Shown piece by piece: positions 1 to 64,000 of a stretch of DNA of 64,000 bases; position 1 is the stretch's first letter, and each line of letters starts with the position of its first letter. Origin of the DNA: Gemmatimonadota bacterium (GTDB lineage: Bacteria; Gemmatimonadota; Gemmatimonadetes; Gemmatimonadales; GWC2-71-9); the NCBI GenBank assembly GCA_016874005.1, contig VGVQ01000012.1, positions 1 to 64,000 of the forward strand, in the 5' to 3' direction. The notes below the pieces were generated by a model. That model was not told the DNA's origin and did not search any database. It saw only the letters and a list, made by a program, of their open reading frames with translations. Both the position numbers and the translations under genes were made by a program.

Positions 1-66
1 TCGGAGAATGGTGGCCTTCTCCTCAGCGGTGAATGGGCGGCGAGCACGGCTCGTGGATCGACTCAT
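1..66 (-). mobile_element. IS transposase, N-terminus only (IS3-like OrfA type)
   Basis: On the minus strand an ATG at 66-64 opens a frame that runs off the left edge. It reads MSRSTSRARRPFTAEEKATI and continues LR at the window edge. A basic start followed by RRPFTAEEKATILR resembles the N-terminal helix-turn-helix of IS3-type OrfA transposases. A strong purine-rich ribosome site (GGAGGAGGAG) sits just before the ATG. The probable IS end lies near 118-126, where the minus strand reads TGTCCTGCC, the kind of terminal sequence seen in this IS group. The rest of the element lies outside the window, so the family is only a probable call. The element separates the FAD-oxidase fragment at 127-604 from its own 5' part. 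Confidence 0.6.
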
Positions 67-126
67 GGACTCCTCCTCCTCCAAAGTTGGAGGGGTTAGG
101 AGTCACATTTCAACTGAGGCAGGACA

Positions 127-604
127 CCAGAGCGCGCTCGACTCGACCGTCGTCCACGGGTGGAACTACTACTGGAAGTCCACCCACCTCCCCGAGCTTC
201 GCGACGACCTCATCGACGTACTCGTCGGGCACGCGTTCTCCTGCCGGTCGCCCCGGTCCTACGTCGCGATGTTCCATCTGAAGGGCGCGGTGAGCCGAGT
301 GGCCGAGGGCGGGACGGCGTTCGGAGGCCGGCAGGCGTCGCACGCGATCACCCTCGACGCCGTGTGGCGGCCCCGCGAGGACTTCGGCGACCGGGACACT
401 GCCTGGGCGAGGGGGTTCTTCGCCGCCCTCGACCCCTTCCGCGAAGGCGTCTATGTCAACTTCCTCGGCGGAGACGAAGACCCTGGTCGGGTCCGCGAGG
501 CGTACGGCGACGCCCTTTACGCCCGGCTTGTTGGCGTGAAGCGCAGGTACGACCCCGATAATGTCTTCCATCACAACCAGAACATCCACCCGGGGGTTCC
601 GTGA
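127..604 (+). pseudogene. FAD-linked oxidase (BBE type), 3' fragment cut by IS
   Basis: Only the C-terminal part of a berberine-bridge-enzyme-like FAD oxidase is present. The frame shows HGWNYYWKS, then a C-terminal block with YVNFLGG, EAYGD, RLVGVKRRYDPDNVF and NQNI, which is typical of the BBE domain that closes the substrate side of these flavoenzymes. The FAD-binding (PCMH) domain with its flavin-attachment residues is missing. Family members are usually 450-500 residues and only about 155 remain here. The same frame is technically open back to base 8, but bases before about 127 belong to the IS element, so an apparent 198-residue protein is an artefact. Almost certainly non-functional. 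Confidence 0.75.
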
Positions 605-1022
605 TGATGTGAAATGGTTCCATGCGCAAGCGCGACCTTCGGACGCCTGCCGACATCGAGGTTCATGACCGGACCAGTGAGGATGTCAGCCTACCGATTT
701 GAGGAGTTCACTCCGGCGCGCATGGGCGTAGGCAAGTCGTGATCTTGCTGCTCCTCCCAACACTGCTCACCCGTCGCTCGTCGAGAGGTGTACCGGATCC
801 TGGCGTAGCGGGGGGAGCCCCTCCGCTCCCCGCACCGGCTCGTTCCTGACGGCTCCGACGGGTATCTTCCCCGGGCCGCCACCTGAACGGAACCGCCCGA
901 TGCCCAATTGGCTCGCCCTCGCCACCAAGAGCGCAGGGACAGGACGATCCGAGAGCTAGGGAGCCTTCAGGAAGAGAATTCGCGCCTTCGGTGGGGCTAA
1001 GGCCGCTCGTTGCGTCGTTGCC
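605..1022. other. Gene-free stretch, no recognisable feature
   Basis: About 420 bases between the oxidase fragment and the first attC-like repeat. Short frames occur on both strands but none has a credible ribosome site or a recognisable protein motif. One 63-codon minus-strand frame (691-882) could be a mobile-element scrap, but I cannot tie it to a family. Confidence 0.4.
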
Positions 1023-1161
1023 GGCTAGCCAGGCGTTGCCGTGGACGGGCGCGACGGTCTCCAGGTTCCCAAGTCGCGGCCGCGCCCTTACTTTGGTCGA
1101 TGGACGGCGCGGCCGATCGATTCATCGAAGGCGCCCGCCGCAGAACGCCGATGCGTTAGGT
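1023..1161 (+). repeat. attC-like recombination site A (139 bp)
   Basis: Begins GGCTAGC and ends GTTAGGT, the right-hand core matching the attC R' consensus GTTRRRY. The arms inside the cores can pair: GGCGTT near the left end with AACGCC near the right end, so the single strand can fold as a long hairpin. It aligns along its whole length with the 139-bp element at 3439-3577, sharing the blocks GTCGCGGCCGCG and GGCGCCCGCCGC. The stem bases differ between the copies yet stay complementary. The left core has AGC instead of the canonical AAC. Orientation is the same as copy B and agrees with plus-strand cassette genes. Confidence 0.65.
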
Positions 1162-1595
1162 GGTCCTGGTTCTCCAAAGTCAATTGAGGTGGGCGGGGTC
1201 GGCGAGCTCCTCGCCAGTCGATCGGCCGCATTCGAGGCGCGATCCGGGGTGGCGCGCAGCGGCAGCGGGTTGGCTTGGGCGGGGCCGCCCACGGGAACCG
1301 TCCGCTGGGCCGCCGCTGGATGATCTGCTTCGCCCAGGGGTCCGTTGGTCGAGCCCGCGGCCCCACGCTCCGGGGTCGTCCACGGGTTTGGGAGAATCGC
1401 CACCCAGGGGAATCGGCGGCAGACAGGGGCGGCCCCGCGGCGGCTCGGTCGCGCCGGCGCGCCACCCCTGATGACAAGCAACCGTGACCTTGGAGACGAA
1501 CTCATGCCGACAGCCGAGCCCACGGGCAACGTTTCCCGACCCCGACCATTCGAGGCGAACCGGGCAACCCGTCGAGCCCGATCAGGATGCTCACG
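1162..1595. other. Gene-free stretch upstream of SDR pair
   Basis: About 430 bases between attC-like site A and the first dehydrogenase. Overlapping frames run through it on both strands, as expected at this GC, but none shows a family motif or good ribosome site. If the region is a gene cassette, this would be an unusually long 5' leader. Confidence 0.4.
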
Positions 1596-2360
1596 ATGAA
1601 ACTCACCGATCGCGTCGCCATCATCACCGGCGCCACTTCCGGCATCGGCGAGGCATCGGCTCTGCTCTTCGCCGAAGAAGGCGCCCGGGTGACGGTGACC
1701 GGCCGCGACGACGCGCGTGGCAAGAGAGTGGTCGCGGCCATCGCGGCGGCCGGCGGCACCGCCGTCTTCGTCCGAGCAGATGTCCGGGTTCCTGGCGACT
1801 GCCAGCGGGTCGTCGCGGAGACCCTGCGGGCCTTCGGTGGCAGGCTCGACATTCTCTTCAACAACGCGGGCGTATTCCATCCGCATAACGCTGTCGACTG
1901 CACGGAAGAGGAGTGGGACGCGACGATCGACTCGAGCCTCAAGGGATCGTGGCTGATGTCCAAGTACGCGTTGCCAACGATGATCGCCCAGCGACGAGGC
2001 GTGATCATCAACCAGGCGTCAGGGTGGGGCATCCAGGGCGGCGACGACGCCGTCGCCTATTGCGCCGCCAAAGGTGGGCTCGTCGTGATGACCAAGGCGA
2101 TGGCGATCGATCACGGGAAGCAAGGGATTCGGGTGAACTGTCTCTGCCCCGGCGACGTCGAGACCCCGATGCTGGCGGTCGACGCCGAGGCTCGGCGAAT
2201 GAGCTATGCGGAGTACATGAAAGGGGCCGCCAATCGTCCGCTCGGCCGGGTCGGAACCCCATTGGAGCTGGCGCGCGCGGCGCTCTTTCTCGCCTCGGAC
2301 GATTCGTCGTTCATGACCGGCGCGGTCCTGGTGGTGGACGGCGGCGGAATCGCCGACTGA
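1596..2360 (+). CDS. Short-chain dehydrogenase/reductase (SDR)
   Basis: Classical SDR oxidoreductase of 254 residues, the family's usual length. The Rossmann nucleotide motif TGATSGIG is at residues 11-18, NNAG at 89-92, catalytic Ser142, and YCAAK gives Tyr155 and Lys159. The C-terminus ends in VVDGGG, as in many quinone- or alcohol-type SDRs. I place the start at ATG 1596: an AGGA lies 8 bases upstream of it, whereas the ATG at 1587 overlaps that AGGA. Substrate cannot be read from sequence; the GRDD after the second strand suggests an NADP(H) preference. It is followed 26 bases later by a second SDR and lies between two attC-like sites. Confidence 0.9.
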   Translation: MKLTDRVAIITGATSGIGEASALLFAEEGARVTVTGRDDARGKRVVAAIAAAGGTAVFVRADVRVPGDCQRVVAETLRAFGGRLDILFNNAGVFHPHNAVDCTEEEWDATIDSSLKGSWLMSKYALPTMIAQRRGVIINQASGWGIQGGDDAVAYCAAKGGLVVMTKAMAIDHGKQGIRVNCLCPGDVETPMLAVDAEARRMSYAEYMKGAANRPLGRVGTPLELARAALFLASDDSSFMTGAVLVVDGGGIAD

Positions 2361-2386
2361 GCCAAACACCAATCGATGGGAACATC

Positions 2387-3139
2387 ATGAAAGGCTTGAT
2401 CGACAAGCGGGTCGTGATCACCGGCGGCGCGAGTGGGATCGGCGCGGCGACCGTGGAGCGGTTCCTGCAGGAAGGCGCTCGCGTCGCGGTGATCGACTGC
2501 GACGAGGCCGGTGGCCAAGCCCTTCGCAACCGGCATCCGGATCTTGCTGGGGTCGTCAACGCCGACGTCGCGGACGCGGCGTCGGTGGACGCCGCCTTCC
2601 GGCGTCTCGACGAGCTGCTGGGCGAGGTGAACGTGGTCATCAACAACGCCGGGATCAGCCTGCGCCACGACTTCATGGACATCACGCCCGCGGAATGGCG
2701 CAAGGTGATGAGCGTCGATCTCGACGGAGTGTTTTACGTGGCCCAACAGGCGGCCAGGCGGATGCTCGCGGGAAACGGCGGCGTCATCATCAACATGGGG
2801 TCCACGTCGGGCATGAACGGCTACCCGCGGTATGCCGACTACAATGCCGCGAAAGCCGGGGTGATCGAACTCACCCGCACGATGGCGCTGGAGCTGGCGC
2901 CGACCATCCGGGTGATCGCCGTGTGTCCCGGGTACGTCTGGACGCCGATGCAAGAAGCCGAGTACACGCCAGAGATGAAGGCGGCGGTCAACGCGAAAAT
3001 ACCCCTCCGGCGTCATGCGGCGGTCGGCGAAATCGCCGCGCTGTTCGCCTTTCTCGCCTCCGACGAGGCGCCCTACATCACCGGACATCCCGTCATCATC
3101 GATGGCGGCGAGATCGCCGGCGGCCTCGCGAGTCGCTGA
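2387..3139 (+). CDS. Short-chain dehydrogenase/reductase (SDR)
   Basis: Second SDR of the pair, 250 residues. TGGASGIG at residues 12-19, NNAG at 86-89, catalytic Ser139, Tyr152 and Lys156 (YNAAK). Asp37 after the second beta-strand (VIDCDE) suggests NAD(H) rather than NADP(H). ATG 2387 is chosen because homology starts at MKGLIDKRVVITGG; the frame is open much further upstream but overlaps the first SDR there. Two adjacent SDRs with different cofactor hints could run successive or opposing redox steps on one substrate, but nothing here names it. Confidence 0.9.
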   Translation: MKGLIDKRVVITGGASGIGAATVERFLQEGARVAVIDCDEAGGQALRNRHPDLAGVVNADVADAASVDAAFRRLDELLGEVNVVINNAGISLRHDFMDITPAEWRKVMSVDLDGVFYVAQQAARRMLAGNGGVIINMGSTSGMNGYPRYADYNAAKAGVIELTRTMALELAPTIRVIAVCPGYVWTPMQEAEYTPEMKAAVNAKIPLRRHAAVGEIAALFAFLASDEAPYITGHPVIIDGGEIAGGLASR

Positions 3140-3217
3140 GGGAGCGGGCTCGGTTTCGCTGGGCGGGTGCCGGGGCAGGAGATAGACCAGTTTCCGTCGT
3201 CGGTTTCCTCGAGCGGG

Positions 3218-3380
3218 GCCGGGGCTTTCCGTCTGCACTCCGGCCAGCACTTCCTCAGTCAGGCTCTGGACCACCGTACGTCGGCTTCGAGGAGATTGCC
3301 GACAGCCTCTGGAACATCGTGTACCACGACACCCTCCTCGGCCCCTTCGACGAACGCGATGTGCGGCGGGGTCGGGGTAG
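3218..3380 (+). pseudogene. Transposase/integrase C-terminal remnant, frameshifted
   Basis: Two adjoining frames together rebuild the tail of a DDE integrase-type transposase. The first (from about 3227) reads FRLHSGQHFLSQAL. After a shift near 3275 the second reads YVGFEEIADSLWNIVYHD and then LLGPFDERDVR. Integrase-type transposases (IS481/IS3-like) commonly end with a beta-rich domain of the form FLSQAL..VGLEE..DG.W.VY....LG.FDER. The catalytic core is absent, so this is a dead scar of an IS insertion. It lies between the SDR pair and attC-like site B and explains part of the gap after the SDR genes. Confidence 0.5.
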
Positions 3381-3438
3381 CGCGGCGAGCGCCGACTTCG
3401 ACACCGCAACGCCGGTGCCGACGACTGAGGCTCGCGCC

Positions 3439-3577
3439 GGCTAACCCATGCTTGCAAACGGACGAGCGCCCCGGCCTCCGCATGCCGAGTCGCGGCCGCG
3501 TCCCAATGTTGGTTGGAGGATGGCGCGGCTGCTCAGCTCCGATGCGGCGCCCGCCGCTGAAGCATTGATCGTTAGGC
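3439..3577 (+). repeat. attC-like recombination site B (139 bp)
   Basis: Begins GGCTAAC, which contains the AAC triplet of the attC R'' core, and ends GTTAGGC, a perfect R' core. Internal arms ATGCTT and AAGCAT are complementary, giving a hairpin of attC form. It is exactly as long as site A (139 bp) and alignable with it throughout. In the stem, site A has GGCGTT/AACGCC where site B has ATGCTT/AAGCAT, so pairing is kept although the bases changed. The genes just downstream are of lower GC than the rest of the window, as cassette genes often are. Confidence 0.7.
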
Positions 3578-3679
3578 GTCACCCGCGATGGCCTGACTCG
3601 TTGGTGGCCAAAGCCTCGTTCTTGACAGCCACCTCCCGCAGGCGATCTTCAGTCATACGTTTATGGGAGGGCAAACCCC

Positions 3680-4018
3680 GTGCCGGCCCCTGATTTTCTC
3701 CTCAGCCCAGCCTTTCGCACCCGGCTACCTCAACTTGTCCAGCAAGCAGTTGTCGAAGCGCGGATGCGCACGTACGAGCCTGCGATTCCGCGAATGTTGA
3801 TTCGTTTCCTAGATACGGCCGGCCGCCGCAACTACGACCTTGAGCTCAGGCGCTCCGTTCCAGAGCAACGTGGCGAGCGCTTTGCGGTAGCCTCCCTGAA
3901 TGCCCTCATTGGGAATGCAGCAGGTATCGGTCAGAAAGCGGGGCGTGATACCATTCTGGAAGTTGACGTCGCGCTAGCGTACGTCCGCAAATTCTGCGAC
4001 TTCTGGCCCTTCTGTTGA
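3680..4018 (+). CDS. Hypothetical protein, possible integron cassette gene
   Basis: 112-residue protein with no recognised family. GTG start at 3680 is supported by GGGAGG about 9 bases upstream. The sequence has no signal peptide or clear membrane segment, is fairly basic in its first half, and ends in KFCDFWPFC with two cysteines and aromatic residues. Base composition is visibly less GC-rich than neighbouring genes. It begins about 100 bases after attC-like site B and is followed 7 bases later by a membrane protein gene, so the two probably form one transcription unit. Small unknown proteins are typical cargo of integron cassettes, but no function can be inferred. Confidence 0.6.
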   Translation: MPAPDFLLSPAFRTRLPQLVQQAVVEARMRTYEPAIPRMLIRFLDTAGRRNYDLELRRSVPEQRGERFAVASLNALIGNAAGIGQKAGRDTILEVDVALAYVRKFCDFWPFC

Positions 4019-4025
4019 GGCACCA

Positions 4026-4517
4026 ATGACCTTGCCAGCCGCGAACGACCAAAAGCATAAGGATGCCTGCCAATACAGCGTCGACGTTGCGAAGGAATTC
4101 CTCGGCCTTGCGGCGGCGGGTGTCGCATTTGTGATTGGCTTGATCTTCGCGGGCGATGCCCCGTTCACCAAGCGAGCAGTTTTCTGGTCGCTAGGCAGTC
4201 TCGCGGTCAGTCTGCTGCTGGGGTGGCTTTATCTAATGAATGTCGTCAGCTCGATCGCACAGTATGACAACTACAATGTCTACCAGCCCCGGCGTCGCTT
4301 TCTCGCAGGCTTTCAAATCGTCGCCTTTCTTGTCGCAGTCGGCGTTCTTGCCGATGCGACTAGGTCGCTGATTCAGAGGACTCGGCCGCCCGCCACCATC
4401 GGTGACGGGGCTGCGCGCTTCGGTGGCGTCACTATCACCGGGCTCGATAGACCGGGAGCGGCGGTCGATATCAAGGTTGACAGCGCGGGCGGCGTTGACC
4501 TTCGCCTGAGACGATGA
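4026..4517 (+). CDS. Hypothetical membrane protein, possible cassette gene
   Basis: 163-residue protein not assignable to a known family. Three hydrophobic segments are seen: about residues 27-45 (FLGLAAAGVAFVIGLIFAG), 52-74 and 96-112. A short soluble C-terminal tail of about 45 residues (RPPATIGDGA..DLRLRR) follows, predicted to lie on one face of the inner membrane. Composition is less GC-rich than the surroundings. It directly follows the 3680-4018 gene; the pair could encode a soluble protein and its membrane partner. No second attC-like site was found after it, so a cassette identity is inferred from position and composition only. Confidence 0.65.
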   Translation: MTLPAANDQKHKDACQYSVDVAKEFLGLAAAGVAFVIGLIFAGDAPFTKRAVFWSLGSLAVSLLLGWLYLMNVVSSIAQYDNYNVYQPRRRFLAGFQIVAFLVAVGVLADATRSLIQRTRPPATIGDGAARFGGVTITGLDRPGAAVDIKVDSAGGVDLRLRR

Positions 4518-4647
4518 GAGTGCCTGGTGCGGCCCCTGGTATTGAACAGCCGGGCCGCCGGCATCGCCGTCGCGACCTGTTGAATCGCCCGCCGCATGCC
4601 ATCCGCTTTGGTCGCGAGGTCGCCGACGTCGTCGATCACCAGTCCGG

Positions 4648-6201
4648 TCAACCCTCGCCCCGAAGCATCCGCCGCTCCCTGGCTGGGAACGAATCGAGCT
4701 CGGACCGCGCCGATTTCTGAGTCGCGAGCGACCCGATGACCCCGGCAACGAACGAGAGCGGAATCGTAATCAGCGCTGGGTTCTTGAGCGGGAACCAAGC
4801 GGCCGGCCGGCCCAGGATGTCGATCTGAATGGTGGGCGACAGGTAAATCAAGACCAGGGTGGTGACGGTGCCGAGCACCATGCTCGCGAGGAGGCCGGTG
4901 GTGGTGGCCTTCCGCCAGAACACGGCGAGACAGAGCGCGGGGAAGTTGCCGCTCGCGGCGATCGCGAACGCCAGCGACACCATGAAGGCGACGTTCTGAC
5001 CCTTGAAGGTGATCCCGAGCGCGACCGCCACGATCCCGAGCAGGACGGTCGCGGCGCGGGCAATCCGGAGTTCCTCCTCGGCCCCGGCGTGGCCGCCGCG
5101 GACCACGTTGACCCAGAGGTCATGCGAGAGGGCGGCGGCTCCGGATAGGGTGAGCCCGGCCACCACCGCCAAGATGGTGGCGAAGGCCACCGCCGCGATG
5201 AACCCGAGGAACGGCGTCCCACCGAGCACCTCGGCCAGGAGCGGGGCCGCCATGTTGCCGCCCCGATCGACCGCCCGGATGGTCTCCGGCCCGACCAATA
5301 CCATCGCGCCGAAGCCGAGCACGAAGGTGAGGAGGTAGAAGGTGCCGATCAGCCCGGTGGCATAGAACACCGAGGTGCGGGCCGCCTTGGCGTCGGGGAC
5401 GGTGAAGAACCGCATCAGGATGTGCGGCAGCCCCGCGGTGCCGAACATCAGGGCCATGCCGAGCGAGATGGCATCGAGCGGGTTGGAGACCTGCTGCCCG
5501 GGGGAGAGAACGCCGGCACCATACCGCTCGGCGGCCGCGGCGAACAGCGCCGCCGGGTTCATGCCGAACCGGGCCAGCACCAAGAGAGCGAGGAGAAACG
5601 CGCCTCCCAAGAGCAAGACCGCCTTGACGATCTGGACCCAGGTCGTGGCGATCATCCCGCCGACCAGGACGTAGAGGATCATTACCGAGCCGACGATGAC
5701 GATGGCGGCCTCGTAGCTCAAACCGAACATGAGCTTGATCAGCCCGCCGGCCCCGACCATCTGGGCGATCAGGTAGAAGATCACGGTGGCCAGGGTGCCG
5801 ATGGCGGCCGCGATGCGGACCGGGCGTTGGCGCCGGTGCAGGGCGACCACGTCGGCGAAGGTATAGCGGCCGAGGTTGCGAAGCGGCTCGGCGATCAGGA
5901 ACAACACCACTGGCCAGCCGACCAGCCAGCCGGTCGAGTAGATCAAGCCGTCGAATCCGGTGGTCGAGACCAGCCCGGCTATTCCGAGGAACGACGCGGC
6001 GCTCATGTAGTCGCCGGCGAGCGCCCAGCCATTTTGACCGGCGGAGATCGAGCGCCCGGCGGCGTAGAACTGATCCGTCGTTCTGGTTCTGCGGGCGGCC
6101 CAATAGGTGATGGCGAAGGTGACCCCGATGAAGGCGAAGAAGAACCCGATCGCGACCGGGTTCGACTGGCCGATGGCCGTGTCCGGCGCGGTCTGGATCA
6201 C
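4648..6201 (-). CDS. actP: Cation/acetate symporter ActP-type (SSS family)
   Basis: 517-residue sodium:solute symporter with about 13 hydrophobic segments, close to the usual ActP length. ActP takes up acetate and related short monocarboxylates with a cation across the inner membrane. Diagnostic stretches include TDQFYAAGRSISAGQNG near the N-terminus, GDYMSAASFLGI, and GTAGLPHILMRFFTVPD in the middle. I place the start at GTG 6201, which shares a 4-base GTGA overlap with the stop of the DUF485 gene, the classic yjcH-actP arrangement; the frame is open further upstream but inside that gene. The stop is followed by convergent accessory DNA. Confidence 0.9.
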   Translation of the reverse strand: MIQTAPDTAIGQSNPVAIGFFFAFIGVTFAITYWAARRTRTTDQFYAAGRSISAGQNGWALAGDYMSAASFLGIAGLVSTTGFDGLIYSTGWLVGWPVVLFLIAEPLRNLGRYTFADVVALHRRQRPVRIAAAIGTLATVIFYLIAQMVGAGGLIKLMFGLSYEAAIVIVGSVMILYVLVGGMIATTWVQIVKAVLLLGGAFLLALLVLARFGMNPAALFAAAAERYGAGVLSPGQQVSNPLDAISLGMALMFGTAGLPHILMRFFTVPDAKAARTSVFYATGLIGTFYLLTFVLGFGAMVLVGPETIRAVDRGGNMAAPLLAEVLGGTPFLGFIAAVAFATILAVVAGLTLSGAAALSHDLWVNVVRGGHAGAEEELRIARAATVLLGIVAVALGITFKGQNVAFMVSLAFAIAASGNFPALCLAVFWRKATTTGLLASMVLGTVTTLVLIYLSPTIQIDILGRPAAWFPLKNPALITIPLSFVAGVIGSLATQKSARSELDSFPARERRMLRGEG

Positions 6202-6482
6202 GCGGTGTCCTCCGGCTCGGTCGAGCGAAGCCGCTGGAGGTCGGCGTCGTAGACCGCGTTTGCCCAACGGACGTAGATGGCCGTGAGCAGCCAGGACGCC
6301 ACGATGACGGCCGCGCCAAGCAGGATGCCGAGCGACAGGCCAGGCGCGAGCAGCCGGCCGAGCAGGGGTTTGTTGAAAGCGATCAGGGTGATGAACCCGA
6401 AGTAGACCGCCACCATCGCGACGGTCAGGCTGATCGCTACCCGCCAGCGCCGCTGGGCCAGGGCGCGTAGAGAATCGGTCAT
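6198..6482 (-). CDS. DUF485 membrane protein (YjcH-like), ActP partner
   Basis: 94-residue inner-membrane protein with two transmembrane segments (about residues 17-36 and 48-68). The FGFITLIAFNKPLL region matches the DUF485 family, which is almost always encoded just upstream of actP. Its exact job is unknown; it is thought to assist the acetate symporter. Its stop overlaps the GTG start of the symporter gene by 4 bases, so the two are translationally coupled. Initiates with ATG at 6482. Confidence 0.85.
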   Translation of the reverse strand: MTDSLRALAQRRWRVAISLTVAMVAVYFGFITLIAFNKPLLGRLLAPGLSLGILLGAAVIVASWLLTAIYVRWANAVYDADLQRLRSTEPEDTA

Positions 6483-6546
6483 TCGCGGTCTTGGGTCAGA
6501 GGGAGGACGCCGCTAACGTTACTGCGTCCCTCCCGAGTGAGCAACG

Positions 6547-7413
6547 ATGGCGGTTTGGCTTCTGGCGCTGTTGGCGACCCAGCCGCCACCAGGCACCGAC
6601 GTGTTCCTGGTGAGTCTCGAGCGCCGCGGAGCGGCGCTCTCGATCGGCCCGGCGACCAACCTGACGCGAAGACCGGGGTACGACAACCAGCCGGCGTTTT
6701 CGCCCGACGGCCGCTCGCTCTTCTACACCTCCGTTCGCGGGGGTGGTCCCGGCGGAACCACCCAGGCCGACATTTTTCGCGTCGATCTGGCCAACGGTCA
6801 GACCAGGCCGTTCACCGAGACCGCCGAAAGCGAGTACTCGGCCACCGTGATCCCGGGCGGGCGGGAGATCTCGGTGATCCGAGTGGAACTCGATTCGACC
6901 CAGCGGCTCTGGGGTTTTCCGTTGAGCGCTGGCGCGCCCCGGTTGTTGCTGGAGCGGATCAAACCGGTGGGCTATCAGACCTGGCTCGACCCGACCACCG
7001 TTGGGGTGTTCGTCCTCGGGTCGCCGCCGACGCTCCGGGTTGCGGACACCAGGACCGGAGCCGGGCGGGTGCTGCTCGCCGATATCGGCCGGGCCCTCCA
7101 GCGGGTCCCGGGCGAGCCGGCCATCGCGGTGAGCCACCGGGCCGCGGCGGGTGAGTGGTGGGCGGTCCGGGTCGAGGTGGCGAATGGAGCGATGACGCCG
7201 ATCGTCCGGCTGCCCCAAGGCGCCGACTACTTCGTCTGGCTGCCGGATCGTTCCTTGCTGGCCGCCTCCGGATCGACGCTGATCCGCTACCGGCCGGGGG
7301 TCGACGGCGATTGGAAGACCGTCGCCACGGTGCCGAGCGTCAAAGGGATCTCGCGGTTGGCGCTGAGTCCCGACGGCCGCCGCCTCGCGTTCGTCGCGGA
7401 GGATGCGCCATGA
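6547..7413 (+). CDS. TolB-like/PD40 beta-propeller protein
   Basis: 288-residue protein with WD40-like PD40 repeats, seen as NQPAFSPDGRSLFYTS, YSATVIPGG and LALSPDGRRLAFV. Such repeats form beta-propeller blades used for protein binding in the periplasm. A short hydrophobic N-terminus (MAVWLLALLATQPPP) can serve as a signal peptide or anchor. Other members of this family in similar bacteria are periplasmic or secreted; no enzymatic residues are evident. Its stop overlaps the ATG of the following small lipoprotein gene (ATGA), suggesting joint expression and possibly joint function in the envelope. Confidence 0.75.
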   Translation: MAVWLLALLATQPPPGTDVFLVSLERRGAALSIGPATNLTRRPGYDNQPAFSPDGRSLFYTSVRGGGPGGTTQADIFRVDLANGQTRPFTETAESEYSATVIPGGREISVIRVELDSTQRLWGFPLSAGAPRLLLERIKPVGYQTWLDPTTVGVFVLGSPPTLRVADTRTGAGRVLLADIGRALQRVPGEPAIAVSHRAAAGEWWAVRVEVANGAMTPIVRLPQGADYFVWLPDRSLLAASGSTLIRYRPGVDGDWKTVATVPSVKGISRLALSPDGRRLAFVAEDAP

Positions 7414-7628
7414 AAGCGACGCTGCTCTGTCTCGGCGCAACGATCGTCGCCGCTGGCTGCGGCGGTGATGCCAAGCCATCGGTCGCGGCGGACACGCTCT
7501 CGACCCGGGCCCGCCAGGAGGCGATCGGCAAGTCGGGCCTCCCCGGTGCCACCGGAATCAACAAGGCACTCGACATTGCCGACTCGGCGGCCGTCCGAGC
7601 CGCTACCTTCGATTCGCTGTCCCGATGA
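7410..7628 (+). CDS. Small lipoprotein of unknown function
   Basis: 72-residue protein with a lipoprotein signal peptide: hydrophobic stretch from residue 4 and lipobox VAAGC, the Cys being the lipidated residue. The mature part of about 55 residues is alanine- and serine-rich with no family motif (ends AATFDSLSR). The start ATG at 7410 overlaps the upstream stop by 4 bases, which fixes the start. Probably an envelope partner of the preceding propeller protein. Confidence 0.7.
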   Translation: MKATLLCLGATIVAAGCGGDAKPSVAADTLSTRARQEAIGKSGLPGATGINKALDIADSAAVRAATFDSLSR

Positions 7629-7656
7629 CCAGGCGGTTCCACCGGGCCGGGGTCCC

Positions 7657-7686
7657 TTGACGCGACGGCCATTTGGTGGCTAGGAT
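7657..7686 (+). promoter_or_regulatory. Putative housekeeping promoter for DUF1015-serA-serC
   Basis: TTGACG at 7657-7662 and TAGGAT at 7681-7686 are separated by 18 bases and lie about 45 bases upstream of the first start codon of the operon. Both hexamers are close to the sigma-70 consensus. Confidence 0.55.
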
Positions 7687-7728
7687 GCCAGGTTCGGGAG
7701 AGCCCGTATCCCGTTTGTTTCCACGAAG

Positions 7729-8976
7729 TTGCGCTTGGAGGGTGGCATTCGGATCAAGCCCTTTCGGGCCTGGCGTCCCGATCCCGCGATCGCCCCGCGT
7801 GTGGCGGCTCCGCCGTACGACGTCGTCGATCGGGCGGAAGCGGTCGCGTTGGCCCACGGCAACCCGTTCAGCTTCCTGCACGTCGGCCGGTCGGATATCG
7901 ATCTGCCTGAAGGCGTCGATCAGTACGACGAGCGGATTTACCTCAAGGCCCGTGACAATCTCAAGGCGTTCATGCTGGACGGTACCTTGATCCAGGAGCG
8001 GGAGCCGTCACTGTATTTGTACGAGCTGACCATGTTCAACCGGTCGCAGATCGGCCTGGTCGGGTGCGTTCATATCGACGATTACGAGCAGGACGTGATC
8101 AAGAAGCACGAGCGGACCCGGAAGGACAAGGAGGACGACCGAACCAAGCACGTCCTCGTCCTCAATGCCAATGCCGAGCCGGTCTTCCTGACCTATCATG
8201 GCCAGCCATTCCTCGATCGCCTCAACGCGGCCGAGACCAGGGCGAAATCGCTCTACGACTTCACCTCGTCGACGGATGGGGTGCGCCACCGGGTCTGGCG
8301 GGTCAAGAACGCCGAGGCCTACCTCGACGCCTTTCGGCGGGTCTCCTGCGCCTACGTCGCGGACGGTCATCACCGCTCGGCGAGCGCCTGGCGCGCCGGG
8401 CAAGAGCGGCGGGCCTCGAATCCCCGGCACTCCGGGCTCGAGGAGTACAACTGGTTTCTCGCGGTGCTGTTCCCGGCCTCGCAGCTCAAGATCCTGCCCT
8501 ATAACCGGGTCGTTCGCGATCTCGGGGGGCGGTCGCCCGGCGACATTCTGGAGCAGCTGGCGACCCTTGGCACCCTGGTCAAGACGGAGTCACCGGAGCC
8601 GGAACGTCCCTGGGTCTTCGGGATCTATCTGGCGGGCCAGTGGTATCGGCTGGAACTCGACCCGATCACCGTCCTCGACAACGACCCGATCAAGTCACTC
8701 GACGCGGAGCTGCTCTACGACCGGGTCCTCAACCCGATTCTCGGGATCGGCGACCTCCGGGCCCACAAGCGGATCGACTTCGTCGGCGGTATTCGCGGCC
8801 TGAAGGAATTGGAGCGCCGGGTCGACTCCGGCGAAATGGCAATCGCGTTCGCGTTGCATCCCGTCAGCATCGAGCAGGTCATGGCGGTGTCCGACGGCGG
8901 TGGCATCATGCCCCCCAAGACCACTTGGTTCGAGCCCAAGCTCAAGAGCGGTCTCTTCGTTCACACCCTCGACTGA
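7729..8976 (+). CDS. DUF1015 family protein
   Basis: 415-residue cytoplasmic protein of the DUF1015 family. It opens with IKPFRAWRP and AAPPYDVVDRAEA, and contains YVADGHHRSASAW in the middle, all hallmarks of the family. The conserved HHR motif suggests a phosphate- or nucleotide-binding active site, but no reaction has been firmly established. A TTG at 7729 is the best start; a second TTG lies two codons in. In many bacteria DUF1015 genes sit next to serA and serC, as here, which hints at a role linked to serine phosphate metabolism (for example a serine kinase-like activity, as known for some archaeal relatives of ParB type). That link is inference. Confidence 0.85.
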   Translation: MRLEGGIRIKPFRAWRPDPAIAPRVAAPPYDVVDRAEAVALAHGNPFSFLHVGRSDIDLPEGVDQYDERIYLKARDNLKAFMLDGTLIQEREPSLYLYELTMFNRSQIGLVGCVHIDDYEQDVIKKHERTRKDKEDDRTKHVLVLNANAEPVFLTYHGQPFLDRLNAAETRAKSLYDFTSSTDGVRHRVWRVKNAEAYLDAFRRVSCAYVADGHHRSASAWRAGQERRASNPRHSGLEEYNWFLAVLFPASQLKILPYNRVVRDLGGRSPGDILEQLATLGTLVKTESPEPERPWVFGIYLAGQWYRLELDPITVLDNDPIKSLDAELLYDRVLNPILGIGDLRAHKRIDFVGGIRGLKELERRVDSGEMAIAFALHPVSIEQVMAVSDGGGIMPPKTTWFEPKLKSGLFVHTLD

Positions 8977-8986
8977 TTCCATCGCG

Positions 8987-10201
8987 ATGACACGTGTGCT
9001 GGTCGCCGACAAGTTCGAACGAGTCGGCGTGGACGGACTCAAAGACCTCGGTTGCGAGGTCATCGAACGCCCCGACATCAAGTTGGACGAATTGCCGGCG
9101 GTGATTCGCGAGGTGGATCCCAAGATCCTGGTGGTCCGGAGCAAGAAAATCTCCCAGGTGGTGCTCGAGCAGGCGCCTCGGCTGGCCCTGGTGATCCGGG
9201 CCGGCGCCGGGATCGACACGATCGACGTCGCGGCGGCGTCGCGACTCGGGATCTTCGTGGCGAACTGCCCCGGGAAGAACTCGATCGCCGTGGCCGAGCT
9301 GGTCATGGGTTTGCTCCTGTCGGTCGATCGACGAATCCCCGATCAGGTCATCGAGCTCAGGCGCGGCGAATGGAGCAAAGGCGAGTACTCCAAGGCGCGA
9401 GGGCTTCACGGTCGGACCCTTGGTATCGTGGGACTGGGCCAGATCGGGCGGGAGATCGCCAGCCGGGCGAAGGCGTTCGGGATGCAGGTGATCGCCTGGT
9501 CTCGGCAGCTGACCATCGACGACTGCGAACGGCTCGGAATCCACTATGCCGAAACGCCGCTCGACGTGGCCCGGCTGGCGGATGCGGTCACGATCAACGT
9601 CGCCTCGACGGCCGACACCAAGCACCTGGTGAATGCCGAGTTCCTCGGAGCGATGAAGCCAGGTGCCTATCTGATCAATACCTCGCGCGGGTCGATCGTC
9701 GACGAACCGGCGCTCCTCGAAGCCATCGTTGCCAAGAGGATCCGCTGCGGGCTCGACGTTTACCAGGGAGAGCCCGGCACCGGCAAGGGGAGCTTCGATT
9801 CCGCCGTGGCCAAGGCGGCGGGGGTGTATGGCACCCATCACGTCGGCGCGTCGACGGACCAGGCGCAAACCGCCATCGCCCATGAGGTCATTCGGATCGT
9901 CCAGCACTACCTCCAGACCGGGGTGGCACTCCACTGCGTCAATCGGTTGGCCAAGAGTTCCGCGACCCACGTGCTGTCGGTCCGACACCGAAACCGTCCC
10001 GGCGTGCTGGCTCACGTCTTCAAGGTGTTGGTCGACGAAAAGATCAACGTCGAGGAAGTCGAGAACATCGCCTACCACGGCGCCGAGGCCGCCAGCGCCC
10101 GGATCCACGTCTCCGGGGCGCCGAGCGGGGCGGCGCTGGCGGAGATCGCCCGAGGCAACGACAACGTCATCAGCGTGGACTTGAGTCCGATCAGGAGTTA
10201 G
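8987..10201 (+). CDS. serA: D-3-phosphoglycerate dehydrogenase
   Basis: 404-residue D-2-hydroxyacid dehydrogenase that oxidises 3-phosphoglycerate with NAD+, the first committed step of serine synthesis. Visible features: the substrate-domain [13 protein letters not shown]-binding GLGQIG at residues 149-154, [11 protein letters not shown], and the catalytic His in [11 protein letters not shown]-terminal ACT domain (about 325-402, starting [15 protein letters not shown]) is the usual site of serine feedback control. There is no long intervening domain, so it is the short ACT type. The gene starts 10 bases after DUF1015 and ends one base before serC, indicating one operon. Confidence 0.93.
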
Positions 10202-10202
10202 C

Positions 10203-11285
10203 GTGCGGATCCACAACTTCAACGCGGGCCCGGGTGTCCTCCCGGAGCCGGTGCTCCAGCAGGCCCAGCGGGACATCTGGGACATCGGCGGCTCCGGCAT
10301 GGGCATCATGGAGCACAGCCATCGCGGCAAACTCTTCGAGAAGATCATCGCGGAGGCCGAGGCGTCGGCGCGGGAGCTGGCTCGGATTCCGGACAACTAC
10401 CGGGTGCTCTTCATTCAGGGCGGGGCGACCCAGCAGTTCGCGATGGTGCCGATGAACTTGCTCAGCCCCGGCCGAACCGCCGACTACCTGGTGACGGGCG
10501 CCTGGTCGGAGAAGGCCCTCAAAGAGGCCAAGAAGTTCGGGACCACGCACGTTGCCCTGACCGGCGAGGCGAGCAACTACTCCGAGATCCCCGACCCGGG
10601 GCAAATCCGCTATTCCGACCAGCCCGTCTACGTCCATCTGACCACCAACAACACGATCTTCGGAACCCAGTGGCGTGCCGAGCCCCCGGTGCCCGCTGGG
10701 GTGCCGCTGGTGGCCGACACCTCGAGCGACATGTTCTCGCGGCCGATCGACGTCTCGAAGTACGGTCTGATCTACGCCGGGGCGCAGAAGAACCTCGGCC
10801 CATCCGGCATCGTGATGGTGATCGTCCGGGACGATCTGGTGGAACTCGGGCCCAGCTCGATCGCCACCATGCTCCAGTATCGGGTCTACGCCAAGGAGAA
10901 GTCGCTCCACAACACCCCGCCTACCTTGGCGATCTACCTGGTGGGGCGGGTGCTCGACTGGATCCGCGAAACCGGCGGGCTCGCCGCCATGGCCGAGCGG
11001 AACGAAGCGAAGGCCCGCCTGCTGTACGACTTTCTCGATCAGTCGTCTTTCTTCCGAGGTACCGCGGCGGCCGGGAGCCGCTCGTTGATGAACGTCTGCT
11101 TCAGAGCGCCGACCGAAGCGCTGGAGAACGCCTTCTGCGCCGAGGCGGAGAAGCGGGGGATGGCGGGCCTCAAGGGCCACCGGTCGGTCGGTGGGATGCG
11201 GGCCAGCATCTACAACGCCTGTCCCCGAACCAGCGTCGAGGCCCTGGTGGCCTTCATGAAGGAGTTCGAGCGGGCGAACCGATAG
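10203..11285 (+). CDS. serC: Phosphoserine aminotransferase
   Basis: 360-residue PLP enzyme that converts 3-phosphohydroxypyruvate plus glutamate to phosphoserine plus 2-oxoglutarate, the step after SerA. The start [12 protein letters not shown] and the PLP-lysine region [12 protein letters not shown] (Lys196) are diagnostic, and length matches the family. GTG start at 10203 directly follows the serA stop. The 3' end overlaps by 32 bases with the convergent CPBP protease gene on the other strand. SerB (phosphatase) is not in the window. Confidence 0.95.
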
Positions 11286-11988
11286 CGACCGACGGCGCTT
11301 CGAGGGGGAGGCCGGCCTCGTCGGCAAGGTGGGCAATCCGGTAGCCGGCGATGAGATCGAAGGCGATGTGGACCGCGATGGCCACCACGAGACCGCCGGT
11401 TGCCCAGACCAGGGCGTGGAAGCCGAGGCCGATGACGACCACGTACCCAGACGCCTTGCGGCCCTGGACCAGGTGGGCGGCGCCGAAAGCGGTCGCCGCG
11501 ATGGCGGCCGCCGCCACTCCCGAACCGGTCCACGACTGCAAGATCGCGAACAGAACGCCCCGGTAAGCGATCTCTTCGAACACCCCGGCGGCGCTGGCGA
11601 CGCCAGCCCAGAGGACGCGCTCGCTCGGCAGCCTCGGCGCCACCAGATGGACCCGACGATCGCGCTCCCGGATGGCCTGCTGCCACTGTGGCTCGGACCA
11701 GGCGACCGCGGTCGCCAGGAACGCTCCCCCCATGGCCCAGTCGACGGCGGACGGCAGCGCCGATGGCAGCAGGGTGACGCCGCCCCAATTGGCCACCGCG
11801 ATCGCGATCGCCCCGAAGATCAGCTGCTGGAGGATCACCGCGGCGAAGTGATTGAGCCGCGGCGGGAGGTCGCTGTGGGCGAGGCGCCGCCCGGAGAGCC
11901 AGGCGCCGTAGGGGAGCGCGATGGCGAAGATCGCGACATGGGCGAACGCCGGCCAGCCGACCAACGGGGCGTCGAGCGAACCGTTCAC
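11254..11988 (-). CDS. CPBP family intramembrane metalloprotease
   Basis: 244-residue polytopic membrane protein with the CPBP (Rce1-like/Abi) motifs: FEEIAYRG (the EExxxR glutamate motif), FGAAHLVQG (FxxxH) and HIAFDL. These line the metal site of intramembrane endopeptidases of the CAAX-protease/bacteriocin-processing superfamily. Natural substrates of most bacterial members are unknown. GTG 11988 is chosen as the start since it forms a 4-base overlap with the stop of the SufE-like gene; the same frame runs on upstream without a credible start. The 3' end overlaps the end of serC on the opposite strand. Confidence 0.85.
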
Positions 11989-12416
11989 GGCGTCCCGATC
12001 CGGCGGAACCGGCGGACGATCGCCCCGAGCCCCTGGGACCGGAGCATGCCTAACGCGTCGTCGAGCCGGAGTCGGGCGATCAGGTCGATGGGAATCGCCT
12101 CGAAGTCGGCCGCGGGCGCTCCATCGAGGGCCCCGATCAACAGGGCGACGAACCCCCGGACCGTCGGTGATTCCCGCGGTACCTCGGCGAAAATCCGGAT
12201 CCCGGCCCCGTCGGGCTCGAACCACAGAAACACCGGCGTCTGGCACTCGGTGACCCGATGGGCCTCGCGATCGCGATCGGCGGAAAAGCGCTCGGGGAGC
12301 GGAGGCAGCTTGCGGGAGGCATCGAGCAGCGCCTCGAGCCGAAGATCGCGGTCGGCCCGCGCGAACCGCGCGATCAGCTTGTCGAGAGGGGCCGGGGAGC
12401 GAGAGATTGATTCCAC
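11985..12416 (-). CDS. sufE: SufE family Fe-S assembly protein
   Basis: 143-residue protein of the SufE family. SufE takes sulfur from the cysteine desulfurase SufS as a persulfide and passes it to the Fe-S scaffold. The motif HRVTECQTPVFLW corresponds to the family's V.GC.S.VW segment and Cys58 would be the persulfide carrier. The usual glycine before the Cys is Glu here. Later blocks (ALIGALDG, LRLDDALGM, RSQGL) also match SufE. No sufS or scaffold gene is adjacent; it is coupled by a GTGA overlap to a membrane protease, an unusual partner. Confidence 0.8.
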   Translation of the reverse strand: MESISRSPAPLDKLIARFARADRDLRLEALLDASRKLPPLPERFSADRDREAHRVTECQTPVFLWFEPDGAGIRIFAEVPRESPTVRGFVALLIGALDGAPAADFEAIPIDLIARLRLDDALGMLRSQGLGAIVRRFRRIGTP

Positions 12417-12440
12417 CCGCCCAATCTAACGGAGCGCCCC

Positions 12441-13301
12441 GTGCCACTCGAACTGCCCGGCCCCGCGGTATCCACCGATTGGTTGGCGAGCCACCTCGCC
12501 GATCGGGACCTGGTCGTGGTGGATGGCTCCTGGTACCTCCCGGCCATGCAGCGCGATGCCAAGGCGGAGTACCGAAGCGGTCACATTCCGGGCGCGGTGT
12601 TCTGGGACATCGACGTCATCGCGGACCGGACCACCTCGTTGCCGCACATGCTCCCGTCGCTCTCGGACGCCCCGCGGCTGATCGGCGGGCTCGGGATCGG
12701 CAGGTCGAGCGCGGTGGTGGCCTACGACGGATCCGGCAACAATCTGAGCGCGGCTCGGATCTGGTGGACGCTTCGGGTCTTCGGCCATGACCGGGTCGCG
12801 GTGCTCGATGGAGGCATCGGGAAATGGCGCCGTGAGGGTCGACCGCTCGAGTCTGGGGAGGTTCGCCCGAACGCCGCCGAATTCGTGCCCCGATTCCGAC
12901 CCGCCCTGGTGCGGTCGCTCGGGGAGGTCGCGGCGGCCCTCGAGACCAGGACCGCGACCGTTGTCGATGCCCGCGGCCCCGGGCGGTTCGAGGGCAGTGA
13001 GCCGGAACCGCGACCGGGGGTCCGTTCGGGGCACATGCCCGGAGCCCGCAATCTGCCGTTCGGGTCGGTCGTCGATGGGGAAGGTGTCCTCCTCGACGCG
13101 ACCGCGATTCGAGAGCGGTTCGAGGAAGCGGGGGTCGACCTCGCTGAGCCGGTAATCCTGTCCTGTGGCTCGGGCGTCAGCGCCTGCGCGCTGGCGTTGG
13201 GACTCGAGCGTGCCGGGCACCGCGACTACGCCGTCTACGATGGTTCGTGGACCGAATGGGGAGGGCATCCGAGCACGCCGGTGGTCTCGGGACCGAGCTG
13301 A
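12441..13301 (+). CDS. sseA: 3-mercaptopyruvate/thiosulfate sulfurtransferase
   Basis: 286-residue tandem rhodanese. The N-terminal inactive domain contains YRSGHIPGAVFWD and the C-terminal domain carries the active loop CGSGVSACALAL, whose Cys is the persulfide residue; CGSGV(S/T)AC is typical of mercaptopyruvate sulfurtransferases. Ends with YDGSWTEWG, conserved in the family. GTG start at 12441. It is divergently placed from sufE (24 bases apart), and both handle persulfide sulfur, so a shared promoter region for two sulfur-transfer genes is likely. Confidence 0.9.
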   Translation: MPLELPGPAVSTDWLASHLADRDLVVVDGSWYLPAMQRDAKAEYRSGHIPGAVFWDIDVIADRTTSLPHMLPSLSDAPRLIGGLGIGRSSAVVAYDGSGNNLSAARIWWTLRVFGHDRVAVLDGGIGKWRREGRPLESGEVRPNAAEFVPRFRPALVRSLGEVAAALETRTATVVDARGPGRFEGSEPEPRPGVRSGHMPGARNLPFGSVVDGEGVLLDATAIRERFEEAGVDLAEPVILSCGSGVSACALALGLERAGHRDYAVYDGSWTEWGGHPSTPVVSGPS

Positions 13302-13329
13302 GAGGCGGCGCGTTGCGCTGCCGGAGGCT

Positions 13330-13387
13330 GGCGTCGTTCCCGAACGCCTAACCCGCGCGGCGTCGTTCCCGAATGCCTGGCCCGCTC
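13330..13387. repeat. Two-copy 29-bp tandem repeat
   Basis: Two head-to-tail copies at 13330-13358 and 13359-13387, each starting GGCGTCGTTCCCGAA and differing at a few positions; a partial third unit (GGCGTCGG) begins at 13388. It lies between the convergent sseA and O-antigen ligase genes. Function unknown. Confidence 0.6.
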
Positions 13388-13406
13388 GGCGTCGGTGGCC
13401 GTCGGA

Positions 13407-14993
13407 CTAACGGCAGCGTTGTCGCAGCCGCCGCGGCCAGGGGTGATGGGGGAGCAGGTCGGCGGCACGGTCCGCGTGGCGCGCGGCCGCCGGGCAAGGC
13501 GCCCGCTGGGCGAGCAGCAACTGGAGCCGGTGGCTCCCGGGGTCCCATTTGGCCGCTTCGACGAGGTCACCACGGCCGTAGCCGTTCCCCGCCACGGCGA
13601 TGGACTGAGCTTGCCCCAGCGACTTTGCCAGCAGGGCCCCGAGCACCAGCCAGGTCGCGGCGAGTAAACGGCCTCGCCGTCCGGCGAGCTGAAAGGAACG
13701 GATCGGCCTGGTGGCCGGGAGCAGCGCGCCCAGCCCCGCCATCGCCACCACCGTCGGGGGGGCGAGCAGGATGACCGCATCGAACAGGCCTTGAATCGAC
13801 AGGGCCGTGAGCAGGCCGACGGCGGCGAGCGCACCGGCTCCCGCCACGGCATCGCGGGCTCGGCGAAGGGCGATGATCGTCAGGGTCGCGACCCAACCGA
13901 ACCAGAGCGTCACCCCGATTGGGCCGCGCTCGGTCGCCAAGGCCACCCAGTCGCTCGAGGGCCACGGGTTGGTCGGAATGGGGTCCGCGCCGGCGTAGGA
14001 GGGATCGCCCGGCCCGGTGACGAGCGGATAGCGGACGAACCAGTTCCCCGGGCCCACGCCGATCAGCGGCGCCCGTTCGATCAATGCCAGGCTGTTGCGG
14101 TACTGGATCAGGCGCCCGCGCCCGGAGCCCTCGCGGTAGTTGAGGACGTCGCGGAGGGAGTCGCGATAGGGCGACGTCGACCGCCACTCGAGGCGATTGG
14201 GCACCACCAGGGCCGCGAGCGAGCCCAGCAGCATCGCCCCGAAAAAGCCCATCAAACGCCCCCGGGCGAGCCGGGGAACCGGGCCCCGGGTAGCCAGGCC
14301 AACCGCGGCGGTGACCAGCACCATGGCGCCGAAGCCGACCCAGGCTGCCCGCGACCGCGACAGGACCACGGCGGCCACCATCGCCGCGGCGGCCGCGCCC
14401 ATGATGGCGGCCACGACCCGGGAGCGGCTCGAGACCACGAGCCAGCCCGCCAGGGGGAGGCCGAGGACCATCAGGTGGGCCAGGAAGTTGCGATTGCCGA
14501 GGGTGCCGCCGGGGGCCCGGGTGTTGGCGAGCAATGCCGAGTCCCAACCGTAGGCCTGGGCCAAGCCGGTGGCGCCACCCGCGACGATGGCGACCACCAC
14601 CAGGCCGATCAGGATCGGGCGGGCTCCCCGGGCGGCGGCATAGCGGGCGGCCAGAAAGACCGCCGCCCCGCCTAACGACAGGCCGAGGCTTCCGGCGGCG
14701 AGCCACCGGTTGCCGGCCAACAGCGCCGAGAGCGCGGAGCAAGCCAGGAACGCGCCCAAGAGCCCGTCGGCCACGCCCAGGTCGACTCGGGGAACCCGCA
14801 GCAGCACGGCCGTGACGGCCACCAGGGCCGTGGCGAGCAAGGTTGCTTCTTTCGGAACGATGAACCGATCGAGGTCGAACAAACTCGACGGCAGAACCGC
14901 CAGCATGACCGCCACGGCCCCGAGCCCGATGATGAGGGCGACGAGCCATGCCATCCAACGTCCGTCGGCGGGCGCCTCGGTCGGGGTGTTCAC
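13407..14993 (-). CDS. O-antigen ligase/polymerase-like membrane protein
   Basis: 528-residue protein with about 11-13 transmembrane segments and a Wzy_C (O-antigen ligase/polymerase) signature. A large periplasmic loop follows SRSRAAWVGF and contains the key block LIERAPLIGVGPGNWF, where the conserved G.G.GN.F motif of the family sits. The enzyme class joins polysaccharide to lipid A core or polymerises repeat units at the periplasmic face. The C-terminal about 50 residues (KWDPGSHRLQLLLAQRAP) look like one TPR-like helix pair, as in several TPR-containing members. GTG start at 14993. No other polysaccharide genes adjoin it. Confidence 0.8.
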   Translation of the reverse strand: MNTPTEAPADGRWMAWLVALIIGLGAVAVMLAVLPSSLFDLDRFIVPKEATLLATALVAVTAVLLRVPRVDLGVADGLLGAFLACSALSALLAGNRWLAAGSLGLSLGGAAVFLAARYAAARGARPILIGLVVVAIVAGGATGLAQAYGWDSALLANTRAPGGTLGNRNFLAHLMVLGLPLAGWLVVSSRSRVVAAIMGAAAAAMVAAVVLSRSRAAWVGFGAMVLVTAAVGLATRGPVPRLARGRLMGFFGAMLLGSLAALVVPNRLEWRSTSPYRDSLRDVLNYREGSGRGRLIQYRNSLALIERAPLIGVGPGNWFVRYPLVTGPGDPSYAGADPIPTNPWPSSDWVALATERGPIGVTLWFGWVATLTIIALRRARDAVAGAGALAAVGLLTALSIQGLFDAVILLAPPTVVAMAGLGALLPATRPIRSFQLAGRRGRLLAATWLVLGALLAKSLGQAQSIAVAGNGYGRGDLVEAAKWDPGSHRLQLLLAQRAPCPAAARHADRAADLLPHHPWPRRLRQRCR

Positions 14994-15033
14994 GCCCGGA
15001 TTGTAGACGGGGCGGATTCTGCGTCAACCGCAG

Positions 15034-15050
15034 GGTTTTTTCGGGACTAG
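15034..15050 (+). promoter_or_regulatory. T-rich promoter-like motif upstream of 15060 gene
   Basis: Reads GGTTTTTTCGGGACTAG, ending 9 bases before the start codon of the 15060-15599 gene. It resembles the motif repeated at 26430, 29029 and 29045 and stands out in this GC-rich DNA. Close to a start codon, it may include an extended -10 or an operator. Confidence 0.3.
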
Positions 15051-15059
15051 ATTAGAGCG

Positions 15060-15599
15060 ATGTCCGACTTGGTGTTGGCCGCGACCGATCGCCCGCTCCC
15101 CATCGAGGTCCGACGGATCGAGGACGACCGGGTCCCCGACGGCCTGGTGGGATTGGGTAGCTATCTCCAGGGACGGCTGATTGCCCGGTGCGCGCTCTCC
15201 GACGATATCGCGACCTTCCTGGAGACTCGCCGGATCTTCGCCGAGCCCGTCCAACTCCTTCTCGCCGCCCGGGAGGAACCGCCGGGCCTCCAGTGTCGCC
15301 TCTTCGCCGTGGTCGCCGTCGAAATGCCGGAGGAGGCGGAGCCGGAGGACCCTTGGGCCGCATCGGTGCCCGGCGCCGGCTACGAGGCAGCCGTCTCCGA
15401 GACCGGTGGCCCGGACCTCCCGCCCGGGCAGGGCATGGTGTTCCTGGGACAGATCGTCCGATTCGCTCGGGACCGAAGACACCCCGAGAGCCTCGGTCTC
15501 GAGGCCGCCGACGTGCTCCGGCGCCTGGTCGAAGGCACCACGTCGGAACCGGTCGACCGAGCCCTGGAAGACCTGTTGGGCGGTGGCTCGAGCGCTTAG
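15060..15599 (+). CDS. Hypothetical protein
   Basis: 179-residue acidic soluble protein; I do not recognise a family. No signal peptide or membrane segment. The middle is rich in Glu and Pro ([12 protein letters not shown]), and the C-terminus forms a probable amphipathic helix ([16 protein letters not shown]). One Cys at about residue 45 and another near 80. The gene is divergently transcribed from the O-antigen ligase gene and lies 37 bases upstream of a rhodanese gene, so it may be co-transcribed with the sulfurtransferase-YceI-icd run. Family and role remain unknown. Confidence 0.7.
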
Positions 15600-15636
15600 T
15601 ATTCCGACCTCGAAGGTCCCGTTACCCGTTCCTTGG

Positions 15637-16512
15637 ATGGCTGTTGTGGTCCCCATTGCCGATCGTGGCTACGCCCACCCCGAGGTCCTGGTCAGCACCG
15701 ACTGGGTTGCCGAGCACCTCGCCGATCCCAAGGTTCGCCTGCTCGAGTCCAACGAGGATCTGCTGCTCTATCACACTGGTCACATCCCCGGCGCGGTGAA
15801 GATCGATTGGGTCAGCGAGCTCAACGATCAGCTGGTCCGCGACTACCTGTCGCCGGAGGCGATGCAATCGGTCCTCCGGGCAAAGGGCATCAACCGCGAC
15901 ACCACGGTGGTCTTCTACGGCGACAAGAACAACTGGTGGGCGACTTACGCGTTCTGGGTCTTTCGGCTCTTCGGGCTCGATCGGCTCCGGATCATGGACG
16001 GGGGCCGTCAACGGTGGGTCGATGAAGGGCGTACCATGGTGACCGAAGCGTCCCTGCCGACACCGGGGGATGTGGTGGTCGGGCCGCGGCGGGACCAGAG
16101 CATTCGAGTGCTGCGCGAGGAGGTGCTCGCCCATGTCTGGGCGGGCCGGAAGCTGGTCGACGTGAGGAGCCCCGAGGAGTACCGGGGCGAGCGCCTCCAC
16201 ATGGCGGACTACCCCAACGAGGGTGCTCTTCGGGGTGGTCACATTCCCGGTGCCCGGAACGTTCCCTGGGCACGGGCGGTGGATCCGGCGACCCATTGTT
16301 TCAAGACCGCGGCCGAGCTTCGGGCGATCTACGAGGTGGAGCAGGGCTTGTCCCCGGGCGAGGACATCATCGCCTATTGCCGGATCGGCGAGCGGTCGAG
16401 TCACAGCTGGTTCGTGCTGACCTACCTGCTCGGCTATCCGGGTGTCCGCAACTACGATGGTTCCTGGACCGAGTGGGGGAACGCGGTCCGGATGCCGATC
16501 GAGCGACCCTAA
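15637..16512 (+). CDS. Thiosulfate sulfurtransferase (tandem rhodanese)
   Basis: 291-residue two-domain rhodanese. The active loop [12 protein letters not shown] near the C-terminus has the catalytic Cys followed by the positively charged loop typical of thiosulfate:cyanide sulfurtransferases of the CysA/SseA2 type in actinobacteria and relatives. The N-terminal domain has [14 protein letters not shown] and the link [15 protein letters not shown] 15637 fits the start of homology. It differs from the CGSGVSAC mercaptopyruvate-type enzyme 3 kb upstream, so the two probably use different sulfur donors. It is followed 28 bases later by yceI. Confidence 0.9.
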
Positions 16513-16540
16513 CGTTGTTTCATAGAGGAGGAGAGAGCCG

Positions 16541-17118
16541 ATGGTGATGCAGTTCGCGGTGGCGGCGGTCCTGGCGGCGGTGCCGGCACGAGGGGTGGAG
16601 CCGGTGACCTGGCAGATCGACGCCGCCCACTCCGAGATAACTTTTCGGGTCCGCCATTTCGTGACCAAGGTGCCGGGCACCTTCAAGACCTGGGAGGGCA
16701 CCATCGTCGCCAACCCCGACAATCTCGGCGCCGGTGGCTCGGTCTCGGTCACGGTTCAGACCGGGTCGGTCGATACCCGCCACGAACGGCGCGACAACCA
16801 TCTTCGCTCCCCCGACTTCTTCGCGGCCGACAGCTTCCCGACGATAACTTTCATCAGCACCAAGGTCGAGGCGGCGGGGCCGAAGCTCACGGTGACCGGC
16901 GACCTCACCATCCGGGGCACCACCCGACCAGTGGTTCTCGATGGGGAGTTCACTGGCGTCTTCGGGCCGCCGGTGGCCAAGCGGCAGCGGATCGGGTTCG
17001 CGGCGACGGCCAGGATCAATCGGCTCGACTACGGGCTCAAGTGGAATCGTCTGGTGGAGGGCTCCAACATGCTGGGCGACGATGTCGAGATCGCCCTCAC
17101 GGTCGAGGCGGTGCGGCA

Positions 17119-17122
<4 letters not shown>
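16541..17122 (+). CDS. YceI family periplasmic lipid-binding protein
   Basis: 193-residue YceI-domain protein with an N-terminal signal peptide ([18 protein letters not shown]). The family forms a lipocalin-like barrel that binds isoprenoid lipids; roles include stress response and polyisoprenoid transport. Signatures are [17 protein letters not shown] near the start, ADSFPTITF and the late [11 protein letters not shown] strong ribosome site (GGAGGAGAG) precedes the ATG. Its stop overlaps the icd ATG by 4 bases (ATGA). Confidence 0.88.
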
Positions 17123-18342
<1,220 letters not shown>

Positions 18343-18363
18343 CCGAGCGTTTTCCGCGGTTCG

Positions 18364-18401
18364 ACCGGGCCGGGCGATTCGTCGCTCGGCCCGGTTTCGT
18401 T
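18364..18401 (+). terminator. Rho-independent terminator after icd
   Basis: A 14-bp stem (18364-18377 with 18382-18395, one G-T pair) closed by a TTCG tetraloop and followed by TTTCGTT. It sits between the convergent icd and ctaA genes and fits termination of the plus-strand unit. Confidence 0.8.
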
Positions 18402-19291
18402 CAGGCCACGTCGCGGACCTCGAGGGCGAGGAGGATCGCGGCCATCCAGACGAGATCGGCCACCAGGAGATGGGTGAGCTGAGTGGCGATCGGGACCAAG
18501 AGGACCAAGTTGACCACGCCGACCAGGAGCTGGGCGAAGATGCCGACGACCATGAGCCTCGCCGCCAGCGCGACGGCCGGCCCGGGCGAGGCGATCAGCA
18601 GCCGGATTCCAATGACCGCCGCGACGACGGCGGCGACCACCGCGAGGGCGGGGTGGATGATCCGAAGTCGGACCAGCCAGTGGGCGGCCGGGTCGCGGTG
18701 TTGCCCCAGTCCCTCGGCGAGCGAGCCGGCGGGGAACAGGGTGTCGCCTAACGCCGTCACGGCACCGGTCGCCCCCACGGTCAGCAACAGGGCCAGCAGG
18801 GCGACGAGTGCCTTCGGCACCGGGGGCCGGGCGCCGGGGTCGGGCCGATCGGCCCAGTGGGCGGTCGCGACCAGCGCGGCGAGCAGCGCGAAGGTGTTGG
18901 CCAGGTGGAACGCCAGGTACCAGGCTCGAAGCGCCGAGCGGTCGTCCCCGACCAGTTCGAGGAGGACGAGGCCGGCCCCGATCGCCGCCTCGATCGCGAT
19001 GAACAGCAACGACCAGGCGGCGGCGCGACGCACTCGGTGGCCGGGGGGCGATCGCCGGCGGGCCGCCGCCCAGAGCCAGACCACCATGATCAGGGCGAGC
19101 CCGCTGGTGACCCGATGGGTGAACTCGATCGCGGTGGCCGCCGCGGGCGCCTGAGGGACGACCTCGCCGTTGCAAAGGGGCCAATGCCGGCCGCAGCCGG
19201 CCCCGGACCCGGTGGCGCGAACCAAGGCGCCCCAGAGGATGACCAGGAGCGTGACGACGATGGTGAGCTGAGCGAGACGGCGGAGCGGCAT
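18401..19291 (-). CDS. ctaA: Heme A synthase (COX15/CtaA)
   Basis: 296-residue inner-membrane protein with about eight transmembrane helices. CtaA hydroxylates the C8 methyl of heme O to make heme A for cytochrome c oxidase. Seen are the early GALVRATGSGAGCGRHWPLC, the His in EFTHRVTSG, HLANTFALLA, and later RIIHPALAV and QLTHLLVAD, the paired histidines that bind heme. Cys pair CGRHWPLC matches the conserved loop Cys pair. It ties in with ctaG and SCO1 about 35 kb downstream, which also serve oxidase assembly. Confidence 0.9.
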   Translation of the reverse strand: MPLRRLAQLTIVVTLLVILWGALVRATGSGAGCGRHWPLCNGEVVPQAPAAATAIEFTHRVTSGLALIMVVWLWAAARRRSPPGHRVRRAAAWSLLFIAIEAAIGAGLVLLELVGDDRSALRAWYLAFHLANTFALLAALVATAHWADRPDPGARPPVPKALVALLALLLTVGATGAVTALGDTLFPAGSLAEGLGQHRDPAAHWLVRLRIIHPALAVVAAVVAAVIGIRLLIASPGPAVALAARLMVVGIFAQLLVGVVNLVLLVPIATQLTHLLVADLVWMAAILLALEVRDVA

Positions 19292-19324
19292 CGGGCGGGA
19301 AGATACACCGCCCGGCGGCTCGGG

Positions 19325-20455
19325 CTATCGAACCCGTTTTCCCCAGGCTTGGATCGAGTCGGCTGGCGCCCCGGTCGGCGCAACGAGCTCATGGGCGAGC
19401 AAGTCGCCGGCCCGCCATTGCTCCAACACCAGTGGCCCGAACCCGGTCCGGTAGACCACCCGGACAATCTCGCCCTGGGACTCGAACCGGGCCGGAACCA
19501 AGCCATCGATCAGCCGGATGGAGCCGCCTAACGCCGCGATGGCCGCCACCGCGGAAATCTCCCGCCGGCGCTGGTCGGCCGGGTTGAAGGCCGCGGGACC
19601 GTCGAGCTTGAGGAGGTCGCGGGTGAGCCCGCGGGTCGACTCGCCGCCGCGTTCGTCCGCCATCGGGGCGGGAGCGGTGGCGGCGACCCGATTCCGCCGA
19701 CCGGCCGCCGAGCCGAGCCGAGCATCGGCCTTTTGGGCGGCCGCCGGAGTACCCATCGAGTCCTCTTGCCGGTCCGCAACCGCGTTCTCCGCCACGACCC
19801 TGGCGGCGACCGCCGTCGATTCGTCCTTGCCGGCGGCCACTCGCGCGAAGGGTGCCGGCTCGGCTCTGGGTGGCGGTGCCGCCACCTCCTCGCGGCTCGG
19901 CGCCGGATCGGTCTCCGAGGCGACGGCTTTGGCTTCCTGGTCACGCCGCGCCGGGGTCGAGCTTGGTGCGCTTCGCGCTTCCGCGGGCGGGCCCGCCGTC
20001 GCCGGGTCCGCCGAAGCGGCTCGGGACGGTTCGTCAGCGACCGGCGACGAATTGCCGGCTGCCAGGCTGCGGGAGTCGAAAGCCAATTCCGAGGCCGCCG
20101 TGGCAGGCCGGTCGCCGAGCCGGTAGCCGAGACCGACGGCAGCGACCAAGGTCGCGGCCCAAGCCACGATCAAAGGCCAACCCTGGCGGGGACGCGCTCG
20201 AACGGGGGCTGGCGCGGGACGGGAAAGGCTCGCGGCGGCTGGCGCAGGACGGGCAAGGCTCGCGGTGGCTGGCGCCGCGACCGGGTCCAAGGCGAGGACG
20301 AGGCCGCGGGCCAGGTCGCGGTAACCGATCGCCTCGTCGTACCGGGCTCGGCAGGCTGGGCAACTCGCCAGATGCGCCTCGACCCGAGCCCGTTCCGGGG
20401 CGTCGATCTCCCCGTCGAGGGCGGCGTGGATGAGTCCTTCGTCAAGATGCGACAT
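19325..20455 (-). CDS. Anti-sigma factor with zinc-finger domain
   Basis: 376-residue membrane protein partner of the ECF sigma factor next to it. N-terminal zinc-binding anti-sigma motif: His28, Cys32 and Cys35 in VEAHLASCPACRARYDEA. A transmembrane segment lies near residues 98-117 (PLIVAWAATLVAAVGLGYRL). It is followed by a long Ala/Pro/Glu-rich linker to about 290, then a periplasmic end domain (AALGGSIRLIDGLVP..). ATG 20455 is chosen because it precedes the zinc finger and overlaps the sigma stop by 14 bases. Probably holds the sigma factor at the membrane until an envelope signal arrives. Confidence 0.85.
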   Translation of the reverse strand: MSHLDEGLIHAALDGEIDAPERARVEAHLASCPACRARYDEAIGYRDLARGLVLALDPVAAPATASLARPAPAAASLSRPAPAPVRARPRQGWPLIVAWAATLVAAVGLGYRLGDRPATAASELAFDSRSLAAGNSSPVADEPSRAASADPATAGPPAEARSAPSSTPARRDQEAKAVASETDPAPSREEVAAPPPRAEPAPFARVAAGKDESTAVAARVVAENAVADRQEDSMGTPAAAQKADARLGSAAGRRNRVAATAPAPMADERGGESTRGLTRDLLKLDGPAAFNPADQRRREISAVAAIAALGGSIRLIDGLVPARFESQGEIVRVVYRTGFGPLVLEQWRAGDLLAHELVAPTGAPADSIQAWGKRVR

Positions 20456-20942
20456 GGCGAGTTCCTTCTCTGGCGCGATAGGCATCGACCAGGCGGCGCC
20501 GGGCCCGAGCGAGCGTGGTGCCGATGGCGCCCCGGGCCAAGCCTAACGTTTGGGCGATTTCGTCGTAGTTGAATCCCTCGGCCTGAAGAAGGAGCGCTTC
20601 CCGATCGCGATCGGTCAGCGTCTCCAGCGCCTGGCGGATCTGGGCCACTCGTTCGTCCCGATCGAACAGGTCGTCGGGACCGGGGGCCGTGGTGGGCTGC
20701 TCGCCCCGGTACAGCTCGAGCCGCCGGCCGTGGCGGGTCGCCTTCCGACCCTCCTCGCGGAGGAGGTTCAGGGCCACCGCGAAAAGCCACGGGCGCGGAT
20801 TGCGGGGCGGCGCGGCCACCGCGCGGGAAAAGACCTCCTGCGTCAACTCTTCGGCCCGCTCGCGATCGCCGGTTCGCCGATAGAGCATCCGCTCCAGGGC
20901 GTCCTTGTACTGGGCATACAATTCGGCAACGAATTCGCTCAT
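20442..20942 (-). CDS. ECF-type RNA polymerase sigma factor
   Basis: 166-residue sigma-70 family factor with only regions 2 and 4, the ECF layout. Region 2 spans about residues 8-75 (YKDALERMLYRRTGDRERAE, then LTQEVF, NPRPWLFAVALNLLR); region 4 is about 105-155 (LTDRDREALLLQAEGFNYDE, then IAQTLGLARGAIGTTLARAR), the helix-turn-helix that reads the -35 element. The downstream overlapping gene is its anti-sigma factor. Such pairs usually respond to envelope stress and autoregulate; I saw no clear self-promoter. Confidence 0.92.
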   Translation of the reverse strand: MSEFVAELYAQYKDALERMLYRRTGDRERAEELTQEVFSRAVAAPPRNPRPWLFAVALNLLREEGRKATRHGRRLELYRGEQPTTAPGPDDLFDRDERVAQIRQALETLTDRDREALLLQAEGFNYDEIAQTLGLARGAIGTTLARARRRLVDAYRAREGTRHVAS

Positions 20943-21050
20943 GGCGTCCTGCCCCGAGGGGGCGGTCGAGCGACCAGGCAGCGTCAGGAAACTACGGAGG
21001 AGATGCCAGGATCCCGAGCCGTTGCACAGGAGGCCGGTCGGGGGCCTCGC

Positions 21051-23441
21051 CTAGCGGCGGACTCCGCGGTCGAGGACCTCCCGGACCACGGTAGCTAACT
21101 CATTGGCTGTAAAGGGTTTGTGGATGAAGGTCACGCCGGGCTCGGTGAGCCCTTTGCGGTCGACCTCGTCCCGGGTGTACCCGGACATGAAGACGACCGG
21201 GGTGCCAGGGCGGTCGTGCTCGATGGCCCGGGCCAACTTGAGACCGCTCATCTCCGGCATCACCACATCTGTCAGAACGAGGTCGATCGGTCCGGCGAAC
21301 TCGCGGCTCACCAGCACCGCGTCAGCCCCATGGCGGGCCTCGAGGACGGTATAGCCGGCGGTGGTCAGGATCTTCCGCACCATGCTCCGAACCGCCTCCT
21401 CATCCTCGGCCAGGAGAATCGTTTCGTTTCCGGTCGGGATGGCGGCCGCGACATTGGGTCGCTCCCCGCCGGTCGCGGGGGCGGTGCGGAGCGGCAAATA
21501 GATGACGAAGGTGGTACCGCGGTCGATGGCGCTCCGAAACCCGATCCGCCCACCCATCTGCTCGACGATCCCATACACGGTCGACAGGCCCAGCCCGGTA
21601 CCGAGGCCCAGCGGCTTGGTGGTGAAGAACGGCTCGAAGATGCGGGATTGGGTCTCCGAGTCCATGCCCTTACCGGAGTCCGCGACCGTGAGGGTTACGT
21701 AGTTGCCGGGGTCGAGCGGCGCCAGGGCTTCGGTCGTCTCGGCGTCGCAGCGGCCGGTTTCGACGATGATCCGGCCTCCGTTGGGCATCGCGTCCTGGGC
21801 GTTGACGACGAGATTGATGATCACCTGCTGCAACTGGACGGCGTCGGCATCGACCCAGCCCGGCGCGGGCGACAGGACGGTCACCAGGTCGGCATCGGCT
21901 CGGAGGAGCCGGGTCAACATGCTCTTGCATTCGTCCACCACCGCGTTGAGATCGATGCGGCGGAGCTGAACCACCTGCTGCCGACTGAAACTCAGCAGCT
22001 GCCGGGTGAGGCCGGTGGCGCGGTTGACGGCGCGAACGATCTCCTCGAGATCCTGGCGAGTGCCTCCCGAGAACTCCTCGTTGGTCTGGAGCAGGTCGGT
22101 GTAGCCCCGGATCGCGGTCAGGAGGTTATTGAAGTCGTGGGCGATACCGCCGGCCAGGCGGCCCACGGCCTCCATTTTCGCCGACTGCCGGAGCTGGCGA
22201 CCGCTCTTGGCCAGGCGATCGGCGGCCGAGAGCTGCTCGGTGATGTCCTTGGCAACGACGTAGACCCCACCAACGCCGCCATCGGCCACCAGCGGCACCA
22301 GGGTGCCATCGATGTCGAGCTTGCCACGGCCCCGAGGTTCGAGGCCCATGGTAAAGCGCTGCGGGTAGCCGCTCAGGGCGCGCTGGAGGTGCTGCTCGAA
22401 CGCCTTTCGAAACGGCTCCGACACCAGTTCCACCAACCGCTGCCGAGTCAGGTCGGCGGTCGACTCGCCGAGCAGGCTCTCGGCGGCCGGGTTCAGGGCC
22501 ACCACCTCGCCCCGGCGGTCGAGGGTGAAGATCGCGTCCGGTTGCAGGGTGAAGACTGACTGGAGCCTCGCTTCGCGCTCTTTCAGGGCCCGAACGGTCC
22601 GGTTTCGTTCCACCGCGATGGCGACCAGCGCGGAGCCAACGTCGAGCAGCGGCCGCGCCAGAGGCGGCGGCGCGGCCGGGGAGGGATACAGCAGCAGCAG
22701 GACGCCGAGGTCGGTTCCGCTCTTGGAACGCACCGGGGTGGTGTGGGCGGCCCCAAGGCCGTGGGCCAGGGCGGCCCCGACCCAGGGCATGTTGGGAAGC
22801 ATCGCGAGGTCGGCCACCGCGGGGCCGTCGACGAAATGGAGCAGCTGGCCGGCGGGCACGCCGTCGAACTGGTCGCGGATGGACGGGTGGAGCGACGGGG
22901 CGCCGCCGACGGTGAAGTCGCGTTGGTCGGGGCCCTGCAACAAGGCAACGCAGACCGAGCCGGGGGCCTCGGTCTCCAAGGCGTTGGCCAGCCGCTCGAG
23001 GGTCGCCTTGAGCGGGGTGTCGGCCACCACCAGCGAGAGGATCTCGTGCTGGATCGTGGAGAGCCGCTCGGCGCGCTTGCGGCCGGTGATGTCGACATGG
23101 GCTATCAGGGCGCGGCGTTCGGCCCCCTGAATCGGCGCCGCCCGGAGCAGCATCCATTTCCGCTCGCCCTCGACCGGGAGCGGGTATTCGATGACGAACT
23201 CCGGATCGATTCCGTTGAGGACGCGTTCGACGCCGTCGCGGACCTGGTCGAGGAGCGCGAAGTCGGGCCGGGCCACCATCTGGAACGCGGTGAAGTAGTC
23301 GACGACGCGACTGCGGTCCCGCCAGGCCGCGTTGGCCGCGACGATCTGGCCTTCGGTGTCGACCACCGCGAGCTGCGACGACAGCGCCTCGAGGAGCGAG
23401 GAGAGCTGGTCGTCGGTGGCGGGGTTGTGGCGTGGTGGCAT
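21051..23441 (-). CDS. Hybrid sensor histidine kinase (PAS-GAF-PAS-HisKA-HATPase-REC)
   Basis: 796-residue cytoplasmic signalling protein. Order: PAS (about 12-122), GAF-like (about 125-285), PAS (about 290-412), HisKA with phospho-His435 in GGIAHDFNNLLTAIRGY, HATPase with VNLVVNAQDAMPNGG (N box), DSGKGMD and GTGLGLSTVYGI, and a C-terminal receiver with phospho-acceptor Asp725 in LVLTDVVMPEMSG and a conserved Lys in IHKPF. No membrane segment or signal peptide, so it senses an internal cue, possibly via the GAF domain. No response regulator or DNA-binding partner adjoins it, so output probably goes through a separate phosphotransfer protein or another regulator. Confidence 0.92.
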   Translation of the reverse strand: MPPRHNPATDDQLSSLLEALSSQLAVVDTEGQIVAANAAWRDRSRVVDYFTAFQMVARPDFALLDQVRDGVERVLNGIDPEFVIEYPLPVEGERKWMLLRAAPIQGAERRALIAHVDITGRKRAERLSTIQHEILSLVVADTPLKATLERLANALETEAPGSVCVALLQGPDQRDFTVGGAPSLHPSIRDQFDGVPAGQLLHFVDGPAVADLAMLPNMPWVGAALAHGLGAAHTTPVRSKSGTDLGVLLLLYPSPAAPPPLARPLLDVGSALVAIAVERNRTVRALKEREARLQSVFTLQPDAIFTLDRRGEVVALNPAAESLLGESTADLTRQRLVELVSEPFRKAFEQHLQRALSGYPQRFTMGLEPRGRGKLDIDGTLVPLVADGGVGGVYVVAKDITEQLSAADRLAKSGRQLRQSAKMEAVGRLAGGIAHDFNNLLTAIRGYTDLLQTNEEFSGGTRQDLEEIVRAVNRATGLTRQLLSFSRQQVVQLRRIDLNAVVDECKSMLTRLLRADADLVTVLSPAPGWVDADAVQLQQVIINLVVNAQDAMPNGGRIIVETGRCDAETTEALAPLDPGNYVTLTVADSGKGMDSETQSRIFEPFFTTKPLGLGTGLGLSTVYGIVEQMGGRIGFRSAIDRGTTFVIYLPLRTAPATGGERPNVAAAIPTGNETILLAEDEEAVRSMVRKILTTAGYTVLEARHGADAVLVSREFAGPIDLVLTDVVMPEMSGLKLARAIEHDRPGTPVVFMSGYTRDEVDRKGLTEPGVTFIHKPFTANELATVVREVLDRGVRR

Positions 23442-23496
23442 GGGCCGCTCGAGCGGGAGGCCGGGTTTGCCCGGCCCCCGTCGAGTCGCGAAGTGG

Positions 23497-25629
23497 TTAC
23501 TGCTGGAAGCGCACCTTGGTCGGCACCGGTCGGTTGGTCTGGGTCCCGTCGCCGAGGGCGCCGTATTCGTTGTTGCCCCAACAGTAGGCGGTGTTGGTCG
23601 TGGTCACGCCGCAGGTCGACAGGTCGCCCGCGGAGATCGACCGGAAGGTGAGCGCGCCGGAGACGGCCACGGGCGAGGTCGCGTTGGCGAAGGTGCCGTT
23701 GCCCAACTGGCCGCGCTCGTTGCTACCCCAACAGAGTACCTGGCCGGCCACGTTGAGGCCGCAGGTATGAGTGAAGCCGGCCGCGATCTGCACGAAGGTC
23801 TGGCCGCCGTCGACCGCCACCGGAGTGTTGCTGCTGTTGGTGCTACCGGCGCCGAGCTGGCCCACAGTGTTGTCGCCCCAACAGAAGGCCTCGCCCGCGG
23901 TGGACAACGCGCAACTGTGCTTGAAGCCGGCGGTGATGGAATCCATCGCGGTACCGGTATTGACCAATTGCGGGATGTACTCGTCGATCGAGTTGGTCCC
24001 GTTGCCGAGCTGTCCTTCCCGCCCGAGGCCCCAACAACGGACGGCGCCGCCTGGCTGAATCCCGCAGGAGTGAACACCGCCAGCGGCCACGGACCTGAAG
24101 TCGTACGAGCCGAAGGGGCTGCCGTCCTGCAAGGTCCCCACCAGCACCGGCACCCGGCTGCTCCCGAAGGTGACGGCGGAGCCGGTGGTGTCGACGTTGC
24201 CGCCGAGCTGACCTCGCTCGTTGGATCCCCAGCACCAGGCTCGGCCACCGATGGTCACACCGCAGGTATGGGAGCGGCCGGAGGAGATGTTGGCGAAGGG
24301 GAGGCCGGTGAAGATGATCGTCGGCTGGAAGGCGTACGGGACGGTCTGGTTGATGCCGAGCTGGCCGTTGTTGTTGTCGCCCCAGCAATACCCGATGTGA
24401 GAGAACGTCACGGCGCAGTGGTGGTATTGCCCGCCGTTCATGCTCTGGAAGGTCTGGGCGGTGGCGGTGGCCACAGCCTGCGGGAAGGTGTAGATCGGTC
24501 CGCTGCCGATCGGCCCGGCGCCGATGCCGAGCTGGCCGTCGCCGTTGAAGCCCCAGCAGTAGAGCACCCCGCCGGTGTCGATGCCGCAGCTGCTGCGGCC
24601 AGCCGCCGAAACGGTCTCGAAGGAGATGAAGACCGCGCCGGTGAAGACGACGGTGGCCGAATCCGCCACGCTGCGCGCGATCGCGGTCACGGTGGCTGGG
24701 CCACCGTTGGTCCCGAGGGTCCAGCGGGTGGCCGCTCGGCCGGTCCCGTTGGTAACGGAGCTGGACGGGCTGGTGCTGCCGCCGCCCTGGCTGACGGACC
24801 AGTCGACGGTCACGCCGGCGACACCGTTGCCGAACTGGTCGAGGACCCGGATGCTGAGCGAGTCGGCGAGGCTGCCGCCCGCGATGGTCGCTTGATTGTT
24901 GCCGCCCAAGATCGCGACGGTCGCCGGGGCATCGGCAGCCGCCGTGGCGGTGAAGGTGACCGGCGGAATCGCGCCGGAGCCGGCGATGACCGATTGCGAA
25001 CCGACCTGAGTGCCGAGGGTCCAGCGGACCTTGGCGATGCCGGCGGCATCCGCGGTCACGGTCCCGGCGGCCACCGCGCCGCCACCGGTCAGGACCGTGA
25101 AGCTGACGTTGGTCCCGGCCTTGGGGTTGTCGAACGCGTCGGTGATTCTCACCACGAGGTCGTTGCCGAGTAGGGCGCCCACTCGGCCGGCCTGGGCGTC
25201 GCCGCTCACAATGGTGAGCTTGCTGGCGGGAGCGGAGGTGGCGTTGATGGCGAAGGTGACCGGGCTCAGGCCGGCCAAGGTCGCCGAGACGGTCTGAACG
25301 CCGATGGTCCCGCCGAGGCGGTAGATCGTCGAGGCGAAGCCGTCGGCGTCGGTCGTGTCGGTTCGGGGGGTGACGACGCCATTGCCGCTGGTGACGTTCC
25401 ACTCGATGACCTGGTCTCGAATCGGATCGCCGCGCTGATCGGCGACCTGGACAACCAGGGGCTGCGGAGTGAGGCCGCCAATAGCGGCCGTCTGGTTGTT
25501 CCCGGAGATGATCTCCATGGTCGCGATTCGGGGTCCGGAATCGATCGGGTCCTGGCTACAGCTGGCCACGAGGACGGTGGCGGCGAGAGTAGCCGCGACC
25601 CGGCTGAACCGGGCTGAACGCCACTGCAT
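23497..25629 (-). CDS. Ig-like plus RCC1-repeat surface lipoprotein
   Basis: 710-residue lipoprotein: signal peptide with lipobox LVASC near residue 23, then three Ig-like (Big_1-type) domains of about 90 residues (starting MEIISGNNQTAAIGG, LTIVSGDAQAGRVG, VAILGGNNQATIAGG), then seven RCC1-type repeats. Each repeat carries a paired-Cys block of the form CG...G.YCWG.N..GQLG. RCC1 repeats build a seven-bladed propeller, so seven repeats make one complete ring. ATG 25629 is chosen because GGAGGA precedes it and it leads into the signal peptide. Likely exposed on the outer surface and used in binding; the ligand is unknown. Confidence 0.88.
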   Translation of the reverse strand: MQWRSARFSRVAATLAATVLVASCSQDPIDSGPRIATMEIISGNNQTAAIGGLTPQPLVVQVADQRGDPIRDQVIEWNVTSGNGVVTPRTDTTDADGFASTIYRLGGTIGVQTVSATLAGLSPVTFAINATSAPASKLTIVSGDAQAGRVGALLGNDLVVRITDAFDNPKAGTNVSFTVLTGGGAVAAGTVTADAAGIAKVRWTLGTQVGSQSVIAGSGAIPPVTFTATAAADAPATVAILGGNNQATIAGGSLADSLSIRVLDQFGNGVAGVTVDWSVSQGGGSTSPSSSVTNGTGRAATRWTLGTNGGPATVTAIARSVADSATVVFTGAVFISFETVSAAGRSSCGIDTGGVLYCWGFNGDGQLGIGAGPIGSGPIYTFPQAVATATAQTFQSMNGGQYHHCAVTFSHIGYCWGDNNNGQLGINQTVPYAFQPTIIFTGLPFANISSGRSHTCGVTIGGRAWCWGSNERGQLGGNVDTTGSAVTFGSSRVPVLVGTLQDGSPFGSYDFRSVAAGGVHSCGIQPGGAVRCWGLGREGQLGNGTNSIDEYIPQLVNTGTAMDSITAGFKHSCALSTAGEAFCWGDNTVGQLGAGSTNSSNTPVAVDGGQTFVQIAAGFTHTCGLNVAGQVLCWGSNERGQLGNGTFANATSPVAVSGALTFRSISAGDLSTCGVTTTNTAYCWGNNEYGALGDGTQTNRPVPTKVRFQQ

Positions 25630-25929
25630 ATGCGTCCTCCAAGTGTTCGACTTCTTGCGAGATTGGCAGGCCATTCTGGTCGGTTGGCAAGCCGCGACAG
25701 TCGCCGGGCTCGCATTTCCTATCAGTATGTCCTGCAACCAGTTACCAACGATCTAGGCGACGGTTCCCGGGGCCGATATCGGCCGATTAGCCGGGTCGAC
25801 CGAATCTGCGTGCTGCCGTCAAGGAACTGTTCGCACCATCCCGAAGGAGCAAGATCCAGGCCGGTGGCCGGTTCCGGGACTTGACCGGCGGCGGGACGCA
25901 ATCGTAGCTTTGCGCCCCTTGACCGCGTG
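25630..25929. other. Intergenic region before tRNA operon
   Basis: 300 bases between the divergent RCC1 lipoprotein gene and the tRNA operon. It holds the lipoprotein ribosome site (GGAGGA just upstream of 25629 on the minus strand) and the tRNA promoter at 25881. No small gene is supported. Confidence 0.6.
25881..25910 (+). promoter_or_regulatory. Promoter of tRNA operon
   Basis: TTGACC at 25881-25886 and TAGCTT at 25905-25910, 18 bases apart, ending 20 bases before tRNA-His. This fits a sigma-70 promoter transcribing the five tRNAs together. Confidence 0.6.
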
Positions 25930-26003
25930 GTGGTTGTAGCTCAATCGGTTAGAGCGCCGGACTGTGGCTCCGGAGGTTGCGGGTTCGATCCCCGTCAGCC
26001 ACC
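25930..26003 (+). tRNA. tRNA-His (GTG)
   Basis: Cloverleaf with acceptor GTGGTTG/CAGCCAC, anticodon GTG and discriminator C. A G at 25929 could be the G-1 typical of tRNA-His, pairing with the discriminator C. CCA is not encoded. Confidence 0.93.
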
Positions 26004-26009
26004 CCTCGT

Positions 26010-26082
26010 AGGTCCGTAGCTCAACTGGTAGAGCACCGGTCTCCAAAACCGGGGGTTGGGGGTTCGATTCCCTCCGGGCCTG
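26010..26082 (+). tRNA. tRNA-Trp (CCA)
   Basis: Acceptor AGGTCCG/CGGGCCT with one G-T pair, anticodon CCA in loop CTCCAAA, T-arm GGTTCGATTCC. Discriminator G. CCA end not encoded. Confidence 0.93.
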
Positions 26083-26092
26083 TAGGGACCGC

Positions 26093-26165
26093 GCCGCTAT
26101 CGTCTAGGGGCCTAGGACACAGCCCTCTCAAGGCTGGAACACGGGTTCGAATCCCGTTAGCGGTA
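26093..26165 (+). tRNA. tRNA-Glu (CTC)
   Basis: Acceptor GCCGCTA/TAGCGGT with a G-T first pair, anticodon CTC in loop CTCTCAA, T-arm GGTTCGAATCC. First of two Glu isoacceptors in the operon. Confidence 0.92.
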
Positions 26166-26189
26166 TGGCAGGAACAGGTGGAAGGAGAC

Positions 26190-26261
26190 GGCCCCATCGT
26201 CTAACGGTTAGGACATCACTCTTTCAAGGTGGTAATACGGGTTCGATTCCCGTTGGGGTCA
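26190..26261 (+). tRNA. tRNA-Glu (TTC)
   Basis: Acceptor GGCCCCA/TGGGGTC, anticodon TTC in loop CTTTCAA, T-arm GGTTCGATTCC, discriminator A. Second Glu isoacceptor; reads GAA and GAG. Confidence 0.92.
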
Positions 26262-26269
26262 TCTAGTAC

Positions 26270-26342
26270 GCCTCGCTAGCTCAATTGGTAGAGCAACTGA
26301 CTCTTAATCAGCAGGTTGGAGGTTCGAGTCCTCCGCGGGGCA
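26270..26342 (+). tRNA. tRNA-Lys (CTT)
   Basis: Acceptor GCCTCGC/GCGGGGC, anticodon CTT in loop CTCTTAA, T-arm GGTTCGAGTCC, discriminator A. Last tRNA of the operon; a terminator hairpin follows 15 bases later. Confidence 0.93.
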
Positions 26343-26356
26343 TCGTGGCCGTTGAG

Positions 26357-26388
26357 CGCCAGCCGAATTCGGCTGGCGTTTGTCGTTT
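26357..26388 (+). terminator. Rho-independent terminator of tRNA operon
   Basis: Perfect 22-base palindrome at 26357-26378 (CGCCAGCC/GGCTGGCG arms around GAATTC) followed by TTTGTCGTTT. Confidence 0.75.
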
Positions 26389-26429
26389 GGGGCGAGCATG
26401 GGCCCGTCCCGGGGGGTGACGCCGGGCAA

Positions 26430-26447
26430 GGTTTTTTCCTAGCTTGT
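26430..26447 (+). promoter_or_regulatory. T-rich motif (GGTTTTTTCC type), copy before 26580 gene
   Basis: Reads GGTTTTTTCCTAGCTTGT and is preceded by GCAA. The 14 bases GCAAGGTTTTTTCC recur exactly at 29025-29038. It lies about 130 bases upstream of the small gene at 26580, which leads into a two-component operon, and may be a promoter or regulator site. Confidence 0.4.
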
Positions 26448-26579
26448 GTTCACGACCGTTTGGTCGAAATTCTTCCTCGGCTTGCGCCCCCACCACACTG
26501 GAGCGTCGTCGTCATAGCACGGCTACCGAAATCCGGCAAGAGCAGGTTCCCCTATCCCTACCGGTCGGGACAACACGAG

Positions 26580-26891
26580 GTGACCCATAAGACGGCGATC
26601 CGGTACCGCAAACGGGCCGTCCAACTGCTCGGCACCGCCTGCAGCGGGAAGGGAGCGGATCCCGGCATGGCGGCGTCCCATGGATACCACCGGGAGATCT
26701 TCCAGAAGATCCTCGAACAACCTGATTGTCAGGGGATTCGGTTTTACCCTGGCATCAATGACGCCGGGCAGTTCACCCTGTTGTTCGCCGGGTTCGATTC
26801 CAAGGGCAACAACATCCTCAAGGGCACCATCGGCGACACGCCATTTCGCTGCCCGCCGTTCTGCCCGACCGGTGACGGTGTTCTCTCGTAG
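26580..26891 (+). CDS. Hypothetical protein with PPFCP end motif
   Basis: 103-residue soluble protein. GTG 26580 is the first credible start after the tRNA operon terminator; the frame is open further upstream but would run through a tRNA. Features: SHGYHREIFQKIL helix, GIRFYPGINDAGQFTLLFAG with a strand-turn-strand look, GTIGDTPFRCPPFCP near the end with two cysteines four apart. Similar small proteins with GIR.Y.G....G..T...VG.D..G and a PPFCP tail occur in environmental bacteria, without known function. It precedes the membrane protein/kinase/regulator run and may be part of it. Confidence 0.6.
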   Translation: MTHKTAIRYRKRAVQLLGTACSGKGADPGMAASHGYHREIFQKILEQPDCQGIRFYPGINDAGQFTLLFAGFDSKGNNILKGTIGDTPFRCPPFCPTGDGVLS

Positions 26892-26919
26892 GCACCTCCC
26901 GAGCCGCTAGCCGCACCCC

Positions 26920-27564
26920 ATGGGTGGGATCGTCCTCGGCTACCTGGTCTCGGCCGCGATCGTCGTCGCGGCGACCATGGGGTGGCTGCGGTGGCGGTTG
27001 CTGGACCTCGGAGGACGGTGGGTGGTCGGGTCGCTCACGGTGTCGGTCTTGTTCATACCGGTGGCGCTCTGGGGGCTGTACGCCCTGGGCGAGACTCGGC
27101 GGATCAACGAAGTGGCGATGTTATTGGAAACCTGCCTTTTCGGGATCGCGTTCGCCGCCTGGCAGCTGACGCCGAGGCGATCTCGGGTCGTCCGGCTGGT
27201 GATTGGCCTCTTCGTGGTCTATTGGATCGCGGCCCAGCTGATCCAGGGCGCCGGCGCCCAGTTCAGCTATCTCTCCGGGCCGGTCGCGAGCCTGGTCCGA
27301 GTCGCTCTTGCCGGATACACGCTGCTCGGCCGGGTGCCCGCGACGCGAGAACGGTGGACTGACCAGCTCTGGTTCTGGGCGGCAATCGCCGTCATGGTCA
27401 TCAGTGGCACCGGGGTGATTCTCGATCCGGTCTGGATGCAGGTGTTCAGGGTTCGCAACGACTTGGTGCTGGCGATGTTCGGCATCTATGTGGTCGGGAA
27501 CGTCATCGGCTACGGCCTGATCGCCAGGGGCCTCTGGTCGCTTCGTCGGCCGGTGACGGCATGA
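26920..27564 (+). CDS. Seven-helix membrane protein, likely sensor subunit
   Basis: 214-residue inner-membrane protein with about seven hydrophobic segments (first at about 3-20, last at about 185-207). Loops are short and I recognise no family; there is no catalytic motif. It is encoded just before a histidine kinase that lacks a long sensing region, with an ATGA overlap between the two genes. The layout suggests that it supplies the membrane sensing part to the kinase, but that is inferred from position. Confidence 0.7.
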   Translation: MGGIVLGYLVSAAIVVAATMGWLRWRLLDLGGRWVVGSLTVSVLFIPVALWGLYALGETRRINEVAMLLETCLFGIAFAAWQLTPRRSRVVRLVIGLFVVYWIAAQLIQGAGAQFSYLSGPVASLVRVALAGYTLLGRVPATRERWTDQLWFWAAIAVMVISGTGVILDPVWMQVFRVRNDLVLAMFGIYVVGNVIGYGLIARGLWSLRRPVTA

Positions 27565-28337
27565 TCGGCGGGATCGCGGCGGTCGTGTGGATCTACATCC
27601 TCTCGGCCGCGCTGGTCATCATCGTGGTGGTCACGGTGATTCGATTGATGCTGGCCGTCCAACGCCGCCAGGTGGAGGAGAGTCGCCGGTTCAGTCAGGG
27701 GCTGGTGGAGGCCCAGGACGCCGAACGGGCCCGAATCGCCCGAGAACTGCACGATGACGTGATTCAGCGGATTGCCCTGATCGGCGGCGAGCTGTCGGCG
27801 TTAGGTCGGATCATCGATTCTCCCAACGAGGCGGTGACCCAGCGGATCGACGGGCTCCGCGAGGAGCTGCATGACCTCGCCGAGGAGGTGCGAGGGATGG
27901 CCCGCCGCGCCCATCCGGCGGTGCTCGATCACCTCGGTCTGCCCAAGGCGCTCCAGACCTTGGCGGCGGATCTGATGGTGTCGGACGATCTCGCGGTCGA
28001 GGTGGTGCTCGACGAGCAGCTGGATGTGGCTGGGATCGGTCAGGCCGCGGCGTTGTCGCTGTTCCGGGTGGCGCAGGAAGGGCTCCGCAACGTGGCCCGC
28101 CACTCGGGCGTCAACGAGGCCACGGTGACCCTGTCGAACCGGTCGAGTGGGCTGTCGCTCGAGGTTCGCGACCACGGCGCCGGGCTCGGTCCCAATGGCG
28201 CGTTCGGCAAAGGGCTCGGCCTGTTGGGCTTGTCGGAGCGGCTCCGGGCCGTGCAGGGTACCTTGTCGATCGCCAGCCCGCCGGACGGCGGGACGTCGGT
28301 CATCGCCTGGGTACCGCGAAAGGGAGGAGCAACATGA
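27561..28337 (+). CDS. NarL-family sensor histidine kinase
   Basis: 258-residue kinase of the HisKA_3/HATPase_c type. One N-terminal membrane helix (about 8-30), then the dimerisation box with phospho-His64 in ARIARELHDDVIQRIAL, and the ATP-binding domain with LFRVAQEGLRNVARHS and DHGAGLG, GLGLLGLSERL. This is a minimal kinase with no sensory domain of its own. It overlaps its neighbours by 4 bases on both sides: the membrane protein before it and the LuxR regulator after it. Confidence 0.9.
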   Translation: MIGGIAAVVWIYILSAALVIIVVVTVIRLMLAVQRRQVEESRRFSQGLVEAQDAERARIARELHDDVIQRIALIGGELSALGRIIDSPNEAVTQRIDGLREELHDLAEEVRGMARRAHPAVLDHLGLPKALQTLAADLMVSDDLAVEVVLDEQLDVAGIGQAAALSLFRVAQEGLRNVARHSGVNEATVTLSNRSSGLSLEVRDHGAGLGPNGAFGKGLGLLGLSERLRAVQGTLSIASPPDGGTSVIAWVPRKGGAT

Positions 28338-29020
28338 CCCGCCGCCGGCTGTTGTTGGTCGAGGACCACCAATTGGTCGCCAAGGGGTTCAAGGCCCTGC
28401 TCGAGCCCCGCTACGAGATCGTCGGGATGGTGCACGACGGGGCCCACGCGCTCGACGCGGTGCTCAAGCACCGGCCGGATCTGGTCCTCCTCGACCTCTC
28501 CTTGCCGAACCGGATGGGGCTCGAGATTTGCCGCGACATCGTCCGGGACGTCCCGGCGACCAAGGTGCTGGTCGTCTCGATGCAGGCGGAGAAGATCTAC
28601 GCCGACGAGGCGTTCCGGGCCGGGGCGGCCGGGTTCGTGGTCAAGCTATCCTCGGACGCCGATCTGCTCAGCGCGGTGGAGACGGTGCTTGCCGGCGGCA
28701 CCTACCGGAACCCCAAATTCGAGACCCGAAGCCGGCCCCCCCGCGATCCGGCCCACCAGACTCCGGGAAGCCGCCTCGGCGATCCGCTCGACGTGCTCTC
28801 TCGGCGGCAGCGTCAGGTATTCATCCTGATGGGGCATGGCAAGACCACCCAGGAGATCGCCGAATTCCTCGGGGTCGAAACCAAGACCGTCGAGTTTCAC
28901 CGGGTCAAGTTGGAGAAGGCGCTCGGGATCAAGAGCGTCCGCGCCCTGCAGGCGCTCAGCATGGAGCGCATGAGCCAGCCGGGCGCTCCGACGCTGGAGG
29001 AGGTGACCAAGGAAGAATAG
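28334..29020 (+). CDS. LuxR-type response regulator (NarL family)
   Basis: 228-residue regulator. The receiver (about 5-120) has acidic pair Glu10-Asp11, phospho-acceptor Asp54 in LVLLDLSLP and Lys104 region. The C-terminal helix-turn-helix (about 158-215) shows LSRRQRQVFILMGHGKTTQE then IAEFLGVETKTVEFHRVKLE, the GerE/LuxR fold. Its partner kinase lies directly upstream with a 4-base overlap. The T-rich motif occurs twice in the 45 bases after its stop and once before the first gene of the run, so this regulator is a candidate for binding it. Confidence 0.92.
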   Translation: MTRRRLLLVEDHQLVAKGFKALLEPRYEIVGMVHDGAHALDAVLKHRPDLVLLDLSLPNRMGLEICRDIVRDVPATKVLVVSMQAEKIYADEAFRAGAAGFVVKLSSDADLLSAVETVLAGGTYRNPKFETRSRPPRDPAHQTPGSRLGDPLDVLSRRQRQVFILMGHGKTTQEIAEFLGVETKTVEFHRVKLEKALGIKSVRALQALSMERMSQPGAPTLEEVTKEE

Positions 29021-29028
29021 GCGAGCAA

Positions 29029-29064
29029 GGTTTTTTCCCAGCCAGGTTTTTTCCCAACTTGTTC
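29029..29064 (+). promoter_or_regulatory. Double T-rich motif upstream of 29143 gene
   Basis: Two direct copies 16 bases apart: GGTTTTTTCCCA at 29029 and GGTTTTTTCCCAACTTGTTC at 29045. The 16-base period puts the copies about one and a half helical turns apart. The next gene starts about 80 bases downstream. Confidence 0.45.
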
Positions 29065-29142
29065 TTTACTCCTCCAATTCCTAACGTGGTGCCGTCGTCG
29101 ACGTCATCGTGACATCGGCGTGCGTTCTTCGACGGAGCCACC

Positions 29143-29547
29143 ATGACTTGCCCAGCGATCGCCACCGAGACCCTGATCAGCCACCGCTGCGCGGCCTGCG
29201 GAGTCCCTCACCGGATTCGTGCCGCCGTGGTCACCGAAACCGAGGCCCCGGGCGCGACCGCGGTTGGCTTCTTTGCCCGCTGTCCCGAGACCGGTCTCAA
29301 GGCGTGGCTGGTCGTCGAGGTGCCGGCCGCCGAGGACGGCACTCGGGTGGTGGCATTCGGACCGCCGGACGACGATACCTGGGAACCCCGTGATCCCGAC
29401 GAATTGGAGCATGCCTGGCGGGCGGCGCCGGAACTGCCGGCGGCGGCCCCCTTGTTGAGCTATCCCCCCCGCGGAGTACGGCACGGTGGGTTCCGCCACG
29501 CGGCCGGCACCCTGCGACAGGCGCTCGGCTGTCCCTTCCACCCGTAG
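29143..29547 (+). CDS. Hypothetical protein with CxxC motif
   Basis: 134-residue soluble protein without a recognised family. An early CAACG (CxxC) at about residues 17-20, followed later by single cysteines (RCPETG, GCPFHP), could form a zinc-ribbon-like site. The middle (VVEVPAAEDGTRVVAFGPPD) suggests beta strands. ATG 29143 is the first good start after the T-rich motif. A strong terminator follows, so it is the last gene of its unit and possibly a target of the adjacent two-component pair. Confidence 0.65.
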   Translation: MTCPAIATETLISHRCAACGVPHRIRAAVVTETEAPGATAVGFFARCPETGLKAWLVVEVPAAEDGTRVVAFGPPDDDTWEPRDPDELEHAWRAAPELPAAAPLLSYPPRGVRHGGFRHAAGTLRQALGCPFHP

Positions 29548-29577
29548 GTTCCCTCCGAACAACCTGGCCAAACTTCT

Positions 29578-29618
29578 ACTCCGCCCGAGGGGCCCACCTC
29601 CTCGGGCGGAGTATTTTC
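29578..29618 (+). terminator. Rho-independent terminator
   Basis: 13-bp perfect stem (ACTCCGCCCGAGG with CCTCGGGCGGAGT, 29578-29612) and a 9-base loop, followed by ATTTTCC. Ends the unit containing the 29143 gene. Confidence 0.85.
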
Positions 29619-29748
29619 CGGGCGGCCTTCTACGGTGGCGGCCTTGATTCCCGGCCCCCGTCCCCCCTCATTGGTAGCGTCGGCATGCCGGTTGCAGCCC
29701 CGGGTGCCCGTATATCGATCGGTCCCCTCGCGTCAGGGTCCTAACGTT

Positions 29749-30759
29749 ATGGCCATCCTCATTACTGGCGGTACGGGGTACATCGGCAGCCACGCCTGTC
29801 TCGAACTGATCCGAGCCGGTCGCCAGGTGGTGGCGCTGGACAACCTCAGCAACAGCCGCCGCGCCGCGCTGACCCGGGTGGAAGGGATGGTGGGGCGGTC
29901 GATTCCGTTCCACCAGGTGGACATTCGGGACCGGGCCGGACTCGAGGGGGTGTTTCGGGCCCACGAGATCGATTCGGTGATGCACTTCGCCGGGCTCAAG
30001 GCCGTTGGCGAATCGGTCGGCCAACCGCTCCGGTACTACGACAACAACATCAACGGCACCCTGGTGCTGCTCGAGGTGATGCGGGCGGCCGGGGTTCGGT
30101 CCATGGTGTTCAGCTCGTCGGCCACGGTGTACGGCGATCCGAAGCGGGTTCCCGTCACCGAGGACTTTCCGCTCGCGGCCACCAACCCGTACGGCCGCTC
30201 GAAACTGTTCATCGAGGACATGCTCCGGGACCTGGTACGGGCGGAGCCGGGGTGGGATATCGCCCTGCTGCGCTATTTCAATCCGACCGGCGCCGATGAA
30301 AGCGGGCTGATCGGCGAGGATCCCAACGGCATCCCCAACAATCTGGTGCCGTACGTCGCCCAGGTCGCGGTCGGGAAACACGACAAGGTGGCGGTCTACG
30401 GCGGGGACTACCCGACCCGTGACGGCACCGGGATTCGGGATTACATCCACGTGACCGATCTGGTGATCGGCCACCTTCGGGCACTCGAAAAGCTGGCGAG
30501 CCATCCTGGCCTGGTCACCTACAATCTCGGCACCGGCCGGGGCTATTCGGTGCTGGAGATGCTGGCGGCGTTCGCTCGGGCGGTGGGTCGGCCGATTCCG
30601 CACGAGATCGTGGCGCGGCGTCCCGGCGACGCCGCCGAGTGCTGGTCCGACGCCACCAAGGCCAAGACCGAGCTCGGGTGGGTGGCGGTTCGCGATCTCG
30701 ATGTGATGTGCGCCGACGTATGGCGGTGGCAGTCCCGCAATCCGGCGGGGTTCGCCTAA
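29749..30759 (+). CDS. galE: UDP-glucose 4-epimerase
   Basis: 336-residue extended SDR that interconverts UDP-glucose and UDP-galactose using bound NAD+. It starts ILITGGTGYIGSHACLEL (NAD motif, residues 7-13), has the catalytic SSSATVYG and Tyr148-Lys152 (YGRSK), and ends with GYSVLEMLAAF and RRPGDAAECWSDATKAK, all GalE hallmarks. ATG 29749 starts the conserved core; the frame upstream is open but unlike the family. Its stop TAA forms part of a GCCTAACG octamer. Supplies galactose units to surface polysaccharide. Confidence 0.93.
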   Translation: MAILITGGTGYIGSHACLELIRAGRQVVALDNLSNSRRAALTRVEGMVGRSIPFHQVDIRDRAGLEGVFRAHEIDSVMHFAGLKAVGESVGQPLRYYDNNINGTLVLLEVMRAAGVRSMVFSSSATVYGDPKRVPVTEDFPLAATNPYGRSKLFIEDMLRDLVRAEPGWDIALLRYFNPTGADESGLIGEDPNGIPNNLVPYVAQVAVGKHDKVAVYGGDYPTRDGTGIRDYIHVTDLVIGHLRALEKLASHPGLVTYNLGTGRGYSVLEMLAAFARAVGRPIPHEIVARRPGDAAECWSDATKAKTELGWVAVRDLDVMCADVWRWQSRNPAGFA

Positions 30760-31805
30760 CGCCCGCCCGGCGCGTCGCTCGCGGCCGCGGTGTCCGGAGG
30801 GTCGGGCTCGCCGGCCGGCTCCGCCGCCCCACCGTCGTCATCGCCCGCCATCTCATCCACCTCCGCCTTGAGGTCGGCGGCCCGATCGAAGAACCGATCG
30901 GGCCCGGACGACGGAACCAGCCGGCTCGAGACCGGTTTGAGCGGCGATCGGTCGACGGCCGCCGTGTCCTCCCCGTCGTCGAGCCAGTCGGCCTGCCCGA
31001 TGATGCCCACGATGACGAGCCCGGCCGCGGCGGCCAGCGCGGCGACCCGCCACTGACGGGCGGCCGTCCAGTCCGTCACCAACTGGAGGTGCCCGGCCAG
31101 CAGGGTCGCGAATACCCCGGTTCCGATCCCGACTTGGACCAGGCTCCAGTCGAATCGCGGTACCAGGAACTCGAGCCATTCGATCCCGATTGCGACGATC
31201 GAATACCCCACGACGATCAGCGCGGTCCAGGCCAGGTGGCTGATGAACCGGAAGCGGTGGGCCACGATTCGGTTGGTGAAGGCCCAGGCCGTCGCCCAGA
31301 GCGCCGCGAGGAGGAGGAGTCCCAGGGCCGGCGTCGCCAGCTCCGCGAACGACTGGGTGCTCGAACTTCCGAGGTACTGCGAGATGCCGGTGAGCACCAG
31401 GGCACCCGCCAGGATCGCCGTCGCTCGCTTGGGCTCGACGTATCGGGCCATCAGGCCGGTCCCGGTGCCCAGGGCTTGTGCTGGGGGGACCGGATGATCG
31501 CTCGCGAAAACCCGGATCGTGGTGTGCCCGATTCGCAGCTCCTGGCCTGGCTGGAGGAGACCCTGCCGGAGGAACTGCCCGGTCGCAACGACCGTGGTCC
31601 CGTTGCGGCTGCCGAGGTCGGTGACGATCCAGTCGCCCGCGCCGTTCGACGCGATCTCGAGGTGTTCGGGGTCGACATACTGATCGTCGAGAATGATGTC
31701 GTTCCGGTAGCCCCGGCCGATGGTGCACGAGCCCGGTCCCAGACGGGTTCGCTGGAGGAGGCGACCGCGGTGGTCGGCGATCTCGATGACTAGCGGCTGG
31801 CCCAT
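30756..31805 (-). CDS. FHA-domain membrane protein
   Basis: 349-residue protein. N-terminal FHA domain (about 20-98) shows CTIGRGYRNDI, HLEIAS and DLGSRNGTTV, the phosphothreonine-binding loops. Then about four transmembrane segments (130-240) and one near 275, and an acidic Pro/Asp-rich tail (DDDGGAAEPAGEPDPPD). FHA domains bind phosphorylated partners of Ser/Thr kinases; none is encoded nearby. The ATG overlaps the end of the protease gene by 16 bases, so the two are coupled. Could place a phospho-signal next to an envelope protease, by inference. Confidence 0.85.
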   Translation of the reverse strand: MGQPLVIEIADHRGRLLQRTRLGPGSCTIGRGYRNDIILDDQYVDPEHLEIASNGAGDWIVTDLGSRNGTTVVATGQFLRQGLLQPGQELRIGHTTIRVFASDHPVPPAQALGTGTGLMARYVEPKRATAILAGALVLTGISQYLGSSSTQSFAELATPALGLLLLAALWATAWAFTNRIVAHRFRFISHLAWTALIVVGYSIVAIGIEWLEFLVPRFDWSLVQVGIGTGVFATLLAGHLQLVTDWTAARQWRVAALAAAAGLVIVGIIGQADWLDDGEDTAAVDRSPLKPVSSRLVPSSGPDRFFDRAADLKAEVDEMAGDDDGGAAEPAGEPDPPDTAAASDAPGGR

Positions 31806-33046
31806 CGGATCCGACCGAGGTAGTGACGAGCCAGCCGTTCGGCGTTCTCGAAGCTGACACCCGAGAGGTTGAGTTGGGTGACGACGCCGGCGTCCCGGGC
31901 GCCGAGCACGGCCGCCTTGACCCTGGCGTCGTAGAGGCCGCGGTATTTCCGGTATCGCCGGACGCAGAAGGACACCCGCATCAGCAGGCCATCCTGCCTG
32001 ACGTTGTCGTCGCGACAGCGATACTCGGTGACATCGCCTTCCGGTCGCCACCCGAGCCCGTTGTCCTGATTGAACTGGTTGGTGTAAAGGGCGTAGAAGC
32101 GAAGCGGGTTGAGGCCCCGGCTGATCACGACCCGGTGCGAGAGGGACACGATCCCGGAGGACTGCGAACCGGAGAGATAGATGAAATCGTCGGTGGAGCA
32201 GCGATGGTCGACGAATTCGAACAGCGCCTCGTCCTCGCGCTCGGCGTCGGCCCAGCAGCGAAAGAAATCGGCCGGCTGGGTCGGGAGCCGGAAGGGGCCG
32301 ATGGTCACCGAAGAGTCGGCCTGATTGAACAGGGTCGCCAGATATCGTTCCTGATTCGCCAGGACTTGCTCGGCGATCAGGTCGTCGAACGGGAGATCGG
32401 CGTCGTCGGCGGAGCGATCGAGGAGGGCGATCGCCGCGTCGACCGGAACCAGGAAGCCGAGCGAGTTGCCGGCCGTCGCCACGTTGACGCCGACGACGGC
32501 GCCCTGGGCGGTGAGACTCGGCCCTCCGCTCATTCCGGGGTTGATCGGTCCGGTGAAATGGATCTTGGGGTAGAGGGTGTGTTCGAGCAGGCCGTTGTAG
32601 GTCCCCTCGACGATGCTCAGGCCGAGGTCTTCGGGGTGGCCAAGGGAGTAGAGCCGGCTGCCACGGGCCAGGGCCGATCGGTCGAGGGTGAAGAAGGTGC
32701 TCCGAGGCTTGTCGGTGGCGACGATCGAGAGATCGCGTACCACGTCGATCGCCACGACCCGGGCCGGGTTCGCGATCCCGTTCTGGTCGAGCCACTCGAG
32801 GCGATAGCGGTCGTTCGCCACGGTCTCGGCGACGACGTGATAGTTGCTGACGAGGCGGCCGTCGGCGGTGACGAAGAAGCCGGTCCCCAGGGAGGATTTG
32901 GCGCCCGAGCCCCGCTCGACCACTTGGAGCTTCACCACTCGATCGGCGAACCGTTCGAACACCGCCGCGGTACCGCCCTCGCGTTCCTGGGCAACAAGGG
33001 CGGAGGCCCAGCACGACGCCACCACGAGCGCGACCGAGCGGGTCAC
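31790..33046 (-). CDS. Secreted trypsin-like serine protease (HtrA-like fold)
   Basis: 418-residue protein with signal peptide (ALVVASCWASALVAQ). Catalytic triad is visible: His in VSNYHVVAE, Asp in DVVRDLSIVA, Ser in NPGMSGGPSL. There is no PDZ domain; instead a unique C-terminal half of about 170 residues with several Cys (FRCWADAERED, YRCRDDN) and no known family. GTG 33046 gives a 4-base overlap with the upstream gene stop. Likely periplasmic. Substrate unknown; its neighbours suggest an envelope-signalling unit. Confidence 0.87.
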   Translation of the reverse strand: MTRSVALVVASCWASALVAQEREGGTAAVFERFADRVVKLQVVERGSGAKSSLGTGFFVTADGRLVSNYHVVAETVANDRYRLEWLDQNGIANPARVVAIDVVRDLSIVATDKPRSTFFTLDRSALARGSRLYSLGHPEDLGLSIVEGTYNGLLEHTLYPKIHFTGPINPGMSGGPSLTAQGAVVGVNVATAGNSLGFLVPVDAAIALLDRSADDADLPFDDLIAEQVLANQERYLATLFNQADSSVTIGPFRLPTQPADFFRCWADAEREDEALFEFVDHRCSTDDFIYLSGSQSSGIVSLSHRVVISRGLNPLRFYALYTNQFNQDNGLGWRPEGDVTEYRCRDDNVRQDGLLMRVSFCVRRYRKYRGLYDARVKAAVLGARDAGVVTQLNLSGVSFENAERLARHYLGRIRWASR

Positions 33047-34410
33047 GGCCCTCCCCGCCTGGTCCAGATCAGGATCACGCCGCAGTTCTGACCCATGGGG
33101 CGAAACTCGAGCGGCACGGTGTGGGGGCTCTGATGGACCTCGATACCCTGGATCTCGGACGGGATCACCGGGAGGTCGTTGCCGTTTTCGGGATCGGGCG
33201 GGATCCGGATGTTGTCGATGTAGATGGTGGGCGCGCACACCGCCGAGAAACCAGCCCCGCCGCGGAGCGAGAGGATCTGGTAGTCGTTGCCGCCGATCGG
33301 ATCGACTTTGAGACCAGGGACCCCTTTGAAGATGTCCTGGACCATGACGGACCCCCGCCGGACGATGTCGGCTCGGGTAATGAAGAAGCCGCCGGTGCCG
33401 CGGAGGCGGCGCTGCTCGAACCCGGAACGGGCGGCCGCGGCGCTGGCGGCGGCCACCGTCAGTTCGGGCAACTCGACCGCTGCCTTATCGAGCGAGAAAT
33501 CCACTCGCTTCGATTCGGTGGGGCCGATCTCGATCGCCGAGCGGCGGCGGCCGAACCCGATCATCCGCGCCTCGAGCACCAGCGACCCGCCGGGGAGTCC
33601 GGAGATCTCGAAGGTCCCGTCACTTCGGGACCGGGTGGCCGTGGACGAGCCGAGGACCGAGATCTGGGCGCCGTCGAGAGGCTGGCCGGCGCCGGTGACC
33701 CGGCCGCTCACCCGAGCGCGCCGGCCCATCGCGGAGTCGCTGAGGTCGACCCGCACGTGGCGGACGCCGACTGCCTTGTTCTCGAGGTTGACCTCGAGCG
33801 CCGCACCGATCGCCGTTCCCGCCAGAGCTCGAAACAGCACCATCACGTCGCTGGGAACGCCGCAGAGCTGGAATCGTCCAGATCCGTCGGTGGCAGCCTG
33901 GACGGCCGCTGGCTGGCGGACCAGCCCTCCGGTGCGCGCCAGCGTCGTGACGGTCCACTCGGCCCGAACCTGGGCACCGCCCAGCGCGGAATCGGTGGCT
34001 GCCTCGCGAATCGTCCCCAGCAGGACCCCGGTCTTGGGCTCGCGGATGTTGGGGCAGAGTCTCGCGAAGATGGTGGGCGGCGAGGGGGTCGCGAGCGAGA
34101 CGCTGATATCCAGCCCGTCGCTGAGCGAGACCGCCTTGTCGGGCGGGCTGAACCCGATCGCGGCCAAGGTCCGATGGGAAAAGGTCAGGGTGTAGCGGCC
34201 GCCGGGCAGGCTGTCGAGGCGGAAGACGCCGCGATGGTCCGTCTCGGTCGAGCGGCCCAACTCCACCAGTTCGACCAGGGCGCCGACCAGCGGCCCGCCG
34301 GCGACGAGACTGTCGTACACGATCCCCCGGATCGAACCGGAGGGAGATTGGGCGGCGAGCGCCGTGCCGCCGAAGGTGGCGATCAGCGGAAGGACCGCGG
34401 AACGACGCAT
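33043..34410 (-). CDS. Carboxypeptidase-like repeats with TonB plug, no barrel
   Basis: 455-residue exported protein: signal peptide, then three carboxypeptidase-regulatory-like (CarboxypepD_reg) units (starting GSIRGIVYDS, VLLGTIREAAT, ARVSGRVTGAG), each with a turn like GVFRLDSLPGG. A TonB-receptor plug follows (FITRADIVRRGSVMVQDIFK to GVILIWTRRG). The 22-strand barrel expected after a plug is missing and the protein ends there. Such plug-only proteins are common in Gemmatimonadota and relatives and may act as ligand-binding lids or partners of other barrels. Encoded 8 bases after the aminotransferase and overlapping the protease by 4 bases. Confidence 0.85.
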   Translation of the reverse strand: MRRSAVLPLIATFGGTALAAQSPSGSIRGIVYDSLVAGGPLVGALVELVELGRSTETDHRGVFRLDSLPGGRYTLTFSHRTLAAIGFSPPDKAVSLSDGLDISVSLATPSPPTIFARLCPNIREPKTGVLLGTIREAATDSALGGAQVRAEWTVTTLARTGGLVRQPAAVQAATDGSGRFQLCGVPSDVMVLFRALAGTAIGAALEVNLENKAVGVRHVRVDLSDSAMGRRARVSGRVTGAGQPLDGAQISVLGSSTATRSRSDGTFEISGLPGGSLVLEARMIGFGRRRSAIEIGPTESKRVDFSLDKAAVELPELTVAAASAAAARSGFEQRRLRGTGGFFITRADIVRRGSVMVQDIFKGVPGLKVDPIGGNDYQILSLRGGAGFSAVCAPTIYIDNIRIPPDPENGNDLPVIPSEIQGIEVHQSPHTVPLEFRPMGQNCGVILIWTRRGGP

Positions 34411-34418
34411 GATGCCGA

Positions 34419-35738
34419 TCAGCGGACCCCGTCGAGGAATCCCCGGATCCGGGGGAAGGCGTCGGCGATGTCCTGGAGCGAGACCGCGCCGACCGACATC
34501 CGGAACCAGCCGGTTTCGCCGTCGAGCCCGAATGCCTGGAACGGGACGACCCCCAGCCCCGCCTGCTCCAGCATGATCTGGCGGATGTCCTCGTTGGTGG
34601 CGATAGCCTTGCCGTTGAAGCTCTTCCCGACCAGGTCGAGTCGGAGGGAGAGGTAGATCGCCCCTTGCGGATCGACGCAGTCGACCGGGTATCCCGATCG
34701 CTTGAGGGCGGTGAATCCCTGGTAGAGCGCTTCGAGCCGGGCGGTTGCCCGCTGGTGCATCTCGGCGCGGTAGTCCGCGACCGCGGCGGGGTCACTCAGA
34801 AACGCGGCCGTTCCGACCTGTTCGGGACGCGGGGCCCAGGCGCCGACGTGGCCGAGAAAGTCCTTCATCCGGGCAACGACCGCGGGGGCGGCGGTGACCC
34901 AACCGAGCCGCAGTCCGGTCGCCGCGAACGCTTTCGAGATCCCGTCGAGCACGATCAGGTAGGGGGCCGCCTCGGGCACCACCACCGCCGGGTGTTCGTG
35001 CTCGGCCGCGAAGGCGAGTCCGCTGTAGATCTGATCGTAGAAGACGAACATCTCGCGCTGGCCGGTCGAACGGCGGCGCTCGTTCTCGCGCACCACGGCA
35101 CCGAGGATCTCGCGGAGGGTCGGGGTCGGCATCATCGTGCCGGTGGGATTGCCTGGCGAACAGAGACACAGCAAAGCCGCGGTGGTCAAGTGCGGCTCGA
35201 TCTCGGCGAGCGTTGGCTGAAAGCCGTTCTCCCGACTGGCCACCAGCTCGACCGCTTTGGCTTCGGTGATCTCGGCGTAGTAGTCGTTGTTCCACGACGG
35301 CACGGAGTACACGACCGTGTCGCCCGGATTGATGACGGCGCGGTAGGTCGCGTAGACGATCGGTCGTCCGCCGGCGGCGATCAACACCGACTCGACCGGA
35401 TAGCGAACCTGGTGTTCCCTGGCCACGTACTCCGCCACGGCCTTGCGGAGCGTCAACATTCCCTCCGACGGCGGGTAGTTGGTCTCGCCGGCCTCGAAGG
35501 CCTTCCGAATGGCGATGGCGAGCGCCTCGGGGATCGGAAACTGCCTCGGGTCGAAGTCGCCCGCCGTGAGGTTGCAGACCGGCTTGCCCGCCGCGATCAT
35601 GGCCCGGACGTCGGCCGCGATCCTGAGGATCACCGAACCGCGAAGGCGGTGCACCATGTCGGACAGCGAACGATCGAGGAGCGCTTGGTCGCCGAAGCTC
35701 AGGGCGGTTTCCGCGGCGGACGGGGCGGTGGTTGTCAT
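34419..35738 (-). CDS. PLP-dependent aminotransferase (class I/II)
   Basis: 439-residue aspartate-aminotransferase-fold enzyme. The PLP lysine is in DGISKAFAATGLRLGW. Other marks are NYPPSEGMLTLRKAVAEY, SPGNPTGT, FYDQIYSGL and the late Arg in FRMSVG that holds the substrate carboxylate. Probably acts on aspartate, aromatic or branched amino acids; the substrate cannot be read from sequence. First gene of a minus-strand unit with the plug protein, protease and FHA protein, which is odd for a metabolic enzyme. Confidence 0.9.
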   Translation of the reverse strand: MTTTAPSAAETALSFGDQALLDRSLSDMVHRLRGSVILRIAADVRAMIAAGKPVCNLTAGDFDPRQFPIPEALAIAIRKAFEAGETNYPPSEGMLTLRKAVAEYVAREHQVRYPVESVLIAAGGRPIVYATYRAVINPGDTVVYSVPSWNNDYYAEITEAKAVELVASRENGFQPTLAEIEPHLTTAALLCLCSPGNPTGTMMPTPTLREILGAVVRENERRRSTGQREMFVFYDQIYSGLAFAAEHEHPAVVVPEAAPYLIVLDGISKAFAATGLRLGWVTAAPAVVARMKDFLGHVGAWAPRPEQVGTAAFLSDPAAVADYRAEMHQRATARLEALYQGFTALKRSGYPVDCVDPQGAIYLSLRLDLVGKSFNGKAIATNEDIRQIMLEQAGLGVVPFQAFGLDGETGWFRMSVGAVSLQDIADAFPRIRGFLDGVR

Positions 35739-35860
35739 GGGCCCAAATCTATCGCCACCGGCCAGGGAGCCGAAGCCCGCGATCCCTCGCCGAGCGGCGT
35801 CGGGGGTGTACCTTTGAGGCCGGTCGGCGGACGGATCAAATATTCATCGGGGAGGTTGGA

Positions 35861-37192
35861 GTGAAAGCTGTCGTGCTGGTTGGCGTGCTGGCTGCCGGAT
35901 TGGCTTCGGTGGCGTCGGGGCAGGGTGGGGCCGGGGACGACCTGGCCAAGCTGGTCGAAGCGCGGCTTCCGCAAATCATGCCAAAGGTCATTGCCTGGCG
36001 GCGGGACATTCACCAGCACCCCGAGCTCGGGAACCGGGAGTTTCGGACCGCGAAGCTCGTGGCCGACCACCTGACGGCGCTCGGCATCGAGACGCGCACC
36101 GGCATTGCCCATACCGGGGTGGTCGGCGTCCTTCGCGGCGGCAAACCCGGCCCGGTGGTGGCGCTCAGGGCCGACATGGACGCGCTGCCGGTGACCGAGC
36201 TGGCCGACCTTCCCTTCAGGAGTCGCGTCCGGACCGAGTACAACGGCCAACAGGTCGGGGTGATGCACGCCTGTGGTCACGACAACCATGTCGCGATCCT
36301 GATGGGCGTCGCCGAGATCCTCGCCGGCATGAAGGCGAGCATTCCTGGCACGGTCACCTTCATCTTCCAGCCGGCCGAGGAAGGCCCGCCGGCGGGCGAG
36401 GAGGGCGGGGCCCCGTTGATGGTGAAACAGGGTGCCCTCGAGAATCCCCGACCCGGGGCGATCTTCGGGCTTCATGTCTGGCCCGGTCCCCTTGGCTCGT
36501 TGTTCTACCGATCGGGCGGAGCCATGGCGGCCCCGGATGGGGTGACGATCACCGTCAAGGGCCGTCAGACCCACGGCGCGGTGCCGTGGGGCGGCGTCGA
36601 TCCGATCGTGGTGTCCTCCCAGATCATCGTGGCGCTCCAAACGATCACCAGCCGCCAGATCGACGTCACCAAGGCGCCGGCGATCGTCACGATCGGGAGC
36701 ATTCAGGGCGGCAATCGCGGCAACATCATCCCCGACAGCGTGGTGATGACGGGGACGATCCGAACCTTCGACGAAGCTCAGCGCAAGGACATCCACGATC
36801 GGGTCCGTCGCACGGTGGAGCACCTGGCCGCGGCGTCCGGCGCGACCGCGACCGTTTCGATTCCGGGGGGCGGTCTGCTCACCTACAACGACCCGGCCCT
36901 GACCGAGCACATGGTGCCGACGCTCCGGCGCAGCGCCGGCGAGGGTGGGTTGCAGGTCTCGGTGCCGATCACCGGCTCGGAGGACTTCCCCTCCTTCACC
37001 GAGTCGATTCCCGGGTTGTTCTTCTTCCTCGGGGTGCTCCCGAAAGGCCACGATCCTGATACCGCGCCGCGGAACCACTCCCCCTACTTCTTCGCCGACG
37101 AGGCGGCTCTCCCGACTGGGGTCCGGGCCATGGCCAATCTCGCGCTCGATTACCTCCGTAACCCGCTCACCGGCAAGGCCGCGGATCGGTAG
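35861..37192 (+). CDS. M20 family amidohydrolase (IAA-amino acid/hippurate hydrolase type)
   Basis: 443-residue exported metal-dependent hydrolase. Signal peptide-like start, then the M20D marks WRRDIHQHPELGNREF, LRADMDALPV, HACGHDNHVAILMG, QPAEEGPPAG and the late SEDFPSFTE. Two zinc or manganese ions bound by these Asp, His and Glu residues hydrolyse amide bonds of N-acyl amino acids. GTG 35861 has GGGGAGG upstream. The stop is followed immediately by an amino-acid permease, so it likely frees amino acids outside the cytoplasm for uptake. Confidence 0.92.
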   Translation: MKAVVLVGVLAAGLASVASGQGGAGDDLAKLVEARLPQIMPKVIAWRRDIHQHPELGNREFRTAKLVADHLTALGIETRTGIAHTGVVGVLRGGKPGPVVALRADMDALPVTELADLPFRSRVRTEYNGQQVGVMHACGHDNHVAILMGVAEILAGMKASIPGTVTFIFQPAEEGPPAGEEGGAPLMVKQGALENPRPGAIFGLHVWPGPLGSLFYRSGGAMAAPDGVTITVKGRQTHGAVPWGGVDPIVVSSQIIVALQTITSRQIDVTKAPAIVTIGSIQGGNRGNIIPDSVVMTGTIRTFDEAQRKDIHDRVRRTVEHLAAASGATATVSIPGGGLLTYNDPALTEHMVPTLRRSAGEGGLQVSVPITGSEDFPSFTESIPGLFFFLGVLPKGHDPDTAPRNHSPYFFADEAALPTGVRAMANLALDYLRNPLTGKAADR

Positions 37193-38512
37193 GTGACGAC
37201 CACCGAATCGACCGGCCTGCTTCGGTCCATCGGCCGGTGGGCGTTGGCCGGTTTGGTTTTGAACGGGATCATCGGCAGCGGGGTGTACGGCTTGCCGACC
37301 CTCGTTGCCGCCAAGTTGGGGCCGCTCGCGTGGGTTGGGGTGCTGCTCGCCGGCCTCGCGATGGGGATCGTGGTGGCCTGTTTCGCGGAGGTGGCCTCGC
37401 GGTTCGTCGGAACCGGCGGGCCGTACCTGTACACCCGCACGGCGCTCGGGCCATACGTCGGGCTCCAGATCGGCTGGCTCCACTACCTCACCCGGGTCGC
37501 CTCCGCGGCGACCAACGCCAATCTCTTCGTGATCTACCTCGGCGAATTCGTCCCCCGGATCGACGGTGTCCTGCCCAAGACGCTGGCGATCCTCGGCCTG
37601 TTGGGCGGGCTGGCGGCGATCAACATCCGGGGGGTGCGGTACGGCGCGGGGTTCAATAGCGTGACGACCGTGGTCAAGATCGTCCCGCTGGTGGTGTTCG
37701 CCCTGGCGGGGCTTCTCGTGATCGGGTTTACCGGCCGTCCCGAGCCCGCCGCGGCCGGGCCGGTGCTGGGCCTCGGCTCGTGGGTCGAGGCGCTGCTGAT
37801 CCTGGTCTTCGCTTACGGCGGGTTCGAGTCGGGGGTCATCGCCCTGGGCGAGGCCAAGAACCCGGCCAAGGATGCCCCATTCGCGCTGTTCGTGGCCATG
37901 GGTAGCTGCATGCTGCTGTACACCGCGGTCCAGCTGGTGTCGAGTCTGGCCCTCGCCAACCCGGCCGACCACGCCCGGCCGGTCGCCGCGGCGGCCCGGG
38001 CGCTGGCGGGGCCCACCGGCGCCGTGGTGATGACGTTAGGCGCGTTGCTGTCGCTCTTCGGCTGGTTCGTCGGGGCGATGGTCAGCACCCCTCGGCTGAC
38101 CTACGCGATGGCGGAGCAGGGAGTGCTGCCGACGGCGTTCGGGCGCCTCCACGCCGAGTACCGGACCCCAGTGGTTTCCATCGCGGCCTTCGCGGTGTTC
38201 TCGGTCGTGCTGGCGCTTTCGGGCGGATTTCTGGCCAACCTCACCCTATCGGTCATCTCGCGGCTGGGCATCTACGGCTGCGTCTGCCTGTCGTTGATCG
38301 TGCTCCGGAACCGGGATGGCCGCGATCCCTCCCTCGCGCCGGCCCAGTTCCGGTTGCCGGGCGGGCCCCTCTTCGCGGTACTCGGCATCGGACTGACCGC
38401 GATGCTCGCCACCCGAATGACGGGCCGGGAGGCCGTGATCATGGTCATCGTCATCGGGCTCGCCACCCTCAACTGGTTTCTGGCTCGGCGAAAGCCGGCT
38501 GTGGTGGCGTGA
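37193..38512 (+). CDS. APC family amino acid permease
   Basis: 439-residue inner-membrane transporter with about 12 helices. GIIGSGVYGLPTLVAAKLG in helix 1 is the typical glycine-rich substrate-binding turn of the APC superfamily, and YGGFESGVIALGEAKNPAKD (helix 6 and following) is also characteristic. GTG 37193 directly follows the hydrolase stop. Probably takes up the amino acid released by that enzyme. Confidence 0.9.
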   Translation: MTTTESTGLLRSIGRWALAGLVLNGIIGSGVYGLPTLVAAKLGPLAWVGVLLAGLAMGIVVACFAEVASRFVGTGGPYLYTRTALGPYVGLQIGWLHYLTRVASAATNANLFVIYLGEFVPRIDGVLPKTLAILGLLGGLAAINIRGVRYGAGFNSVTTVVKIVPLVVFALAGLLVIGFTGRPEPAAAGPVLGLGSWVEALLILVFAYGGFESGVIALGEAKNPAKDAPFALFVAMGSCMLLYTAVQLVSSLALANPADHARPVAAAARALAGPTGAVVMTLGALLSLFGWFVGAMVSTPRLTYAMAEQGVLPTAFGRLHAEYRTPVVSIAAFAVFSVVLALSGGFLANLTLSVISRLGIYGCVCLSLIVLRNRDGRDPSLAPAQFRLPGGPLFAVLGIGLTAMLATRMTGREAVIMVIVIGLATLNWFLARRKPAVVA

Positions 38513-38871
38513 CCGAAGGGGCGCCACTCGCGGTCGGGGTGGTGACCATTCGGACCGGCGGGGTCGGCCTCGCCGAGGACGTCGACCTGGTTGACCGCCT
38601 CCTCGCCCACGGATGCCGAGGCGGCTATCATCCCGACTTGGTGATTCGCCACCGCCACGGGCGCCACCACCCCCCGGAGCAGGAGGCGCTCCGCCGGCAG
38701 TACGACATCGGACGGGGGGCCTACTTCGCCAAGTGTCTCGCCGATCCCCGACTGCGCTCGGCGTATCGGAAGGGCTGGCTCGACAAGGCACGGCGGGGGA
38801 GTTGGCGGGCGACCGTCCGAGAACTCCTCGGGGCGTGGCGATACTGGACCCGACCGAAAGCGACTCGATGA
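38509..38871 (+). CDS. Glycosyltransferase family 2 C-terminal fragment
   Basis: 120-residue protein that matches only the last part of GT2 enzymes: AEDVDLVDRLLAHG (the ED acidic motif after the acceptor site), YHPDLVIRHRHGR and RQYDIGRGAYFAKCL. The nucleotide-sugar-binding domain with its DXD is absent, so catalysis is unlikely. Both ends overlap neighbouring genes by 4 bases (GTGA with the permease, ATGA with the thioesterase), so reading is preserved within the operon. Best seen as a decayed or repurposed fragment. Confidence 0.6.
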   Translation: MTEGAPLAVGVVTIRTGGVGLAEDVDLVDRLLAHGCRGGYHPDLVIRHRHGRHHPPEQEALRRQYDIGRGAYFAKCLADPRLRSAYRKGWLDKARRGSWRATVRELLGAWRYWTRPKATR

Positions 38872-39356
38872 CCCCGCCCGCCTTTGCCCACCGCATCGTG
38901 ACTCGCGAGGAGGACATCGACGACCTCGGCCACGTCAATAACGTCAATTACCTCCGCTGGATGCTCGAGGCCGCCTCCGAACACTGGCGCTGGTATCGAG
39001 CCTCCGATCGGGATGGCGTCGGAACCGAGGTCGGTTGGGTCGTGATCCGACACGAATTGGACTACTTCCAGCCGGCGTTCCTCGGCGACACCATCGAGGT
39101 GGTCACCTGGGTGCCGACAGTCACCGCCTTGACCTGCGACCGGTACTACGAGGTCGTCCGGCTTCGCGATGGCGCCTTGCTGGCCCGGGGGGCTTCCACC
39201 TATTGCGTGGTCGACCGCGCCACCGGGAAGCCGCGCCGGATGGGAGAACAGCTCCGCCAACTGCTCGGCGCACCGGAGATCGTCCCCAGGACCCGAGCCG
39301 AGCGGCTCTTTCCGGAACGCCCTGCCGAGATCCGGCGGGCCATCCCGGTCAGGTGA
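38868..39356 (+). CDS. Acyl-CoA thioesterase, 4HBT hot-dog fold
   Basis: 162-residue cytoplasmic enzyme of the YbgC/FadM-type hot-dog family. The signature DDLGHVNNVNYLRWMLEA gives the catalytic Asp and the helix-capping GHVNN. Cleaves short-chain or aromatic acyl-CoA thioesters. ATG 38868 overlaps the GT2 fragment stop, and its own stop overlaps the GTG of the next large gene (GTGA). Confidence 0.87.
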   Translation: MTPPAFAHRIVTREEDIDDLGHVNNVNYLRWMLEAASEHWRWYRASDRDGVGTEVGWVVIRHELDYFQPAFLGDTIEVVTWVPTVTALTCDRYYEVVRLRDGALLARGASTYCVVDRATGKPRRMGEQLRQLLGAPEIVPRTRAERLFPERPAEIRRAIPVR

Positions 39357-41887
39357 GGAACTGGGCCGCAGGCTATGGCGTTCTCGGGCTGAGATTCCTC
39401 GGCCTTGGAGTTGGAATGGGGTGGCTCGGGCTGCTGGTTCCGCTGGCGCAGCTTGCCGGGGCGCAACCGCCTGCCGACAGCAGCATCGTCATCGCTCCCG
39501 GGGCTCGGTATCAGAAGAGCGGGCTGCATCGCTTCTTCCTCGGCGACACCCACCGCGACCTCTGGGCCACGCCGGTGCGGTTTCGGGTTCTCGATCTCGA
39601 CCGCTATGCGGGAGGGTTGGTGGCCACCGAGCGGGGCGGATCGAGGCAAAGCAAGTCGCTCCGACTCCAAGCTGCCGACGGCCGGATGTTCACCTTCCGC
39701 GCGCTCGACAAAGACCCAACCCAAACCTGGCCGGTCCCTCTCCGTAGCAGCCCGGCCCGGAAGTTCGCCGAGGACCAGATCAGTGCCCTCCTCCCGGCCG
39801 GTGCCCTGGCGGTCGCGGTGCTCGAGGAAGCCGCCGGGATTCTCCACAGCGGTCTCGAGTTGATGGTGTTGCCGGACCACTCACGGCTCGGGGCGTGGCG
39901 TGACGAGTTCGCCGGGCAACCGGGGATCTTGGAGCAGCGGCTCCGAGGCGAGAACGCGGCCGTGGAGGCGGCGACCGGCGCGCTCGAGGTCGTCACCAGT
40001 CAGGACCTGTTCCGTCGCCTCAAGGCGGACGGGCGCCAGGTGGTCGACCAGGAGCGGTTTCTGGCCGCCCGGTTGTTCGACCTCGTCGTCGGCGACTGGG
40101 ATCGCCACGCGGACCAATGGGGCTGGGCCCGTTTCGACGAGCCGGTCGGGTCGCGGTGGGTGCCCCTCCCGCGTGATCGGGACTGGGCGATGTCGGTTCT
40201 CGACGGGCCGCTGTATGGTTTGCTGCGGTGGTACCTGCCCAAGTACCAGTCGTTCGGCGACCGGTACGGCAGCATCTACGGCCTTACCCTCGCGGCCGAA
40301 GGGATCGATCGGCGACTCCTGGTTGGGCTCGATGCCGATCGCTGGGACCGGGTCACGGCCGACCTGACCTCTCGCCTGACGGACCAGGTGATCGACCGGG
40401 CGGTGGCGGCGCTTCCCCGCGAATTTCCCGCCGCCGGGCGAGCCGACCTCGCCGCCGCGCTCAAAGCCCGGCGGGACGCACTGCCGGCCGCGGCGCGGCG
40501 GCTCTACCGGCAGCTCGCGGGTCAGGTGGAACTTCGGGGTTCCGACGGGGCCGACTCGGTGGCGGTCGAGATCGAACCGTCGTCGGTGGTGGTCTCGGTC
40601 GCCGATTCCCGGGGCACGACCCGCTGGCGCCGCCGATTTCTCGCCCAGGAGACCGACGAGATTCGGCTCTATCTGTATCAGGGCCGCGATCGCCTGGTGG
40701 TCACCCCGGCGGCCGCCCGCTCGCCGATCCGGCTCCGGGTGATCGGCGACGACTCGAGCCTGGTCGAGGCGGCGAAAGCAGCATCAATAGCTAGTTATTC
40801 AAGCGACGGGTCGTTTCGGTCGCCGGTCGATCCCCAGGATCCGGTGCGGATTCACCGCGACTGGGGTACCCTCCGTGCGGTGGCCCCGTGGTTCGAGGCC
40901 CGGCCCGAAATCGGGACCCTGATCGGCGGCGGGCCGGTGTTATACCAATACGGCTTTCGGAAGGTGCCCTACGCCTCTCGGATCGCGCTCAGGGCCGCGT
41001 TCGCCACCGGGGCGCCAGGCCTCAACCTCGACGCCGACGCCGACTTCCGTTTCATCCGACCTGACCGGCGGCTCCGGATTCGAGCCTCGATGCTCCGGAC
41101 CGACGCGGTCCGGTACTTCGGGCTCGGCAACGAAACCACCCGCTCGGACGACGACGACTTCCACACCACCCGCCAACGGCTGATCTCGGTCGCACCCAGT
41201 CTCGAACTCGATCTCGGACCGACGGCCCGCCTCGAGCTGAGCCCATCACTTCGATCGAGCCGCACCGACCCTGACCCCACCTCCTTGCTGGCCAGGGAGC
41301 GTCCCTACGGCAGCGGCGATTTCACCGAGATTGCTTTCGAGGCGCGCGGCGTGGTCGATACCCGCAATCACCCGCGGTATCCGACCAGCGGAGTCCACCT
41401 CGAGGCGGCCGGCCGGGTGGCCCCGGCAGCGCTCGACCTCGACGAGGCCTATTACCGATTCGACGCGCGTGCCGCCGCGTTCATCACGGCGACGATGCCG
41501 GCCACCCCAACCCTCGCGCTCCGGGCCGGCGGCAGCCGAGTCTGGGGCCGGGTGCCGTTCTTCGGCGCGCCGTCAATTGGTGGGCGGGGTTCGGTCCGGG
41601 GGCTGAACAGCCAACGGTTTCTCGGTGATGCGGCCGCGTTCGCCAGCGCCGAATTGCGCCTGGACCTGGGGCAATTCACGGTGCTGGTCCCCGGGGACTG
41701 GGGCCTGTTCGGCCTCTCGGACGTCGGCCGAGTATTCGTCGACGGCCAGGCCTCGCGGCAGTGGCACTCGGCTGTCGGGGGCGGGCTCTGGTTCGCGTTC
41801 CTCGACCGGAAGAGCACCATGACGCTGAGCTACGCCTCCGCCAGCGAACGGGCTCGGTTCTACCTCCAGGCCGGCTTCCACTTCTGA
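39353..41887 (+). CDS. Kinase-like domain fused to outer-membrane beta-barrel
   Basis: 844-residue exported protein. GTG 39353 overlaps the thioesterase stop and leads into a signal peptide (to about residue 40, LAQLAGAQPP). The first half contains GDWDRHADQW (residues 247-256) and PRDRDWAM (Asp275, Asp277). This resembles the catalytic loop and metal-binding Asp of HipA/Fam20/PI-kinase-like folds, where a D..H..N-type loop is followed by a later Asp. The second half (about 500-844) has alternating strands, GGRGSVRGLNS and a terminal Phe (AGFHF), as in BamA/TamA/FhaC-type Omp85 barrels. The barrel call is firm; kinase activity is inferred. Confidence 0.75.
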   Translation: MRNWAAGYGVLGLRFLGLGVGMGWLGLLVPLAQLAGAQPPADSSIVIAPGARYQKSGLHRFFLGDTHRDLWATPVRFRVLDLDRYAGGLVATERGGSRQSKSLRLQAADGRMFTFRALDKDPTQTWPVPLRSSPARKFAEDQISALLPAGALAVAVLEEAAGILHSGLELMVLPDHSRLGAWRDEFAGQPGILEQRLRGENAAVEAATGALEVVTSQDLFRRLKADGRQVVDQERFLAARLFDLVVGDWDRHADQWGWARFDEPVGSRWVPLPRDRDWAMSVLDGPLYGLLRWYLPKYQSFGDRYGSIYGLTLAAEGIDRRLLVGLDADRWDRVTADLTSRLTDQVIDRAVAALPREFPAAGRADLAAALKARRDALPAAARRLYRQLAGQVELRGSDGADSVAVEIEPSSVVVSVADSRGTTRWRRRFLAQETDEIRLYLYQGRDRLVVTPAAARSPIRLRVIGDDSSLVEAAKAASIASYSSDGSFRSPVDPQDPVRIHRDWGTLRAVAPWFEARPEIGTLIGGGPVLYQYGFRKVPYASRIALRAAFATGAPGLNLDADADFRFIRPDRRLRIRASMLRTDAVRYFGLGNETTRSDDDDFHTTRQRLISVAPSLELDLGPTARLELSPSLRSSRTDPDPTSLLARERPYGSGDFTEIAFEARGVVDTRNHPRYPTSGVHLEAAGRVAPAALDLDEAYYRFDARAAAFITATMPATPTLALRAGGSRVWGRVPFFGAPSIGGRGSVRGLNSQRFLGDAAAFASAELRLDLGQFTVLVPGDWGLFGLSDVGRVFVDGQASRQWHSAVGGGLWFAFLDRKSTMTLSYASASERARFYLQAGFHF

Positions 41888-41906
41888 CCTCGGCCGCTCT
41901 CCGCCG

Positions 41907-42827
41907 CTAGAACAGCTCCCCCAGAAGGCAACGGGCCGAGCCGCCTCCGATCTGTTCGATCGCCGAGAGGTCGGCGTGCACGATTCGTCCGTGCCGCTCG
42001 ATGGTGGCGCGTTCCGCCCCACGGAAGGCGTCGTAGGCCGCAGTCGACATCGCGAAGAGCGGCTCCCCCAAGTCGTTGCGGAGGGGGAGACAGTTGCCGC
42101 AGTAGGCCAGGATCTGAGTCCGGCTGATCGGGAGGATCTCGAGGCCGGCGTCAGCGAGCGCGGCCGCCACCGCGTCGCGACCCTCTCCGATCGACTCGAG
42201 ACAGACGCCCGCCAAGCCGTGACCGATGAACATCATCACGTTGGTGTGATAATAGGGCGTCCCTCCGGCATCGGTGGCCCGAAAGGCCACCAGGCGATAG
42301 CCTAACGACCGGGCCCAGGTTTCGGCCAAGCCGCGGTCGGTCCGGGCCGAGAGCGCCGCGTAGGCGACCCGAGCCTGGTCGTCGAGGCACAAGCTGCCGG
42401 TGCTCTCCAAGAAGCGGCCTTCCCGCTCGTGCCCGGAGTAGTCGATCAGGTTGGGGTACCGGTCGCGGAGCATGGCAATCAGGTCGCCGCGACGCTCGGT
42501 CCGGCGAGTGGTCGCCAGGAGCGGATAGAGCACCATGGTGTCCTCGGCCGGCCCGCCGGGCGCACCCCCAGGGTGGGTCGAGAACCAGTTGTTGCAGAAC
42601 GGGGCGTCGGGGGTGTCGGGATGGCTGCGAGTCACCGTGACCGCGACGCCGTTCTCGATCAGGAGGTCGCGAAAGACCCGGTGCTGCCGGCGGGCTTCGG
42701 CGGCGAGCGCGCCGAGGTCGGCCGGAGCGATGTCCTGCTGGAAGACGTTCGAGGCCTTGGTCTCCTGGTTCGGACGGAACTCGACCGGCTCGATCATCAG
42801 GACGTGAGAGGCGGCCCGCGCGGTCAT
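41907..42827 (-). CDS. ctlX: Amidinotransferase-fold hydrolase, CtlX type
   Basis: 306-residue member of the arginine deiminase/amidinotransferase superfamily, matching CtlX (citrulline utilisation hydrolase). Marks are EFRPNQETKASNVFQ, CNNWFSTHP, the Glu in ESTGSLCLDD, YYHTNVMMFIG and the catalytic-Cys end region AYCGNCLPLRN. Proposed to hydrolyse citrulline to ornithine and a carbamate. ATG 42827 overlaps the stop of the upstream gamma-glutamyltranspeptidase by 4 bases (ATGA). Together they point to amino acid and peptide scavenging. Confidence 0.85.
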   Translation of the reverse strand: MTARAASHVLMIEPVEFRPNQETKASNVFQQDIAPADLGALAAEARRQHRVFRDLLIENGVAVTVTRSHPDTPDAPFCNNWFSTHPGGAPGGPAEDTMVLYPLLATTRRTERRGDLIAMLRDRYPNLIDYSGHEREGRFLESTGSLCLDDQARVAYAALSARTDRGLAETWARSLGYRLVAFRATDAGGTPYYHTNVMMFIGHGLAGVCLESIGEGRDAVAAALADAGLEILPISRTQILAYCGNCLPLRNDLGEPLFAMSTAAYDAFRGAERATIERHGRIVHADLSAIEQIGGGSARCLLGELF

Positions 42828-44530
42828 GGCGCCGCGGCCTTCGAGTCGGGGCCCCTGGTGTCGTTCGCGGCGGTCGCCACCCGGGTTTTGGGGTCGATCG
42901 CGATGCTGTGTCCGTTGCCGATTCGGCCCCCGACTCGGACCGAGTGCCCCAGCGCGACGAGCCGGGCAACGCTCGAATCGGGAATGGCCCCCGCTTCGAA
43001 GAAGACCGTTTCCGGCAGCCATTGGTGGTGGAATCGGGGGGCATCGACCGCGGAACGCACGTCCATCCCAAACGCCGTGACGTTGAGGACGATCTGGTGG
43101 ACCGTATTGATGATGGTCCGGCCCCCGGGCGATCCGGTCACCAGCACCACTTTGCCGTCCTTGGCGACGATGGTGGGGCTCATCGACGACAACATTCGCT
43201 TGCCGGGCACGATCAGGTTGGCGGCGGTGCCGATATCGCCGCCGATGGTGGTCGTGCCGGGTTTCTGGTTGAAATCGCCCATCTCGTTGTTGAGCAGGAA
43301 CCCGGCGCCGCGAACCACGACCTGGCTTCCGTAGGCCTGCTCGAGCGTATAGGTGTTCGCCACCGCGTTGCCCTGTCCGTCCACCACCGAGAAATGGGTG
43401 GTCTCTTCGGACTCCCCGGGGCCGCTGACCGCAATCCGCCCGGCTGACAGCGCGATGCTGCTGCTGGCTTTGGTGGTGTCGATCGAGCCGGCCAAGGTGG
43501 CGGCATGAGCTTTCGAGGTGAGCCGGGCGACCGGAACCGAGACGAAGCCCGGGTCGCCGAGGTATTCGGCCCGGTCGAGAAAGGCCCGGCGCTGGGCTTC
43601 GATCATCAGGTGGACCGTGGCGGGGTCCATCCTGGCTCGGCGGCCAATCTCGAACCGTTCGAGAATGTTCAGCATCGTGACGACCGCGATCCCCCCTGAG
43701 CTTGGCGGGGCCATGCCGTAGATCTGGTAGCCGTTGAAGGTACCGCGCACCGGGCGTCGCTCCACCGCGCGATAGCCGGCCAGATCCGCTTTGGTGATCA
43801 GCCCGCCGTTGGCCGCCATGTCGGCCGCGATCAGATCGGCGATCCGGCCGGTGTAGAAGGCATCGGGGCCGTTCTTGGCGATGTCGTCCAGCGTCGTGGC
43901 GAGGTCCGGCAGGCGGATGGTGTCGCCGGCCGCCCAGGTACCGCCGTCCGGCCGCCCGTAGGCGGCCGCGGTGGTGGGGTACTTGGTCCGGGTCTCGCCG
44001 ACGAGCCAATTCAACTCGCTCGCCAGGGCCGGCGACAGCGGGAACCCCCGCCGGGCGAGCTCGGCCGACGGCATGACCAGCTGTTTCCAGGGCAACCGGC
44101 CGAACCGCCGGTGGGCCAGCGCCAATCCCCGCACCGTGCCTGGCACCCCGGCCGCGCGATACCCCGAGCGGGTCGCGGACCGGTCGATCGCGCCCGCGGA
44201 GTCGAGATACATCGACTCGGTCGACTGGCCGGGGGCCCGCTCCCGGTAGTCGATGGTGGTCGTGGTCCCGTTGGCGAGCCGAATGACCATGAAGCCGCCC
44301 CCGCCGATGTTGCCAGCCGTCGGGTAGGTCACCGCCATGGCGAAGGCTGTCGCGATGGCGGCATCGATGGCGTTGCCACCGGAGCGAAGGGTGGCGGCCC
44401 CGATATCGGTCGCGGGCGCCGAGGCGGTGACGACCAGGCCGCGGGTCGAGGAGACAGTCGGGGCCTGGGCGGTCCCACCGGTGACGCCGGCGAGGACCAG
44501 GGCGGCGACCGTGCAGTTGAGTCTGAGCAT
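42824..44530 (-). CDS. ggt: Gamma-glutamyltranspeptidase
   Basis: 568-residue Ntn hydrolase with signal peptide, acting in the periplasm. The precursor cuts itself before Thr378 in ETTHFSVVDGQGNAV, and that Thr becomes the nucleophile of the small subunit. Also visible: GGNAIDAAIATAFAMAVTYP, GGGGFMVI, YRERAPG, PPSSGG and GSPGGRTI, all family hallmarks. It cleaves the gamma-glutamyl bond of glutathione and similar peptides. Starts at ATG 44530. Coupled to ctlX downstream. Confidence 0.94.
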   Translation of the reverse strand: MLRLNCTVAALVLAGVTGGTAQAPTVSSTRGLVVTASAPATDIGAATLRSGGNAIDAAIATAFAMAVTYPTAGNIGGGGFMVIRLANGTTTTIDYRERAPGQSTESMYLDSAGAIDRSATRSGYRAAGVPGTVRGLALAHRRFGRLPWKQLVMPSAELARRGFPLSPALASELNWLVGETRTKYPTTAAAYGRPDGGTWAAGDTIRLPDLATTLDDIAKNGPDAFYTGRIADLIAADMAANGGLITKADLAGYRAVERRPVRGTFNGYQIYGMAPPSSGGIAVVTMLNILERFEIGRRARMDPATVHLMIEAQRRAFLDRAEYLGDPGFVSVPVARLTSKAHAATLAGSIDTTKASSSIALSAGRIAVSGPGESEETTHFSVVDGQGNAVANTYTLEQAYGSQVVVRGAGFLLNNEMGDFNQKPGTTTIGGDIGTAANLIVPGKRMLSSMSPTIVAKDGKVVLVTGSPGGRTIINTVHQIVLNVTAFGMDVRSAVDAPRFHHQWLPETVFFEAGAIPDSSVARLVALGHSVRVGGRIGNGHSIAIDPKTRVATAANDTRGPDSKAAAP

Positions 44531-44581
44531 GACGCAACGTAGGTGACGGGCCGACTCTGGTCCAGCGCCCCCCGCTTGGCG

Positions 44582-44809
44582 TCAGCCGCCGTCGGGATCG
44601 AGCCGCATCACCTCCCACCGGGCCCAATGCCGACAGTCCGATTCGGCCGGCTTGAGTCGGCCCTTCCAGTGGCCGTGGGGGCAGGCACAGGTCCCGATGG
44701 TGGCGTGGTGGGGGGTGTAGACCCGCATCTCTCCCCGCTCCGCTCGGCGATCGCCCGTCCAGAATTGGCAGGTGGCGCAGTTCAGGGAGTTCGCAACGTA
44801 GTCGATCAT
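44582..44809 (-). CDS. Small Cys/His-rich protein
   Basis: 75-residue protein with paired Cys and His: NCATCQFWTGDR (CxxC), GTCACPHGHWKG and SDCRHWARWE. This pattern suggests a structural metal site, zinc or Fe-S. ATG 44809 precedes the first CxxC; the longer upstream open frame has no family features. No known family can be named. It lies between ggt (same strand, downstream) and a divergent HTH gene. Confidence 0.6.
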   Translation of the reverse strand: MIDYVANSLNCATCQFWTGDRRAERGEMRVYTPHHATIGTCACPHGHWKGRLKPAESDCRHWARWEVMRLDPDGG

Positions 44810-44969
44810 CTGTCTCGTCCGATCGAAGGAACGAGGGGCAACTTGGCACCAGACCGTCAATCCACCCTCAACGATCAGGCAACCGCATGGAGCCACGCGA
44901 CTTAGCGAAACCCCTGGCGGAAGCCCCTCCCAGCAATACCTTACAGCCGACCCTTCACATCCCGGTACC

Positions 44970-45635
44970 ATGCTGCGCGAACGTCGTCGAGGGCGGCCGT
45001 CAACGCCGCTTGGGGTGGCTTCCAGCAATGTGACCTCGCGGCTTCGTCGGCTGGTCGACGACGTCCACGACGGCAATCTATTCGAGGCATCGGTCCACGC
45101 GGGCCTCCCCTACGCCACCCTCCGGGAGATTCACCTGGGGCGAGCGCGGCGGCCGGGACACCAGACCCTCGAACGGTTGGCCCGGGTCTACGGACTACCG
45201 CTGGAGTGGTTTCTTGGCGAGCCGGTCCCCGACGATAGGACGCTTCCGATGACCGGCTGGGTCGGGTTCGTCCCGTTTGGCGCGAAGGTCGCGCGCCGGA
45301 TCACCATCCCTCACGCGGCCTGGCCCTTGATCCGGGTTCTGGTTCGCTTGGAGCAACGGCTCCGTGAGATGCCGGCCTCGGTCGACCGGCCGATCATCGG
45401 TCTGGTGAGCGACCCCCGCGATATCCGCAACCGCCTGACCGCCTTCGTGCTCCAGCCGCTGTTGGCCACCCGAGGGCTTCCAGGTGGGGCCGCCGAATCC
45501 GTCTGGAGCGATCCCATCGCGGCCGCCGGCGATCGGTGGATCGGGCTGTTGTCCGATCTGGGGCGTTTCTGGGAGCAGGCTCTGGCCGGGCTGATCCGCG
45601 AGCCCGGCGCCGACGGCACTCAGCGCGCTTCGTGA
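44970..45635 (+). CDS. XRE-like helix-turn-helix protein
   Basis: 221-residue putative DNA-binding protein. An HTH of XRE/Cro type lies at about residues 37-85: LFEASVHAGLPYATLREIHL, then QTLERLARVYGLPLEWFLGE, the final helix and WFLGE being very typical. The remaining 130 residues form an unknown domain. There is no signal for ligand or target. It overlaps the following thioesterase gene by 4 bases (GTGA), and the pair may be functionally linked. Confidence 0.75.
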   Translation: MLRERRRGRPSTPLGVASSNVTSRLRRLVDDVHDGNLFEASVHAGLPYATLREIHLGRARRPGHQTLERLARVYGLPLEWFLGEPVPDDRTLPMTGWVGFVPFGAKVARRITIPHAAWPLIRVLVRLEQRLREMPASVDRPIIGLVSDPRDIRNRLTAFVLQPLLATRGLPGGAAESVWSDPIAAAGDRWIGLLSDLGRFWEQALAGLIREPGADGTQRAS

Positions 45636-46036
45636 GTTCGATCCCACCCCTTCCGCTCGACGGCTCCCCGTTTCAGCGTTTTCTCGGCCTGGAGATGGTC
45701 AGCGCCGAGGTGGGCCGGGTCGTGATCCGATTGCCGTTTCGCGACGAATTCCATCGAGCCGACGGCTCCGACTGGTATCACGGTGGGGTGGTGGCCGCGC
45801 TGATCGACATCGCCGGCGACTACGCCCTGTGGAGTCAGGTCGGTGCCGGACTCCCGACGATCGACATGCGGGTCGACTGGCTCCGCCCGGCCCGACGGGG
45901 CGCGTTGCTCGCCGAGGGCCGGGCCGTGAAGGTCGGCCGGACGGTGTGCACCGCCGACGTCGAGGTCCGCGACGAGCGGGGCGAGCTCGTCGCGGTCGGC
46001 CGGGGGACCTACGCGACCCCGCGACCCACCCCGTGA
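45632..46036 (+). CDS. PaaI-type hot-dog thioesterase
   Basis: 134-residue acyl-CoA thioesterase of the PaaI/YdiI family. The conserved core DWYHGGVVAALIDIAGDYA has the HGG turn and catalytic Asp, and TIDMRVDWLRPARRG is the typical second strand pair. GTG 45632 overlaps the upstream HTH gene stop by 4 bases. Acts on aromatic or medium-chain acyl-CoA, with unknown specificity here. Confidence 0.87.
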   Translation: MSSIPPLPLDGSPFQRFLGLEMVSAEVGRVVIRLPFRDEFHRADGSDWYHGGVVAALIDIAGDYALWSQVGAGLPTIDMRVDWLRPARRGALLAEGRAVKVGRTVCTADVEVRDERGELVAVGRGTYATPRPTP

Positions 46037-46066
46037 CGAGACCCCGCCCGATGCGGAGACGGTTCC

Positions 46067-47488
46067 ATGGTTGAACTCAAGAAGTCGTTAGGCCCGGTCC
46101 AGTTCTTCTCGATCGGCTTCGGCACCATCGTGGGCGTCGGCTGGATCGTCTACATGGGGCTGTGGTTCGAGCAGGCCGGCCCGGCCGGCACCGCGGTGGC
46201 CTTTCTGGTCGGCGGCCTGATGATGTCGTTGATCGGACTCTGCTACGCCGAGGCCGCCGCGATGTACCCGGTCGCCGGCGGGGAGATGAACTACGCCTAC
46301 GCCGCCTTCGGGCCGAAGCTCGGCTTCGCGGTGGGTTGGGCCCTGGTTCTGATGATGACCGCGGTGGTTCCCTATGTCTCGGTCTCCTTGGCGTGGATTC
46401 TCGAGGCCCTGTTTCCGGGGATCAGCGGGCCAACCCTGTACTCATGGCGGGGCCAGCCGATCCAGCTGACGGCGCTGCTAATCGCCGGCGGGTACACCCT
46501 CTGGCTCGGGCTGCTCAACTACCGGGGGATTCGCGGCGCCGCCCGGTTCCAGGACTGGATGACCTACGGCAAGATCGCGGTCTCGCTGCTGTTCGTCGGG
46601 GCGGGGCTGTTCTGGGGTTCGGCCGCGAACCTGACGCCGGCGTTTCAGCGGAACGCCGCGGGTTCGATCTGGCCCGGGTTCTTCGCGGTGCTCGCGACCA
46701 CGCCGTGGTTCTTCGGCGGCTTCAACTCGGTCCCGCAGGTGCTCGAGGAGCGGACCTCGTCCACCACGCCCCGGGTGCTCGGCGCCGTGATCGTGGCCAC
46801 GGTGCTCGCCTCAGGGGCCTACTATGCGGTCGCGGCGCTGGCCACCGGGATGGCCGGGCCGTGGGCCGCGATCGTCAAGGCCGACCTTCCCGCGGCGGCC
46901 GCCTTCCGGGCCTTGGACTCCACCGAGCTGCTGGCCCGCGCGGTCCTCCTGGTCGGGCTGCTGGGCGTGCTGACGGTGGGCAACGGGGCCGTCTTGTCCG
47001 CGAGCCGGAACCTCTTCGCGCTGGGCCGAGCCCGGATGGTCACCCCGGCGTTCACGGCCCTCCACCCGGTTTTTGGGTCGCCCAAGACGGCGATCGTCTT
47101 CATCACCGTGTTCGGCCTGCTGGGGAACCTGCTCGGTCGCCGGGGGATCGGTCCGATCGTCAACGTCGGGGCGGCCGCCGCGTCCTTTGCCTACCTGGTG
47201 ACCACGCTGTCGATCTGGCGGCTTCGAGTCACCGCTCCCGACCGGCCCCGGCCGTTCCGGCTGCCGAGCGTGGCCATCGCCGTGGTGTCATCGTTAGGCG
47301 CTCTCGTGCTCTTGCTGGCCGCCCTCCGCCAGAACTGGGTCGATGCCGGGGGTGGGGTCCCGCTCGAGTGGGGGGTCATCGCGGTTTGGGGGCTGATCGG
47401 GGCGGTGCTCTGGAACCGGGCCCAGGGCGCCCGCGCCGCCCTTGGCCAGCGGGAGCAGCGCCGGCTGGTCCTCGGGGACGAGGGATGA
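46067..47488 (+). CDS. APC family amino acid permease
   Basis: 473-residue inner-membrane transporter with about 12-13 helices. Helix 1 contains FGTIVGVGWIVYMG, the glycine-rich turn of the APC superfamily, and GGEMNYAYAAFGPKLGF follows. It is not closely like the permease at 37193. Two TTA Leu codons lie in CGTTAGGC octamers (46086 and 47292). Its stop overlaps the next gene by 4 bases (ATGA). Confidence 0.9.
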   Translation: MVELKKSLGPVQFFSIGFGTIVGVGWIVYMGLWFEQAGPAGTAVAFLVGGLMMSLIGLCYAEAAAMYPVAGGEMNYAYAAFGPKLGFAVGWALVLMMTAVVPYVSVSLAWILEALFPGISGPTLYSWRGQPIQLTALLIAGGYTLWLGLLNYRGIRGAARFQDWMTYGKIAVSLLFVGAGLFWGSAANLTPAFQRNAAGSIWPGFFAVLATTPWFFGGFNSVPQVLEERTSSTTPRVLGAVIVATVLASGAYYAVAALATGMAGPWAAIVKADLPAAAAFRALDSTELLARAVLLVGLLGVLTVGNGAVLSASRNLFALGRARMVTPAFTALHPVFGSPKTAIVFITVFGLLGNLLGRRGIGPIVNVGAAAASFAYLVTTLSIWRLRVTAPDRPRPFRLPSVAIAVVSSLGALVLLLAALRQNWVDAGGGVPLEWGVIAVWGLIGAVLWNRAQGARAALGQREQRRLVLGDEG

Positions 47489-47904
47489 TCTCGCCGGCGG
47501 AGCGAGACGCCGCGCTCGCCGCGATTGCCGCCGCCAACCAGCGACTCGACGAGGCGCTGATGGCCAGCGATCCCGAAGCCGCCGCCCGGTGTTTCACCGA
47601 CGACGCGGTCCTCGGCGAGTCGGGGATGGCCGACGTAGTGGGCCGAACGGCCATTCGCGAGTTCCTCGCCCACGCCAATACCCTCCGGACCGTTACCTTC
47701 CATCGGGTGATCCGCGACGAGATCGAGTTGCTCGGGGAGCGCGCCATCGAGCTGGGACGGTTCGATGAGACCAAGGTCAAAGCGACCGGTGGCCCGCCCG
47801 TCCATGAACGAGGCCGACACGTCGCCTACTGGCGCAGAGACCCCGACGGGGCCTGGCGGATCTCCCGCATCGTCGTCAGCGATCTCCCCTCAACGTCATC
47901 CTGA
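47485..47904 (+). CDS. NTF2-like/SnoaL-fold protein
   Basis: 139-residue protein with the cone-shaped NTF2-like fold: DAALAAIAAANQRLDEALMA, SDPEAAARCFTDDAVLGESG and YWRRDPDGAWRISRIV are the typical first helix, strand and last strands of the DUF4440/SnoaL group. These proteins bind small molecules or act as isomerases and hydrolases; no catalytic residues can be assigned. Coupled to the permease upstream and 8 bases before the deacylase gene. Confidence 0.75.
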   Translation: MISPAERDAALAAIAAANQRLDEALMASDPEAAARCFTDDAVLGESGMADVVGRTAIREFLAHANTLRTVTFHRVIRDEIELLGERAIELGRFDETKVKATGGPPVHERGRHVAYWRRDPDGAWRISRIVVSDLPSTSS

Positions 47905-47912
47905 GCCGGTAC

Positions 47913-49388
47913 ATGTCCCTTCGCCGTCTGCCCCTCCTCTGTTGCCTGATTGGCTGCGGTACCGGGGAGAGCCCGGCGCCCCTCGACCTCGCCATCAACG
48001 GCGGCCGAGTCATCGATCCCGCCTCCGATCTCGACGGGATTCGCCATCTCGGCATTCGCGACGGAAGGATCGCCCTGGTCTCGGAGCAACCGCTCGCGGC
48101 CGCCGATACCATCGATGCCACTGGGCTCGTCGTCGCACCGGGCTTCGTCGATCTCCACAGCCACTCGATCGGCGCCGGGGGCGACGTGTGGCAGGTCCGG
48201 GATGGGGTCACCACCAGCCTCGAACTCGAGGAGGGGGCATCGCCGGTGGCCGAATGGTATCAGGACCTCGAGGGCAAGTCGTTGATCCACTACGGGGTCG
48301 CCGCCGGACACATCCCGACTCGAATCGCGGTGATGCAGCGGGTCTCCACCCTGGCGGGCTACCGGGAATGGCGGACCAGAGGCGAGGACGGCGTGCCGCC
48401 GCGGTGGTCACATGCTCCGGCCTCCCCGGAGGAGCTGGCGGCCCTTCGAGCCGGGCTGCTCGCTGGGATCGAAGCAGGCGGGCTCGGCATCGGCTTCGAG
48501 ATCGCTGAATCCCCGGGCTCATCTCGCGAAGAAGTGCTGATGCTCTTCCAGTTGGCCAAGGAGCTGAACGTCCCGATCTATGCTCACCTGCGGCAGATGG
48601 GGATCGATCCGATCACCGGGAGCTTGGCCGGGGTACAGGAGGTCCTCGCCAACGCCCTGGCGACCGGGGCCTCGACTCACTTCGTCCACCTCGGAAGCAG
48701 CAGCCTCAACTACGTCAAGCCGATCGTGGCGATGATCGAGGCGGCCCAAGCTCGCGGGCTCGACGTGACCGGTGAAGTCTATCCCTACACCGCGGCGTCG
48801 ACGGGCATCCAGACCGCGCTGTTCGATGGCGATTGGCGGGCCCGGCTGGGGATCTCCTATGGCGACCTCGAGTGGCCGTCGACCGGCGCTCGACTCAGCG
48901 AGGGCAACTTCGCGGAATTCCGCCGCCGAGGTGGCGCGGTCATCATCCACATGATGAAGGACGAAAACGTCGAATACCTGATTGGCCGGCCCGGGATCAT
49001 GATTGCCAGCGACGCGATGCCGTTCGTCGAGGGGCGTGGCCACCCCAGAGGGGCCGGGACCTTTGCCCGGGTGCTGGGCCGCTACGTTCGAGAGAAGGGC
49101 ACGGTCGGCTTGGTCGAGGCGATCCGAAAAATGACCTACCTGCCGGCGGAACGGGTCCGTGGCGCGGCGCCGATGATGGCGCGCAAGGGCCGGCTGACGG
49201 CTGGCGCGGATGCCGACGTGACGATCTTCGACCCAGCCGCGGTCATCGATCACGCCACCTTCGACCGCCCGGAGCAGGCCTCGACGGGGATCCCCTGGGT
49301 CGTGGTCGGCGGGACCGTCGTGGTGCGTCAGGGATCCATCGTTCCGGGCGCGGCGCCCGGTCGTCCGGTGAGGCGCGCCGCGCCGTGA
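47913..49388 (+). CDS. Exported N-acyl-D-amino-acid deacylase-like amidohydrolase
   Basis: 491-residue lipoprotein amidohydrolase. N-terminal signal with lipobox-like LIGCG, then the metal-dependent hydrolase barrel: VAPGFVDLHSHS (HxH metal pair), a central GIGFEI region, YAHLRQM with His, VHLG, GEVYPYTA and MIASDAMPF with the conserved Asp. Matches D-aminoacylase/N-acyl-D-glutamate deacylase relatives that free D- or modified amino acids. Follows the permease and NTF2-like genes in one run, consistent with release and uptake of amino acids outside the cytoplasm. Confidence 0.87.
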   Translation: MSLRRLPLLCCLIGCGTGESPAPLDLAINGGRVIDPASDLDGIRHLGIRDGRIALVSEQPLAAADTIDATGLVVAPGFVDLHSHSIGAGGDVWQVRDGVTTSLELEEGASPVAEWYQDLEGKSLIHYGVAAGHIPTRIAVMQRVSTLAGYREWRTRGEDGVPPRWSHAPASPEELAALRAGLLAGIEAGGLGIGFEIAESPGSSREEVLMLFQLAKELNVPIYAHLRQMGIDPITGSLAGVQEVLANALATGASTHFVHLGSSSLNYVKPIVAMIEAAQARGLDVTGEVYPYTAASTGIQTALFDGDWRARLGISYGDLEWPSTGARLSEGNFAEFRRRGGAVIIHMMKDENVEYLIGRPGIMIASDAMPFVEGRGHPRGAGTFARVLGRYVREKGTVGLVEAIRKMTYLPAERVRGAAPMMARKGRLTAGADADVTIFDPAAVIDHATFDRPEQASTGIPWVVVGGTVVVRQGSIVPGAAPGRPVRRAAP

Positions 49389-49419
49389 GCGGCGTTCCGG
49401 CGAAGGGCCGGCGCGGTCG

Positions 49420-51219
49420 GTGACCGCTCCGCTCGAGCGGTACCGGGCCGAACTCGCTCGGGTCCGGGCCTCCCTGACCCTGCTGGATCGGCGGGTCGGC
49501 TTCGTGGTGGCGGCGCGGCTCGCGGTCTTCCTCGCCGTCCTGGGTTTGGCGGGCCTGGTCATCGCCCAGCGAGGCGGACCGGGCCTCGTCGGCGTGGGCG
49601 CTGGGGTGGTGGCGTTCGGCGGGCTCGTCGTCTGGCACGAGCGGCTGATCCGCCGGCGCGCCGCCGCCGAGCGGTCGATCGGCTATCTCGACCGCGGGGT
49701 GGCGCGGCTCGAGGATCGTTGGATGAACGGCGGCGACGACGGGGCCCGCTTCGCCGACGCCAACCACCTCTACGCCGCGGACCTCGAGTTGTTCGGGCCG
49801 GGGTCGCTGTTTCACCTCCTCTCGACCACCCGCACCGAAACCGGGGCCACCAGGCTGGCGGCCTGGCTCGCGACCCCGGCGCCCCCGGCCGAAATCGGGA
49901 GCCGTCAGGAGGCCGTCTCCGAACTCGCCGGCCGGTTCGAGTTGCGTCACGACCTCGGGGTGGTGGCGCCCGCGGCGGGGAAGGCCCTCGATTCCGCCGC
50001 CCTTCGGCACTGGCTCGGCGCGGAGCCCGAGCCGATCGCGGACTGGGTCGCCCCGGCGGCGTTAGGGATCGGAATGGTCAATGCCGCGACCATCGCCGGC
50101 GCGCTGGCTGGATTGCTGCCGTCGGCCGTCGCGGTCGGGGCCCTGGCCGTGGCCGGCGCGATCGGCCTCCGGCTCCGGCCCACCGTGGTCCGGATTCTCG
50201 CCGCCGTCGATCGCCCGGCCCGAGAGCTCCGGGTGATCGCCACCCTCCTCGAGCGGGTCGCGGCCGAGTCGTTCTCGGCGGAGCGACTGGCCGGGCTCCA
50301 GCGGGAACTGGTGGCCGCCGATCGGTCGCCGCTCGCCGCGATTGCCTCGCTCGAGCGGCTGGTGAACCTCGCCGACGCTCGGCGCAACCAGCTCTTTCTC
50401 CCGGTCGCCTCGGTGCTGATGCTGGGAACGCAGGTCGGCGCCCGGGTCGAAGCCTGGAGGCGGCGCCACGGCAGCGACGCGGCCAGGTGGCTCGACGCGG
50501 TCGGCGATCTCGAGGCGCTCGCCTCCTTGGCCGGCCACGCGTTCGATCACCCCGGCGACGTCTTCCCCACGCTCGCCGAGCCCGGGTCGCCGATCGTGGC
50601 CACCGGCCTGGCCCACGTCCTCCTTCCGACCGACCGCGCCGTGCGCAACGACCTTGCCGTGGGCGACCCGGTCCGCCTGGTGATGGTGAGCGGGTCGAAC
50701 ATGTCCGGCAAGAGCACCCTGCTCAAGGCGATCGGCACCAACCTGGTCCTCGCTTTCGCGGGCGCCCCGGTCAGGGCGTTGGCGCTGTCGACACCGCCGC
50801 TCGCGATCGGGGCCTCCTTGGTGCTCCGGGACTCGCTCCTCGAAGGTCGGTCGCGGTTCTACGCGGAAGTGCTTCGGCTGAGGGAGATCGCCGGGCTAGC
50901 CGGCCGAGGGCAGCCGGTGCTGTTCCTCCTCGATGAGCTGCTGTCCGGCACCAACTCCCATGATCGCGCGATCGGTGCCAAGGGATTGCTGCTCGGGTTG
51001 GTCGACCGGGGGGCCATCGGACTGGTGACCACCCATGATCTGGCCCTGACCGCGATCGCCGAGGAACTGGGGCCGCGCGGACTGAATGTCCATTTGGAGG
51101 ATCGCCTGATCGAAGGCCGACTGCGGTTCGACTACCGACTCAAACCAGGGGTTGTCACCAGGAGCAACGCGCTCGAGTTGATGCGGGCCGTTGGGCTACC
51201 GGTCGAGGACGGCGTCTGA
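49420..51219 (+). CDS. Membrane-anchored MutS-like ATPase
   Basis: 599-residue protein. Two hydrophobic segments at about 28-47 and 50-66, another hydrophobic pair around 212-245, then the MutS lever and ATPase: Walker A GSNMSGKST (from residue 425), LLDELLSGTNSHDRA (Walker B and signature), and TTHDLALTAIAEE. It lacks the mismatch-recognition domain I and the connector. So it belongs to the MutS-like family of DNA-structure ATPases rather than true MutS. GTG start at 49420. Anchoring to the membrane is unusual for a DNA-repair-type fold. Confidence 0.85.
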   Translation: MTAPLERYRAELARVRASLTLLDRRVGFVVAARLAVFLAVLGLAGLVIAQRGGPGLVGVGAGVVAFGGLVVWHERLIRRRAAAERSIGYLDRGVARLEDRWMNGGDDGARFADANHLYAADLELFGPGSLFHLLSTTRTETGATRLAAWLATPAPPAEIGSRQEAVSELAGRFELRHDLGVVAPAAGKALDSAALRHWLGAEPEPIADWVAPAALGIGMVNAATIAGALAGLLPSAVAVGALAVAGAIGLRLRPTVVRILAAVDRPARELRVIATLLERVAAESFSAERLAGLQRELVAADRSPLAAIASLERLVNLADARRNQLFLPVASVLMLGTQVGARVEAWRRRHGSDAARWLDAVGDLEALASLAGHAFDHPGDVFPTLAEPGSPIVATGLAHVLLPTDRAVRNDLAVGDPVRLVMVSGSNMSGKSTLLKAIGTNLVLAFAGAPVRALALSTPPLAIGASLVLRDSLLEGRSRFYAEVLRLREIAGLAGRGQPVLFLLDELLSGTNSHDRAIGAKGLLLGLVDRGAIGLVTTHDLALTAIAEELGPRGLNVHLEDRLIEGRLRFDYRLKPGVVTRSNALELMRAVGLPVEDGV

Positions 51220-51229
51220 AGGGGGGTGA

Positions 51230-51270
51230 CGCCGGTGGGGGTGAGACTGGGAAGGTGATCCCCACCGGCG
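51230..51270. terminator. Hairpin between convergent genes
   Basis: 11-bp perfect stem (CGCCGGTGGGG with CCCCACCGGCG) and a 19-base loop, without a T tract. Lies between the convergent MutS-like gene and the beta-barrel gene. Likely a rho-type or stabilising hairpin. Confidence 0.4.
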
Positions 51271-51285
51271 CCTGGTGGTCGGCCG

Positions 51286-51942
51286 CTAGAAGCCGACGCG
51301 GAGTCCGAACGACACGACTGGGGTGTACTTGAAGTACCTCCGGCTCTCGATTTCCGCCTGGATCTCGGCCACTTCCTGCTGGACGTTCTGATCGAACACC
51401 GTCTTTGCGGTGCCGGTGAGGCTCGAGCCTCCGGTCAGCGACACCTGGGGGAATCCCGAGAACACCACGCCGAGGTCGAACAGGAACGACACTCGGCCCC
51501 GGCCGCCGAAACCGAGCCCGGCGTATGGTGCATAACGGTCGTTGTATTTCACCGTGCCCTGCAGCTCACCCACTTCGGCGGGCTGATAGACCTGCGGGCC
51601 GATCGTTATCGGGCCGGTGAGTTCCGCCTGGACTGCCCCTTGATTCGAGTTCCAGACCATCCCACCGGACAGGTGGAACGAACCGCCGAACGGATGGAGA
51701 TCGACGATCGCGGTACCGTTCTGGAGCTTGGGCGTGATCTGGTACGCGATCCCTTCGATGGTGGCGGAGCGAGTCGTCGAGAAGTAGTTCCCGCCGGCCC
51801 GAAGCCCGAGATAGCGGCTTGGCCTGAGCGACAGCTCGCCGCCGACGCCCAAGGTGCCCGCTCGGACCGAGATGCCGACTTGGGCGTGGGCTCCCGTGGC
51901 GATCATCAGGCCAGCGACGGCGACTGCATAACGTTTCAGCAT
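51286..51942 (-). CDS. Outer-membrane beta-barrel protein
   Basis: 218-residue small barrel. Signal peptide MLKRYAVAVAGLMIATGAHA followed by alternating short strands (GISVRAGTLGVGGELSL, YLGLRAGGNYF, YAPYAGLGFGGRGRVSFLFD) and a C-terminal Phe (VSFGLRVGF), all typical of small OmpA/OmpX-type barrels of 8 strands. ATG 51942 is chosen as the start of the signal peptide. No ligand or role can be named. Confidence 0.78.
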   Translation of the reverse strand: MLKRYAVAVAGLMIATGAHAQVGISVRAGTLGVGGELSLRPSRYLGLRAGGNYFSTTRSATIEGIAYQITPKLQNGTAIVDLHPFGGSFHLSGGMVWNSNQGAVQAELTGPITIGPQVYQPAEVGELQGTVKYNDRYAPYAGLGFGGRGRVSFLFDLGVVFSGFPQVSLTGGSSLTGTAKTVFDQNVQQEVAEIQAEIESRRYFKYTPVVSFGLRVGF

Positions 51943-52106
51943 TGGCTCTCGTCCCCCGAGGAGAAATTCGGCCACTGAGGGCCGCTGTCGGACTGACGGA
52001 GCAAGCGAGGGGCCACGTGGGCTGGTTGGTCAAGTCGTTGCCCGGTAATGGGTAACGAACGGAGAGCGGGAGCGGTCGCGGCCGGAAGACGCGGAAAAAC
52101 TTGCAA

Positions 52107-52997
52107 CTACTCGGCGAGTTCGCCCGGGGCGGGGAGGGACACCAGGATGGCGGTGATGGCCAGCACCAGCGCCCCCGCGCAGAGTTCGGCGTAAGCGGTC
52201 CGCCGGATCGGCGCCGAGTGGCCCGAGCGCAGTGCCGGGAGGACCACCCGCCAGTTGTACCCGCCCAACGCCGCAACCAAGCCAATGGCGAGGAGCTTGA
52301 GGGTCAGGGCTCGACCGTACTCGGTCGTCACCAACCGGTCGAGGTGACCGATCCCCCCGAGGTAGCTGACCGACAGGAGCGCCCCCGCGGCCATCGCCAG
52401 GACCCCGGCCCGGAGCGCCAGGGGACTGAATGCCTCCACCAGGTCGAGGGCGCGTCGACTAGGATCGCGAAACAGCGTTACCATCGTCGCCAATCCGCCC
52501 AGCCACGCGGCGGCGGCCCCGAAGTGCACCAGATCCGCGAGCGGGGCCCAACGAGGTGCTTCCGCCAGCCCCACCGCATGGCCGGTCCACGGCGCGGCCG
52601 CGGCGACCGCGGCCGCGGCAAGGGCGGGAAGCGCCAGCCGGCTGGGGCGCTTCCCGATCGATCGCCAGACGACCAGCGCCACGATCCCCGCGGTGCCCTG
52701 GGCCAGCCAGCCCCGACCCCAGGTGCTTTGCAGCACGGCGACGACGAATTCCAAGGTGAGCGGATCTTCGGGCTCGAGCAGAGTGCGACACTGGAGGTAC
52801 GAACGGGCCAGGAGCGAGATGGCGAGCAGGACCGCCGCGCCCCGCGCCAAACGGACCAGTGGCGGGGGCCACGATTCGAAGGCGGAGGTCCGCCGGAGCA
52901 CCCGGCCGTATCCCGCGACCCCGATCAAAAGGAAGGCGGCGAGGTAGCCTAGCCACCTCGCCGCCGCGTAGCTGAGGAACGGTCCGTCGAGGCTCAC
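52107..52997 (-). CDS. copD: Copper resistance protein CopD family
   Basis: 296-residue inner-membrane protein with about eight helices, CopD/YcnJ type. Conserved His and Trp appear in WTGHAVGLAEA, ADLVHFGAAAAWLGGLA (helix with HxxxAxxWxGG) and GYNWRV near the end. CopD is thought to move copper across the inner membrane with CopC. GTG 52997 overlaps the copC stop by 4 bases (GTGA), so the genes are coupled. Confidence 0.88.
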   Translation of the reverse strand: MSLDGPFLSYAAARWLGYLAAFLLIGVAGYGRVLRRTSAFESWPPPLVRLARGAAVLLAISLLARSYLQCRTLLEPEDPLTLEFVVAVLQSTWGRGWLAQGTAGIVALVVWRSIGKRPSRLALPALAAAAVAAAAPWTGHAVGLAEAPRWAPLADLVHFGAAAAWLGGLATMVTLFRDPSRRALDLVEAFSPLALRAGVLAMAAGALLSVSYLGGIGHLDRLVTTEYGRALTLKLLAIGLVAALGGYNWRVVLPALRSGHSAPIRRTAYAELCAGALVLAITAILVSLPAPGELAE

Positions 52998-53356
52998 TTC
53001 ACCTTGAAGCTGAAGGTACCGCGGACGGCGTGACCGTCATCGCCGGCGGTGCGCCAGCGAATCAGGTACTTGCCAGGGGGCAGCGCGGTGGCGACCTCGG
53101 TCGTGATCGACTTCGGGTCGTCGGTCGCGGCGGGTTTCGGGGTGTCGATCTTGCTGCTGTCGGCCCGCATCAGCGTGATGGAAGAGAACTTGGGGTCCAC
53201 CTTTTCGGTGAACCACAACCGGATGGTCTTGGGCGACTCGGCGAGTTCCGCGTCGGCCGCGGGCACGCTCTTGGCCAGACTGTTGTGGATCGCGGCGGCA
53301 ACCGGGCCGGCGACGAGCAGGGCTCCGATTCCGATGGCGACGATGAGCTTCCGCAT
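52994..53356 (-). CDS. copC: CopC-type periplasmic copper-binding protein
   Basis: 120-residue CopC-domain protein. Signal peptide to about residue 22. The mature part holds LAKSVPAADAELAESP, TIRLWFTEKVDPKFSS and YLIRWRTAGDDGHAVRG, the CopC/YobA core. The late DDGH supplies the usual copper His; the N-terminal His (IHNSL) may be the other ligand. Binds Cu and hands it to CopD. The ctaG gene lies 58 bases upstream on the same strand. Confidence 0.9.
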   Translation of the reverse strand: MRKLIVAIGIGALLVAGPVAAAIHNSLAKSVPAADAELAESPKTIRLWFTEKVDPKFSSITLMRADSSKIDTPKPAATDDPKSITTEVATALPPGKYLIRWRTAGDDGHAVRGTFSFKVK

Positions 53357-53414
53357 CCTGATCCTCTGGTCGAGGTTGAATCCGGCCCCAATCTAATGCC
53401 GAGGGCGGCGGTCG

Positions 53415-54215
53415 TCAGCGGTTGCCGGACGGAGTCGCCAGGTCGGCCCGGCGCTCGGCGTTGGCCCACTGAAAGAAGATCACGGCGATCCCGATCCAGA
53501 CGATGGGGTCGCCCACCACTTTCATCAGGAGTCCGGCGATCTGGTGATCGTAGGCCGGGGTGAGCAACGGCGTGACCCGGGGAGCCAACTCGTAGAGGCG
53601 GTAGAGGGGATAACTCCCGAACACCAGCGCCGCCGCCGGGAAGATGGCTGGGATGGTCTGGACGAAGAGGTACCCCATGGCAAGCGGCGGGCTCAGGCGC
53701 CGATAACGCGCCGGGGCGACCGCCGGCCACCACAGGGCGAACCCTCCCGCCATCCAGGCCAGGTCGATGATCAGCGATCCCACCTGACTCGGCATCAAGG
53801 CGTCGACGACCCTGGGGATGTGGGTGATCAGCATCACTGTGTTGTAGATCGCGAAGGCCGGCAGCGGGTGAGCCAGGAACCGAAGGGCGGACCGGACCGG
53901 CGCCCGCTCGAGCGCTGGCCGGCAGGCGAGGAGGAGGAAGGGGGGCGCCGCCAGCGCGAGCAGAATGAACTGACCGGTATGCGCCGAAGCCAGGTACCCG
54001 CCGAGCGCGCCTAACGGCCAATCCAGGGCCAACCAGACCAGCCCGATCCCGAACGCGGCATGCCGGTCAGCGATCCGGTGGCCAGCAACCCGGAAGGTCC
54101 GCGAGTAGACGACCGCCAGGAGCGCGACGAAGATCCACACCCCGGGGTAGGCGCGCCACTCCCAGGCCCAAGGCAACCCCGTGGCCGCGCACCACCACGT
54201 CACCGCGGCCCGGTC
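53415..54215 (-). CDS. ctaG: Cytochrome c oxidase assembly factor CtaG (caa3 type)
   Basis: 266-residue inner-membrane protein with about seven helices, of the caa3_CtaG family that supports formation of the CuB site. Features include SAHTGQFILLALAAPPFLLL (conserved H in the first large helix), LITHIPRVVD, ALWWPAVAP, GYLFVQTIPAIFPAA and YDHQIAGLLMKVVGD. ATG 54215 overlaps the end of the SCO1 gene by 16 bases; a GTG at 54203 gives a 4-base overlap and is an equal alternative. One TTA codon lies in a CGTTAGGC octamer (54009). Confidence 0.87.
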   Translation of the reverse strand, partial: DRAAVTWWCAATGLPWAWEWRAYPGVWIFVALLAVVYSRTFRVAGHRIADRHAAFGIGLVWLALDWPLGALGGYLASAHTGQFILLALAAPPFLLLACRPALERAPVRSALRFLAHPLPAFAIYNTVMLITHIPRVVDALMPSQVGSLIIDLAWMAGGFALWWPAVAPARYRRLSPPLAMGYLFVQTIPAIFPAAALVFGSYPLYRLYELAPRVTPLLTPAYDHQIAGLLMKVVGDPIVWIGIAVIFFQWANAERRADLATPSGNR

Positions 54216-54802
54216 CATCGGCGCAGGAGCACCGGGATGTCGGCCGCCCACTGCGCCTGGCGAGTACCGAATGGATAGGCGATGTGCGACGAGTCGTCCG
54301 GCGAGTAGACCAGCACTTGGGCGGCGTGGGAAACCGTGTAGCGGCCGGCGCTCGAGTCCCGCACCGCGACCCCTACGCCCGCCGCCCGCTGGGCCTGGGC
54401 CAGCTCGTCGGCGCTACCCGACAAGCCGACGGTCTCTCGATCGAACCGTCCCAGCCACTCCGCCAGCCGGTCCCGGGTGTCTCGATCGGGGTCCGTCGTG
54501 ACGAACACCACGTCGATCTGACGACGGTCTTGGGAGGTGAGCTTGTTCATCACCGCGCCCAGGTTCGCCATGGTGGCGGGACAGACGTCGGGGCAGTTGG
54601 CGTAGCCAAAGAACAAGAGGGTGAGGCGGCCTCGGGTCCGTTCCTCGAAATCGAACCGGCTGCCGTCGAGCGCGGTCAGGGTGAAGGCGGGGCGGGGGCT
54701 GGCCTTGGGCAACAGCGCACCGGCCAGGTCCGGTGTCGGGGCGGCCTCCGAGCAACCAAGGGACGCCACCAGCACGACCACGACCATCAAGCCCCGGGTC
54801 AC
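54200..54802 (-). CDS. SCO1/SenC family copper chaperone lipoprotein
   Basis: 200-residue thioredoxin-fold copper protein. Lipoprotein signal with Cys after VASLG. The copper site is FGYANCPDVCPATM (Cys pair, CxxxC) and the His in VSHAAQVLVYSPDD; DPDRDT is the usual loop. SCO1 loads CuA of cytochrome c oxidase. GTG 54802 overlaps the PAP2 stop by 4 bases. Placed with CtaG, CopC and CopD it forms a copper/oxidase-assembly set; NosZ downstream also has a CuA site. Confidence 0.92.
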   Translation of the reverse strand: MTRGLMVVVVLVASLGCSEAAPTPDLAGALLPKASPRPAFTLTALDGSRFDFEERTRGRLTLLFFGYANCPDVCPATMANLGAVMNKLTSQDRRQIDVVFVTTDPDRDTRDRLAEWLGRFDRETVGLSGSADELAQAQRAAGVGVAVRDSSAGRYTVSHAAQVLVYSPDDSSHIAYPFGTRQAQWAADIPVLLRRWTGPR

Positions 54803-55413
54803 TGCCGCTTCTCGTCCGCGGCGGCCGCGACCCGGCGGGCGACCAGTCGGCCAATCGTGCCCCCGCCGAGGGCACCGACGACGACGTCGCTCAGGAAGTG
54901 CGCCTGAGCGAAGACTCGGGTCAAGCCACAGCCGGCCGCCAGGGCGAAGAGGACCGGTGCGGCCCGAGGATACCGGGCGGCGAGCGCGCCGGCCCCGGCA
55001 AACGCTACGGTCGTGTGCCCGCTCGGGAGGCCGAGCCGACTGGTGCTGAACGGATCGATGTCGAAGGCCCGGAACTGGTAGAGCCCGCCAGCGTCGGCGG
55101 GTCGCTCCCGTCGAATGAGGAGTTTGGCTGCCTCGGATGCGATTCCGCCCAACACCACCGCGAACACCAGCGCCTGGGCCGTCACGACCGCGGGGTCGGG
55201 CCGATCCCGGCTCGAGCGCCCCCGTCCTTCGAGCCAGAAGCCCAGGGCGATTACCCCCCAGGTGGGGGCGAAGCCGAGCACCCGGAGCAGCCGTCCCCAG
55301 TCGCGGTCCGCCGGAGCGGACCAGACCCATGCTCGGTAGGCATAGCCGTCGAGTGCGTGTCCAGCGACCACGATCAGGGCGGCCGCTGCCAGCCAGATCA
55401 GCCGCCGATTCAT
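54799..55413 (-). CDS. PAP2 superfamily membrane phosphatase
   Basis: 204-residue membrane protein with the PAP2 phosphatase signature: KLLIRRERP, LPSGHTTVAFAGAGALA and TRVFAQAHFLSDV, giving the Arg, two His and Asp of the active site. Candidate substrates are undecaprenyl pyrophosphate or phosphatidate. ATG 55413 overlaps the AlaX stop by 4 bases and its own stop overlaps SCO1, so it sits in the middle of a coupled run. Confidence 0.9.
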   Translation of the reverse strand: MNRRLIWLAAAALIVVAGHALDGYAYRAWVWSAPADRDWGRLLRVLGFAPTWGVIALGFWLEGRGRSSRDRPDPAVVTAQALVFAVVLGGIASEAAKLLIRRERPADAGGLYQFRAFDIDPFSTSRLGLPSGHTTVAFAGAGALAARYPRAAPVLFALAAGCGLTRVFAQAHFLSDVVVGALGGGTIGRLVARRVAAAADEKRQ

Positions 55414-56630
55414 CCCTGCTGGCTCGCGAGCAACGCGGTGGCCCGGGCCAACGCCTCGGCGAGTCCCTCGGCGGTGGCGGCGGCACCACCGCCTTGGACC
55501 ACCCGGGAGCCGCCGCCGCGACCCCCGCCGATCGCGGCCAACGCGGCGTCCAACGCCGGCTTGAGGTCGACCGCGGCGTGGTCGGAGCGGGCGAACACGA
55601 AGTGGCTCCGGTCGGACGAGGTGGCCAGCAACGCGATCGCCTCGGGGGATTGGGTCAGCCGCATCGCGAGCGCCTTGAGTTCGTCGGGGGGACGGCGGTC
55701 GAACACCCGGGCGACGAGCCGGTGAGCCCCCAGCGGCACCGCGGCCCTGCCTAACGATTCCGCTTCCCGGTCGAGGGCGGCCTCCCGGTGCCCCGCCAGC
55801 TGGCGCTCCAGCTCCATCACCTCGGCTCGGAGGCGAGCGATCGCGGCGGGGAGCTCGGCCGGGGCGCAAGCCAGCCCCGCCGCCGCCTCGGCGACGATCC
55901 GATCCTTCGCCGCGTAGTCTGCCCGAGCCCGGTCACCGCAGAGGAACCCCACCCGGAGGCCCCGCTTGAGACGCTCGGTCCACAGCGAGTGGATCAGGCC
56001 CACCTCGGCCGTCTGCCGAACGTGAGTCCCGCCACAGGCCGAGACGTCGAAGTCGCCGATGGCGACGATCCGCAATGCTCCCTCGATGTCCGGGGCCTTG
56101 CGGAGCGAGATCGTCGCGAGCTCCGCTTCGGTAGGAAACCAAGCCCGGACCGGGAGGTTCCGGCCCACCGTGTCGTTGGCCAGCCGAAACGCCTCCGCCA
56201 AGGCGCCGTCCGCCAGCGTCGGGGTGTCCAGATCGATCGACACGTACTCGACGCCGAGGTGGAAACCGATGGTCGTGGCCCCGGCGACCCGAACGAACGC
56301 TTGGGAGAGGATGTGTTGCCCGGTGTGCTGCTGGATGTGGTCCCAGCGGCGAGCCCAGTCGATGTGGCACGATACCGGACCCAACGTCGCCGGCCGATCG
56401 AGGATGTGGAGGACGGCCCCGTCACCGTCCCGCAGCCGCACCTCGGCGACCGTGCAGCCGTTCAGCGACCCGGTGTCGTGCGGCTGGCCGCCGGAGGTGG
56501 GGTAGAAGTACGTCGCATCGAGCACCGCCGCCGGGCTCCCGGCGACGATCGGGGTTTCCAGCACGGTGGCGTCGAAGCTGGTCCGGTAGGAGTCGCCGTA
56601 GTACGGCCGCTGAGACGCGAGAGTAGGCAC
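55410..56630 (-). CDS. Alanyl-tRNA editing protein AlaX with DHHA1 domain
   Basis: 406-residue AlaX-L protein. It removes Ser or Gly wrongly attached to tRNA-Ala. The editing domain has zinc ligands His102 and His106 (HTGQHILSQ) and Cys199 and His203 (CGGTHV), with the conserved TSGGQPHD early on. A DHHA1 domain (about 300-405) ends with GGGRGGGSRVVQGGG, which matches the C-terminal domain of alanyl-tRNA synthetases. No synthetase catalytic domain. Encoded first in a coupled run with PAP2, SCO1 and CtaG, an unexpected partner set. A tRNA-Arg on the same strand lies just upstream. Confidence 0.9.
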   Translation of the reverse strand: MPTLASQRPYYGDSYRTSFDATVLETPIVAGSPAAVLDATYFYPTSGGQPHDTGSLNGCTVAEVRLRDGDGAVLHILDRPATLGPVSCHIDWARRWDHIQQHTGQHILSQAFVRVAGATTIGFHLGVEYVSIDLDTPTLADGALAEAFRLANDTVGRNLPVRAWFPTEAELATISLRKAPDIEGALRIVAIGDFDVSACGGTHVRQTAEVGLIHSLWTERLKRGLRVGFLCGDRARADYAAKDRIVAEAAAGLACAPAELPAAIARLRAEVMELERQLAGHREAALDREAESLGRAAVPLGAHRLVARVFDRRPPDELKALAMRLTQSPEAIALLATSSDRSHFVFARSDHAAVDLKPALDAALAAIGGGRGGGSRVVQGGGAAATAEGLAEALARATALLASQQG

Positions 56631-56665
56631 AGGAGTGAGCTAGCTGCAAGCCACCAAACGAGATA

Positions 56666-56739
56666 TGCGCCCGGAGGGACTCGAACCCCCAACCCTCAGA
56701 TCCGAAGTCTGATGCTCTATCCAATTGAGCTACGGACGC
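56666..56739 (-). tRNA. tRNA-Arg (TCG)
   Basis: On the minus strand: acceptor GCGTCCG/CGGGCGC with one G-T pair, anticodon loop CTTCGGA with TCG anticodon, T-arm GGTTCGAGTCC, discriminator A. CCA not encoded. Confidence 0.92.
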
Positions 56740-56802
56740 CCGAGCGGGTAATCTCGGCCCGGTGGGTGGGGTTAGTCAAACCGCTGGGGGCGCCAACCCG
56801 CG

Positions 56803-56818
56803 GTGAAGCGGGCTTCAC
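56803..56818. promoter_or_regulatory. Perfect inverted repeat upstream of nos cluster
   Basis: GTGAAGC-GG-GCTTCAC, 7-bp arms and 2-base centre, about 70 bases before the cytochrome c start codon. It is of operator size; it does not match the FNR/NNR box. The regulator is unknown. Confidence 0.4.
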
Positions 56819-56888
56819 GGCCCGTTCAGGCAGGCTCCATGAGGGATTCCCTAGGTTGCCCCGCAAACCCAATCCAGGATGGCTCTCG

Positions 56889-57371
56889 ATGGCCCGGTTC
56901 TCCCTAGGCGTAGTGATGGCGATGGCTCTTACAGCCGGGTGTGGCGGCGGTGGGGGCGGTCAACCGCCGGCTCCGCCCGCGGGCGGCGGAGCCGACGCAT
57001 CCGGGCTGTCGGCCTTTCAGTTGGAGCACGGCATCGGCCCGGTCACGGAGGCTGTGACTCTGGCCGATGTGGATCCGAAGCTGGTCGAAACCGGGAAGGG
57101 TCTGTTCGAGGTCAAGTGCACCGCCTGTCACAAGATCGCCGAGCGGTACGTTGGCCCGCCGCTCAACGACGTGCTGACCAAACGGTCGCCCACGTACGTC
57201 ATGAACATGATCCTCAATCCGAACGAGATGGTCGAACGGCACCCCGTCGCCAAACAGCTGCTCGGCGAGTACATGACGCTGATGGCGAACCAGAGCCTCA
57301 CCATCGAGGAGGCTCGGGCCATTCTCGAATATCTCCGCACTCAAACCCAGGGCGCCCCATCGGCGCAGTGA
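56889..57371 (+). CDS. c-type cytochrome of nos cluster
   Basis: 160-residue lipoprotein cytochrome. Signal peptide with lipobox LTAGC and a Gly/Pro linker, then the haem site CTACH (Cys77, Cys80, His81) and a Met region (MILNPNEM, MTLMAN) for the sixth ligand. Encoded 32 bases before nosZ. In clade II nos clusters such cytochromes carry electrons from the quinone-linked branch to NosZ. ATG 56889 gives the signal peptide; the frame is open upstream through the tRNA-Arg region, which is not coding. Confidence 0.88.
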   Translation: MARFSLGVVMAMALTAGCGGGGGGQPPAPPAGGGADASGLSAFQLEHGIGPVTEAVTLADVDPKLVETGKGLFEVKCTACHKIAERYVGPPLNDVLTKRSPTYVMNMILNPNEMVERHPVAKQLLGEYMTLMANQSLTIEEARAILEYLRTQTQGAPSAQ

Positions 57372-57403
57372 CGCCGGCGTCCTTCTCACCAGGAGACTAC
57401 AAA

Positions 57404-59350
57404 ATGCGAACCGGGCAGGGCAGACTCATGCTGGTGGCGCTGGCGGCCGGGCTTGCCGGCTGCGCGCCGACGGGCGGACAAGGAGGCGGTGCGCTCGTGG
57501 GTGGCGATGCCGCCGGGCGGGTGTATGTGGCGCCGGGACAACTCGACGAATTCTACGCCTTCATGTCCGGGGGGTTCAGCGGCAACCTGGGGATCTATGG
57601 TCTCCCGTCTGGCCGGCTCCTCCAGCAGGTCCCGGTCTTCTCGCAATACCCCGAGAAGGGGTACGGCTATTCCGAGGAAACCAAGGCCCTCCTCAATACC
57701 AGTTTTGGCTTCGTGCCGTGGGATGACAGCCACCATCCCCAGCTCTCCACCACCAACGGCGAGCACGACGGCCGCTGGCTCTTCATCAACGGGAACAACA
57801 CCCCGCGGATCGCCCGGATCGACCTGACGAAGTTCGAGACCGAGGAGATCATCGAGCTCCCCAACTCCGCCGGCGGCCATGCCTCGCCGTACCTGACCGA
57901 GGGCACCGAATACGTGGTGAGCGCGACCCGGTTCTCGGTCCCGACGCCCCAGGCTGATGTGCCGATTGCCGACAGCAAGTTCGGCGGCTTGATCAGCTTC
58001 GTGAAAGTGGATCCCCAGACTGGGCACATGGACCTGGCCTTCCAGATCCACATGCCGGGCTACAACTACGATCTCTCCCGCGCGGGCAAAGGGCCCTCGC
58101 ACGGCTGGTCCTTCTTCAGCACCTACAACTCCGAAGAAGGCAAGACCATGCTGGAGCGGAGCGCCTCGCAACGGGACAAGGATTTCATCGCGGCCATCAA
58201 CTGGAAACAGGCGGAGCAGTGTGTCGCCGACGGCAAGGCCAAGACCTGGCCGGCGCGGTACGCCCATAACGTCCGCGGCGAGGATGGCGTTGCCCGAAGC
58301 GAGATCAAGACCAGCGCCAAGGTACTGGCGCCGGCCGACTGCCCCGGAATCGCTTACTTCCTCCCGACGCCCAAGTCGCCCCACGGGGCCGACGTCGATC
58401 CGACCGGCGAGTTCATCGTGGGCGGCGGCAAACTCGCGACCGTCATCCCGGTCCACTCGTTCTCGAAGATGCAGAAGGCCATCGCCGACAAGGCGATCGA
58501 GGCCGAGATCGACGGCATCCCGGTGCTCAAGTACGAAGCGACCATCGCCGGCGAGGTCCAGGATCCCGGGTTGGGGCCGTTGCACACCGAGTTCGACGGC
58601 AAGGGCTTTGCCTACACGTCGGTGTTCCTCTCCTCCGAAATCGTGAAGTGGAGCCTCGCGGATTTCAAAGTCGTCGACCGGGTCCCGACCTATTACTCGA
58701 TCGGCCACTTGCTCATCCCCGGCGGCGATACCCGGAAGCCCGATGGCAAGTACGTGATTGCGCTCAACAAGATCACCAAGGACCGCTATCTCCCGACCGG
58801 CCCCGAGCTGACCCAGTCGGCCCAGCTCTATGACATCACCGGCGACAAGATGCGGCTCTTGGCGGATTTCCCGACGGCGGGTGAGCCCCACTATGCCCAG
58901 GCGATCCTGGCGTCCAAGATCAAGGACCGTCAGCTCCGGACCTTCGCGCTCGAAGCCAACAAGCACCCGCAGGGCATCAAGTCCGAGAAGGAAGCCCGGG
59001 TGGAGCGGCAGGGCAACAAGGTCCGCATCTACATGACGGCCATCCGCAGCCACTTCATGCCGGACAACATCGAAGGCGTCCAGGTCGGCGACTCGGTCTT
59101 CTTCCACATTACCAACCTGGAGCAGGATTGGGACGTGCCGCACGGCTTCGCGATGATGGGTGCTCGGAACGGCGAGCTGCTGATCATGCCGGGTCAGACC
59201 CTCACCCTCACCTGGGTGCCGGATCGGCCAGGGGTCTTCCCCTTCTACTGCACCGATTTCTGCTCGGCTCTGCACCAGGAGATGCAGGGATACATCCGGG
59301 TGTCGCCCCGCGGTTCGGCAACCAAGATCAGCTTCAACACGGGGTCGTAA
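57404..59350 (+). CDS. nosZ: Nitrous-oxide reductase, clade II (Sec/lipoprotein type)
   Basis: 648-residue enzyme reducing N2O to N2 in the periplasm. N-terminal seven-bladed propeller holds the CuZ histidines (for example DDSHHPQLS, GPSHGW, SPHGADVDP and LHTEFDGKG). The C-terminal cupredoxin domain holds CuA: Cys616 and Cys620 in YCTDFCSALHQEMQGY, with His624 and Met627. The start has a lipoprotein signal (GLAGC) rather than a twin-arginine signal, which defines the clade II/Sec-dependent form. AGGAG lies about 9 bases before ATG 57404. Key ligand residues appear intact. Confidence 0.97.
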   Translation: MRTGQGRLMLVALAAGLAGCAPTGGQGGGALVGGDAAGRVYVAPGQLDEFYAFMSGGFSGNLGIYGLPSGRLLQQVPVFSQYPEKGYGYSEETKALLNTSFGFVPWDDSHHPQLSTTNGEHDGRWLFINGNNTPRIARIDLTKFETEEIIELPNSAGGHASPYLTEGTEYVVSATRFSVPTPQADVPIADSKFGGLISFVKVDPQTGHMDLAFQIHMPGYNYDLSRAGKGPSHGWSFFSTYNSEEGKTMLERSASQRDKDFIAAINWKQAEQCVADGKAKTWPARYAHNVRGEDGVARSEIKTSAKVLAPADCPGIAYFLPTPKSPHGADVDPTGEFIVGGGKLATVIPVHSFSKMQKAIADKAIEAEIDGIPVLKYEATIAGEVQDPGLGPLHTEFDGKGFAYTSVFLSSEIVKWSLADFKVVDRVPTYYSIGHLLIPGGDTRKPDGKYVIALNKITKDRYLPTGPELTQSAQLYDITGDKMRLLADFPTAGEPHYAQAILASKIKDRQLRTFALEANKHPQGIKSEKEARVERQGNKVRIYMTAIRSHFMPDNIEGVQVGDSVFFHITNLEQDWDVPHGFAMMGARNGELLIMPGQTLTLTWVPDRPGVFPFYCTDFCSALHQEMQGYIRVSPRGSATKISFNTGS

Positions 59351-59358
59351 TCGCATCG

Positions 59359-59961
59359 ATGCAGATGGTCACGCGCAATCGTGTTCTCCTGGGGGTGGCG
59401 GCGGTCGGGTTGCTCGCCACCCTCGTCGTGCCGCTCTGGAGCATCGGTCTGGTGGCGCCGCAGTACCCCGAGGGGCTCGGCATGAAGATCTGGGCCCACC
59501 AGATCACCGGCGACCTCAGGAGTATCAATGGGCTGAATCACTACATCGGGATGAAGGAAATCCATCCCGAGGCGATTCCCGAGCTTCGCTTGATGCCGAT
59601 GGTGGTCATGGCCTTGGCCGCCCTTGGTGTGTTGGCCGCGGTCTGGGGCCGGCGGGCGGGGCTCGGGATCTGGGTCGGGCTCTTGCTGGTGTCGGCTCTG
59701 GTGGGGCTCGTGGATTTCTACCTCTGGGGCTACGATTACGGACACGATCTCGACCCAACGGCCGCGATCAAGGTCCCGGGGATGAGCTACCAGCCGCCGC
59801 TGATTGGCACCAAAAAGCTGCTCAACTTCACCGCCGTTTCGCTACCCGATATCGGCGGGTGGGTGGCCTTTGGGGTGCTGGGCCTGGCAATCTTCCTGCT
59901 GGTCAATGAGTTCCGGCGCGGCCGTCGATCTCCAGTGGGGTCGGCGGCTGCCGCCTCGTGA
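59359..59961 (+). CDS. nosB: NosB-like membrane protein
   Basis: 200-residue membrane protein with about four helices (10-31, 76-94, 100-118, 165-185). In clade II clusters, a polytopic membrane protein NosB is encoded right after nosZ, as here; its job is not settled. Motifs are PEGLGMKIWAHQITGD and GMSYQPPLIGTKKLLNF. ATG 59359 or 59365 are both possible starts. Overlaps nosD by 4 bases (GTGA). Confidence 0.8.
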   Translation: MQMVTRNRVLLGVAAVGLLATLVVPLWSIGLVAPQYPEGLGMKIWAHQITGDLRSINGLNHYIGMKEIHPEAIPELRLMPMVVMALAALGVLAAVWGRRAGLGIWVGLLLVSALVGLVDFYLWGYDYGHDLDPTAAIKVPGMSYQPPLIGTKKLLNFTAVSLPDIGGWVAFGVLGLAIFLLVNEFRRGRRSPVGSAAAAS

Positions 59962-61157
59962 TCGACCTGCTCGGAACCATCGTAGTGAAGGCAGGGTCGG
60001 CGGTGCCGACCCTGTCCGCGGCGCTCGCCCTTGCTCGTCCGCACGATACCGTGGTCGTCGAAGCCGGGCGGTACGCCGAGCCGCCCATCGAGGTCACCAG
60101 GCCGGTTGTCATCCTGGGTCGGGGCCGGCCGGTGTTCGTCGGCCGCGGCGATCACACCGTCATCCGAGTGACCGCCGACAGCGTGACCATTGCCGGCATC
60201 GCGGTCGAACGTGTCCTCCCGAGCAATGTGGCCGAGCCATCCGCCATCCGGCTCGACAGCGTGGCTCATTGCCGCGTGGCCGACGTCGAGGTTCGGGATA
60301 GCTTCTTCGGGATCTACGGCTCGGCCGTCGAATCGTGCCTGATCGAAAACAATCGCGTCGTCGGGCCGGGGCGATCCGAGCAGGAAAGCGGCAACGCGAT
60401 TCACCTCTGGTCGTCGCGCGACGTCACCGTCCGCGGCAATGTCGTGGAACGTTATCGCGACGGGATCTACCTCGAGTTCGTGACCGGCAGTCGGCTGGAA
60501 GGCAACCGAAGCCGCGACAACCGCCGTTTCGGCTTGCACTTCATGTTCTCCGACGATTGCCTCTACCAGGAGAACCAGTTTTCTCGAAACGGCGCCGGCG
60601 TCGCGGTGATGTACTCCAAGCAGGTCCGGATGGTCGCCAACCGTTTCGAGCACAACCGGGGCCAAGCGGCCTACGGCCTGCTGCTCAAGGACATCACCGA
60701 CAGCCGGTTGGAGAAGAACGTCTTCGACGCCAACACCATCGCCCTCTACTTCGAGGCGGCCAATCGGGTCGAGGCGGTGGAGAATCACTTCAGCTCGAAC
60801 GGCTGGGCGATCCGGATGCTGGCCAACTCCGAGGCCAACGTCGTCACCGGCAACGCTTTCGTCGGGAACGGGTTCGATGTCAGCACCAACAGCCGCAGCA
60901 ATGCCAGCCGGTTCGACGGGAATTTCTGGGATCGCTACCGAGGCTACGACCTCGATCGCGATGGTTTCGGCGACGCGCCCTTTCGGCCGGTGCGTCTCTT
61001 CTCGTTGGTGGTGGAGCAGAACGAACCGTCCCTGATCCTCCTCCGGAGCGCCTTCGTCGACTTGCTCGACGCGGCCGAGCGGGTGTTGCCGATTCTCACC
61101 CCGGAAACCTTGGTGGATCGGCGGCCGCTGCTTGCGATGCCTGGTCGATCGAGATGA
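59958..61157 (+). CDS. nosD: NosD periplasmic copper-processing protein
   Basis: 399-residue right-handed beta-helix protein. Parallel beta-helix repeats are seen as runs of N and G every 20-25 residues, such as SRDVTVRGNVVERYRDGIYL and RLEGNRSRDNRRFGLHFMFS, the latter a NosD hallmark. It works with NosF and NosY in building the CuZ centre, probably delivering sulfur. GTG start coupled to nosB; ends in a 4-base overlap with nosF. Confidence 0.93.
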   Translation: MIDLLGTIVVKAGSAVPTLSAALALARPHDTVVVEAGRYAEPPIEVTRPVVILGRGRPVFVGRGDHTVIRVTADSVTIAGIAVERVLPSNVAEPSAIRLDSVAHCRVADVEVRDSFFGIYGSAVESCLIENNRVVGPGRSEQESGNAIHLWSSRDVTVRGNVVERYRDGIYLEFVTGSRLEGNRSRDNRRFGLHFMFSDDCLYQENQFSRNGAGVAVMYSKQVRMVANRFEHNRGQAAYGLLLKDITDSRLEKNVFDANTIALYFEAANRVEAVENHFSSNGWAIRMLANSEANVVTGNAFVGNGFDVSTNSRSNASRFDGNFWDRYRGYDLDRDGFGDAPFRPVRLFSLVVEQNEPSLILLRSAFVDLLDAAERVLPILTPETLVDRRPLLAMPGRSR

Positions 61158-61864
61158 GCATCGAGGTCAAGCGGCTGCGGAAACGGTTCGGTCGGATGGA
61201 GGTCCTGCGGGGCGTCGACCTGGCCTTTGCGACCGGGAGGACGACGGCGATCGTGGGCCCCAACGCGGCTGGCAAGACCACCCTCATCAAAGCGATTCTC
61301 GGACTGGTTCGACCGGACCAGGGTAGCGAGGTGTGGATCGACGGTACCCGGGTCACCGGCGAAAGCGGCTATCGCGAGCGAATCGGCTACATGCCGCAAG
61401 CCGCTCGGTTTCCGCCCCATCTGACCGGACGGGAAGTGCTCTCGGTCTTGTGCCGTCTTCGCGGGGCCAAGGATCCCAATCTCGAGTTGGTCGATCTCCT
61501 CGGACTCGAACCCCACCTCGACAAGCGGGTCGGGGCGTTGAGCGGCGGCAGCCGGCAGAAGCTCAACGCCGTCGTGGCCACCATGTTTCGGCCCGCGGTG
61601 CTCGTGCTCGACGAGCCCACGGCGGGTCTCGACCCGAGGGCGAGCGCGATCTTCAAGGATCACCTCGCCAAGGCGACCGGGGCCGGCGCCACGGTGCTGC
61701 TCACCTCGCACATCGTGAGCGAACTCGAAGACCTCGCCGAGGATCTCGTCTTTCTGGTCGAGGGTCAGGTGCGATTCCACGGCCCGGTCGACGACCTCAA
61801 GGCGCAGGCTGGCGAGGCCAAGTTGGAGCGGGTGCTGGCCCGTCTCCTCGAGCCAAGCCCATGA
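61154..61864 (+). CDS. nosF: NosF ABC transporter ATPase
   Basis: 236-residue ABC ATPase: Walker A GPNAAGKT at residues 35-42, signature LSGGSRQK, Walker B VLVLDEPTAGLD and switch His in LLTSHIVSE. It powers NosY for the assembly of CuZ. ATG 61154 overlaps nosD and its end overlaps nosY (ATGA). Confidence 0.94.
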   Translation: MSIEVKRLRKRFGRMEVLRGVDLAFATGRTTAIVGPNAAGKTTLIKAILGLVRPDQGSEVWIDGTRVTGESGYRERIGYMPQAARFPPHLTGREVLSVLCRLRGAKDPNLELVDLLGLEPHLDKRVGALSGGSRQKLNAVVATMFRPAVLVLDEPTAGLDPRASAIFKDHLAKATGAGATVLLTSHIVSELEDLAEDLVFLVEGQVRFHGPVDDLKAQAGEAKLERVLARLLEPSP

Positions 61865-62655
61865 GGGGTGCCACCCGCCGGATCATCGCGACCCACGCCA
61901 CCAACGTGGGGCGAAGTCGTTGGCTGCTCGTCTACACTGGCCTGTTGGCCCTGGCCGCGGTGCTCCTGGTGTGGCTCGGCGGGAGCGCGGCGCGGGCCCT
62001 CGTGAGCCTGATCAACGTCGTCCTGTTGCTGGTGCCGCTGATGGCGGTCGTGTTCGGCACCTTGTACGTCTACAATGCCCGCGAGTTCACCGAGCTGTTG
62101 CTGACCCAGCCGGTCGAACGAGACGCGGCGTACTTCGGCCTGGTGGGTGGGCTCGCCGTTCCGTTGGTTGTCGCATTCCTCGTCGGGGTCGGGGTACCCC
62201 TCGGGTTTGCCGCGTTCTCCGATCTGACCATCCTCCCCGGCATCGTCGCCTTGCTGGGAGTGGGGACCCTTCTCGTTCTGGTCTTTACCGCGTTCGCGGT
62301 GGCACTCGCGGTGCGAGTCGAGGACCGCGCCTGGGGACTCGGGGCGGCGCTCCTGGTCTGGTTGGTTTGCACCGTGATCTACGATGGTCTCATCCTGCTC
62401 CTGTTGGCTACCGTTCGGGATCGGCCCCTCGAGATCCCGGTTCTCGTGATGACCATGCTGAATCCGATTGACGTCGCCAGGATTCAGCTCCTGCTCACCT
62501 TCGACATCGCAGCACTCCTCGGATACACCGGGACGGTTTACGAGCGGGTCTTCAGCGGCCTCCTGGGACGAAGCCTCGCCGTCGTGGTGCTCTTGGTCTG
62601 CGCCATGGTCCCCCTGTTGGTGGGTCGCTTCTGGTTCCGCCGGAAGGACTTCTGA
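61861..62655 (+). CDS. nosY: NosY ABC transporter permease
   Basis: 264-residue inner-membrane protein with six helices, ABC-2 type. Motif YNAREFTELLLTQPVERD after helix 2 and TMLNPIDVARI are typical of NosY. Works with NosF and NosD on maturation of NosZ. Last gene of the cluster here; nosL, nosR, nosG and nosH are not in the window. Confidence 0.93.
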   Translation: MRGATRRIIATHATNVGRSRWLLVYTGLLALAAVLLVWLGGSAARALVSLINVVLLLVPLMAVVFGTLYVYNAREFTELLLTQPVERDAAYFGLVGGLAVPLVVAFLVGVGVPLGFAAFSDLTILPGIVALLGVGTLLVLVFTAFAVALAVRVEDRAWGLGAALLVWLVCTVIYDGLILLLLATVRDRPLEIPVLVMTMLNPIDVARIQLLLTFDIAALLGYTGTVYERVFSGLLGRSLAVVVLLVCAMVPLLVGRFWFRRKDF

Positions 62656-62665
62656 GGCGGATCGA

Positions 62666-63475
62666 TCAGATCGGCACCGTCAGTACCGCGCTCGGTGCGG
62701 AGTACAGCAGGTTTCGGGCGATGTCGGCCGGGCCGATTACTTTCGGAGGGCCGCCGCGGCGATACCCGATGACCAAGAGGTCCGGGTTGGTTTCCTCGAG
62801 GTGGCCGAGAATCTCGACGATCGGGTCGCCGGTTCGGACCACCAACGGCAGCGGGTCGGGAACCCTCGGCGTCCGGGCCAAGAGCTGGCGGATCCGCTCC
62901 GGGTTCGGGGGTGACTCCTGGTGCCCGACGGTGATCGCGGTTACCGAGGCGCCGAACGCCCCGGCGAGGATCGCGGTTGGTTTGATCAGGCTGGCAGTCC
63001 GCTCGGTTCCGTCCAGCGCGACCGTAATCGCGCGGACGGTCTGGATCGAGGGTGGGATGAAGAGGACTGGGCGCGGGCTCCGACGAGCCAAGGCGTCGGC
63101 CGTTTCGCCGAGGATCAGGGGATGGTCGGAGGATCGCGGCCGCCGACCCAGAACGACCAGGTCGGCACCGCGCTCGTCGGCCACCCGACCGATCTCGATA
63201 CCCGGCACGCCGTACGCGACGGCAATCTCGGTCCGGCTAGGCTCTGATTCGAGGTGCCCCACCCATGCCCGGAACGAGGTCAGCTCGGGGGTTCCGGAGC
63301 CGGGATCCCGGCTCGAGGCCAGGCGCCCGGTGGGCACCTGTCCCTCGGCCGACAGGCGAACCACCTCGACCACGGTCAGACTCGCGCCAGTGGCCTTGGC
63401 CAAAGCCGCCGCGGCGCGGATCGCGTGGCGGCCATCGGGCGTCTTGTCCGCGGCAACCAATAGGGAAGCGAGCAA
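62666..63475 (-). CDS. Universal stress protein, tandem UspA domains
   Basis: 269-residue protein with two UspA domains (about 1-140 and 145-269). Domain 1 has the ending GRRPRSSDHPLILGETADAL and domain 2 ends with LVIGYRRGGPPKVI and SAVLTVPI. The ATP-binding G-2x-G-9x-G(S/T) pattern is only partly kept in both. Starts at TTG 63475, the only start near the first beta strand. Convergent with nosY, 10 bases apart. Likely a stress protein; it may join the respiratory shift, by position only. Confidence 0.85.
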   Translation of the reverse strand: MLASLLVAADKTPDGRHAIRAAAALAKATGASLTVVEVVRLSAEGQVPTGRLASSRDPGSGTPELTSFRAWVGHLESEPSRTEIAVAYGVPGIEIGRVADERGADLVVLGRRPRSSDHPLILGETADALARRSPRPVLFIPPSIQTVRAITVALDGTERTASLIKPTAILAGAFGASVTAITVGHQESPPNPERIRQLLARTPRVPDPLPLVVRTGDPIVEILGHLEETNPDLLVIGYRRGGPPKVIGPADIARNLLYSAPSAVLTVPI

Positions 63476-63556
63476 GGGCGTGGGTAGATTGAACCGGTTC
63501 CAGTGTATTCCGCGCCCGATGAAGGTTTGCTGAAGCTCTCATTAACAGGTGGCCCG

Positions 63557-64000
63557 GTGAGTCCAGAACGCATTTCCGAGGGAGCCCTCGAACGGCTCAT
63601 TCGCGCCACGCCCGAATTGGTCGCCGAGCTCGACCTCGAGTCGCTCCTCCAGAAAGTCGCTGACCTGGCCCGGGACCTCCTCGATGCCCGCTATGCCGCG
63701 ATCGGGCTCTTGAGCGCGGACCGCCAGAGCCTGGATTCGTTCACCACCGCCGGCCTTACCCCCGAGGAGCGGGCCCGGATCGGATCCCCCCCGACTGGCA
63801 AAGGAGTCCTTGGCCTGGTCGTGAAGGAGGGACGAGTGGTCCGGCTCAAGCGACTCGGCGACCATCCGAGTTCCGCCGGGTTTCCGGCAAACCACCCACC
63901 CATGGACTCCTTTCTCGGGGTACCTGTCGTCGGGCGCGGCGGGGTCCTGGGCGACTTGTACCTCACGGAAAAGCGGGGCGCCGACGAGTTCGGCGACGAT
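63557..64000 (+). CDS. GAF-domain sensor protein, DevS/DosS-like, 5' part
   Basis: First 148 codons of a gene that runs off the window. GTG 63557 leads to an N-terminal helix, then a GAF domain (from about residue 20) with LLDARYAAIGLL, GVLGLVVKEG and VRLKRLGDHPSSAGFPANHP, then SFLGVP and LYLTEK. This matches the first GAF of DevS/DosS-type sensor histidine kinases, which in mycobacteria binds haem and senses O2, NO or CO. The kinase part is outside the window, so the enzyme class is inferred. Position next to the nos cluster fits a redox or gas sensor. Confidence 0.85.
   Translation, partial: MSPERISEGALERLIRATPELVAELDLESLLQKVADLARDLLDARYAAIGLLSADRQSLDSFTTAGLTPEERARIGSPPTGKGVLGLVVKEGRVVRLKRLGDHPSSAGFPANHPPMDSFLGVPVVGRGGVLGDLYLTEKRGADEFGDD

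Follow-up and report, generated by a model that had tools for sequence, protein, structure and literature searches.

In PlpD, a patatin-like Omp85 protein (type Vd), the enzyme domain carried on a 16-strand Omp85 barrel has been shown to be periplasmic, and deletion of PlpD changes membrane lipids (PMC11116518). Kinase folds are represented by CtkA, a HipA-like kinase of Helicobacter pylori (3akj), by the CotH kinases (5jd9) and by the type II PI4-kinases (4hnd). Neither a 2014 survey of Omp85 proteins (PMC4104836) nor a paper on the Flavobacterium BAM (PMC12611786) mentions kinase or phosphoesterase domains, and in the open-access literature that we searched we met no account of a kinase-fold domain joined to an Omp85 barrel, an absence that counts only weakly towards novelty. 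The protein that we describe here combines these two parts, each of which belongs to a known superfamily.

An exported protein with a kinase-like fold and an Omp85 barrel

The gene lies in the window, by which we mean the whole stretch of 64,000 nucleotides that was analysed, taken from contig VGVQ01000012.1 of a Gemmatimonadota bacterium, and it occurs once in the 3.9 Mb genome. The open reading frame, its coordinates, its length of 844 residues, the motifs GDWDRHADQW (residues 247-256) and PRDRD (residues 273-277) and the C-terminal Phe, all of which a sequence-only reading had reported, were verified in the sequence. The features of the gene are as follows.

39353 to 41887, + strand: whole gene, 844 residues; GTG start, overlapped by the stop of the upstream gene (GTGA)
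39353 to 39463, + strand: candidate N-terminal export signal, residues 1-37, hydrophobic, ending AGA before Q (from the sequence and the low-confidence N-terminus of the model)
39470 to 40519, + strand: kinase-fold domain, residues 40-389 (AlphaFold2 model, Foldseek matches in the PDB)
39635 to 39649, + strand: Gly-rich turn, residues 95-99, GGGxQ in the family, a candidate nucleotide-binding loop (Gly95 and Gly96 invariant)
39698 to 39712, + strand: R116xxxK120, with a candidate phosphate-binding lysine (both residues in 86 of 86 relatives)
40091 to 40120, + strand: putative catalytic loop GDWDRHADQW, with Asp248, candidate base Asp250, His252 and Gln255 (conservation in relatives)
40175 to 40183, + strand: DRD, with Asp275 and Asp277 as candidate metal-binding pair (both in 86 of 86 relatives)
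40523 to 40798, + strand: all-beta linker domain, residues 391-482, not POTRA-like (helix-free by DSSP on the model)
40868 to 41884, + strand: 16-strand Omp85 barrel, residues 506-844, with terminal Phe (Pfam PF01103, strand count, Foldseek)

The upstream gene whose stop overlaps the GTG start is, by eye, thioesterase-like (window positions 38613 to 39356, + strand), and this arrangement of the two frames suggests translational coupling. An open reading frame at 38509 to 38871 (+ strand) resembles, also by eye, the C-terminal part of a glycosyltransferase only, and is possibly a gene remnant. A scan for defence systems gave no match for the 844-residue protein, and a scan of viral contigs returned no relatives of it.

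An AlphaFold2 model of the full protein (58 sequences; pLDDT 87.8, pTM 0.85) comprised, in order, the signal, a two-lobe domain, the all-beta linker and 16 barrel strands. Since Foldseek listed only barrel matches for the full protein, the domain was modelled alone (residues 40-400, 86 sequences), with a pLDDT of 93.8 and a pTM of 0.92. Against the PDB, the best 50 of 516 matches to this domain model were all kinase-fold proteins, and the first 14 of these were PI4KII, CtkA, HipA and CotH, with E-values of 2e-5 for PI4KIIalpha, 2e-5 for CtkA, 1e-4 for HipA and 2e-4 for CotH and a probability of 0.99-1.00 for each. The TM-scores were modest (0.3-0.5), so the relation to known kinase folds is distant. 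The sequence-only reading had likened the protein to HipA, Fam20 and PI-kinase folds and had proposed this comparison of folds; its idea of a kinase-like fold held up, with HipA and PI4KII among the leading matches, and no Fam20 entry was found among the best 50 of 516. As modelled, the domain has the kinase-like two-lobe fold of the protein kinase-like superfamily.

Sequence profiles pointed in the same direction. The top PDB match of a sequence profile was CtkA, aligned on the DRH..NW loop, at E-values of 0.043 and 0.022 that are suggestive only. Profile-profile comparison gave E-values of 1.5e-4 for CotH and 4.7e-3 for HipA, with 0.13 for an unrelated control, and the PRDRD segment aligned with the PYDYD motif of CotH. 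At the level of profiles, the CotH match shows distant kinship only: Pfam gave no CotH (PF08757), HipA (PF07804) or patatin match in the 844-residue protein, CotH and HipA were absent among the 25 families listed for 58 relatives, and no model covering the kinase-fold domain was found in Pfam or NCBIfam.

The sole Pfam match in the protein was to Omp85 (PF01103; 35.6 bits against a cut-off of 24), and NCBIfam also pointed to Omp85, below its own cut-off. Together with the 16 strands counted in the C-terminal barrel of the model, as is typical of the Omp85 superfamily, and with Foldseek, which grouped the barrel with TamA and BamA, this bears out the Omp85-like barrel with terminal Phe of the sequence-only reading. 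The likeness to TamA and BamA would also suit a factor for outer membrane protein assembly or secretion, whose N-terminal domain would stand in for POTRA domains and act like a chaperone. We regard this as very improbable: predicted secondary structure revealed no POTRA domain (residues 391-505 are helix-free in the model), copies of the kinase-fold domain without a barrel exist, and conservation is strongest at the kinase active-site positions, as described below.

The N-terminal domains of 16-strand Omp85 barrels are periplasmic, and because of this we place the kinase-fold domain in the periplasm, where by analogy it would lie near the inner leaflet. The sequence-only reading had put it on the outer membrane side; Omp85 topology and the PlpD precedent indicate that this should probably read periplasm. 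Freestanding copies of the domain have either a lipoprotein-like appearance or an N-terminal membrane anchor, which is consistent with export.

Conservation of the putative active site

Our first set of homologues was gathered with the pattern WDRHADQW, which 80 of its 81 rows carry, and the conservation of residues 249-256 in that set, being circular, was set aside. As these relatives had been selected by motif, sampling was repeated by profile across two phyla. The resulting alignment of 86 rows, 56 found by profile and the remainder by motif, contained Arg116, Lys120, Asp243, Asp248, Asp275 and Asp277 in every row, Asp250 in 83 and His252 in 84, while position 255 was Gln in 82 rows and Asn in 4. 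The four residues that the sequence-only reading had singled out (Asp250, His252, Asp275 and Asp277) are therefore conserved in 83, 84, 86 and 86 rows, respectively. When only the 19 relatives that the profile detected in the window's phylum are considered, all four, and Gln255, are invariant. Within the loop, Ala253 and Asp254 drift freely in the profile-gathered sets, whereas Asp250, His252 and Gln/Asn255 are kept. Judged by sequence position, the domain has the conserved Lys, catalytic Asp, Asn/Gln and metal-binding Asp expected of a kinase fold, and the Gly-rich turn sits between strands 89-95 and 102-107. Of 20 invariant positions, with those in 249-256 partly circular, 19 fell in the kinase domain, one in the linker and none in the barrel. 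The motif D.DRH..[QN] is not due to chance: when the protein was shuffled 20,000 times, only 5 of the resulting sequences contained it.

We also found copies in which the active site has decayed. Two barrel-fused, diverged paralogues (locus L154, 4636-7233, + strand; locus L155, 4452-7112, + strand) have lost the loop motif and have no alignable Lys segment, while the remaining C-lobe is retained; at L155 the eroded copy stands in tandem with an intact one. Three freestanding paralogues (L141, 6610-7704, - strand; L150, 8670-9764, + strand; L151, 5826-6923, - strand) carry Ser in place of Asp250, and two of them also Arg in place of His252. They adjoin copies with intact motifs, at least one has a lipobox, and from their sequences they are likely to be pseudo-kinase partners. 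Matches at L144 and L145 were weaker, the latter stopping short of the loop.

These copies bear on the possibility that the 844-residue protein is itself a pseudo-kinase, its fold serving the barrel for binding or as a scaffold, with catalysis absent. Inactive copies are evidently retained at these loci, and the compartment has no known ATP, but members of the main family differ little or not at all in the putative catalytic residues. That these residues are lost in L154 and L155 while the C-lobe persists argues for catalysis in the other members. Residue conservation thus appears to disfavour the pseudo-kinase option that the sequence-only reading had raised, even though degenerate paralogues exist, and we consider it unlikely for this protein.

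Distribution and association with a phosphatase

Profile searches detected the kinase-fold domain in both phyla sampled: in 43 of 150 genomes from the window's phylum, and in 73 of 198 from a second, Bacteroidota-type phylum, where the sample was centred on a Flavobacterium genome. Carriers include cultured Flavobacterium and Pedobacter species.

An N-terminal metallophosphoesterase was fused to 66 of the 87 domains in the first, motif-found set and to 25 of the 29 domains at the best loci from the second phylum, and to none of the 19 domains from the window's phylum. The phosphatase is fused in most Bacteroidota; in many Gemmatimonadota it is a separate gene, often just upstream of the kinase gene, and at L153 kinase, phosphatase and barrel are three consecutive genes. 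Among the 150 genomes, the kinase was present in 27 of the 28 that bear the phosphatase (hypergeometric p 1.5e-17, uncorrected for shared ancestry), and in 20 the two genes are linked within 5 kb. The partner (PF00149) is of the purple acid phosphatase type (PDB match at E 4e-10; 1war, 2bq8), and most of its rows retain GDN, GNHD and GHEH. An intact partner near the window gene was not supported: the sole homologue in the genome is some 51 kb distant, with a match over the N-terminal half only, and for this reason we class the window gene as a solo form.

Other neighbours recur at related loci. One is a small SdiA-regulated/phytase-like beta-propeller protein (for example L029, 8925-9791, - strand, and L034, 5057-5902, + strand). 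Another, seen at L029 (3538-4776, - strand) and at many flavobacterial loci, has an HD domain and a Pycsar-effector transmembrane domain (PycTM) and adjoins a protein of about 780 residues with a weak GAF match.

Discussion

The 844-residue protein has a kinase-like fold with conserved residues and an Omp85 barrel, and its family is linked to a phosphatase. We think it fairly probable that it is a periplasmic transferase on an Omp85 barrel, paired with a phosphatase in most relatives and acting on an envelope substrate. The exported protein would be seated in the outer membrane by its C-terminal barrel, with the kinase-fold domain hanging in the periplasm, where it may modify an envelope substrate by transfer of a phosphoryl or nucleotidyl group. 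The donor is predicted to be held by Lys120 and the Gly-rich turn, with Asp250 as the base and with Gln/Asn255, Asp275 and Asp277 as metal ligands. The substrate would most plausibly be an outer membrane lipid or glycolipid, a guess suggested by where the domain would lie, by its resemblance in fold to PI4K and by the precedent of PlpD. In most relatives the purple-acid-type phosphatase would then take the group off again, so that the two enzymes would form either a reversible switch or a phosphate-trimming cycle. Counting for this reading are the confident domain model with its kinase-fold matches, the profile matches, the conserved catalytic set in a sample that was not motif-selected, the loss of the loop motif in L154 and L155, the fused or adjacent phosphatase, the anchored or lipoprotein-like freestanding copies and the PlpD precedent; against it we weighed the modest TM-scores, the lack of a phosphatase adjoining the window gene and the presumed scarcity of periplasmic ATP.

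The same location forces the question of the donor. Kinase-fold enzymes with other chemistry include SelO and SidJ, and LpxT uses undecaprenyl pyrophosphate as donor. The domain could likewise perform AMP transfer or glutamylation, or use a donor such as polyprenyl pyrophosphate or a phospholipid, as opposed to ATP-dependent phosphorylation. We hold such chemistry to be possible, if on the improbable side; it overlaps with the transferase proposed above, for which no donor is specified. Nothing specific speaks against it, and the phosphatase partner points to phosphate chemistry while leaving the donor unfixed. Extending the transferase proposal, we tentatively suggest, as an idea that may well prove wrong, that an undescribed family of outer-membrane-anchored periplasmic kinases, each with its dedicated phosphatase, reversibly phosphorylates an outer membrane lipid or glycan with a donor other than cytosolic ATP. 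If this is true, the outer membrane would itself be a site of phosphorylation signalling or of lipid remodelling. The domain occurs in about a third of the sampled genomes, in two large phyla and in cultured species; envelope phosphate-modifying enzymes outside the cytoplasm, and their donor, could thus be addressed by gene deletion and lipid analysis.

Among known systems, the type II PI4-kinases are the best single match in fold, which is that of a lipid kinase, and differ in being eukaryotic and cytosolic, with 13% identity. CtkA has the DRH..[NQ]W loop and the fold in common with the domain, but lacks a barrel and is about 10% identical. The CotH kinases match in fold, and their GNWD and PYDYD align with GDWD and PRDRD; they form a separate family, to which the protein has no Pfam match, and also lack a barrel. 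Purple or tartrate-resistant acid phosphatases resemble the partner protein rather than the kinase domain, and none stands beside the window gene. With PlpD and the other patatin-like Omp85 proteins the protein shares an N-terminal enzyme domain on a 16-strand Omp85 barrel, whereas PlpD combines that barrel with a patatin and a POTRA domain and the 844-residue protein combines it with a kinase fold and an all-beta linker.
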